A stretch of DNA of 35,899 bases, from positions 1-35,899 of the forward strand of contig JALZWO010000225.1 in assembly GCA_023300375.1 (NCBI GenBank), written 5' to 3'. The DNA comes from Granulosicoccus sp. (GTDB lineage: Bacteria > Pseudomonadota > Gammaproteobacteria > Granulosicoccales > Granulosicoccaceae). Under the pieces are notes generated by a model. It had not been told where the DNA came from and did not search any database. It saw only the letters and a program-made list of their open reading frames with translations. Each line of letters opens with the position of its first letter. The stretch's first letter is position 1. This document shows, one piece after another, positions 1 to 35,899 of the stretch. Both the position numbers and the translations under genes were made by a program.

Positions 1-70
1 GGCATTGCTCAAGGCATGGCACTGTAGGCAAAGCTCAATGCATTACTCTGGGCAGGACTCAAAGAAGAAC

Positions 71-943
71 TCAGGCAGCACGCACAAACTCTCGGTAAGT
101 CGTGTACAGCCCAGAAGCCACTATTATCCCACAGCCCACAAACGTCCAACTATCTGGCAAATCGCCAAAGAACCAATAGCCGTAGAGTGTTCCCCAGATG
201 ATCAAGGTGTAGTGCATCGGCGCTAACACCACTGATTGGGCAACATCCAGAGCTCTGATGATAAACACTTCCCCAACAGCGGCTGAAAGCGCTAATCCAA
301 CAATCATTAAAACGACAGGGAAGCCACTAGGCGTAATCCAGACAAACGGCAAAGCGATACTGGTAATTGCAAACGCAACTACTGAGGTATATGCCACTGT
401 TGTACTTACGCTGTCTATACCACTCAGCCAACGCGACAACAGCTGCCGAATAGCAAAAAAACCCGCCGCTAAAACGACTAGAAAAATGGCGGGATGAAAA
501 ACTCCCATGCCGGGGCGTATTACTACCAACATACCCACAAAACCAACCAGAACTGCTAACCAGCGACGCAGACCAACAGGCTCCTTCAACACCGTGGCTC
601 CTAAAATAGTCACCAAAAAGGGAGCAACAAAAGTGACGGCTATGGCATCAGCCAGAGGCACGTAGTTAATGGCATAGATAAACAAGGTTCCTGACCCCGC
701 TGCAACAGCACCTCGCAACAATTGTAGCTTCGGTTTGGGTGTCGAAAAAAGCTTGATACCATGACGATAAAATAGAAAAAACACACCGATAACTAAACCT
801 ATCATGCGCATCCATACCACCTGAAGAGGGTGAAAATGAACGGTAAGTAGTTTGGCTAATGTGTCACTACAAGCGAAAAAGAAGAAACCTAACGCGATTA
901 AAAAAACACCTTTTAAATTATTATTTTGTTGCACAAGGTTCAT
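71..943 (-). CDS. EamA/DMT-family inner-membrane transporter
   Basis: Likely a drug/metabolite-superfamily permease that exports or takes up a small metabolite across the inner membrane; the substrate cannot be told. The 290-residue protein is the usual length for a two-EamA-domain carrier. It is almost wholly hydrophobic, with about ten predicted membrane segments. The first EamA repeat spans about residues 10-142 and ends in a typical stretch (APFLVTILGATVLKEPVG, then LAVLVGFVGMLVVIRPG). The second spans about 150-285. The ATG at 943 is followed directly by the first membrane segment. It stands alone, 108 bases from the next gene on the same strand. The family is secure; the substrate is unknown. 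The first 70 bases of the window hold nothing I can assign. Confidence 0.85.
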   Translation of the reverse strand: MNLVQQNNNLKGVFLIALGFFFFACSDTLAKLLTVHFHPLQVVWMRMIGLVIGVFFLFYRHGIKLFSTPKPKLQLLRGAVAAGSGTLFIYAINYVPLADAIAVTFVAPFLVTILGATVLKEPVGLRRWLAVLVGFVGMLVVIRPGMGVFHPAIFLVVLAAGFFAIRQLLSRWLSGIDSVSTTVAYTSVVAFAITSIALPFVWITPSGFPVVLMIVGLALSAAVGEVFIIRALDVAQSVVLAPMHYTLIIWGTLYGYWFFGDLPDSWTFVGCGIIVASGLYTTYREFVRAA

Positions 944-1051
944 CTACTGAGCTGTATCTCAAATTGAGCATTCATAAATTGCTATATGGGTGTAGAAGAA
1001 CAGATAACTCTATGGCAGTTAAATTGTGCATCAAGACGTATCATTGAGCGA

Positions 1052-2122
1052 TTAATCTAACGGTGCGTGAAGCGTAGTTTCATTAGTACAAATGCCGCCT
1101 CGATTACCCACTTCCAAACAACCGTAACGCTGTGCAAAGCATGATGGCAAGTGTCGATCGTTAGCCAATGACAGCCACAACCGCATGAGATGACGACGCT
1201 CCGATTTCTCTGGCCAATCCAGAAAGCCTGTGCGATCGTGTAATTGCGAATGGTTATAGACAAACTGCATGTCACCCGGTTCGAGTTGCATAGAAAAATG
1301 CAAACTTGAGTCGTTAGCAAGTGCATCAAACTTGTCTAGCGCCTCTAAATGTTCTGGTGTTAGACGCACGGCCTCTTCGAAGCGTTGAGCGCTATCAATG
1401 TATTGACGTTGATAGAACACAGTAAGGTGCCCTTCATACCAACTAAATACAGGAATTGTAATGAAAGGCTTTTCCCCTTCAGGCACTTCACCCCGTCTGT
1501 CGGTGGCAATGGGTTCAAACAACTTAGCAAGTAAATCAGGGCATTCCTTGCGCATTCGGTTATAGATAGATTCAGCACTAACCAATAACGATACGCCACC
1601 TTCTTTAGCTTTTTTAATGCAAATCAAGCCAACCACGTCTGCACTATCTGTATGAAAACTTTGCCTTTCGCAAGTTTGATAGATGCGACTATTCGGATCG
1701 TTGGCATCTGCACCAATATCTCGAACGTGTCCAAGGATATGCCCCTGCGCATTTTGAGATCGAGCGTTGCCCAGATGAGCACCAATTCCACAAAATATTG
1801 TCGCCATATATGACTGAGAATAATCTTTACTCGGTAAACCACGAATCACTTCCAAGCCAACACCCGACAGTAAATTTTGCTTTAGTTTTTCTAAATGCTT
1901 ATCAAAATGATTTAACGGAAAGCTAAATTTGTCGATGCTTCCGATGTCACGTTTTAGTGATAAGAAGCGGCTAGCCGCTTGTTCTAAATCTTGGATGTCT
2001 TCATCTGTTAGCGAGTAAAGCCATTTATCAGGCCTCTGGCTCATGTCTTGTCCAAGCCAAGCCGACGCACCGGTAAACTGCTCCGGCATGTTAACAAGAG
2101 TATTATTAGACAATAAGGACAT
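1052..2122 (-). CDS. TauD/TfdA-like Fe(II)/2-oxoglutarate dioxygenase
   Basis: Predicted cytoplasmic non-haem iron, 2-oxoglutarate-dependent oxygenase of 356 residues. The iron-binding HxD is seen in FHTDSADVVGLICIKKA at about residues 156-172. The distal His lies in NHSQLHDRTGF, and the 2-oxoglutarate-binding Arg in RRHLMRLWLS near residue 315. This is the TauD/TfdA (PF02668) pattern. The substrate cannot be read from the sequence: taurine-, carnitine/butyrobetaine- and clavaminate-like members all share these motifs. It is longer than TauD (about 280 residues) because of an N-terminal segment of about 90 residues before the fold, as in several uncharacterised marine members. No sulfonate transporter is beside it, so a taurine role is not supported. 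It precedes glutaminase on the same strand, across a 144-bp gap. Confidence 0.8.
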   Translation of the reverse strand: MSLLSNNTLVNMPEQFTGASAWLGQDMSQRPDKWLYSLTDEDIQDLEQAASRFLSLKRDIGSIDKFSFPLNHFDKHLEKLKQNLLSGVGLEVIRGLPSKDYSQSYMATIFCGIGAHLGNARSQNAQGHILGHVRDIGADANDPNSRIYQTCERQSFHTDSADVVGLICIKKAKEGGVSLLVSAESIYNRMRKECPDLLAKLFEPIATDRRGEVPEGEKPFITIPVFSWYEGHLTVFYQRQYIDSAQRFEEAVRLTPEHLEALDKFDALANDSSLHFSMQLEPGDMQFVYNHSQLHDRTGFLDWPEKSERRHLMRLWLSLANDRHLPSCFAQRYGCLEVGNRGGICTNETTLHAPLD

Positions 2123-2266
2123 GGGAATATTAATAAACGCTGATTACAGAGGGTTGGCTTTTTTACATTGTTCAAAAAACAGGCTTAGCAAGCTTTCGTA
2201 ACGAAGAGTACAGCCTACAACAACCCATAGCTACTAGCTCTTTTTGTCAGCTAGAGAATGTTCATT

Positions 2267-3208
2267 TTATAGCACGTTCCACTGAGTCTCTCTAACCAAT
2301 GCCTCAAGTGCAGCTGTACCTGCATGTGAATTACCGTTAGCATTCAAGCGAGGCGACCACACGGCAACCGCTGCAACATCAGGAACCACCACCACAATTC
2401 CGCCCCCCACCCCGCTTTTCCCAGGCAGCCCCACTCGAAAGGCAAAATCACCCGAAGCATCGTAATGACCACATAGCATCATCATAGCGTTAAGCCTACG
2501 CGCACGTTCCTCGCTAACGATTTTTTTGTGGGTAAGCGGATCAATGCCATTGTTAGCAAGAAAGAGCGCACTGCGAGCAAGCTGCTTGCAATTCATGGAA
2601 ATTGCACACTGCTGACAGTAGACGTCAAGCACATCATCAACAGGTCTTTCAAGGTTTTTAAAATTTTTCATAAAATAACAAAGGCTTGCGTTGCGAAACG
2701 CTGCATCACGCTCAGATCGCGCAACATCCTCATCAATTACGATTGAGTTGTCCTGTGCCAGATCACGTACGAATGAGAGCAAATCGGAAGTACAATCTTG
2801 AGTGCTTTGCTGATCTCCCAGCATCGCATCTGTTACGACCAATGCTCCCGCGTTGATAAACGGATTACGTGGAATCCCACATTCCATTTCAAGCTGTACT
2901 ATTGAATTAAAGGCATTGCCCGACGGCTCTCTTCCCACTCGGTCCCAGAGTTTTGTCCCACGCAAATTTAACGTAGAGGCGAGAGTAAATAGTTTTGAGA
3001 TACTCTGAATAGACAAAGCCTCCTTAGCTGCGCCAAAGCTTGCCGTCTCACCAGTAACGGTAATGATTGCAGCAGCGAATTTATCGCTGGGAACTTGCGC
3101 CAGTGCAGGAATGTAGTCAGCGACTTTACCTACCCCGATCTCGTGTTGAATTGATTGGCAGCTTCTGTCCAATTGTGCTTGCAATAAGGACATAAGTAGA
3201 AAGCCCAT
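2267..3208 (-). CDS. glsA: Glutaminase (L-glutamine to L-glutamate + ammonia)
   Basis: Serine-dependent glutaminase of the beta-lactamase-like fold, family PF04960. The catalytic Ser-x-x-Lys is seen as S69-I-S-K72 in LSIQSISKLF. Other family blocks are PRNPFINAGAL and a glycine-rich GLPGKSGVGGGI near residue 263, close to the C-terminus as expected. At 313 residues it matches the family (about 305-310). Two starts are possible: ATG at 3208, or a second ATG at 3193 giving MSLLQAQLDRS, which fits family starts better. A perfect TATAAT (3213-3218, minus strand) lies only a few bases before the first ATG. If it is the real -10 element, the 3193 start is favoured. I see no good -35 element. It probably supplies glutamate and ammonia in the cytoplasm. 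Confidence 0.93.
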   Translation of the reverse strand: MGFLLMSLLQAQLDRSCQSIQHEIGVGKVADYIPALAQVPSDKFAAAIITVTGETASFGAAKEALSIQSISKLFTLASTLNLRGTKLWDRVGREPSGNAFNSIVQLEMECGIPRNPFINAGALVVTDAMLGDQQSTQDCTSDLLSFVRDLAQDNSIVIDEDVARSERDAAFRNASLCYFMKNFKNLERPVDDVLDVYCQQCAISMNCKQLARSALFLANNGIDPLTHKKIVSEERARRLNAMMMLCGHYDASGDFAFRVGLPGKSGVGGGIVVVVPDVAAVAVWSPRLNANGNSHAGTAALEALVRETQWNVL

Positions 3209-3280
3209 TCAGATTATAGGGCTTCTAGCTTACTCTATTCTCTCCATGCACGATGCCAATAGAAAAGCAAATTTCTAAAC

Positions 3281-5086
3281 TCATTTACTTTGCTTCGGGT
3301 ACTCAGCCGACGCGTTCAACTGCCGTTGTTGAGCTTCCCATACATGACGAAGCTCAGGCGCACCAATCATGTTGTCCTCTACATCCCGGTAACTCAATGT
3401 ATCGATAATGGGATTACCCTACCATTTTTCTTCAAGCGCTTTTCGCCGCGCCAAGGGAGTGAATTCAGCAACGAACGCATTTACTTCACACAGCAACTTA
3501 TAGGATTCCGGTACAGCAGCAACTGCCACAACATAATAATAGGGCGAATCAGGAAGATTTTCACTGCATATTTCAATGTTTCCATGCCATGGACTCAGCG
3601 CGTTAGCGCAAGCCCAATGGTAAACAGGCAAGTCAACACCGAATGCATCGACCACGCCCTCCACCAGACAATCATATATTCGCGATTGATCAGAATACGC
3701 AATAAGGTTCTTCAGAAATATTTTCCTTCCGGGAAGATCTTTATTTGATTGCCAGCGAACCCCGATGCAGGCAAGAAGCTCAAATGCCCCAGGATCGTTA
3801 ATAAGCCCCAGTGTTTTTCCTGTAAATCAACAATTCCCTTAATTTGTGTATCACCTACACGGCGTGCAAGTACCCAATGTAGATAGGTATATATCTCAGA
3901 GTAGGTGCCACTATCGTAGTTAGCGCTCGGCGGCAACCCACTCAATACAATATCAGCCCGCGCCTCATTGGCCCGAGGACCAATGTAGAGAAGCTGCGTC
4001 AAAGTGTCCCACGGCACCTCAACAAACTTACAACGCACACCGAGAAATTCCGCCAGTGCAGTTGCATATTCAACATCATGTCCAATAAATTCTATCGAAC
4101 CCTCTCTTCGAAATGATAGACCAATGAGATTAGGCTCTATTGCAATACGAATGACTCCACGCGCTTTTATGTCTTGGTATCTATCGTAAGATGGTGAGTG
4201 TTTAATACTATCAAGTTTCAATAAGGCCACCAGCTGCTTTGCAGTGCTGGCAAACGATGAACCTTGAAATGCTTCTGATGCAATTTTCACGCGGTCACGA
4301 CACCACACTATTTTTTGATAGACAATTTCAACCGCCACTGTGTTTTCCTGTGTGACTTCAGAAATGACACCGTGATGCTCAGACACTTCACCCAATGACG
4401 CACTAACATTTTAAATTGCGCTTTTTATTTCATCAATCGCTTTGCCAATCTCTACTTCAGCATTGTTGTGAGGCTGCTGAAAAGCGCCCACAGATTTGAT
4501 CATCAGTGCATTTACACCGGTTAGATCAAACATGTCAGCAACTTGCGAGTGATGCCTTATGGCATCTTTTTCAAGTCGCTTAACCTCATCCACCACAACC
4601 GAAAATCCAGCTTCTGACTTGCCTGCCTTGCTCGCTTCAATTTTTGCATTCATCGCTAGCATAGACAGCTGCTGACCAGTACGACTCAGCTCTAACATAA
4701 CGCCTTTTACGCCCTCCTGGCGTTCAGTCAGTGTATCCCACGCGAGCTGCAAGTCATTTTAGATGAGCTGTAAGTTTGAACCTGTCGCTTCATTGAGTTT
4801 TAATCGGATATCGGCGGTTGCTACCAAACATGTTTGACAATCATCTGCCATTTTCGTCATGTTGGTATGCAAGGCCAACTCACGTGACTCGACCTCTAAC
4901 TTGGTTTTTTTGATGGTTTCCCAACACAGCCATTGCGGAGCTTTGTAGGCAATGATAATGCGATAACGTTGTCTGCAAAAACTTCAAAATCTCATCAATA
5001 CCCTGTTCGTTTACAGGCTCGTCCTCCGGGTTGAGCACACTCTGCAAGTTATGTGGATTTTGATTTGAATCGGTGGCCACACACAC
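3281..5086 (-). pseudogene. Decayed fusion of MCP signalling domain and family-3 solute-binding domain
   Basis: Reading through several lesions restores one long protein. The N-terminal half has a recognisable chemoreceptor signalling tip: LSMLAMNAKIEASKAG, then GFSVVVDEVKRLEKDA. The C-terminal half is a family-3 solute-binding domain: IRIAIEPNLIGLSFR, FIGHDVEYATALAEFLGV, ADIVLSGLPPS, then KTLGLINDPGAFE and VEGVVDAFGVDLPVY after frame correction. Lesions seen are a frameshift at or just upstream of the T7 run 4905-4911; in-frame TAA at 4759-4761; in-frame TAA at 4411-4413; a one-base frameshift at the T5 run 3814-3818; and in-frame TAG at 3419-3421. The reading then runs to a TGA at 3281-3283. 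The 5' end is uncertain: a GTG at 5086 is the first start after a TAG at about 5113. No membrane segment is clear, so the intact form may have been cytoplasmic. Confidence 0.85.
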
Positions 5087-5572
5087 CCGTAGAAATCTAG
5101 CAACAGAGCATTGCTAGTGAATATCCAAAATCATGCCACGGGCTAGAACTACCATGCGTAACATGTTGCACCTTGGTGGAACCTCGTGTAGTCCAACCCA
5201 TAGAGCCATCTGCTTCTCAGCGTTCAGGTAATTAAGGATTTACACTACTTAACGGTATCGCACTCGGTGTAGATGCTAGCCTAAAAGCCATTTTGAGCAG
5301 AGCTGGATATATCAAATCGTTTCACGATTACTCTTTGTGTTGACGAGAATGGCACTTACTGATGCTCTTTATCCCCACGTAAGTGGGAATCTAATCACTT
5401 ATAAACCTTGGATTTTGGCCTTCCCGAGAATGACGTTCGCACTATTTTCGCTTAACTAAATACTAGTAGTGGTTACGATACTATTTAGATGGACAGGCGA
5501 TTTTCGGGTGTTGCTATTGAAACTTCTCCGAGCACGATAAGCCTTGTTCGATCAATCTACCGACAAACCACA
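5087..5572. other. Intergenic region between the gene ruin and a lipoprotein gene
   Basis: Nearly 490 bases without a supportable gene. It may contain more of the ruined gene's 5' end (5087-5160 stays partly readable on the minus strand past one TAG). It also holds a REP-like element at 5368-5436 and presumably the promoter of the plus-strand lipoprotein. No convincing -35/-10 pair stands out. Confidence 0.5.
5368..5436. repeat. REP-like imperfect inverted repeat (copy 1)
   Basis: The left part, TTATCCCCACGTAAGTGGGAA, is itself a small hairpin (CCCAC/GTGGG). The right part reads TTCCCGAGAATGACG, the reverse complement of CGTCATTCTCGGGAA, which also occurs at about 18663-18677. The same GTCAT(T/C)CCC...GGGAAT logic is found at 18721-18787. 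Elements of this kind are dispersed in many proteobacterial genomes, usually between genes. Confidence 0.6.
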
Positions 5573-6577
5573 ATGTACCCACTTTCATTCTCTAACTGCC
5601 GCAATAGCGCCTTCGTGACCATATTGTTATTTGCCACCGGCTGTAGCAACGATTCAGGTACCGTGGTTAGCGCAATGTCGCCCAATTCCAATAGCTTACC
5701 TTCAGCTATAGAGCAAGCTTTAGCAACACAACAACAGACTCCATTCAGCAATACATTTGACGATGTTCGACTTACGGAAGTCAGTGGGATGCAACGTTCA
5801 TTTTTTATCGACGGTGTTTACTATGTGCACAATGATAGCGATAGCGCCCCGTTGATTTATGCCTCTGATGCCGCTGGAAATATATTGGGTTCACTGTTTA
5901 TTGCCAATGCTGAATCTACTGACTGGGAAGCTCTGGCAGGCGCTCGGCAAGATGGTAGGAACCGACTGATCATTGCTGACATCGGCAACAATGCCGGACA
6001 ACGACAAGACCTTCAGCTTTGGGTTATTGATGAGCCAACACTCGACGAACTTGAACCTGGGTTTGAGCTTGAACTGGTAGCCGACAACATCGCACTCAAT
6101 TATTCAGATGGGCTTTCGTACGATGCCGAAGGCTTGTTTGTAGATGACGACAATGACACCCTTGTAGTTCTCACCAAGAACTCTCAAGACACCTCTAGCC
6201 AATCTATTTGGCAAGGATCTCTGTCTAACGGGCTAACAGACGGCAGCTTATCTCTTCAATTCAGCGGCTTGGTTAACCTTTCTTCAGAGGCTTTCGCCAA
6301 TGCTATTACAGACGTGGATATTCATCCCAATAGGCGTGAAATAGCCGTGCTAACGTACGGATCATTTCCTGGTGTAGGCCGTATTCATTTATGGACGTCC
6401 ACAGACAGTGAAGGCACGAGTGATGCATTGCTAAGACCTGCGAATGAAATACTAAGTTTGTCGATTTTTGGCTCTAATCTCCAAGCAGAAAGTATTAGCT
6501 ACAGTGCAGACGGAAGCAATCTATTGGTGGGAGCAGAAGGCCTGTCACGCAGCACGCTTACAGTTGTGGCACGTTAG
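5573..6577 (+). CDS. Putative secreted lipoprotein, beta-propeller-like
   Basis: A 334-residue protein from the ATG at 5573. I prefer this to the in-frame ATG at 5489 because it puts a short basic/hydrophobic signal (NSAFVTILLFATGC) at the N-terminus, with the lipidated Cys at residue 24. The -3 Ala is a slightly weak lipobox. The mature protein has no Cys-rich or membrane segment and shows repeated acidic/aromatic blades. The block STDWEALAG...IADIGNNAGQR...LQLWVIDEP resembles secreted proteins with a DWE...DIGDN...R...PEP signature, often predicted as beta-propellers or phytase/esterase-like. That assignment is from memory and tentative. No catalytic residues can be named. Its stop codon overlaps the stop codon of the convergent hydrolase gene by bases 6574-6577. 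Confidence 0.6.
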   Translation: MYPLSFSNCRNSAFVTILLFATGCSNDSGTVVSAMSPNSNSLPSAIEQALATQQQTPFSNTFDDVRLTEVSGMQRSFFIDGVYYVHNDSDSAPLIYASDAAGNILGSLFIANAESTDWEALAGARQDGRNRLIIADIGNNAGQRQDLQLWVIDEPTLDELEPGFELELVADNIALNYSDGLSYDAEGLFVDDDNDTLVVLTKNSQDTSSQSIWQGSLSNGLTDGSLSLQFSGLVNLSSEAFANAITDVDIHPNRREIAVLTYGSFPGVGRIHLWTSTDSEGTSDALLRPANEILSLSIFGSNLQAESISYSADGSNLLVGAEGLSRSTLTVVAR

Positions 6578-7764
6578 CGTATAAAAATTGCGTCGAACGC
6601 GTCCAACACCCCAGCAAAATCAGGGTTGTAGGTTGTTCTGGCAACTGGCACCTCGTCAGGTGAAGGTGTATGTTGTGCGCCCAGCCAATGTTCACCTGTG
6701 TAAAACAAACAACGACTAAATACCGGCCACTCGCTGCCATTGCAAACACGAACATGCCCATTGACGCCAAACAAGGAATTTGTTGGCGCTACCAACACGC
6801 TTTGGTGTGCCTGATTTAATATGCGTAAATCGGGATAAGCGCTGCTGCGATATTCCACATGCTCTTGAGTTGATGTATTTTGATCATTGCTATAGATAAT
6901 CAATTTTTTCTCAGCCGTAAAGCCTTTATCAAAACTCTCAAGCATATAGTTAACATCAAGCACCGAGTCGTTCGAACTTGCTACCACCAAGGTAGGTATA
7001 TTTAATGGTTTTCTTGGCCATCGTCTCTTTAAAGCCCGCGTTGTTTTGTAATATTGTGCCCCTGAATTGATAGGAATGGAATTGTATTTAACTGGATTAT
7101 CCTCGCGGATCATGCCACCGAACATCCAAGGCTTGAACTTTGAGTACACACCAGCCCAACGTAGCAAGTGATTTATATTACTGCGATAGGCGGGTGAAAA
7201 AAGCAGCAATCCGTCGATAGGATTGCTTTTTTTTTCCGCTGCTAGCAACGTTGCAATAACTCCGCCTAAGGAAAATCCACCTAAATAAAATGGCGTGTCA
7301 GAATCGCGATATAAACTCACTTGTTCTCTTGCAGCGCTAAGCCATCGCTTGTAAGAAATCGACAACATAGCTTCTGGCGTACTGCCATGACCAGGCAACA
7401 GAATGGCTCTAACGTCGAAGCCGCGATCAGCTAAGGCGTTGGCCATATCGCGCCAAATGAAAGGTGAATCGTTTAAACCGTGTATCAAAAGAAACTTACC
7501 TTGGTAAGGCACATTTGAGGCAGCTTTTCGATCGAACGGTAAATTCAGCTCAGCCTCGGCTTCACTTCTCTGGCTCATTTTATGAGCTAGGAGGTGCACT
7601 TTAACTTCGGCTATATGCTGGTCAAATTCAAGCTGAGGCCTGGGGAACAAAGAATCACTATGAGTGCATGCTTGAAGCGCTAAACAAAGCAAAACAATCA
7701 CAACTCGCGCAGGCCGCAATGTAGCGCGTGAGAGGTAGTTTGTTATGCCAGAATTCGGTTGCAC
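6574..7764 (-). CDS. Alpha/beta-hydrolase lipoprotein
   Basis: Predicted membrane-anchored serine hydrolase of 396 residues. The signal sequence ends in a lipobox, LALQAC, with Cys33. The nucleophile elbow is GFSLGG with Ser165. The oxyanion region is IHGLNDSPFIW (about 94-104). A likely acid is in VVASSNDSVLDVNY, and a late His may complete the triad. It resembles serine-aminopeptidase/monoacylglycerol-lipase type (Hydrolase_4) folds, so an esterase or lipase role is plausible; the substrate is unknown. The start is a GTG at 7764 with no clear ribosome-binding site; no ATG precedes the lipobox. It lies 19 bases after the last iol gene on the same strand and may be read through from it, though nothing in it suggests inositol metabolism. 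Its stop overlaps that of the plus-strand gene. Confidence 0.75.
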   Translation of the reverse strand: MQPNSGITNYLSRATLRPARVVIVLLCLALQACTHSDSLFPRPQLEFDQHIAEVKVHLLAHKMSQRSEAEAELNLPFDRKAASNVPYQGKFLLIHGLNDSPFIWRDMANALADRGFDVRAILLPGHGSTPEAMLSISYKRWLSAAREQVSLYRDSDTPFYLGGFSLGGVIATLLAAEKKSNPIDGLLLFSPAYRSNINHLLRWAGVYSKFKPWMFGGMIREDNPVKYNSIPINSGAQYYKTTRALKRRWPRKPLNIPTLVVASSNDSVLDVNYMLESFDKGFTAEKKLIIYSNDQNTSTQEHVEYRSSAYPDLRILNQAHQSVLVAPTNSLFGVNGHVRVCNGSEWPVFSRCLFYTGEHWLGAQHTPSPDEVPVARTTYNPDFAGVLDAFDAIFIR

Positions 7765-7783
7765 AATAGAGTATCAGTTTTAG

Positions 7784-9706
7784 TTAGCGAGACTTCCAGA
7801 CGCTGATCACCTGCTTGTAGTTTTCAATAACCTGCTGCTGTAAACCCGCGTTATTGATTTTTCCTGATAGCCAGCTTTTTGCAGGTTCACCAAAAATACT
7901 ACGCCCTACGGCAAAACCTCGTACACGTTCAATGCCGGCGCATGCCTTAAACCCTGCACGAAGCTCCTCGATAGGCGCATCAAGACCGAGAATAACAATG
8001 CCTCGGCAATACTTATCATGCTCATCAATCAGTGCCTCTATTTTTTTCAAATTTGTCGCCGCCAAACCCGGTAGCTTCCACCAATCAGGGTACACCTCAA
8101 GGTCATAGAAACGCTGCACTGAGCGAACAACTGCATCATCATGATCAAGGCATCTCTGGCCATCCACTTTGGGCGGAATAATTTCTAGAAGCAGCTCATG
8201 GCCGCTTACCTGACAAGCGTGCCAAAGATTCAGTACCTGTTTTTCTTGCGCATCACGCAAGCTTTGCTCGTCGTCCGGATGATAAAAAATTAAACACTTC
8301 ACAATGTGCTCAGCTGGCCAGGCGATAAGCTGCGAACCGATGCTATTGCCGCGCTCTAGTTCAAGCGGCCTTGAACCAGCCACCTCAACAGGTCGTCCAA
8401 TCCACAACCCCATGCCTGTGGCGACATTCAGCGTATCTTGTGCAAAGGTGTCGTCGGCAAGAATGCCAGCATGGCCTTGTAAACCCTGCTCATTAACAAC
8501 AGATAGTGTGGCCTCAAGCAACAGCATTTTTAGTTCGGGAATACGTGTGTTAGAAACGCCTGCCTCTATTGCCATATCAATTAATTGCGACCGATGATCA
8601 AAGGCATGGATATACAGCTCAGGCCAAGGCGCACGGCGGTACCGAGCCGTCACTCTGTGCAGGTGATTAAGCCATGGGTGCTGATCAGGGCGCTTGATGT
8701 CGACACTGTTTTCCAGATAATAATCCAATTCTGGCACCGTTGGCATGGCTGGTGTGCAGCCATGGCGCGACACGACTAGCGCGCCACAGGCATTGGCATA
8801 GGTCAATGCTTGTTCGAAGCCTTCATCGTTCAACCACCCACGCATGAAACCGGCTGCAAAGGCATCTCCAGCCCCCAACACGTTCAGCACTTCAACGGTC
8901 ACGCCTTTCACTGTTATCCCCTCATCCAGTGAATCCGGTATGTCAGTATCAAAGACAGTGGCACCAAAAGGGCCTCGCTTTAAAACGATAACCGCTGTTG
9001 AAACCTTCCTGATATTAGCCAATGCTACCAGCGTATCAGTGCTACCACCGGCAATGTGCACCTCTTCTTCGGTGCCAATGACTAAATCGAATAGCGGCAG
9101 AATAGTTTGCAGATGCGCAGTAACGCTGTCTGAACTGATAAACCTCGTCTCTCCATCTCCACGACTCGTTAAACCCCAAAGTACCGGGCGGTAATCAATA
9201 TCCAGTGCCGTTTTCACACCCCGCTCACGGGCTATTGTTAATGCGGCAGTGGACGATGCTTTAACCGACCCTGTGGAAAAATGAGTACCGGTAATGGCCA
9301 AACATTTAGCGCTAGCAATGTAATCGGCATCAAGATCATCCACACTAATAGCCATATCTGCGCAGTTCTCACGCACAAACACCAGAGGAAAGGTATCGTT
9401 GTCCTTAATGCTCAACAATACCATCGCCGTGGGGCGTGTCGGATCAGTGATAACGGCTTGCGTGTCTACGCCTTCGCGTTCCAGCTGCTCACGTAAAAAA
9501 CGTCCTGCATGTTCATCGCCCACGCGAGTGATGAGGCCAGTTCGTAGCCCTTGTCTTGCAGCGCACGCTGCAATGTTGGCAGAAGAGCCACCCAGGTATT
9601 TTGAAAAGCTAGTGACATCCTCTAGCCGGGCGCCAATTTGCTGTCCGTAAAGATCGACACCGCAACGGCCTAATGTGATCAGATCTAGCGTTGGCTTGTC
9701 TTTCAT
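7784..9706 (-). CDS. iolC: Fused 5-dehydro-2-deoxygluconokinase / DUF2090 aldolase-like protein
   Basis: A two-domain protein of 640 residues. The N-terminal PfkB-type kinase (about 1-320) shows GRCGVDLYGQQIG, the GGSSANIAACAARQG block and the catalytic NVLGAGDAFAAGF with the anion-hole GAGD. It is predicted to phosphorylate 5-dehydro-2-deoxy-D-gluconate. The C-terminal about 310 residues match DUF2090, a TIM-barrel-like domain often annotated as a 5-dehydro-2-deoxyphosphogluconate aldolase (for example LFYHPDDEQSL, KLPGL, GIVILGLDAPIEEL). I chose ATG 9706 (MKDKPTLDLITLGR) over an upstream in-frame start at 9775: the longer form would overlap iolG and adds non-family sequence. A GAGA-type ribosome site precedes it. 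It is the last clear gene of the operon. A second, stand-alone iolC lies at 13649-14623. Confidence 0.9.
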   Translation of the reverse strand: MKDKPTLDLITLGRCGVDLYGQQIGARLEDVTSFSKYLGGSSANIAACAARQGLRTGLITRVGDEHAGRFLREQLEREGVDTQAVITDPTRPTAMVLLSIKDNDTFPLVFVRENCADMAISVDDLDADYIASAKCLAITGTHFSTGSVKASSTAALTIARERGVKTALDIDYRPVLWGLTSRGDGETRFISSDSVTAHLQTILPLFDLVIGTEEEVHIAGGSTDTLVALANIRKVSTAVIVLKRGPFGATVFDTDIPDSLDEGITVKGVTVEVLNVLGAGDAFAAGFMRGWLNDEGFEQALTYANACGALVVSRHGCTPAMPTVPELDYYLENSVDIKRPDQHPWLNHLHRVTARYRRAPWPELYIHAFDHRSQLIDMAIEAGVSNTRIPELKMLLLEATLSVVNEQGLQGHAGILADDTFAQDTLNVATGMGLWIGRPVEVAGSRPLELERGNSIGSQLIAWPAEHIVKCLIFYHPDDEQSLRDAQEKQVLNLWHACQVSGHELLLEIIPPKVDGQRCLDHDDAVVRSVQRFYDLEVYPDWWKLPGLAATNLKKIEALIDEHDKYCRGIVILGLDAPIEELRAGFKACAGIERVRGFAVGRSIFGEPAKSWLSGKINNAGLQQQVIENYKQVISVWKSR

Positions 9707-9722
9707 CAAATTTATTCTCAGC

Positions 9723-10715
9723 TTATAAGGTGACAAAAACCGCTTGCCCGCTATGTGCTGACTCATAGGCAGCATCTGCTAACAACAATGATGCAAGCCC
9801 ATCAGGGCCGGTAGGTACCTGCACAACCTCACCCACCATCCACGACACAAAACAATTTAGCTCATGCGCGTAAGCCTCCGTGTACCGTGTCATAAAGAAA
9901 TCATGCAACGGACCTGTGGTGTAGCCGTGGCCGTTGGCTTGCGTAAGCAAGTTAGGTTTCGGATTATCAATTGATGCCATGCCCTCACTGCCATGTACTT
10001 CAGCCCTTTGGTCATAGCCATAACTGGCTCTGCGTGAATTAGCGATAACACATTGTTTACCTGTGGCCGTGGTGAGCGTGGCTGTTGCAGTGTCAAAATC
10101 TATTCCAGCAAGCGACTTATCTATCAGGCACGAACCAGTGGCTGTGACCGATACTGGCTCCTCACCCAACAGAAAACGCGCCATGTCAAAGTCATGAATC
10201 ATCATGTCGCGGAAGATGCCACCACTGCGCTTGATATATTCCAACGGTGGTGGTGCTGGATCACGAGAGGTGATGATCACCTGCTCCACCTCACCTACTT
10301 GCCCTTGATCAATTGCCGCTTTGAGCGACATAAACTGAGCATCGAACCGACGGTTAAAACCAATCATCAATCGACCATTATTCTCTTCAACAACTTTCAG
10401 GCACGCCCGCACCCGTGCTGAATCAAGGTCAATTGGCTTTTCGCAAAACACCGCTTTCCCAGCTTTGACACACTGTTCGATGAGATTGGCATGGGTATCG
10501 GTGGGCGTTGCAATGATGACACCGTGTATGGCGTCCGAATTAATCCAATGTTCGGCCGTATTGATCTCACAGCCATGCTGTGATGCTAAAGCAGTAGCGG
10601 CAGCTTCAACCTCATCAGTGACGCCTACAAGCGTAACATCAGCATTCATACTCACTGCATAGGCATGTACTTGACCAATACGCCCTGCACCTAATAAAGC
10701 AATTCCATACGTCAT
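9723..10715 (-). CDS. iolG: Inositol 2-dehydrogenase
   Basis: NAD-dependent dehydrogenase of 330 residues, predicted to oxidise myo-inositol to scyllo-inosose (2-keto-myo-inositol), the first step of the pathway. The Rossmann motif is LLGAGRIGQVHAYAV at the N-terminus. The catalytic Lys lies in FCEKPIDLD (about residues 92-100), and the Asp/His pair in GGIFRDMMIHDFDMARFLLGE (about 165-185), a strong match to IolG rather than to other Gfo/Idh/MocA proteins. It sits 3 bases after the preceding dehydrogenase gene and 16 bases before the fused iolC, so it is clearly within one transcript. Of the three Gfo/Idh/MocA proteins here it is the best candidate for the main myo-inositol enzyme. Confidence 0.88.
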   Translation of the reverse strand: MTYGIALLGAGRIGQVHAYAVSMNADVTLVGVTDEVEAAATALASQHGCEINTAEHWINSDAIHGVIIATPTDTHANLIEQCVKAGKAVFCEKPIDLDSARVRACLKVVEENNGRLMIGFNRRFDAQFMSLKAAIDQGQVGEVEQVIITSRDPAPPPLEYIKRSGGIFRDMMIHDFDMARFLLGEEPVSVTATGSCLIDKSLAGIDFDTATATLTTATGKQCVIANSRRASYGYDQRAEVHGSEGMASIDNPKPNLLTQANGHGYTTGPLHDFFMTRYTEAYAHELNCFVSWMVGEVVQVPTGPDGLASLLLADAAYESAHSGQAVFVTL

Positions 10716-10718
10716 ATC

Positions 10719-11840
10719 TTAGCTCTCCAGTGGACCAGTAGATACCCAACTACGCGTCTCACACGATTCGTGTACAGCATCAATCAACTCCTGCACGCGC
10801 AGCCCTTCAGAAAAATCAGGGTACACAGCCTCAGCAGTGTCAATAGCCTTTAAGAAATCTTTTTGTTCAATGATGATTTGATCCTGATAACCTGTGCCGT
10901 GTCCGGGCCCTAAGCAAAAGTGCACGTAATCAGGGTGTGCGGGGCCTGTCAGAATTTTTCGAAAACCACGCGTACTCTCGGGGCCTTCCGCTTTGTAAAG
11001 GTACAAGGCGTTCTGGTCTTCTTGGTCAAAACGAATACTGCCTTTGTCACCGTGTAGCTCATAGGCGTAACCCATTTTTCGGCCATGCGCCACCCTGCTG
11101 AAAAACAAGTGCCCCATCGCACCATTGGCAAACCGACACATCATCTGAGCCTGATCATCGTTGGTCACAGCCTCAACACCATTGGCACCTTCGCGTTGTC
11201 CACATGTGATTTGCTGATCTCCAATGAGTTCAACAATATCGCCACCTAATGCTAAAGCCGCATTAACAATATGAGGTGCCAGATCACCTAGAGTTCCATT
11301 AGCCTTACCGCGAGTTCGCCAATTGGCAGGTTCACTATGATCGGCTAGAAAATCTTCACTGTGCTCAGCTTTAATATAATGCAGCTTGCCTATCTCGCCA
11401 TCAGCAACAAGTTGGCGAGCAAACTGTGTGGCAGGTGTTCGTACATAGTTAAAGCCAATCATGTTGGCCACACCTGAATCCGTCGCAGCTTGAGCCATAA
11501 TTCTGGCCTCAGCGGTGGTTTCAGCAAGAGGCTTTTCACAAAATACAGGTTTGCCTGCAGCAAAGGCTGCCAGCGCTATGTCGTGATGCGTTTGTTGTGG
11601 GGAGGCAATAATAATGGCTTCCACCTTAGGGTCGGCCACCAACTCTTGCCAGCTATCTGTTCCCCGTAAAAAGCCCAGCTCAGCTGCAGCCCGCTCGGCA
11701 CCCGCCTTGGTGGTGGTAGCAATGAGCTCACAACGCGGTTTAAGTGTGGTGTTGAATACAGCACCTACAGCATGCAGGGCCACGGCATGCGCCTTACCCA
11801 TATAACCTGACCCAACAAGCCCTATTCCAATTTCACGCAT
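10719..11840 (-). CDS. Gfo/Idh/MocA-family dehydrogenase (inositol-isomer candidate)
   Basis: A 373-residue NAD(P)-dependent oxidoreductase. The N-terminal Rossmann motif is GLVGSGYMGKAHAVAL. EKP is present in PVFCEKPLAETTAEAR (about residue 97), and the sugar-binding half contains GTLGDLAPHIVNAALALGG with the Asp-x-x-x-His pair. It is longer than IolG and has a C-terminal extension with GPGHGTGYQDQIIIEQKDFL, as in proteins acting on disaccharides or inositol isomers. In this operon it may handle scyllo- or D-chiro-inositol or a keto-inositol glycoside; that is inferred from position only. It follows iolJ across a 131-bp gap that carries a 13-bp tandem repeat, and precedes iolG by 3 bases. 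Confidence 0.82.
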   Translation of the reverse strand: MREIGIGLVGSGYMGKAHAVALHAVGAVFNTTLKPRCELIATTTKAGAERAAAELGFLRGTDSWQELVADPKVEAIIIASPQQTHHDIALAAFAAGKPVFCEKPLAETTAEARIMAQAATDSGVANMIGFNYVRTPATQFARQLVADGEIGKLHYIKAEHSEDFLADHSEPANWRTRGKANGTLGDLAPHIVNAALALGGDIVELIGDQQITCGQREGANGVEAVTNDDQAQMMCRFANGAMGHLFFSRVAHGRKMGYAYELHGDKGSIRFDQEDQNALYLYKAEGPESTRGFRKILTGPAHPDYVHFCLGPGHGTGYQDQIIIEQKDFLKAIDTAEAVYPDFSEGLRVQELIDAVHESCETRSWVSTGPLES

Positions 11841-11865
11841 TAGTATTATTCACCTAGAACTGTCT

Positions 11866-11943
11866 GATTAACTTCAGAGATTAACTTCAGAGATTAACTT
11901 CAGGGATTGATTTCAAGTCTTGCTTTCGGTGCTTGCTTTCAAA
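11866..11943. repeat. 13-bp tandem repeat, about six units, progressively diverged
   Basis: Units are GATTAACTTCAGA (11866-11878), the same again (11879-11891), GATTAACTTCAGG (11892-11904), GATTGATTTCAAG (11905-11917), TCTTGCTTTCGGT (11918-11930) and GCTTGCTTTCAAA (11931-11943). The first three are nearly identical; the later ones drift steadily. A further loose echo, GTAACTTCAGCTGG, overlaps the iolJ stop. The array lies between iolJ and the next gene of the operon and is not translated in any called gene. It could change in copy number by slippage. Confidence 0.85.
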
Positions 11944-11971
11944 GGTCGGCCTCAAGAGGCTGCAAGTAACT

Positions 11972-12802
11972 TCAGCTGGCTTTTATAGCATTCATAACAC
12001 GACGCGCAGCATTCATCACAGGCTCGTGTGTATCTTTAAGAATAGATACCCGATCAAAACGGGCAGCATCTTTATTCACAGACTCACGTAGTGCCTTGCC
12101 AAAGGCCATTCGCAGTTCCGTGCCAATGTTGTATTTACAAATAGCCGTAGTACGGGCTAAATGCACACGCTGTTCAATGGTCACGCCCGAGCCGCCATGA
12201 ATCACCAAAGGCACATCGCACTGTAATTGAATCTGCCGTATGCGCGCCTCATCAAGCTGAGACACACTATCGCTTTGCAGATGCACATTTCCCACTGAAA
12301 TTGCCATGGCATCAACGGCTGTTTCACGGGCAAATTTTGCAGCTTCTTCTGGCACCGTGCCATGCGATTCTTCGCCTTCGGCATAACCGACAAAACCAAT
12401 TTCGCCCTCACACGACACACCCGCTGCGTGCGCCACGGCTACAATAGCTGCAGTTTCATCAATGTTCTGCTGAAGCGGTTTTCGCGAACCGTCATACATC
12501 ACCGACGTAAAGCCGCAATCAATCGCTTGCCGACACTCTTCCATGCTATAGCCATGATCAAGATGCGCAACCACCGGCACATCGGCGTTGTCGGCTAAGT
12601 GCCGGAACATAGCAGCCAGAACCGTCAGAGGCGTGTGTTCACGACAACCTGGGCCGGCCTGCAGAATCACCGGGCAACCTTCAGCTTCGGCGGCAGCTAC
12701 AAAAGCGCGGGTATCTTCCCAGCCTAGTGTGACCAGCCCTGCCACGGCATAACCGTGCTGCAAGGCAGGCTGCAGAACATCACTTAGCGGTACCAGTGCC
12801 AT
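11972..12802 (-). CDS. iolJ: Class II aldolase, 6-phospho-5-dehydro-2-deoxy-D-gluconate aldolase
   Basis: Zinc-dependent class II aldolase of 276 residues. It is predicted to split 2-deoxy-5-keto-D-gluconate 6-phosphate into dihydroxyacetone phosphate and malonic semialdehyde. Metal ligands are seen in VVAHLDHGYSMEECRQAI (about 75-92) and VIHGGSGVTIEQR (about 205-217), with a Glu in SCEGEIGFVGYAEGEE and the phosphate-binding YNIGTELR. A fructose-bisphosphate aldolase role cannot be excluded by motifs alone, but its place between iolB and iolG makes the inositol role much more likely. Its ATG overlaps the iolB stop (TAATG), implying translational coupling. A second possible aldolase is the DUF2090 half of the fused iolC gene. 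Confidence 0.9.
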   Translation of the reverse strand: MALVPLSDVLQPALQHGYAVAGLVTLGWEDTRAFVAAAEAEGCPVILQAGPGCREHTPLTVLAAMFRHLADNADVPVVAHLDHGYSMEECRQAIDCGFTSVMYDGSRKPLQQNIDETAAIVAVAHAAGVSCEGEIGFVGYAEGEESHGTVPEEAAKFARETAVDAMAISVGNVHLQSDSVSQLDEARIRQIQLQCDVPLVIHGGSGVTIEQRVHLARTTAICKYNIGTELRMAFGKALRESVNKDAARFDRVSILKDTHEPVMNAARRVMNAIKAS

Positions 12803-13644
12803 TACTTGAACTTAGCAATCATGTCTTTAATGCCGGGAATGGTTTCGATCTGATAGGCGTGTGTGGGCTGAAAATATTGCACCAAAGAACGTTGACTCAA
12901 ACCGGCCAAAATCGTGAAGTAGTACATCTGGTAACCAGGTAACACCGCACAAGGGTGATAGCCGTTATCCAGACAAATCGTAGAGCCATCAACAATGTGA
13001 TAGGCATCGCCTGATTCATTGTCCACACGCTGCAACATCTGCACACCCGAGCCGTGCTTGGGTTTGAAGCGAAAGTTATACGTTTCATCATGACGAGTCT
13101 CATCTGGCAGACGATCGGTATCGTGCTTATGCGATGGAAAGCCTGACCAACCACCTTCACCTACAGTGAACAACTCACTGACTAACAAACGTCCTACCTT
13201 GTCATGGTATTTGGTGCCCAGAATATGTTTGATCTTGCGATGTGTTTTCGTCTCATCTGAGCCATATTGCACCAGATCTAACTCGGCGGTACGTACATCA
13301 AACGGCTCTAATACTTTGTCGTATTTTGCACCAGCAATAAACACCTCGGCATCTTCTGACATACACACCATCGTGGCTTTTGCACCTGACGGTACATAAG
13401 CACCCTCAGGCTCACCACCCCATACATCTTCAACACGATTACCAAGCGCTGCAAATGCTACGCCTTCTACATCGATATCTACTGTGCCCGTTGCCGGCAC
13501 GATGCAAGTCTCGTAGCCTGGTACCTGATATTCAAACGCCTGACCTTTTTTGAGCTTAACGATATTAAAGTAGTTGAGTGGAACCGTGGAACTCTCGACA
13601 TCAACGATGGGCTTGTTCTGATTATCGTAGGGTGCTATGTGCAT
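12802..13644 (-). CDS. iolB: 5-deoxy-glucuronate isomerase
   Basis: Cupin-type isomerase of 280 residues, converting 5-deoxy-D-glucuronate to 5-dehydro-2-deoxy-D-gluconate in the cytoplasm. Family hallmarks are GEGGWSGFPSHKHDTDR (about residues 160-176), with the metal-binding His pair, and the HDETYNFRFKPKHGSG stretch after it. A last His is in LDNGYHPCAVLPGYQMYY (about 226-243). Length fits IolB (about 270). It overlaps iolJ by one base downstream and lies 4 bases after the single-domain iolC. Confidence 0.93.
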   Translation of the reverse strand: MHIAPYDNQNKPIVDVESSTVPLNYFNIVKLKKGQAFEYQVPGYETCIVPATGTVDIDVEGVAFAALGNRVEDVWGGEPEGAYVPSGAKATMVCMSEDAEVFIAGAKYDKVLEPFDVRTAELDLVQYGSDETKTHRKIKHILGTKYHDKVGRLLVSELFTVGEGGWSGFPSHKHDTDRLPDETRHDETYNFRFKPKHGSGVQMLQRVDNESGDAYHIVDGSTICLDNGYHPCAVLPGYQMYYFTILAGLSQRSLVQYFQPTHAYQIETIPGIKDMIAKFK

Positions 13645-13648
13645 CGTG

Positions 13649-14623
13649 TCAGTCCTGTATTGAGTGTTCTGCTAAAAATTGATCAAGCTCGTCTGGGCTT
13701 GGCATAGCCGGTGCGCAGCCAACTCGTGTGACCACTATGGCCGCACAGGCAGCGCCGCGAGCTACCGCGTCGTTCAAAGTAAAACCATGGGCTAAGCTGG
13801 ATATAAAGCCGCCCATAAAACTATCACCCGCACCCACTGGCTTGAGTGCATCTACCGGAAAGATGCCAGTAGTGAATTCTTCAGTGGCCGTCATGGTGAT
13901 AGCGCCCTTCTCACCCATTTTGTAAACCACTATGCCAGCTGAACTGTTGGCAAGTTCTCGCGCTTTAACCAAACCTTGTTCATAGCTACCTGCCATAAAA
14001 CCAAATTCTGTATCGTTGCCGATGATGATGTCGCACAAGGCTGCAGCTTCTGAATAAACTTCGGCAGCCTCAGCGGCACTTGCCCAACTGTACGGACGAT
14101 AATCCACATCAAATATCAAAGGAATACCGGCTTTGCGCGCTTTCTCAAACGCCAGCATGCAAGCGCTGCGTGAGGGTTCCGCGGCTAATACCGTACCTGT
14201 GGTAATTAACGCCGAATACTTTGAATAATCAATAGCGCTGATGTGCTCTTTAGTCATCTGAAAATCAGCAGCGCCATTGCGATAGATCACCGTCTGGTGG
14301 CCTTCCATACGGCTTTCAGATAACGCCAATGAATTGCGAAACTCACCTGCCATGCTCACAACATGCTCGCGATTGATACCGTATTGATCTAGCTGATTTA
14401 GACAATACCGCCCCACTGCATCATCAGACACACTAGTCACCAACGACGCTTTGCCTCCTTGACGCGTTAATGCTGCACAAATGTTTGCTGATGATCCACC
14501 AAGGGCCGAACGGTAAGACAGTGCATCTTCAATGCTGCTACCCACAGGTTCAGGGTAGAGATCCATGCCTGCACGGCCAATGACCAGAAAGTTATTACCA
14601 GCTAAAGCGCGAGTATTAAACAT
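13649..14623 (-). CDS. iolC: 5-dehydro-2-deoxygluconokinase, single-domain form
   Basis: PfkB-family kinase of 324 residues, the size of the Bacillus-type IolC. It shows VIGRAGMDLYPEPVG, SALGGSSANICAALTRQG, FDVDYRPYSW and the catalytic KPVGAGDSFMGGF (GAGD at about residue 273). All the kinase motifs found in the fused protein at 7784-9706 are also present here, and both look intact. It is predicted to phosphorylate 5-dehydro-2-deoxygluconate, whose product IolJ cleaves. It lies 5 bases after iolD and 4 before iolB. Two kinase genes in one operon suggest duplication plus acquisition, or a split in substrate. Confidence 0.9.
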   Translation of the reverse strand: MFNTRALAGNNFLVIGRAGMDLYPEPVGSSIEDALSYRSALGGSSANICAALTRQGGKASLVTSVSDDAVGRYCLNQLDQYGINREHVVSMAGEFRNSLALSESRMEGHQTVIYRNGAADFQMTKEHISAIDYSKYSALITTGTVLAAEPSRSACMLAFEKARKAGIPLIFDVDYRPYSWASAAEAAEVYSEAAALCDIIIGNDTEFGFMAGSYEQGLVKARELANSSAGIVVYKMGEKGAITMTATEEFTTGIFPVDALKPVGAGDSFMGGFISSLAHGFTLNDAVARGAACAAIVVTRVGCAPAMPSPDELDQFLAEHSIQD

Positions 14624-14628
14624 GGTGA

Positions 14629-16506
14629 TTAAACACCCTTTCGCTGCTTAACCCGACTTGATTCCCAGTCGATATGGGCATCACGGATTTTTTTACTCTC
14701 ACTGACCGATGGTGTGCCACATTCCCACCAAGTATGCCCTTCGGTTGTCCAACCCTCATAGGCATCAACCTTCATCACAATGACGTACGTACCTTTGGCG
14801 GCTTTGGCACGCTTGAAGGCGTCAACTAACGCTGCGGGATCAGCTACCGTTTCAGCTGTTGCACCCAACGCTCTTGCGTGAGCTTCAAAGTCAACGCTCA
14901 CCTGATTTGTGGCTGTTGGTGTGTCCTGAATAAGATTGTTAAAGCTCTCATTGCCCGTATTGTTTTGTAGCTTGTTGATAACCGCAAAGCCACCGTTATC
15001 AAGCACTAGAACAATGAGCTTTTTATCAGTCAACACTGATGAATATAAATCGCTATTAAGCATCAAGTAAGACCCATCTCCAGTAAAAACGATGGTGTCT
15101 TGCTCGGTTTGATTTTCACTTTGCGCGATACGCGCGCCCCAACCACCAGCAATTTCATAACCCATGCATGAATAGCCGAACTCCACATCAACAGTGCCCT
15201 GTTTAAGGGTACGCCAGTTGGCTGTCACTTCTGCAGGCAAGCCACCTGCGGCTGCAACCACACGATCGTGCGGATCACAATGCGCGTTCACCACGCCAAT
15301 AGCCTGAGCGTAGGAGTTAGGGCGGTTGCCGTAGGAGACATTCACTGACACATAGTTATTCCACTTTTTGCGCTCTTCTTGAGCATGCACTGTCCATGAT
15401 GATGGCGACTTGTAATCACCCATGGCAAGGTGCAAATCTAATAGAGCAAGCTTTGCATCACCCACAACCGATAATGATTGATGCTTAGCCGCATCGTGTC
15501 TGGCCGCATTAATCGAGATGAACTTAGCGTCTTTAGAGAAGGCTGTCCATGAACCTGTGGTGAAATCTTGTAGGCGTGTACCCACAGCCACAATAACGTC
15601 AGCCTGCTCTGCAATGGCGTTGGCCGAATCAGAACCTGTTACGCCAATGGGCCCAATGTTTAGCGGGTGTGTATCTTCCAAGTTAGCGCGGCCAGCAATA
15701 GTCTCAACTACGGGTATGTTGTGCTCTTCAGCAAAGCTAATAAGTTCTGCGGTTGCACGAGAATACTGAACACCGCCACCTGCAATGATCATAGGTTTAG
15801 AAGCAGCAGCTAGTAGCGCCGCCGCATCGACGATTTCACGCTCATCAGCGCCAATACGACGAATACGATGCACACGCTTATTGAAAAAAGCCGCTGGGTA
15901 TTCATAACTCCAGCCCTGCACATCTTGCGGCAAACCGATAAACGCCGGGCCACAATCAGCGGGGTCTGTGAGAGTAGCAAGGGCCGCCGGCAAACTTTGA
16001 ATGATCTGTGCTGGATGAGTAATTCGATCCCAGTATCGCGTAACCGCTTTGAAAGCGTCATTAACCCCGAGGGTCGGATCGTTGAAGTGTTCCATTTGTT
16101 GCAACACAGGATCGGGCAAGCGCGAAGCATAGGCATCGCCACACACCATGAGCATAGGCAATCGATTGGCGTGCGCCAGCGCAGACGAGGTGAGTAGATT
16201 GGATGTGCCAGGCCCTGCTGATGCGGTACAGAACATCATGCGTTGCCGAAGGTGGTATTTGGCATAAGCCGCTGCCGCAAAACCCATACTTTGCTCGTTC
16301 TGGCCACGATACAAAGGTAGCTCTTCGCGGGCGTTATAAAGAGCCTCACCTAGGCAGGTGACATTGCCGTGACCAAATATGCCGAAGCCGCCACCAAACA
16401 GGCGCACCTCCTGCTCTTCTCCATCGCGCTCGACGACAATGAACTGTTGTGACAGGTAACGCACGACAGCTTGCGCTGTGGTTAGCAATAATGTGTCATC
16501 ACTCAT
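14629..16506 (-). CDS. iolD: 3D-(3,5/4)-trihydroxycyclohexane-1,2-dione hydrolase
   Basis: Thiamine-diphosphate enzyme of 625 residues that opens the inositol ring, giving 5-deoxy-D-glucuronate. The N-terminal pyrimidine-binding domain has GIFGHGNVTCLGEAL and the catalytic Glu region QNEQSMGFAAAAYAK. The central domain carries PMIIAGGGVQYS. The C-terminal domain has the TPP motif FTGDGSYLMLNSDLYS followed by LVLDNGGF. The C-terminus, EGHTWWECGTPSVSES, is typical of IolD. It is the first gene of the minus-strand operon, with start ATG at 16506 and a 97-bp divergent promoter region shared with iolE. Confidence 0.95.
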   Translation of the reverse strand: MSDDTLLLTTAQAVVRYLSQQFIVVERDGEEQEVRLFGGGFGIFGHGNVTCLGEALYNAREELPLYRGQNEQSMGFAAAAYAKYHLRQRMMFCTASAGPGTSNLLTSSALAHANRLPMLMVCGDAYASRLPDPVLQQMEHFNDPTLGVNDAFKAVTRYWDRITHPAQIIQSLPAALATLTDPADCGPAFIGLPQDVQGWSYEYPAAFFNKRVHRIRRIGADEREIVDAAALLAAASKPMIIAGGGVQYSRATAELISFAEEHNIPVVETIAGRANLEDTHPLNIGPIGVTGSDSANAIAEQADVIVAVGTRLQDFTTGSWTAFSKDAKFISINAARHDAAKHQSLSVVGDAKLALLDLHLAMGDYKSPSSWTVHAQEERKKWNNYVSVNVSYGNRPNSYAQAIGVVNAHCDPHDRVVAAAGGLPAEVTANWRTLKQGTVDVEFGYSCMGYEIAGGWGARIAQSENQTEQDTIVFTGDGSYLMLNSDLYSSVLTDKKLIVLVLDNGGFAVINKLQNNTGNESFNNLIQDTPTATNQVSVDFEAHARALGATAETVADPAALVDAFKRAKAAKGTYVIVMKVDAYEGWTTEGHTWWECGTPSVSESKKIRDAHIDWESSRVKQRKGV

Positions 16507-16540
16507 CGTACAGTTACCAGTTGACGCTTCGAAGTGTCAC

Positions 16541-16568
16541 AGAATACAATATCTGCAACCGGTTGCAA
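16541..16568 (-). promoter_or_regulatory. Possible iolD promoter overlapping the operator
   Basis: On the minus strand a -35-like TTGCAA (16563-16568) and a -10-like TATTCT (16541-16546) are 16 bases apart, 35 bases before the iolD ATG. The -35 lies inside the palindromic operator, so a bound LacI-type protein would block it. This is a reading by eye and is tentative. Confidence 0.35.
16554..16567. promoter_or_regulatory. LacI-type operator, perfect 14-bp palindrome
   Basis: TGCAACCGGTTGCA, a CG-centred perfect palindrome of the kind bound by LacI/GalR-family proteins, placed between the divergent iolD and iolE genes. The identical 14 bases occur at 24243-24256. The cognate regulator is most likely the LacI protein at 18844-19845. 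Confidence 0.82.
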
Positions 16569-16603
16569 ACCGTCCCATTCACTATTCGACTAATTAAAAA
16601 ACA

Positions 16604-17497
16604 ATGAGCATTAGAATCGGCAATGCCCCCTGCTCCTGGGGCGTAGAATTTGCCCAAGACGACCGCAACCCCACCTGGCAAAGTGTGCTTGATCAATGCG
16701 CACGCGCAGGCTACAAGGGTATCGAACTGGGGCCAGTGGGCTTCATGCCAGAAGACCCTGCCGAGCTGGGTGATGCGCTAGCTGAACGCTCACTCGAATT
16801 GATCGGTGGCGTGGTATTCCGCCCCTTTCACGACAAGAGTCAGTGGGATGATGTGATGGACGGTGCAAAACGAACCTGCGAAGCACTTAAAGCTCATGGT
16901 GCCGAACACTTTGTACTGATAGATTCTATTGCGCCACAGCGAGCACCTACTGCCGGACGTGGTGCAGAGGCTGTGCAAATGGACAGCAGTGATTGGAAAG
17001 CGTACGTGGAACGTATTAAAACCGTGGCAAAGCTGGGTCGTGACGAGTACGGTCTCATCCCTGAAATCCACCCACACGCCGGTGGTTTCATGGATTTTGA
17101 ACCCGAAGTTGAGCGTCTGCTTGAAGAAGTAGACTCTGAGCTATTAAAAATTTGCATAGACACAGGCCATTGCACGTACGCAGGCTTTGACCCTATTGCG
17201 TTCATGGAACGTCACATGGATCGCATAACATACGTGCATTTCAAAAATACCGATGCTGCAATAAAAGCTGCAGCTATTGCCAATAGGACAGGCTTCTACG
17301 ATGCCTGCGGTCAAGGCATTTTTTGCAATCTGTCCGAAGGTGAAGTTGACTTCCCAGCAGTTCGTACATTACTGGTCGATGCCAACTACAGCGGCTGGTG
17401 CACCATAGAACAAGACTGCGACCCAACTTTGGATCCAGACCCTGAACGCGATGCACGCGTGAATCGTGAATACCTGCAATCAATAGGCTTTGCATAA
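16604..17497 (+). CDS. iolE: Myo-inosose-2 dehydratase
   Basis: TIM-barrel enzyme of 297 residues that dehydrates scyllo-inosose to 3D-(3,5/4)-trihydroxycyclohexane-1,2-dione. Family signatures are IRIGNAPCSWGVEF at the N-terminus, GPVGFMPEDPAELGDAL, LIPEIHPHAGGF, LLKICIDTGHCTYAGFDP with the metal-binding Asp/His, YVHFKNTD and the C-terminal WCTIEQDCDP. Length fits the family. It is transcribed away from iolD across the operator. No clear ribosome-binding sequence precedes the ATG. Its stop overlaps the next start (TAATG), so the two plus-strand genes are coupled. Confidence 0.95.
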   Translation: MSIRIGNAPCSWGVEFAQDDRNPTWQSVLDQCARAGYKGIELGPVGFMPEDPAELGDALAERSLELIGGVVFRPFHDKSQWDDVMDGAKRTCEALKAHGAEHFVLIDSIAPQRAPTAGRGAEAVQMDSSDWKAYVERIKTVAKLGRDEYGLIPEIHPHAGGFMDFEPEVERLLEEVDSELLKICIDTGHCTYAGFDPIAFMERHMDRITYVHFKNTDAAIKAAAIANRTGFYDACGQGIFCNLSEGEVDFPAVRTLLVDANYSGWCTIEQDCDPTLDPDPERDARVNREYLQSIGFA

Positions 17498-18654
17498 TGA
17501 AAAAACTACAATGGGGCATGGTCGGTGGCGGCGAAGGCAGTCAGATTGGCCCGGCACATCGCTTAAGTGCGGGGCTTGATGGCCTGTTCGACTTCAGTGC
17601 AGGCGCACTGGATCATCGTGAAGCTGAAGGTCGCGACTATGGACAACGGCTAGGCCTTGCCAAAGATCGCGCCTACGGCAGCTGGCAGGAAATGCTGGAA
17701 GGTGAGAAAGGTCGCGATGACCGTATTGATCTTGTCTCCGTCGCCACACCCAACTCCACGCACTTTGAAATCACCAAAGCATTTCTGGAAAACGGCTTTC
17801 ATGTGTTGTGTGAAAAACCGATGACCATGACGGTTGATGAAGCCGAGGAGATCGTTCGCCTCAGCGAATCAAGTTCACGCATCTGTGCCGTGAACTATGG
17901 CTATACCGGGTACTCACTCGTGCGCCACATGAAAGCCATGATTGCTCGCGGTGATATTGGTAAAGTGCGTGTAGTAAAGGCAGAATTTGCCCACGGACAC
18001 CATGCTGATGCAGCCGATGCCGACAACCCTCGCGTACGCTGGCGTTACGATCCAGCGCAAGCTGGCGTGTCTGCCCAGTTCGCTGATTGCGGCATTCATG
18101 CCATGCACATGGCCAGTTTTGTAACGGGTCAAGAAGTCACCAAGCTAGCTTCTGATAATGTGTCTTGCATCAGTAGCCGCGTGCTGGAAGACGATGCCAT
18201 GGTTAACTTTCGTATGAGTGGTGGCGCTGTTGGGCGCTTATGGACGTCAAGCATAGCCCTAGGTAATCAGCACGGCTTGAGCATTCAAGTATTTGGTGAA
18301 ACCGGCGGATTGCGTTGGTCACAAGAGCATCCTAATCAGTTGTTTTACATGCCCCTCAATGAAAGACTACAAATAATTGAACGTGGTGAAAGCAATCTCT
18401 CCCCTGAAGCCGATCGAACCACGCGCGTCACCATTGGTCATGCTGAAGGTATGCCACTAGCGTTTGCCAACATCTATAAAGATCTGGCAGAAGCTATTAA
18501 CGCTACAAAAGAAGGTCGAGCTATTGATCCTGCCGCTGACTTGTACCCACGTGCAAGCGATGGCTTGCGTTCAATGGCAGCAGTTGCTGCAGTGGCTGAT
18601 TCTGGAAGCCGCGATGCAGTCTGGGTAGATGCAAGACCACCAATGTATCGTTAG
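17497..18654 (+). CDS. Gfo/Idh/MocA-family dehydrogenase, coupled to iolE
   Basis: A 385-residue NAD(P)-dependent oxidoreductase. The N-terminus, GMVGGGEGSQIGPAHRLS, is a Rossmann motif with the extra Glu seen in a distinct subgroup. HVLCEKPMTMTVDEAEE gives the catalytic EKP (about residues 106-109), and SAQFADCGIHAMHMASF the Asp/His pair. This is the third such enzyme in the locus and is well diverged from the other two. Coupling to iolE by a TAATG overlap argues for a role in inositol metabolism, perhaps interconverting inositol isomers through keto-inositols. The exact substrate is inferred only from context. Confidence 0.82.
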   Translation: MKKLQWGMVGGGEGSQIGPAHRLSAGLDGLFDFSAGALDHREAEGRDYGQRLGLAKDRAYGSWQEMLEGEKGRDDRIDLVSVATPNSTHFEITKAFLENGFHVLCEKPMTMTVDEAEEIVRLSESSSRICAVNYGYTGYSLVRHMKAMIARGDIGKVRVVKAEFAHGHHADAADADNPRVRWRYDPAQAGVSAQFADCGIHAMHMASFVTGQEVTKLASDNVSCISSRVLEDDAMVNFRMSGGAVGRLWTSSIALGNQHGLSIQVFGETGGLRWSQEHPNQLFYMPLNERLQIIERGESNLSPEADRTTRVTIGHAEGMPLAFANIYKDLAEAINATKEGRAIDPAADLYPRASDGLRSMAAVAAVADSGSRDAVWVDARPPMYR

Positions 18655-18720
18655 TTTTATCTCGTCATTCTCGGGAAGGACGTCATCAACACGAGGAACG
18701 TCATTCCCGTGATTAATACC

Positions 18721-18787
18721 GTCATCCCCGCGCAGGCGGGAATCCATGCTCTGTCGCACCATGGATCCCCACCTTCGTGGGGATGAC
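18721..18787. repeat. REP-like paired inverted repeat between convergent genes
   Basis: GTCATCCCCGCGCAGGCGGG with AATCCATG (18721-18748) faces CATGGATCCCCACC...GGGGATGAC (18760-18787). Each arm is itself a short hairpin, and together they can form one long stem of about 28 bases with an 11-base loop. A related single arm, CGTCATTCTCGGGAAGG, precedes it at about 18663-18679. It lies between the plus-strand dehydrogenase and the convergent LacI gene and may also stop transcription in both directions. Copy 1 is at 5368-5436. Confidence 0.82.
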
Positions 18788-18843
18788 GAATTGTTTCGCG
18801 AGGATGACGGACTATTTCGTGAGGATAGCGAGCTAAAGTTACC

Positions 18844-19845
18844 TCAGCGTATACGCGGCCTTAGCGTGCCCCGCTCCACCAATGTACTAGGAAATAAGCG
18901 TGCCTCTGGAAATCTTTCAGGATCGTCCAGCATGGCAACAATCAATTCTATAGAGGAACTTATAATCTGCTTGATAGGCTGACGAATAGTGGTTAACGCA
19001 ATATTCTCCCAGCCTGCCATCTCCATATCATTAAGCCCTAATATTCCAACATCATCTGGCACCACAAGACCAGAATCTGATACGGCACTCAATGCACCTA
19101 TCGACAAAACATCATCGCCACAAAAGTAGGCTTCAGCCGGGGCACTTCGCAAAAGACGTAACATCTCTGTACGACCCGCGTTGAAAGAATAGGCATCTGC
19201 AAAAGAATAACTGCACGTAATTGAAGGATGCAAAGCCAATTCAGATGCGAACCCCTTGTGGCGATCCTGCGTGGACGTAGCTAATTCAGGGCCACCGAGA
19301 AAGGCGACGTTCTTATAGCCTCTCATGATGAATTCTCGCGCCGCTTGTCGCCCGCATTCAACGTTATCAATACCCACGACATGGACTTGTGGCGAACTGG
19401 TATGACGACCAAACGAATGCACAACCGGCATCTTTGCATCACGGAAAGCCTGAGAGAACGCAGGGGTTAGCGTTGAAGACGCGACGACAACACCATCCAC
19501 TGAATATTGCCGCAGCATTCTGACGCAATTAGCAGGATCTGTTTCATCAGAGAGGTTTACCAGCAGCGGGCGAAGACCCCTTTCCTGCAAGCCACGCGTG
19601 AACAGATCAAACACTTCCAGGAAGATGGGATTATGAAAGTTATTGGATACTAGGCCGATGAGCCGCGTTCGACCCGTGGTTAGACTTGAAGCTAATGCGT
19701 TGGGCGTATAGCCCAGTTCAGCTGCTGCTTTTTCAACTTTACTTCGCATACTGTCAGAAACTGATGCACCCTCAGTAAATGCACGAGAGACTGCCGAACG
19801 GGAGACTCCTGCGCGAATGGCTACATCCTTAAGCGTTACACTCAT
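18844..19845 (-). CDS. LacI/GalR-family transcriptional regulator of the inositol locus
   Basis: A 333-residue regulator. The N-terminal helix-turn-helix is VTLKDVAIRAGVSRSAVSRA (residues 3-22), followed by the hinge GYTPNALASSLTTGRTRLIG. The ligand-binding domain resembles periplasmic sugar-binding proteins: GLVSNNFHNPIFLEVFDLF, VDGVVVASSTL, GYKNVAFLGG, YFCGDDVLSIGAL, GILGLNDMEMAGWENIALTT. It is the last gene of the transport operon, 26 bases after the small membrane-protein gene. It probably represses iolD, iolE and its own operon through TGCAACCGGTTGCA and is released by an inositol-derived ligand; this follows from position and operator type, not from direct evidence. Confidence 0.9.
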   Translation of the reverse strand: MSVTLKDVAIRAGVSRSAVSRAFTEGASVSDSMRSKVEKAAAELGYTPNALASSLTTGRTRLIGLVSNNFHNPIFLEVFDLFTRGLQERGLRPLLVNLSDETDPANCVRMLRQYSVDGVVVASSTLTPAFSQAFRDAKMPVVHSFGRHTSSPQVHVVGIDNVECGRQAAREFIMRGYKNVAFLGGPELATSTQDRHKGFASELALHPSITCSYSFADAYSFNAGRTEMLRLLRSAPAEAYFCGDDVLSIGALSAVSDSGLVVPDDVGILGLNDMEMAGWENIALTTIRQPIKQIISSSIELIVAMLDDPERFPEARLFPSTLVERGTLRPRIR

Positions 19846-19871
19846 ATCAACAATTCAAGCAGTTCAACGAC

Positions 19872-20192
19872 TCAGACATGGTTAGTCTTATCGTTAGAAA
19901 CTTCATCGTTGTTTGTATTGCTCGCACTGTTCGATTCAGTTGAACGATCGTCTATCGATAGATTGTTCACTATCTCATCGTTCTCCAACGACTTGCCAAC
20001 AGTACGGTTAGCAGGCCAGCCATCAAAGAAAAAGTGCCACAGGGAATAGGCGCCTAAGGCGACAAATACTGATCCCCAAAACACCATGCCGTTGTTGAAT
20101 TCTACCAACGACCAGACAAAACAGAAAGCAACCAGAGCTACTCTGCGCCACAGAGGCAAGAAAAAATCTATTTGTACGTCTAACAGCTTCAT
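19872..20192 (-). CDS. Small two-helix membrane protein of the ABC operon
   Basis: A 106-residue protein with two predicted membrane helices (about residues 17-32 and 36-54) joined by EFNNGMVFW. A hydrophilic C-terminal tail of about 40 residues is rich in Asn, Asp, Ser and Thr and probably disordered. The N-terminal pattern FFLPLWRRVALVAFCFVWSLVEF resembles small proteins found beside sugar ABC transporters in marine proteobacteria (DUF3329-like); that match is from memory and uncertain. It lies 104 bases after the ATPase gene and 26 bases before the regulator, on the same strand. It could be an accessory to the importer or a membrane link to the regulator; no function can be assigned. Confidence 0.65.
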   Translation of the reverse strand: MKLLDVQIDFFLPLWRRVALVAFCFVWSLVEFNNGMVFWGSVFVALGAYSLWHFFFDGWPANRTVGKSLENDEIVNNLSIDDRSTESNSASNTNNDEVSNDKTNHV

Positions 20193-20296
20193 TGACTTCT
20201 GCCTGAAATCATTACATTGCCACTATTTTATCAAACAGCAGGGTTCGTACATTGTCTCTATCGAACCAAGTGCTGGGCTAGCGCGGTAACTGCGCG

Positions 20297-21070
20297 CTAA
20301 GCAGCACCCTCAAATTCAGCACCCGTTTTCGCTCCGGTGATATAGGACACCACATCCTGTCCATCAGTTTCGTCAACGTTAAGGTTGGCAACAATGCGTC
20401 CGCGACGGAACACGATAATGCGATCAACCAGATCAAATACTTGTCGCATGTTATGGCTGACCAGAATCAACGGCTCACCATTGTCTTTCAGTGTGCGGAT
20501 AATATTCTCTACCTGTGCTGTCTCTTGGACGCCAAGGGCCGCCGTAGGCTCATCCATAATGGTCAGCTTTGAAGAGAAGGTAGCCGTACGCGCTATCGCC
20601 ACGCATTGTCGCTGACCACCGGACATATTCTGAATGGTGTTGCGTATGTTGGGAATTTTAACGGCAGTGCGCTCAAGCCCCTCTATCGTCGCCGCACGCA
20701 TCGCCTTGTAATCCAGCAGCCGAAAAGGTCCTAGCCAGTTGCACTTGGTTATTTCCCGACCTAAAAACAGATTATCCGGCACATCCAGATCATCAGCCAA
20801 TGCTAATGTTTGAAACACGGTTTCAATACCTGCTTCCCTGGAATCAATAGGACCGGCAAAGTTCACCTCCTTCCCATCAAACGAAATCGTGCCACTGGTA
20901 CGCTGCTCTACACCGGTAATCTGTCGAACGAAGGTCGACTTTCCGGCCCCGTTGTCTCCCATGATGGCAACATGCTCACCCTTGTGAAGCACAAAGTTAG
21001 CCTCATTCAACGCGTGAACGCCGCCATAGTGTTTGGTGAGGTTCTGTGTTTCTAAAATTGTCTCGCTCAT
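20297..21070 (-). CDS. ABC transporter ATPase, single-domain sugar (inositol) type
   Basis: A 257-residue ATPase energising the importer at the inner face of the membrane. Walker A is GDNGAGKSTFVR, the Q-loop is TVFQTLALADDLDV, the signature is NMSGGQRQCVAIARTATF, Walker B is LTIMDEPTAALG, and the switch His lies in LILVSHNMRQVF. It has one ATPase domain only, like FrcA-type proteins, whereas ribose-type RbsA has two. I chose ATG 21070 (MSETILETQNLTKHYGG) because a GGAGAGGGCAA ribosome site precedes it and the longer form (from 21136) would overlap the permease gene. The spacing of 10 bases from the permease stop shows one operon. Confidence 0.92.
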   Translation of the reverse strand: MSETILETQNLTKHYGGVHALNEANFVLHKGEHVAIMGDNGAGKSTFVRQITGVEQRTSGTISFDGKEVNFAGPIDSREAGIETVFQTLALADDLDVPDNLFLGREITKCNWLGPFRLLDYKAMRAATIEGLERTAVKIPNIRNTIQNMSGGQRQCVAIARTATFSSKLTIMDEPTAALGVQETAQVENIIRTLKDNGEPLILVSHNMRQVFDLVDRIIVFRRGRIVANLNVDETDGQDVVSYITGAKTGAEFEGAA

Positions 21071-21080
21071 TTGCCCTCTC

Positions 21081-22163
21081 CTATCTACGCGATGCCGCAC
21101 GCTCTTGGCGTACCTTATCCAGAACGACCGCTCCAATAATAATGAAGCCCATTGCCATTAACTGGTAGTAGGCATCCAGTTTCACGTAGGTAAATCCAGA
21201 TTGGATAACACCAAAGACCATGGCACCCAGCACCGTACCAATAATGGACCCTCTGCCACCGGTCAGACTCACACCACCAATAACCGCCATGGCAATAGCA
21301 TACAGTTCGTAGAAAATACCCATGCCTGATTGCGCAGTCAGGTTCTTAGAGCTCAGGATGATAGCCGCAAACGCCGCTAGCATTGAGGCAATCATGTACA
21401 CCATGATCTTATGCTTTTGAACATTAATGCCCGACATACGAGCCGCGTCTTCGTTCGAGCCAATAGCGTAAGTATGTTTGCCGTACACCGTATATTTCAG
21501 TATGAAGTGGAACAACACTGCCAGCCCTAAAAACCAGAACACGGGCATCATCCCGCTACCAAGACCCGCATAGCCTTCAGTTGGAAACGACACTGGTTTG
21601 CCACGTGTCCATGCCTGTGCAATACCACGGCAAATCAGGAACATACCCAGCGTAGCGATGAACGGCGGTATGCGCGTAAAGGCGATAAGGCTCCCATTTA
21701 TCGCCCCTATCAATGCCCCGAATGCCAAGCCCACAATAATCGGTAGCAAAACGGGTAAATCAAATGCCCATTGACCAAAAACCGCTTTTGGATTGGGACC
21801 ACCGTTAACCAGTTCTGTCTGAGCAAATGACATGACAATCATCGCTGTTGCCCCAACCAAAGGACCAGACGACAAATCAATTCCGCCAGAGATAATCACT
21901 TGCGTGACACCTAATGCAATGATGCCGATGATGGCGACTTGCAGAATGATGATGCGCAGTCGCGCCTCGTTAAATATGGAGTCAAAACGGTCGCGGGAGT
22001 CAAACAGAAAACTCTGCTCGTTCATGTACGGCAACGTCTGCCCGAGGATCTCAAATATCGCAATAATGACAATTAATGCAATAAGAATATTGAGTTCATT
22101 GGGCCACGTACGCTTGCTCCTATCGAAGACGAGACCACCTGTACTTTCTGTCGATCGAGCCAT
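21081..22163 (-). CDS. ABC transporter permease, RbsC-like (inositol importer)
   Basis: A 360-residue integral membrane permease of the BPD_transp_2 (ribose/galactose/inositol) class with eight to ten predicted helices. Family blocks are ALGVTQVIISGGIDLSSGP, the motif FIATLGMFLICRGIAQAWTRG, YAIGSNEDAARMSGINVQKH and the C-terminal LTGGRGSIIGTVLGAMVFGV. A GGAGAG ribosome site precedes the ATG at 22163. It is the membrane channel for the adjacent ATPase and binding protein. The upstream gap of 150 bases to the binding-protein gene carries a strong hairpin. Confidence 0.92.
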   Translation of the reverse strand: MARSTESTGGLVFDRSKRTWPNELNILIALIVIIAIFEILGQTLPYMNEQSFLFDSRDRFDSIFNEARLRIIILQVAIIGIIALGVTQVIISGGIDLSSGPLVGATAMIVMSFAQTELVNGGPNPKAVFGQWAFDLPVLLPIIVGLAFGALIGAINGSLIAFTRIPPFIATLGMFLICRGIAQAWTRGKPVSFPTEGYAGLGSGMMPVFWFLGLAVLFHFILKYTVYGKHTYAIGSNEDAARMSGINVQKHKIMVYMIASMLAAFAAIILSSKNLTAQSGMGIFYELYAIAMAVIGGVSLTGGRGSIIGTVLGAMVFGVIQSGFTYVKLDAYYQLMAMGFIIIGAVVLDKVRQERAASRR

Positions 22164-22246
22164 GAGTTACTACTCTCCTGCTTTTATTAGTGGTGTTCGT
22201 ACGTCATGTGGATAAACCACACATGAAAATCACAAGCACATAAAGC

Positions 22247-22279
22247 GCTGGTATCACCGAATGTCATGGTGATACCAGC
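22247..22279 (-). terminator. Intra-operon hairpin between binding protein and permease
   Basis: Perfect 12-base arms GCTGGTATCACC (22247-22258) and GGTGATACCAGC (22268-22279) with a 9-base loop. No strong U-run follows on the minus strand, so it is probably not a full terminator. In binding-protein operons such hairpins commonly protect the 5' mRNA and raise the level of binding protein relative to permease; that role is inferred. Confidence 0.7.
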
Positions 22280-22313
22280 TCTTAATGAGTTACTGCGTTA
22301 CTGCATCGTTGAC

Positions 22314-23249
22314 TTACAAGAAGTCTTCAACAGTCTCAGGCGTTACTAGCTTGAAAGGGATGAAAACAGTTTTATCAACATCTTCACCTTTAACCAGCTT
22401 GATTGCAGTGTCGATAGAGCCTGCACCCTGACCTGCAAGATCCTGGAATACAGTGACATCCATTTCACCGGCTTGCATCGCAACCAGCGCATCAGGAGTA
22501 GCATCAACACCACCGACAACCACATCGTCCATAGAGATTCCAGACGCCTTCATGGCCTGAATAGCACCGATAGCCATTTCGTCGTTGTTACCGAATACAG
22601 CGTCGAAAGGCTCGCCTGAAGCGATCCAGTTAGTCATCATGTTTTGTGCTTCATCGCGAGACCAGTTAGCTGATTGCTCATCGATCAAAGTGATGAAGTT
22701 ACACATATCCATACCAATAACGTCATGGAAATCTTTTGAACGTTGAACAGCTGCTTGATTAGAAAGACGTCCCATCAGCATGTACGCTGAAGCACCACCT
22801 GATTTTCCTTGTGCGCGCAAATCTTGGCACATGCGGAAAGCTGCCAGTGTTCCAGATTCGATTTCGTTAGACGCTACGAACGCTTGTCCTTCAGGCAGAG
22901 TAGCCATGTTGCCCGGCTGGCGGTTAACGTAGACCAGAGGGATTCCAGCAGAAGCGGCCGCTTGTGACATCGCTTCTGTAGCATCGGTATCTACAGCATT
23001 GACGATGATGGCATCAACACCAGAGGCGATGAAGTTGTTGATTTGATCAAGCTGCTTAGCAACATCTTCCTGAGCATCTTCCATCTGTAGCTCAACACCA
23101 TCCAACGTCCCAACATGGTCTGTCATGCCGGTGCGCATGATAGTCAGGCCATTGTCGTCAAAGTTAGCGATTGATACGCCCAGTGTCTCAGCCAACGTTG
23201 GGCCTGACAGCAATGTGGCAACTGCTGCAACGATTAAGGTTTTTTTCAT
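22314..23249 (-). CDS. Periplasmic sugar (inositol)-binding protein of ABC importer
   Basis: A 311-residue secreted binding protein of the Peripla_BP_4 class. The signal peptide MKKTLIVAAVATLLSGPTLA is predicted to be cleaved before ETLG. The mature part shows GVSIANFDDNGLTIMRTG, QLDQINNFIASGVDAIIVNA, GIPLVYVNRQPG and GNNDEMAIGAIQAMKASG, as in ribose- and inositol-binding proteins. Its place with iol genes and with an RbsC-like permease supports inositol as ligand, though ribose-like sugars cannot be excluded by motif. A strong GGAGAG ribosome site lies just before the ATG. It is expected to be the most abundant product of this operon. Confidence 0.9.
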   Translation of the reverse strand: MKKTLIVAAVATLLSGPTLAETLGVSIANFDDNGLTIMRTGMTDHVGTLDGVELQMEDAQEDVAKQLDQINNFIASGVDAIIVNAVDTDATEAMSQAAASAGIPLVYVNRQPGNMATLPEGQAFVASNEIESGTLAAFRMCQDLRAQGKSGGASAYMLMGRLSNQAAVQRSKDFHDVIGMDMCNFITLIDEQSANWSRDEAQNMMTNWIASGEPFDAVFGNNDEMAIGAIQAMKASGISMDDVVVGGVDATPDALVAMQAGEMDVTVFQDLAGQGAGSIDTAIKLVKGEDVDKTVFIPFKLVTPETVEDFL

Positions 23250-23300
23250 CTCTTCTCTCCGTATGGTTGTGTCCGGCGCACACCGTTGTTTTGAATACCG

Positions 23301-23319
23301 GAAAACGCCCCGAAGGGCT
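23301..23319 (-). terminator. Short terminator-like hairpin upstream of the binding-protein gene
   Basis: On the minus strand, GCCC-TTCG-GGGC is preceded by AAA and followed by GTTTTCC. The 4-bp stem with a stable TTCG loop and a short T-run could act as a weak terminator or attenuator between the IolI-like gene and the binding-protein gene. Confidence 0.4.
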
Positions 23320-23335
23320 TTAGAACATCATTCAT

Positions 23336-24151
23336 TCATGCGGCTTTCACCGCTTGATTGGACTCAATGAAACTAATTGATTCACGTAATGCAATAACAG
23401 GCTCTGCTAGCTCATGCACAGCAGTCGAAAAGGCTTCGAACGAAACCACGCCGCAATAACCACCAGCGTGCAGTGCATCGAGTTGTTTAATGTTACCCAG
23501 ACGATCGTTAGCATCTATCAGTACGCGGTGCGAATCACGCATGTCAGTGTCACTCACAGAGGTATCGGTGACACCAGACACATGCACTACTGCGGTGTGT
23601 TCCGGGAACACGTCACCACCCGCTAGATAATGGTGAAAGGTATCGTGCACAAGTTTGAAACAATGACCAGCGTCCAAGCCATTGATTGCATCAACAGCTT
23701 CACGCTTGCTTCGTAATGAACAATGGGTAAATCCCAACGGCTCAATGAGGCCAACAAGAGCATTCGCTTCGAGCAAAGGTTGCAATCCTGACAGCGCTTC
23801 TAACAGATTATCCTGCCGCTCACCCTCAGCGCACCCGCGCCCATCGTTTCTGGGGATAAGGCTGATGGCCTCTGCACCGCAACCCACAGCAAGCTCAATC
23901 AGAGCTTCAGTCTCGTCGCGCTTTGTATTATTGAAGTCATCGAATGCGCAAACTTCTGATAACGCCAGAATCCGCAGACCGTGTTGCTGAGCGGCTGAGC
24001 CTGCATCGTATGCACTCATTCCGTCAAACAGTGAACCTGCGAGATCGCAACGCAGCTCTACGCCAACACAGCCAAGTTCGGATGCCCACGCCAATAGCGA
24101 CGCGTAAGAGGCGTTGGCAAGTGACATGTGATTGACAGCGAAATCGGGCAA
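23336..24151 (-). CDS. IolI-like inosose isomerase / sugar-phosphate isomerase-type TIM barrel
   Basis: Xylose-isomerase-like TIM barrel of 271 residues. Conserved metal and catalytic positions are visible: GLIEPLGFTHCSLRSK (metal Glu), KLVHDTFHHYLAGG (Asp, His), VVHVSGV (His) and GVVSFEAFS (last Glu). These match IolI, which interconverts 2-keto-myo-inositol and 1-keto-D-chiro-inositol, better than IolE. I chose the TTG at 24151: GGAG at 24157-24160 sits 5 bases before it, and the protein then begins at the first barrel strand (PDFAVNHMSLAN). The open frame runs to a TTG at 24247, but that codon lies inside the operator palindrome, and the extra 32 residues look unlike the family. ATG at 24127 is another option. 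It is the first gene of the transport operon. Confidence 0.78.
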   Translation of the reverse strand: MPDFAVNHMSLANASYASLLAWASELGCVGVELRCDLAGSLFDGMSAYDAGSAAQQHGLRILALSEVCAFDDFNNTKRDETEALIELAVGCGAEAISLIPRNDGRGCAEGERQDNLLEALSGLQPLLEANALVGLIEPLGFTHCSLRSKREAVDAINGLDAGHCFKLVHDTFHHYLAGGDVFPEHTAVVHVSGVTDTSVSDTDMRDSHRVLIDANDRLGNIKQLDALHAGGYCGVVSFEAFSTAVHELAEPVIALRESISFIESNQAVKAA

Positions 24152-24242
24152 TGAATCTCCGGTAGGCTGAGGAACAACTTCAGCCAAATCGTCATAAGAG
24201 CGTTGATTATGCGAGCGCTTAGGCGACGTTGCAAGCTTTTTT

Positions 24243-24256
24243 TGCAACCGGTTGCA
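24243..24256. promoter_or_regulatory. LacI-type operator in front of the transport operon
   Basis: TGCAACCGGTTGCA, identical to the site between iolD and iolE. A further TTGCAA half-like sequence follows at 24229-24234. It lies about 90 bases before the chosen start of the IolI-like gene, so it would control the importer genes and the lacI-type gene itself. Confidence 0.82.
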
Positions 24257-24524
24257 GTTTTATTCGTTTTGTCGGACTCAGTGGTTAATCTAATGCTCGA
24301 TTACAGCACTTCAATTTGCCACCACCTGTGTGATCAAGATCTAATGGCTAGGAAAACTCAGGAACCGAACGCTGATAGCTTCGCAGATATAGAGTATTCA
24401 AGGCAAGCGGAATGATCTACGTTAGCCGTTTCTGGCCTGTGAGGCAGCCGGCATCGTAGATGTTCTGCCAGGCGCTATTGCTGTTGCTCGCGAATGTGCA
24501 AGCTCGCCTGCAGCAGATGGGCCT
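24257..24524. other. Intergenic region between the transport operon and the MFS gene
   Basis: About 270 bases with no supportable gene. It should hold the promoter of the minus-strand transport operon (no convincing -35/-10 pair seen) and the 3' end of the MFS transcript. A plus-strand open stretch of about 35 codons near 24425-24535 begins after a stop and runs into antisense of the MFS gene; I do not call it. Confidence 0.4.
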
Positions 24525-25892
24525 CTAGCTGACTTCTTCGTATCGCGCCTTATCCACTTTCATATACGCCACACCTTCGTCGATCTTCACAACCACCTCT
24601 TCCACACCAGGCTTGGCTAGGAGCTCCTCTATTAAGCTATCAGTGCGCTGTTTGTCATTATCACTGAGAGGACGACGGTGTGTGGCCATTTTGCGTGGCG
24701 GCTGAAAAGGCCACAATGTGGCAAGCCAAACCAAAGTTAGAGCGCCCATTACCAGATAAAGCCCTGTGGCACCGACCCAGCCGTAGAGCCAACCTGCCCC
24801 AGCACCGCCCACAAAAGCACCCAAAAACTGGCTGCTGGAGTAGAGCCCCATCGCACTGCCCTTGGCGGCAGCTGGCGCAAGACGCGACACCAGAGACGGT
24901 AGCAAGGCCTCCAAAGTGTTCAAAAAACTGAAAAACACAGTCACTCCCACAAACAGCACGATGACGTTGCTAGGAATAGACAGCAGCCCAGGGCCTGCAA
25001 AAATGAGTTGCGTCACGCCCATACCACCCACGCAAAACAGCAATACCCCACGCATGGCGCGCTTCTCACCATGGATGATAAGCGGCACCATCACACCAAT
25101 GGATAGCACCACCGCTGGCAGATAGATAAGCCACTGCCTGTCAACAGAAAGGCCAGCATCTCTAAGCTCGAGCGGCACCGCAAAGAAGATCGCTGTAATT
25201 AGCAGATGCAGCATGAAGATACTGCCATCGAGGCGTAACAACTGCGGGTTTTGTATCAGTTTTTTCATCGTGCCGATATTCGCCCCAGTGTCGGCGCTGT
25301 AATGGCAACGATCGGGGTTGGGTACGACGGTATGTAGCAACACGATACCCACAACAGCGGTTGTGGCCGTGAGCCAGAACAAACCATCGATCGAAAACCA
25401 GCCAATGAGTAATGGCCCGAGGATCAGTGCCAGCACGAATGCAAAACCAATACTGGCCCCAAGGCTTGCCATAACTTTGGTGCGTTGTTCTTCACGTGTT
25501 AGGTCAGCCGCCAGCGCCATCAGCGCTGCTGATATAGCACCCGCCCCTTGTAAGGAACGGCCAAAGATGACGCCATAGATGGACTCGGAGGTGGCGGCAA
25601 TGACGCTACCGATAGCCAACAACATCAGGCCAAGCGTAATCACGTTCTTGCGCCCTATGCGATCACTAAGCATACCGAAAGGCACTTGAAAGCAGGCCTG
25701 CAACAAACCGTAGCTGCCGATCGCTAGGCCCACCAGAAACGGCGTGCTGTGCTCGTAGTGATCACCAAACAAACTGAACACAGGCAGCACAATAAACAGG
25801 CCAACCATCCGAACGATGTAGATCAAAGCCAATGACCAAGCGGCCCGCCGCTCCTTAGGCAATAACGATGCTGATGTAGAACTCTGACTCAT
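24525..25892 (-). CDS. YajR-like MFS transporter with C-terminal YAM-type domain
   Basis: A 455-residue major-facilitator protein with 12 predicted helices. Motif A is GMLSDRIGRK at residues 73-82 between helices 2 and 3. Helix 1 carries LIYIVRMVGLFIVLPVFSLFG, cut here to its core IVRMVGLFIVLPVF, typical of this group. The last about 70 residues are soluble, and the final part (KPGVEEVVVKIDEGVAYMKV) matches the small ferredoxin-like YAM domain known from E. coli YajR. The substrate is unknown. It is divergent from uvrA across 177 bases, an arrangement familiar from pseudomonads and relatives, where ssb usually follows. Here no ssb follows; the inositol locus does. Confidence 0.88.
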   Translation of the reverse strand: MSQSSTSASLLPKERRAAWSLALIYIVRMVGLFIVLPVFSLFGDHYEHSTPFLVGLAIGSYGLLQACFQVPFGMLSDRIGRKNVITLGLMLLAIGSVIAATSESIYGVIFGRSLQGAGAISAALMALAADLTREEQRTKVMASLGASIGFAFVLALILGPLLIGWFSIDGLFWLTATTAVVGIVLLHTVVPNPDRCHYSADTGANIGTMKKLIQNPQLLRLDGSIFMLHLLITAIFFAVPLELRDAGLSVDRQWLIYLPAVVLSIGVMVPLIIHGEKRAMRGVLLFCVGGMGVTQLIFAGPGLLSIPSNVIVLFVGVTVFFSFLNTLEALLPSLVSRLAPAAAKGSAMGLYSSSQFLGAFVGGAGAGWLYGWVGATGLYLVMGALTLVWLATLWPFQPPRKMATHRRPLSDNDKQRTDSLIEELLAKPGVEEVVVKIDEGVAYMKVDKARYEEVS

Positions 25893-26069
25893 GGAATACA
25901 GTTCATAAAGTGAAGTGGCGCAACTAAAGCTATGGTGCGAAACGGTGGACGCAGGGTTTGGGCCGAGCCCTTAGAGCTGCCCCGCAATCTCTGTATAGTA
26001 TCAGTACGGTGCGCTTCGAACCACGTAAACCAGAACGACGGGGCTATCCGTCAAACTAGCGAGTAATTG

Positions 26070-29033
26070 ATGGATACCATCCGCGTCAGAGGTGCTCGTA
26101 CGCACAATCTGAAAAACATTGACGCAGACCTACCGCGCGATTCATTGATTGTTATTACTGGCTTGTCCGGTTGTGGCAAATCGTCTTTGGCCTTCGACAC
26201 CTTGTTCGCCGAAGGACAACGCCGCTATGTAGAGTCGCTGTCGGCGTATGCGCGGCAGTTTCTGTCAGTCATGGACAAGCCCGATGTGGACATGATTGAC
26301 GGGCTCTCCCCAGCGATTGCCATTGAACAAAAATCAACCTCACACAATCCACGCTCAACCGTTGGCACCATCACTGAGGTGTACGACTACCTGCGCTTGC
26401 TATTTGCCCGTGTGGGCACACCTACCTGCCCCAAGCACGGTGAAGTATTAGAGGCGCAAACCCTGAGCCAAATGGTTGACCACGTTTTGCAAATGCCCAC
26501 AGGCCAAGCAATGGTGCTGCTTGCGCCAGTGGTCAAAGATCGTAAAGGTGATCACGCAACCTTGTTGGAACAATTACGCGCCCAAGGGTATTTGCGAGCG
26601 CGCATTGATGGAGTAATTACAGAACTGGAAGGCGACATCACCCTCGCCGCCAAGAAAAAACACCGCATCGATGTGGTGGTGGATCGTTTCAAGGTGCGAG
26701 ACGATCAACGACTACGACTGGCCGAATCGTTTGAAACAGCCACAAATCTCGGTGAAGGTAACGCTATTGTCACCGCTTTGGATGGTAGCGAAAGCGATGT
26801 CGTTTTCTCCACCCACTTTGCCTGTAGCCAATGTGGCTATTCATTGGCAGAGCTGGAGCCTCGTGCATTCTCATTCAATAGCCCACACGGTGCCTGCCCC
26901 ACCTGCGATGGCTTAGGTGTGAGTCAGTACTTTGATGAAAGCTTGATCGTGACGAACGATGAAATCAGTCTGGCAGGTGGTGCGGTGCGTGGCTGGGATC
27001 GGAAAAACCCCTACTACTTTCAGATGCTCAAGTCCTTGGCTGCGCACTACCAATTTGACGTAAACACCATCTACAACGAGCTCGACGAAAAAATACAAAA
27101 CATGTTGCTCTACGGCTCAGGAGATGTACAAATCAAGTTCACCTATCAGAGCGACAAGAGCCAGGCAGTGCGTGAATCGGTTCGAGTCTTTGAAGGCGTG
27201 ATTCCCAACTTGCAACGCCGTTACCGCGAAACAGAGTCCAATACGGTTCGCGATGAGCTCGCTAAGTTGTTATCCAGCGATACCTGCCCAGACTGCAAAG
27301 GCGCTCGACTCAATGAGGCCGCACGGCACGTCCTGATAGACGGGAACACCTTGCCATCGATTGTGAATTTATCGATAGGCCAAAGCGTGCAATTGATACA
27401 AAACTTACAACTGGTTGGTCAACGCAAAGAGGTTGCCAGCAAAATCACAAAAGAGGTACAACAACGTTTGCAATTTCTGGTTAACGTTGGATTGGACTAC
27501 CTGTCACTCGACAGAAGTGCCGACACCCTATCTGGTGGTGAAGCACAACGCATACGCCTAGCCAGTCAGATTGGCGCGGGCTTGCAAGGCGTTATGTACG
27601 TGCTCGATGAGCCCTCTATTGGCTTGCATCAACGAGACAACGACAAACTACTTGGCACACTGGCGTATCTGCGGGATCTAGGCAACACGGTGATTGTTGT
27701 GGAGCACGATGAGGACGCTATTCGTACCGCTGATCACGTTATCGACATAGGGCCCGGTGCTGGTGTACACGGCGGCACCATCGTGGCCGAAGGTACACCA
27801 CAAGATATTATCGATCACCCAGATTCCATTACCGGCCAATATCTAAAAGGCACGCGGCACATTGAGATTCCTGAACGCAAGACACCTAGTAAACAGTTCA
27901 TCTCTATAAAGCAGGCACAAGGCAATAATCTTAAAAACGTAGATGTAAAAATTCCTGTTGGGCTATGCACTGTGGTTACCGGTGTGTCAGGCTCAGGCAA
28001 ATCAACACTTGTGAACAACACGCTTTATTACAATGCTGCCAATCTTATAAACGGCGCACACCATAAAAGCGCAAAGGTAGGCAGTGTTACCGGCCTCAAC
28101 AGTTTTGATAAAATTGTAGCGATAGATCAAAGCGCAATCGGGCGCACGCCACGTAGTAACCCTGCCACCTATTCAGGTTTGTTCTCCACTATCAGAGAAT
28201 TGTTTGCAGGTACTCATGAAGCTCGCTCACGAGGGTATCAGGCTGGGCGTTTTAGCTTCAACGTCAAAGGCGGACGCTGTGAGGCGTGCCAAGGCGATGG
28301 CCTTATAAAAGTTGAAATGCATTTTTTGCCTGATGTGTATGTGCCTTGTGATGTGTGCGAAGCGAAACGCTACGGACGTGAAACACTAGACATTCGCTAC
28401 AAAGGACAGAACATTCACCAAGTACTCACTATGACGGTTGAGGAGGCGAATCACTTTTTCTCAGCTGTACCTGTTCTGCACAGAAAACTGCAAACGCTGA
28501 TGGATGTGGGGCTCTCTTATATTACGTTAGGCCAAAACGCCACCACACTCTCTGGCGGTGAAGCACAGCGCATAAAGCTGGCGCGGGAACTCTCTAAACG
28601 CGATACAGGCAACACCCTATACATACTGGACGAGCCTACAACCGGTCTTCATTTTGAAGATGTGAAAGCTCTGCTAATCGTGTTGCAACGACTACGAGAC
28701 GCTGGTAATACCGTCGTCATAATCGAACACAATCTCGATGTAATAAAAACCGCAGACTGGCTTATCGACATGGGACCTGAAGGCGGACAAGGTGGCGGTA
28801 TGGTCGTGGCTAGCGGACCACCTGAAGATATTGTGGCTTGCGATGCGTCCTATACAGGCTATTACCTAAAGCCGATTCTTGCAGCTGTCGCGGCCAATGG
28901 CGCAACATCTGCCTCGGCTAAAAAGCCAAAGGCAACAGCAAAAAAGGTAGCTGGCAAGAAATTGGCTAAAGCGACGGGGAAGAAAACTGCAGTGAGCAAG
29001 AAAATTACAAAGACACTGGGCTTAAAGAAATAA
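26070..29033 (+). CDS. uvrA: UvrABC excision nuclease subunit A with lysine-rich tail
   Basis: DNA-damage recognition ATPase of nucleotide excision repair, 987 residues against the usual 940-950. In order: first Walker [10 protein letters not shown] (about 31-39; Cys replaces the more usual Ser), the first zinc site [13 protein letters not shown]...CPTCDG, signature [29 protein letters not shown]; second Walker [14 protein letters not shown], zinc finger CEACQGDG...[10 protein letters not shown], signature [16 protein letters not shown] and [13 protein letters not shown] start at ATG 26070 ([16 protein letters not shown]), not the adjacent upstream TTG. The final 50 residues have 15 Lys and 13 Ala and no acidic residue, an H1-histone-like tail. 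No good LexA box is seen upstream. Confidence 0.97.
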
Positions 29034-29050
29034 CTTCAAGAACAAGTGGG

Positions 29051-30226
29051 TTAGCCTACCTTGCGTCTAAGGGATATCACAACACCTCGGCGCGGCATGC
29101 CGCCATCAAAATGTTCACCTGCCCAACATCCTTCAGCCAATATATTTTTATCAGGTATTCCTGAAAAAAGCAGTTCATCACGAACGCGCTCGGCACGACC
29201 AAGCGCGAGAGCTTCCTGCCCACCCACTACAGAAGTGTTGCCATGAGAGCAGCCAATAATTGACACTACATCGCTGTCAGGATTAAAACCTTGAAGTAAC
29301 GCAGCAACTTGCGCTTTGTTATTGGAACCCATGCGAATCGAATCGTTGGCGAACGTCAACACCTTCTCTTTAACAATAAGCGTATCAACAAGCTCCGACT
29401 CAAAATTGGATATTAATGTCGAGCGAATATTGTTTGGGTTAACACTTGGGCGGGGGACATTGGCTGAAGAATTAACTGACGAATTCGCTAACGACTTAGG
29501 AGTTGACGTTTTAGGTAACTGCAGTGCCAACGCGTTAGGCTCGTTGAGCTCACCAGTAAAAGAGCTGTTCTGAGCGGGCCCATTGGTTGATTGACTAACA
29601 ATAGCTTGCGCTTGATTCGTTTGCGTTTTTTGCACATCCGCAACCAACTGTGGCAGTGGCGGCCTCTTCTTTGGCTTATTTGAATTGCGACCATCAATAG
29701 GCGTGAAAATGTCGTCGTCGTTTACCAAACGAGACGCATCAGCACCGCGAACAGACATTTCTCCCAAGGGACGCACATTATTATCTGTGTCCATTGCGTA
29801 GGAACGACGGACGGCCACATCGCCCACATTAACAGTGACAACCTGAGCAATAACATCAGATGAATTACGCTGATTAGCCGACACATTGGAAAAACTGTAA
29901 CTTACTGGAAGCGCATTGAAGCTTGAGCCTGAGGACCTCATGGCATAACCATTTGCTTGCAGCTCACGATCTAATGCGGCTGCGAATTCGTCTTCCTGAA
30001 CCGTGTCACGTGAGAGCCCAAGAGTCGTAGTATCAGGAGACAGTGAATCAATTTGTCTAAGCACTGAAGCCACATCACGCGATACCAGCTGATTAAATTT
30101 TTGTGAGTTAAGCCCAGTGTTCGCCGCAACAGCTTCACTAGAATTGGGCGTAGCTGAACACCCATACAGTGTCAAAGCCACGAACAAACATACGCCTATT
30201 TTTGACAGGTTTCTTAGGGTTTGCAT
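29051..30226 (-). CDS. OmpA-like domain outer-membrane lipoprotein
   Basis: A 391-residue protein from ATG 30226. The signal is MQTLRNLSKIGVCLFVALTL followed by YGC, making Cys23 the lipidated residue. A GAGGGA ribosome site lies upstream of the ATG; the open frame extends to 30316, but that adds non-signal sequence. Residues about 25-160 form an unassigned domain with a DUF-like alternation of strands. About 170-265 is a low-complexity Ser/Asn/Gln/Pro linker. The C-terminal 110 residues are an OmpA-like peptidoglycan-associating domain: VVSIIGCSHGNTS, ALALGRAERVRDELLFSGI and the closing MPRRGVVISL. It may anchor the outer membrane to peptidoglycan. It converges with uvrA, with only 17 bases between the stops. 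Confidence 0.78.
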   Translation of the reverse strand: MQTLRNLSKIGVCLFVALTLYGCSATPNSSEAVAANTGLNSQKFNQLVSRDVASVLRQIDSLSPDTTTLGLSRDTVQEDEFAAALDRELQANGYAMRSSGSSFNALPVSYSFSNVSANQRNSSDVIAQVVTVNVGDVAVRRSYAMDTDNNVRPLGEMSVRGADASRLVNDDDIFTPIDGRNSNKPKKRPPLPQLVADVQKTQTNQAQAIVSQSTNGPAQNSSFTGELNEPNALALQLPKTSTPKSLANSSVNSSANVPRPSVNPNNIRSTLISNFESELVDTLIVKEKVLTFANDSIRMGSNNKAQVAALLQGFNPDSDVVSIIGCSHGNTSVVGGQEALALGRAERVRDELLFSGIPDKNILAEGCWAGEHFDGGMPRRGVVISLRRKVG

Positions 30227-30661
30227 GTAGAATAATCCCTCATTGTTGGGTATTTGAACCACGCGACATACCTTTGCAGCGTTGTTTAAAAATCGTTCCA
30301 GCCGAGGGCAAATCATTGTAATAATTTAGTGAACGCGCTATCACTTAATGGATAGATAGACACACCCAAACTTTGAAAATAATCACACTTTCACAATAAA
30401 CGCGAAGTAGTTAACATTTTCACTGATAAGCCGGTTAGGTTGCCCTTGGCTGAACTAGAACAAGTGGATACTACTACTGTTAAAAATGATGTCCAGACAT
30501 GGTGTTCGAATAGCGGAGCCAGTTCACATATCACCGTGGCTTTCAACACGCTATAGGCGTAGAGCACGCCTTTTTCCGAACAAGACACATCATTGCCTCT
30601 TAGAAGAGGGCTTGATGTGTCTTGCGAGCTAAGACGAATAGCGGCACTCTTCGCCTAGTCA
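30227..30661. other. Intergenic region downstream of prpE
   Basis: About 435 bases without a convincing gene. It holds the leader and presumed promoter of the OmpA-like lipoprotein and a long hairpin at 30581-30624. A 65-codon minus-strand open frame (30391-30588) runs into the hairpin and has no family features. Confidence 0.5.
30581..30624 (-). terminator. Long hairpin 38 bases after the prpE stop
   Basis: CAAGACACATCA (30581-30592) pairs perfectly with TGATGTGTCTTG (30613-30624). Inside, CCTCT (30596-30600) pairs with AGAGG (30605-30609), giving a near-continuous stem. No T-run follows on the minus strand, so it may be a U-less terminator or an mRNA 3'-end protector for the SDR-prpE transcript. 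Confidence 0.6.
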
Positions 30662-32575
30662 TTACTCCTTATCTAAAACACCTGCAGACTTCATAGCCGC
30701 TTCAATTTCTATCAGAATCTCAGGGTCATCAATGGCTGCTGGCATTTTCCATTCCGTGCCATCACCAATTTTCTGAATAGTGCCCCGAAGTACTTTGCCT
30801 GATCGAGTTTTGGGTAGTCGTTCAACCTCGATAGCCATCTTGAAGGCCGCAACAGGTCCAATCGCATCTCTCACAAATTGCACTAGCTCTGCTTGCAATG
30901 CCTCAGGTGCCTTTGTACATCCATCGTTGGTGACATAGAAGCCCACCGGCAACTGCCCTTTCAAGCTATCGGCCAGGCCCACAACAGCTGTTTCAGCGAT
31001 ATCTGGATGAGTGCCAAGCACCTCTTCCATGGCGCCCGTTGAGAGCCGGTGCCCCGCTACATTGATGATATCGTCGGTACGCGCCATGATAAATAAGTAG
31101 CCATCTTCATCAATGATGCCCGCATCAGCGGTGGCGTAATAGCCTGGAAACTCACTTAAGTAAGCTTTTAAGAATCGCTCCTCAGCATTCCACAATGTGG
31201 GAAACGCCGATGGTGGTAGCGGTAGCTTACAAACGATATTGCCCAATTGCCCAGGTGGCAAAGGATGACCTTCATCGTCTAGCACCTGAATATCATAACC
31301 GGGCATCGGCACACCCGGTGAGCCATACTTAACAGGCAGCAAACCGATGCCAACTGGAATGCCTGAGATAGGCCAGCCTGTCTCTGTCTGCCACCAATGA
31401 TCTATGACTGGGCACTTCAGGTGAGACTCAGCCCATTCGATGGTGGTGGTGTCTGAGCGTTCGCCTGCAAGAAACAAGGTACGCAGAGAGCTCAAATCGT
31501 ATTGCTTTATCAATTCACCGGTAGGGTCAACTTTCTTGATTGCTCGAAATGCGGTAGGCGCAGTAAACAATGCGGCTACCTTGTGATCGTGAATCACACG
31601 CCAGAACGCACCGGCATCGGGTGTTCCTACAGGTTTGCCTTCGTACACAACGGTAGTACAACCGTGCAGCAAAGGCGCATAGCAAATATACGAGTGCCCA
31701 ACCACCCATCCCACATCAGAGGCTGCCCAGAACACATCATCAGGCTTAATGTCGTAGTGGTTGTCCATGGTCCAGCTTAGAGCGACCATGTGTCCACCGT
31801 TATCGCGAACCACACCCTTGGGCTGACCCGTAGTGCCTGAAGTATAAAGAATATACAGTGGATCAGTGGCCGCTACTGGTACGCAATCACTCACACGCCC
31901 GGCAGTTTTAGCGGTACCCACAGCTTCCAGATAATCACTATCACGACCGGCAATCAGTTCACAGGGATGTTGCTCTCGTTGCAGTATTAAACAATTACTG
32001 GGTTTATGGCTGGACAGCTTTATAGCTTCATCGAGCAAAGGCTTATAAGGCACCACGCGTGCAGGCTCAATACCACACGATGCAGAGATGATGAAGTTTG
32101 CCCCGGCATCCTCTATTCTTGTGGCTAACTCTTGCGCTGCAAAGCCACCAAAAACTACAGAATGTATAGCGCCAATGCGAGCGCAGGCCAGCATGGAAAA
32201 TACAGCCTGTGGCACCATGGGTAAGTAGATAATGACCCTGTCACCTTTGACAACACCATTGTCTTGCATGACGGACGCTAATGCTCCAACCTCTTGCAAC
32301 AGATCGTTATAGGTATATTTTTGAACTTGCTCAGTGACAGGGCTATCATAAATTATTGCAAGCTTGTCACCTCTTCCTGCCTCTACATGTCGATCAACAC
32401 AGTTTGCACAGGTGTTGCAAACTGCACCATCAAACCAACGGCCATAGGCGCCCTTTTCAGGGTTGAAAATCTGTGTTGCCGGTTCAACCCAGTCAATGTT
32501 CTCAGCAGCTTTTTGCCAGAACGCTTCCGGGTCTTGCTGCCAATTGGCATAGACGTCTTTGTAGTTGGTTTGCAT
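30662..32575 (-). CDS. prpE: Propionyl-CoA (short-chain acyl-CoA) synthetase
   Basis: AMP-forming acyl-CoA synthetase of 637 residues that activates propionate (or acetate) to the CoA thioester. The N-terminus (RWFDGAVCNTCANCVDRHVE, about 47-66) and IYDSPVT are characteristic of the PrpE/ACSS3 branch rather than Acs. The P-loop YTSGTTGQPKG is at 244-254, the DHWWQTETGWPI block binds adenylate, and the C-terminal TRSGKVLRGTI holds the acetylatable catalytic Lys. It follows the SDR gene by 8 bases with a GAGA-type ribosome site, so the two form an operon. Substrate preference between propionate, acetate and 3-carbon hydroxy-acids cannot be read from sequence. Confidence 0.88.
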   Translation of the reverse strand: MQTNYKDVYANWQQDPEAFWQKAAENIDWVEPATQIFNPEKGAYGRWFDGAVCNTCANCVDRHVEAGRGDKLAIIYDSPVTEQVQKYTYNDLLQEVGALASVMQDNGVVKGDRVIIYLPMVPQAVFSMLACARIGAIHSVVFGGFAAQELATRIEDAGANFIISASCGIEPARVVPYKPLLDEAIKLSSHKPSNCLILQREQHPCELIAGRDSDYLEAVGTAKTAGRVSDCVPVAATDPLYILYTSGTTGQPKGVVRDNGGHMVALSWTMDNHYDIKPDDVFWAASDVGWVVGHSYICYAPLLHGCTTVVYEGKPVGTPDAGAFWRVIHDHKVAALFTAPTAFRAIKKVDPTGELIKQYDLSSLRTLFLAGERSDTTTIEWAESHLKCPVIDHWWQTETGWPISGIPVGIGLLPVKYGSPGVPMPGYDIQVLDDEGHPLPPGQLGNIVCKLPLPPSAFPTLWNAEERFLKAYLSEFPGYYATADAGIIDEDGYLFIMARTDDIINVAGHRLSTGAMEEVLGTHPDIAETAVVGLADSLKGQLPVGFYVTNDGCTKAPEALQAELVQFVRDAIGPVAAFKMAIEVERLPKTRSGKVLRGTIQKIGDGTEWKMPAAIDDPEILIEIEAAMKSAGVLDKE

Positions 32576-32583
32576 GGCTATTC

Positions 32584-33336
32584 TCAGCAGGTGTAGTTCA
32601 TACCTAAGCGACCACCATCAACATAAATGGTTTCCCCGGTAATATAACTGGCTTTCTTGCTCGCCAGAAAAGCCACTGTGTCACCAATTTCTCGAGCACT
32701 ACCAACGCGCTGTAATGGTGTTCGTGACATCACCGTTTTCATAGCGTCTGGATTGGCATTAACGCTTGCCATCATGGCAGTATCTATGGAACCTGGTCCC
32801 ACTGCATTCACACGGATGTTGTGCGGCGCCAGCGCTAATGCTGCCGCCTTGGTTAACTGCGTGACACCACCTTTGGATGCACAGTAGGCAGCAATGGAAG
32901 GAATAGCCACTACCGCATTAATGGAAGACATATTGATAATGGAGCCTTGGACTTCACGAGCAACCATGCTTTTAGCCGCACGTTGCAGAGCCGCGAACGT
33001 ACCAATGAGATTGATATCGATCACTTTACGGAATTCATCAAGTGAGGTCGTCAGAAAATCACCAGGGAGTGCAACACCCGCATTGTTAACGAGAATTTCC
33101 ACCACGCCATGCTCGGCTTCAATGGCATCAAACATGGCGTTAATTTGATCGGTATCAGCCATGTCGCAATGCATGGCAGTGGCTCCATGGCCCAAACGAG
33201 CTGCAGCCTCTTGCACCCCATCGGCATTAATGTCGCACAGTATCAGTTGCGCTCCATCCTCTGCCAGTGCTTCAGCACACGCGTAGCCAATGCCCTGAGC
33301 TGCGCCCGTTACTAACGCCAGTGGTTTGTTAGCCAT
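32584..33336 (-). CDS. Short-chain dehydrogenase/reductase
   Basis: Classical SDR of 250 residues. The cofactor motif is TGAAQGIG (10-17), with Asp in ILCDINADG suggesting NAD rather than NADP. The structural motif is NNAG, the catalytic Ser lies in IINMSSINAV, and YCASK gives the active-site Tyr and Lys. The C-terminus YITGETIYVDGG is standard. The substrate is unknown. Coupling to prpE and divergence from an aldehyde dehydrogenase gene suggest a small pathway that oxidises an alcohol or hydroxy-acid to a CoA-activated acid; this is inference from layout. Confidence 0.88.
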   Translation of the reverse strand: MANKPLALVTGAAQGIGYACAEALAEDGAQLILCDINADGVQEAAARLGHGATAMHCDMADTDQINAMFDAIEAEHGVVEILVNNAGVALPGDFLTTSLDEFRKVIDINLIGTFAALQRAAKSMVAREVQGSIINMSSINAVVAIPSIAAYCASKGGVTQLTKAAALALAPHNIRVNAVGPGSIDTAMMASVNANPDAMKTVMSRTPLQRVGSAREIGDTVAFLASKKASYITGETIYVDGGRLGMNYTC

Positions 33337-33678
33337 TTAGTGGTTGCCTTTGTTGTTTGGTCTGCGGATAGTCTAACAGTATCGGATGTTGTGGCATCTA
33401 ATGGGACAGCGTATAAACAGTATCTGGGCCAGTGCGCCCCATGGCGCTAAACACGCTCTCCGCCGGCGACTACCTTATTGAGCTAACGCAGGCCCAGCAC
33501 ACGTAACTTGCCACGGCAAAAACACGTACATCAACGCCGTGTTGTGACAGGAACAGGCTCTTGATTTCTGCGATACTGGGCAAATGACCGAATGGCCTTT
33601 TCCCAATTCAAACGAAAGCCAGACCCAATGCCATTCACCCGTTGACACCTGCAATTGCCCTACCCTCTGGATGGATTT
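33337..33678. other. Divergent intergenic region between SDR and aldehyde dehydrogenase genes
   Basis: About 340 bases that should hold both promoters. No clear operator palindrome, riboswitch or hairpin is visible to me, and no gene is supported. Confidence 0.5.
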
Positions 33679-35124
33679 ATGAACACACGACAGTTTTATA
33701 TCGACGGCGCTTGGGTTGACCCCATTAACGGCACTAACCTTGACGTTATCAACCCTTCGACTGAAGAGGTTTGTGCCACCATTTCACTAGGCGGCACAGC
33801 TGACACAAATGCCGCTGTTGAGGCTGCAAAACGTGCATTCGTTAGCTGGTCTGCAACATCAAAGGCTAAACGGCTAGAGCTGATGAACAGCATTCTGACA
33901 AGCTACAAGGCGCGTGCATCAGAGATGGGCGACATTATCAGCCAGGAAATGGGTGCGCCTATTTCCATGGCTCAAACAGCCCAGTCAGGTACCGGCTCTT
34001 TTCATATAGAGGCGTTTATCAAAGCTCTGGGTGAGTTCGAGTTTGATCGCGAGCTGCGACCCAATACACCTCAAGACCGAATTATCTACGAGCCAATAGG
34101 CGTGTGTGGTCTTATCACACCATGGAACTGGCCAATGAACCAGATAGCTCTCAAGGTGATGCCAGCCATTGCCACAGGTTGCACGATGATCCTTAAGCCT
34201 TCCGAGTTATCCCCCCTGTCAGGTATCTTATTTACTGAAATACTGCATGATGCCGGCGTACCAGCGGGTGTGTTCAACTTGGTTAATGGCGATGGCGCAG
34301 GCGTTGGCACTACACTGTCTGGCCATCCTGATGTAGCAATGATTTCGTTCACGGGTTCGTCGCGTGCAGGTATTGCCATATCCAAAAACGCCGCTGATAC
34401 GCTCAAACGTGTCTCGTTAGAATTGGGCGGCAAAGGTGCCAACATTATTTTTGCTGACGCTCCAGAGAAGGCCGTTGCACAAGGCGTGGCTCGTTGCTTT
34501 AACAACACAGGGCAATCGTGTAATGCGCCAACTCGTATGTTGGTAGAACGCTCACGCTACGACGAAGCCGTTGAGCAAGCCAAAGCGGCTGCCGAAACAA
34601 CAGCCGTTGATTTAGCGTCTAAAGAAGGCAAGCACATTGGCCCTCTAGTGAGTGAAGCCCAGTACGAGAAAGTACAAGGCCTGATTGAGAAAGGTATTAA
34701 CACTGACAAGGCACGCCTTATTGCTGGTGGCTTAGGAAAGCCTGAAGGTATAGACAAGGGATTCTTCGCTCAACCTACTGTGTTTGCTGACTGCACCAAC
34801 GATATGATTGTTATGCGCGAAGAGATCTTTGGGCCCGTACTGTCGATGATGCCTTTTGATACCGAAGAAGAAGCTATAGCCATTGCTAACGATACTGAGT
34901 ATGGCCTAACTAACTATGTACAAACAGCTGACGGCGCTAAAGCTAATCGAGTAGCTCGCCAACTGCGCTCTGGCATGGTGGATATGAACGGCATAGGTCG
35001 CTCAGCAGGTTCACCATTTGGTGGCTATAAGCAATCGGGTAATGGACGTGAAGGTGGCGAGTGGGGGCTTGAGGAATTTATGGAAGTAAAGGCTGTTGGC
35101 GGGTGGTTTGAAGGGATGAGCTAG
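33679..35124 (+). CDS. NAD(P)-dependent aldehyde dehydrogenase
   Basis: A 481-residue cytoplasmic enzyme oxidising an aldehyde to a carboxylate. Cofactor-site blocks are GLITPWNWPMNQI (Asn150), LKPSE (Lys173) and FTGSSRAG (224-231). The general base is Glu248 in LELGGKG, and the nucleophile is Cys281 in NTGQSCNAPTRM. The C-terminus has FGGYKQSGNGREGG. I start at ATG 33679 (MNTRQFYIDGAWVDP), which has GGATGG upstream, rather than at an in-frame TTG at 33655. The active-site sequence is not that of methylmalonate/malonate-semialdehyde dehydrogenase (IolA/MmsA), so it does not close the inositol pathway. The aldehyde substrate is unknown. Confidence 0.93.
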   Translation: MNTRQFYIDGAWVDPINGTNLDVINPSTEEVCATISLGGTADTNAAVEAAKRAFVSWSATSKAKRLELMNSILTSYKARASEMGDIISQEMGAPISMAQTAQSGTGSFHIEAFIKALGEFEFDRELRPNTPQDRIIYEPIGVCGLITPWNWPMNQIALKVMPAIATGCTMILKPSELSPLSGILFTEILHDAGVPAGVFNLVNGDGAGVGTTLSGHPDVAMISFTGSSRAGIAISKNAADTLKRVSLELGGKGANIIFADAPEKAVAQGVARCFNNTGQSCNAPTRMLVERSRYDEAVEQAKAAAETTAVDLASKEGKHIGPLVSEAQYEKVQGLIEKGINTDKARLIAGGLGKPEGIDKGFFAQPTVFADCTNDMIVMREEIFGPVLSMMPFDTEEEAIAIANDTEYGLTNYVQTADGAKANRVARQLRSGMVDMNGIGRSAGSPFGGYKQSGNGREGGEWGLEEFMEVKAVGGWFEGMS

Positions 35125-35173
35125 CACTGCAGCTTTGGAGGATTTTTATACCTGCAAAGTAAAGGGTTGTGAT

Positions 35174-35220
35174 CAGCTTGGCAATTTTTTATTGCCAAGC
35201 TGCTGGCATTTGCTAGCTTG
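35174..35220 (+). terminator. Hairpin(s) after the aldehyde dehydrogenase gene
   Basis: CAGCTTGGCAAT (35174-35185) pairs perfectly with ATTGCCAAGCTG (35191-35202) around a T5 loop. An overlapping alternative pairs CAAGCT (35196-35201) with AGCTTG (35215-35220), directly followed by TTTTTATAT. The two stems exclude each other. The second, with its T-run, could be the terminator of the aldehyde dehydrogenase transcript. Confidence 0.5.
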
Positions 35221-35255
35221 TTTTTATATCAATAAGCGCAAGAGGGTGAAGACTG

Positions 35256-35277
35256 CCGGCTTGATGCATCAAGCCGG
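35256..35277. repeat. Perfect 22-bp palindrome
   Basis: CCGGCTTGATG (35256-35266) is followed at once by its exact reverse complement CATCAAGCCGG (35267-35277). It lies between the aldehyde dehydrogenase gene and the 3' end of the ruined TRAP permease. It could be a protein-binding site or, with a small loop, a transcriptional hairpin on either strand; no T-run follows. Confidence 0.65.
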
Positions 35278-35323
35278 TTGCAGATGGCATCTTCGATGGG
35301 TTTAGCTGCAATGTCTCCCCTAC

Positions 35324-35654
35324 TTATACAGCCGAAGGCAAAAACACTAACACCAATCCACCCACAACCATCACAACACGCACTAAAACCGACCCTTCAC
35401 GAATAACCCCAGATGAAATAAGTGACACCATAAGAGGTGGCATTATCTGACCGCCACTTGAGGCCACGGCTTCAGTGGCTCCAGCTCAAGAATATCCACG
35501 GCAGTGCCAATGCAAGATGTAAGGGTCTGCTAACCAAGTTGGGCACCAGACCGCTGAAGATCAGTCCTAAGTGGAATACAACGCTTAAGCCACCAAAAAC
35601 CACCCACAATAATGGGTGACTCGGTGGCGACACATCACAGTTTTCGATCATCAT
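35324..35654 (-). pseudogene. TRAP transporter fused permease, N- and C-terminal remnants only
   Basis: From ATG 35654 the minus strand reads a short tail, then two hydrophobic segments with PPSHPLLWVVFGGLSVVFHL and LVSRPLHLALALPWIFL, as at the N-terminus of TAXI-type fused TRAP permeases. It then stops (TGA at 35472). In another frame starting near 35483 the sequence continues AGATEAVASSGGQIMPPLMV, the well-known internal motif of the same family. It then closes with RVVMVVGGLVLVFLPSAV and a stop at 35324. The intact family member is over 600 residues, so well over a kilobase is missing between the parts, with a frame change at the join. It lies downstream of a TAXI solute-binding gene, as the permease normally does. 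Confidence 0.82.
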
Positions 35655-35666
35655 TTATCCGCAGCT

Positions 35667-35702
35667 TATCTAACAACAAAAGAACCGTTTTTTTGTTGGA
35701 TA
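35667..35702 (-). terminator. Hairpin between the TAXI binding protein and the permease remnant
   Basis: TATCTAACAACAAAA (35667-35681) pairs with TTTTTTTGTTGGATA (35688-35702) with one mismatch and one G-T pair around GAACCG. It lies 51 bases after the stop of the binding-protein gene, where TRAP operons often carry a hairpin favouring the binding protein. Confidence 0.6.
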
Positions 35703-35752
35703 GAGACAGCCGACAATAAACAACGATCGTCAATAGTGAAGCGCTGCATATT

Positions 35753-35899
35753 CTAAGGAAGCGTTATACCCGCTTCAGAGTAACAACGAATGGCGCCGTC
35801 ATGGGGTTCAGTGGGGATATTGCCCAACATATCGGGTGTTACCGCAGCCCACCATGGTGCAGTGGACGCCATCGAGTCACGTTGCTCCCAGAAGGTTTT
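35753..35899 (-). CDS. TAXI-family TRAP solute-binding protein, C-terminus (partial)
   Basis: The frame is open from the window edge to TAG at 35753-35755, giving 48 residues: it begins KTFWEQRDSM, continues STAPWWAAVTPDML and ends in GAIRCYSEAGITLP. The APWW...VTPDML block and the closing YxEAGIxxP are typical of the C-terminus of periplasmic TAXI-type TRAP binding proteins. The upstream part lies outside the window. The binding protein may still be intact, but its partner permease beside it is destroyed. Confidence 0.85.
   Translation of the reverse strand, partial: KTFWEQRDSMASTAPWWAAVTPDMLGNIPTEPHDGAIRCYSEAGITLP

Follow-up and report, generated by a model that had tools for sequence, protein, structure and literature searches.

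The gene studied here lies in a 35,899-nucleotide stretch of a Granulosicoccus genome (the window) and is probably a recently dead member of a chemoreceptor family that is cytosolic and widely scattered, and in which a C-terminal flytrap domain would bind a small internal metabolite. Judged from its sequence, it appears to be a pseudogene in the window genome, and the receptors of its family probably sense a small intracellular molecule. The window genome (G000; 4,576,633 bases in 247 contigs) is of the same genus as G007 and G008, the two sister genomes used for comparison throughout.

Five lesions interrupt a single gene

By six-frame translation and alignment, we resolved the minus strand between 5086 and 3281 into one gene with two frameshifts and three stop codons (Table 1). 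It possibly starts with GTG at 5086, ends with a stop at 3283-3281, and is readable in two minus-strand frames as three pieces, 5086-~4911, ~4905-~3821 and 3820 to the terminal stop. The nearest relative, the copy in G008, was identical at 1829 of 2073 aligned bases over a stretch including the flanks; compared with it, the window carries one extra base in the A run at 4905-4911 and lacks one base near 3820. One gene is thus broken by five lesions and chance is excluded. The preliminary description of this DNA had counted the same two frameshifts and three stops, and six-frame reading, alignment and a codon check bore out both the number and the coordinates.

Table 1. Features of the broken gene in the window and family ORFs found in other genomes.
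Feature	Genome	Position	Strand	Evidence or length
Pseudogene, MCP and C-terminal family-3 solute-binding domain	Window	3281..5086	-	Frames, G008 alignment, codons, intact G007
First frameshift, A run where the reading frame changes	Window	4905..4911	-	Alignment to G008, codons
Second frameshift	Window	3820..3821	-	Alignment to G008
In-frame stop codon 1	Window	4759..4761	-	Six-frame reading, G008 alignment, codons
In-frame stop codon 2	Window	4411..4413	-	Six-frame reading, G008 alignment, codons
In-frame stop codon 3	Window	3419..3421	-	Six-frame reading, G008 alignment, codons
MCP signalling domain (PF00015 match), one in-frame stop inside	Window	4321..4734	-	49.8 bits, profile 27-161 of 172
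Family-3 solute-binding domain (PF00497)	Window	3320..4160	-	Pfam match 3988-4152 and homology of 3320-3826
Intact ORF	Rhodospirillales MAG			626 aa
5′-open ORF, 5′ end off contig	Methylophaga			At least 581 aa
Intact ORF	Magnetospirillum aberrantis			603 aa
Intact ORF	Kiloniellaceae MAG			638 aa

The middle piece passed the Pfam cut-offs for both domains (PF00015, 48.1 bits, cut-off 34.6; PF00497, 29.3 bits, cut-off 26.4), and the separate 5′ and 3′ pieces gave no Pfam match at E 0.001. The 3′ piece (3320-3826) nevertheless matched residues 422-590 of an intact relative with 63% identity (E 3.6e-71), the PF00497 domain being split by the frameshift near 3820 and carrying one in-frame stop. 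The tip of the MCP signalling domain reads MLAMNAKIEASKAGKSEAGFSVV. The assignment of an MCP signalling domain followed by a family-3 solute-binding domain (SBP) therefore held, both cut-offs being passed and intact relatives having the same order.

Intact relatives and spread of the family

In the sister genome G007, a MAG that is 68% complete, the gene is a single open frame of 595 codons with 48% identity to the window piece, and its protein scored 60.2 bits for PF00015 and 47.4 bits for PF00497, again with the MCP domain first. The copy in G008 is 88% identical to that of the window and carries two in-frame stops and no frameshift. Since the intact homologues are single ORFs with the MCP domain first and the SBP domain last, two separate genes wrongly joined were rejected as an explanation. 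An MCP gene followed by an SBP gene in Salinivibrio, considered as a split pair, was only weakly similar (22.7% identity, E 2e-6) and, judged by that similarity, is no family member.

Two peptide patterns alone, run against 84,980 species genomes, returned six loci, those of G007 and G008 in Granulosicoccus and the others in a Rhodospirillales MAG, Methylophaga, Magnetospirillum aberrantis and a Kiloniellaceae MAG. The named members are alpha- and gammaproteobacteria. By profile search, 3 of the 48 genomes examined from the window's own family had the receptor, as did at least 7 of 397 genomes of a phylum sample, the window genome counted, a lower bound with at most three candidates scored per genome. 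It was found in 13 of 29 genomes of the genus of G631, 11 of these with two matches, and in 7 of 48 of the genus of G551. An HMM recovered 41 distinct family ORFs in the loci examined; among them are a fragment from the broken G008 copy and an ORF (L104) that seems cut short, and with these two set aside we took 39 as intact in the alignments. Both Pfam domains were detected in all 16 members scanned (E 0.001). Members have about 560-640 residues, and one ORF with an upstream start has 700. A plasmid-borne family was rejected: two intact members used at E 1e-30 gave no match among 72,556 plasmid records, and the G007 protein used at E 1e-5 hit 362 records, in all of which the matched places covered less than 80% of the query. 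On these searches the family appears patchy and spread over several bacterial groups.

Topology and predicted fold

The Kyte-Doolittle maximum over 19 residues did not exceed 1.44 in 40 of the 41 ORFs, hydropathy alone being a crude test; the exception, L074, reached 1.68 at residue 82. No convincing span was thus seen in the members by hydropathy, in keeping with the earlier proposal of a soluble sensor lacking an obvious membrane anchor. Nor did we see an exported binding protein starting with its own signal, the SBP domain beginning at about residue 300 behind the MCP hairpin with no hydrophobic span.

The full-length AF2 model of the G007 protein has a helix at 29-154, a turn at 155 beside the conserved tip, helices at 156-186 and 190-275, and the SBP domain from about residue 300. 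With a mean pLDDT of 63.9, this model deserves moderate confidence, lobe 2 being its weak part. Modelled alone, the SBP domain reached a pLDDT of 81.4 and a pTM of 0.80, and its best PDB match was glutamate-bound 5eyf (Z 23.1, rmsd 3.1 over 235 residues), the family-3 binding proteins among the matches listed (best 50) having Z 20.7-23.1. The domain is two-lobed by predicted fold, with PF00497 above its cut-off, and its nearest solved proteins by sequence are AncQR and ancestral cyclohexadienyl-dehydratase precursors. Sequences and predicted models together show the living family as a putative long coiled-coil MCP hairpin followed by a two-lobed Venus flytrap, with no predicted membrane span.

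Separate decay in two sister genomes

We then compared the window and G008 copies codon by codon. Their dN/dS was 0.231, against 0.074-0.120 for six neighbour genes, with 0.395 in the MCP part and 0.130 in the SBP part. With G007 as outgroup, 49 nonsynonymous and 36 synonymous changes fell on the window branch and 17 and 21 on the G008 branch, 66 changes being unassigned to either. Conservation across the other 38 intact members defined 104 columns; at these, departures numbered 20 in the window (one of them the frameshift codon), 12 in G008 and 13 in the intact G007. Because all 12 of the G008 departures are common to the window, G008 has none of its own and the window has eight, namely the frameshift codon and seven substitutions. 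The two copies have no lesion in common, and neither G008 stop lies at a place broken in the window.

The three stops arising by substitution, the seven private substitutions and the raised dN/dS speak for real decay, although any one lesion could be a sequencing error, the two frameshifts most of all, as both lie in short homopolymer runs. Both signs expected of a pseudogene were found, more than one frame-breaking lesion (five) and selection relaxed by dN/dS. Together, the changes, the departures and the unshared lesions argue for selection during most of the time and for separate losses, the loss appearing a little earlier in the window lineage and very recent in G008. Both breaks may have been preceded by one common silent step, for instance loss of expression. 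The window and G008 copies share neighbours and thus one locus; the G007 copy lies at another, which fits gain or movement within the genus.

Receptor tip and chemotaxis system

The QTN motif is typical of chemoreceptor tips without strictly defining them, and in E. coli Tsr, F373 and its neighbours make trimer and kinase contacts. None of the 39 intact members aligned carries QTN in the tip, which reads GKGIKLLALNA or similar; the motif occurs elsewhere than the tip in some family proteins. In the window genome, by comparison, 13 of 17 PF00015 matches have QTN before the turn, the other four being the studied gene, which has none, and three that the tip pattern used did not match. Conservation in the family is strong across the tip's descending half (NAxIEA..AGE..GFAVVA), with the arginine of EAARAGE replaced by Q or H in four G575-type members and in L074. 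Because the family tip is non-canonical, coupling to an ordinary CheA/CheW array is uncertain.

The rest of the chemotaxis system is still present in the window genome: chemotaxis genes elsewhere in it, a point raised in the preliminary description, amounted to 17 MCP-domain matches including the studied gene (16 above the cut-off) and 11 CheW-domain matches. Some of the latter fall in ORFs of 703, 922 and 1489 aa, lengths typical of CheA-type kinases. CheW-domain matches likewise numbered 11 in G008, and 3 in G007. Flagellar and chemotaxis genes are reported for kelp-associated Granulosicoccus in the available text of PMC9238374.

A second damaged chemoreceptor was noticed in the window genome (L058, G000:C55:44000-53000, 3153-5944). 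Its plus-strand ORF at 4466-5548 resembles, by eye, the front part of a membrane receptor; the signalling-domain match at 5717-5944 lies in a frame with one TGA and one TAA, and a 167-aa SBP_bac_3 ORF stands on the opposite strand about 1 kb away. Chemoreceptor decay may be more general in the window lineage.

The binding site lacks the carboxylate arginine at its aligned place

By alignments rather than coordinates, the carboxylate arginine of HisJ and AncQR falls at or next to residue 390 in G007 numbering; in HisJ we take the arginine binding the alpha-carboxylate to be R77. No R or K was found at 390 or 391 in any of the 41 rows aligned. A basic residue stands slightly further on, at 392-393, in 26 of them (K392 in 24, R392 in one and R393 in one), and the acid residue D486 is kept in all 41. 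As the clamp arginine is missing at the aligned position, a plain alpha-amino acid is unlikely to be bound in quite the standard way, and the carboxylate clamp may be shifted rather than gone. Of the soluble sensor of an internal amino-acid-like ligand proposed earlier, the soluble part therefore stands, whereas the amino-acid-like part is weakened by the lack of the arginine at its aligned place. SBP Pfam profiles are described as recognising sensor domains of cytosolic signalling proteins as well (PMC9602780, in part).

In G732 (L078), a member of the genus of G631, two intact receptor copies are adjacent (7762-9549 and 9754-11562), and their binding domains are not alike (VDQPIFHWAA in one, for instance, and GDHPVFYWAS in the other); with this difference they may bind different ligands.

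Gene neighbourhoods

The receptor gene's nearest downstream neighbour in the window codes for a glutaminase (NF002133, 444.6 bits, cut-off 368). The Magnetospirillum aberrantis receptor comes after a type III glutamine synthetase (TIGR03105, 635.7, cut-off 469.6) and glutamate-synthase-like genes, and that of G551 after the N-acetylglucosamine genes nagB, nagK-like and nagA. In G575, the receptor belongs to one same-strand run with tmm (trimethylamine monooxygenase; NF058570, 834.9 bits, cut-off 675), tdm (TMAO demethylase; NF053776, 1161.9 bits, cut-off 1100), an Amt-like transporter (198.1 bits, below its cut-off of 343.3) and two other MCP genes. The three MCP genes of this run (L082, 6387-8090, 8621-10411 and 12401-13384), one of them SBP-fused, make a candidate dedicated set for methylated-amine taxis. 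These contexts share nitrogen metabolism loosely only.

Ten reference proteins compared with 26 neighbourhood loci, a set in which some loci are short and others duplicate one place, put each marker set in one lineage. All-against-all clustering of 19 neighbourhoods gave, beyond the family itself and opposite-strand shadow frames, cross-lineage repeats of large common superfamilies only. ATP-binding proteins lay near the receptor in four lineages, with a Walker A motif in all four and an ABC signature in three; by eye they are of different kinds, and none is directly beside the receptor. Two lineages (G436 and the genus of G551) had, by eye, a glutathione-transferase-like protein near the receptor, two lineages a short-chain-dehydrogenase-like protein, and further recurring pairs were confined to the genus of G551. 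Since the cross-lineage repeats are large common superfamilies, the ligand is unreadable from gene context, and context as a pointer to it was rejected, no recurring neighbour designating one. Co-occurrence of TMAO demethylase in two groups of 48 genomes each does not track the receptor and is uninformative: tdm was found in all 3 receptor genomes of the window's family (the G007 match below the curated cut-off) against 36 of the 45 others, and in the genus of G551 in 1 of 7 receptor genomes against 4 of 41 others, all below the cut-off.

Several further observations concern these loci. In two genomes of the genus of G551 (L113, 7759-8559; L115, 11535-12494), a G575-type receptor has immediately upstream, on the same strand, a gene that by eye is glutathione-transferase-like. 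The window at 7784-12802 carries sugar kinase, dehydrogenase and aldolase genes resembling, by eye, inositol catabolism, a run with low dN/dS against G008 (0.074-0.120). Between them and the receptor, at 5489-7764, two genes that by eye encode a predicted secreted protein and an alpha/beta hydrolase have a dS of about 1.3 against G008, while the four genes beyond this pair have 0.11-0.29; the high value suggests a recombined or replaced stretch. The G008 contig ends just past the broken receptor (L027, 3120-3262) in sequence unlike the window's downstream region, so that a rearrangement or repeat may border the gene there.

Proposed mode of action

In an MCP hairpin both ends lie at the base, away from the kinase-binding tip, and for this reason a C-terminal sensor could take the place of the usual N-terminal sensor, membrane segment and HAMP domain. 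We propose that a small cytosolic nitrogen-containing metabolite would close the flytrap, that closure of the lobes would pull or rotate the descending helix through the short helical linker, and that the change would travel to the tip and alter CheA activity. The cell would in this way be steered by its own internal metabolic state. In the window genome and G008, the receptor would have been under selection until recently and then lost separately, the remaining chemotaxis system being retained.

Alternative explanations

Two ligand classes were weighed. The receptor could sense methylated amines, or the products first formed from them in the cytosol (for example trimethylamine, dimethylamine, methylamine or a gamma-glutamyl amide), in a site that kept the acid holding the amino group and lost the carboxylate arginine. 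The G575 run with tmm, tdm, the Amt-like transporter and two MCP genes points this way, as do the member from Methylophaga, presumably a methylotroph, and the alignment, with D486 in 41 of 41 rows and no R or K at 390-391. Published work on amine-sensing dCache domains, which arose from amino-acid sensors, describes the same logic: PacA has Q165, and R126, which binds the carboxylate in PctA, is not conserved (PMC10104139, as far as its available text goes). Methylamine genes stand beside the receptor at only one of the 26 loci, however, short and duplicate ones included, and tdm does not follow the receptor in the window's family or in the genus of G551. The clamp may also have shifted to the basic residue two or three places on in 26 of 41 rows, and SBP_bac_3 members are predicted to bind amino acids only (PMC9602780, in the portion available). 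We regard a methylated-amine ligand as unlikely on this balance. A report on nitrogen supply, with glutamine, glutamate or a near relative as ligand, seems to us similarly improbable. Such a reading would fit the downstream glutaminase in the window and the type III glutamine synthetase and glutamate-synthase-like genes in Magnetospirillum aberrantis, and it agrees with AncQR, an arginine/glutamine binder, as the closest SBP sequence and with a glutamate-bound top fold match. Both matches say little here, since amino-acid binders make up most of the SBP_bac_3 structures listed. Against it, the glutaminase and the glutamine synthetase each occur in one of 26 neighbourhoods (the G008 contig stops short of the glutaminase position), and the carboxylate clamp is missing at its usual place.

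The other two alternatives concern the output and the state of the gene. A divergent tip might no longer join canonical trimers and CheA, the receptor having another partner or acting as a competitor within arrays. The contrast between no tip QTN among 39 intact members and 13 of 17 MCP matches in the window genome suggests this, together with the Q or H replacing the EAARAGE arginine in the four G575-type members and L074; yet strong conservation of the descending half, together with PF00015 scores above the cut-off where taken, is what continued selection for kinase binding would produce, so that a role outside the ordinary array looks quite doubtful. Finally, the stops and frameshifts might be assembly or read errors, or the stops might be read through, and the gene would then be no pseudogene. 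Both frameshifts do lie in short homopolymer runs. Three substitution stops, seven private substitutions at conserved columns, the raised dN/dS and two different stops in the same gene of G008 nonetheless make this highly improbable.

The preferred reading, a dead gene of a cytosolic receptor family with a C-terminal flytrap, has a further-reaching version that we put forward tentatively, doubting it rather more than we believe it: an undescribed class in which a nutrient-binding flytrap of the exported type moved into the cell behind a QTN-less MCP, with an internal nitrogenous metabolite, perhaps a methylated amine, as ligand, with a kinase coupling of its own, and with separate, ongoing losses in the window lineage and its sister. 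Flytrap solute-binding domains are mainly known as sensors of the outside. If the proposal is true, bacteria could steer by an internal pool using a dedicated binder, flytrap closure and kinase control could be studied together, membrane-free, in a soluble protein, and the dead copies would indicate that such receptors are lost at the pace of species.

Comparison with known systems

Cytosolic receptors with a C-terminal sensor are known, and McpK is the nearest in print among the matches listed. Among those matches, the PMC library gave no account of the soluble family or of a cytosolic MCP with a C-terminal SBP_bac_3 domain; in PMC2536512 both domain names appear as separate list items only.

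Family-3 binding proteins such as AncQR, HisJ and the cystine and arginine binders resemble the family by Pfam scores above cut-off and by Z 20.7-23.1 (best 50); unlike theirs, the family's domain is fused behind an MCP in a cytosolic-type ORF and has no carboxylate arginine at the aligned place. BvgS-type sensor kinases similarly carry a flytrap of the same Pfam in a signalling protein (3mpk, Z 21.7), but, in the accessible text of PMC5829827, their flytraps are periplasmic, stand before the membrane span and have a histidine kinase output. MtpA of Methylobacterium aquaticum 22A is a cytosolic MCP presumably reading a metabolic product, formaldehyde; it differs, as described in passages of PMC10613068, in consisting of a signalling domain only, with no SBP domain. 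For McpK of Myxococcus xanthus, a protein of 1048 residues, a published table lists an MCP domain at 246-463 and also a 'bacterial extracellular solute-binding proteins domain', which makes it a possible parallel to the family; it is nearly twice as long, and the value of 3 in the last table column is read as membrane spans (PMC3945109, in part).

The preliminary description had called the domain order unusual. It is unusual, and real in intact ORFs, but C-terminal sensors on cytosolic receptors have precedents in TlpD of Helicobacter pylori and McpA of Salmonella, cytoplasmic MCPs with a C-terminal CZB sensor (PMC13001251, in the text available). No CZB match was obtained in any of 16 family members scanned (E 0.001). 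TlpD and McpA are thus like the family in being cytosolic, with a sensor C-terminal to the MCP signalling domain, and differ from it in size, with 433 and 352 residues against about 560-640, and in the sensor itself, a small zinc-binding CZB domain in place of the two-lobed solute-binding domain.
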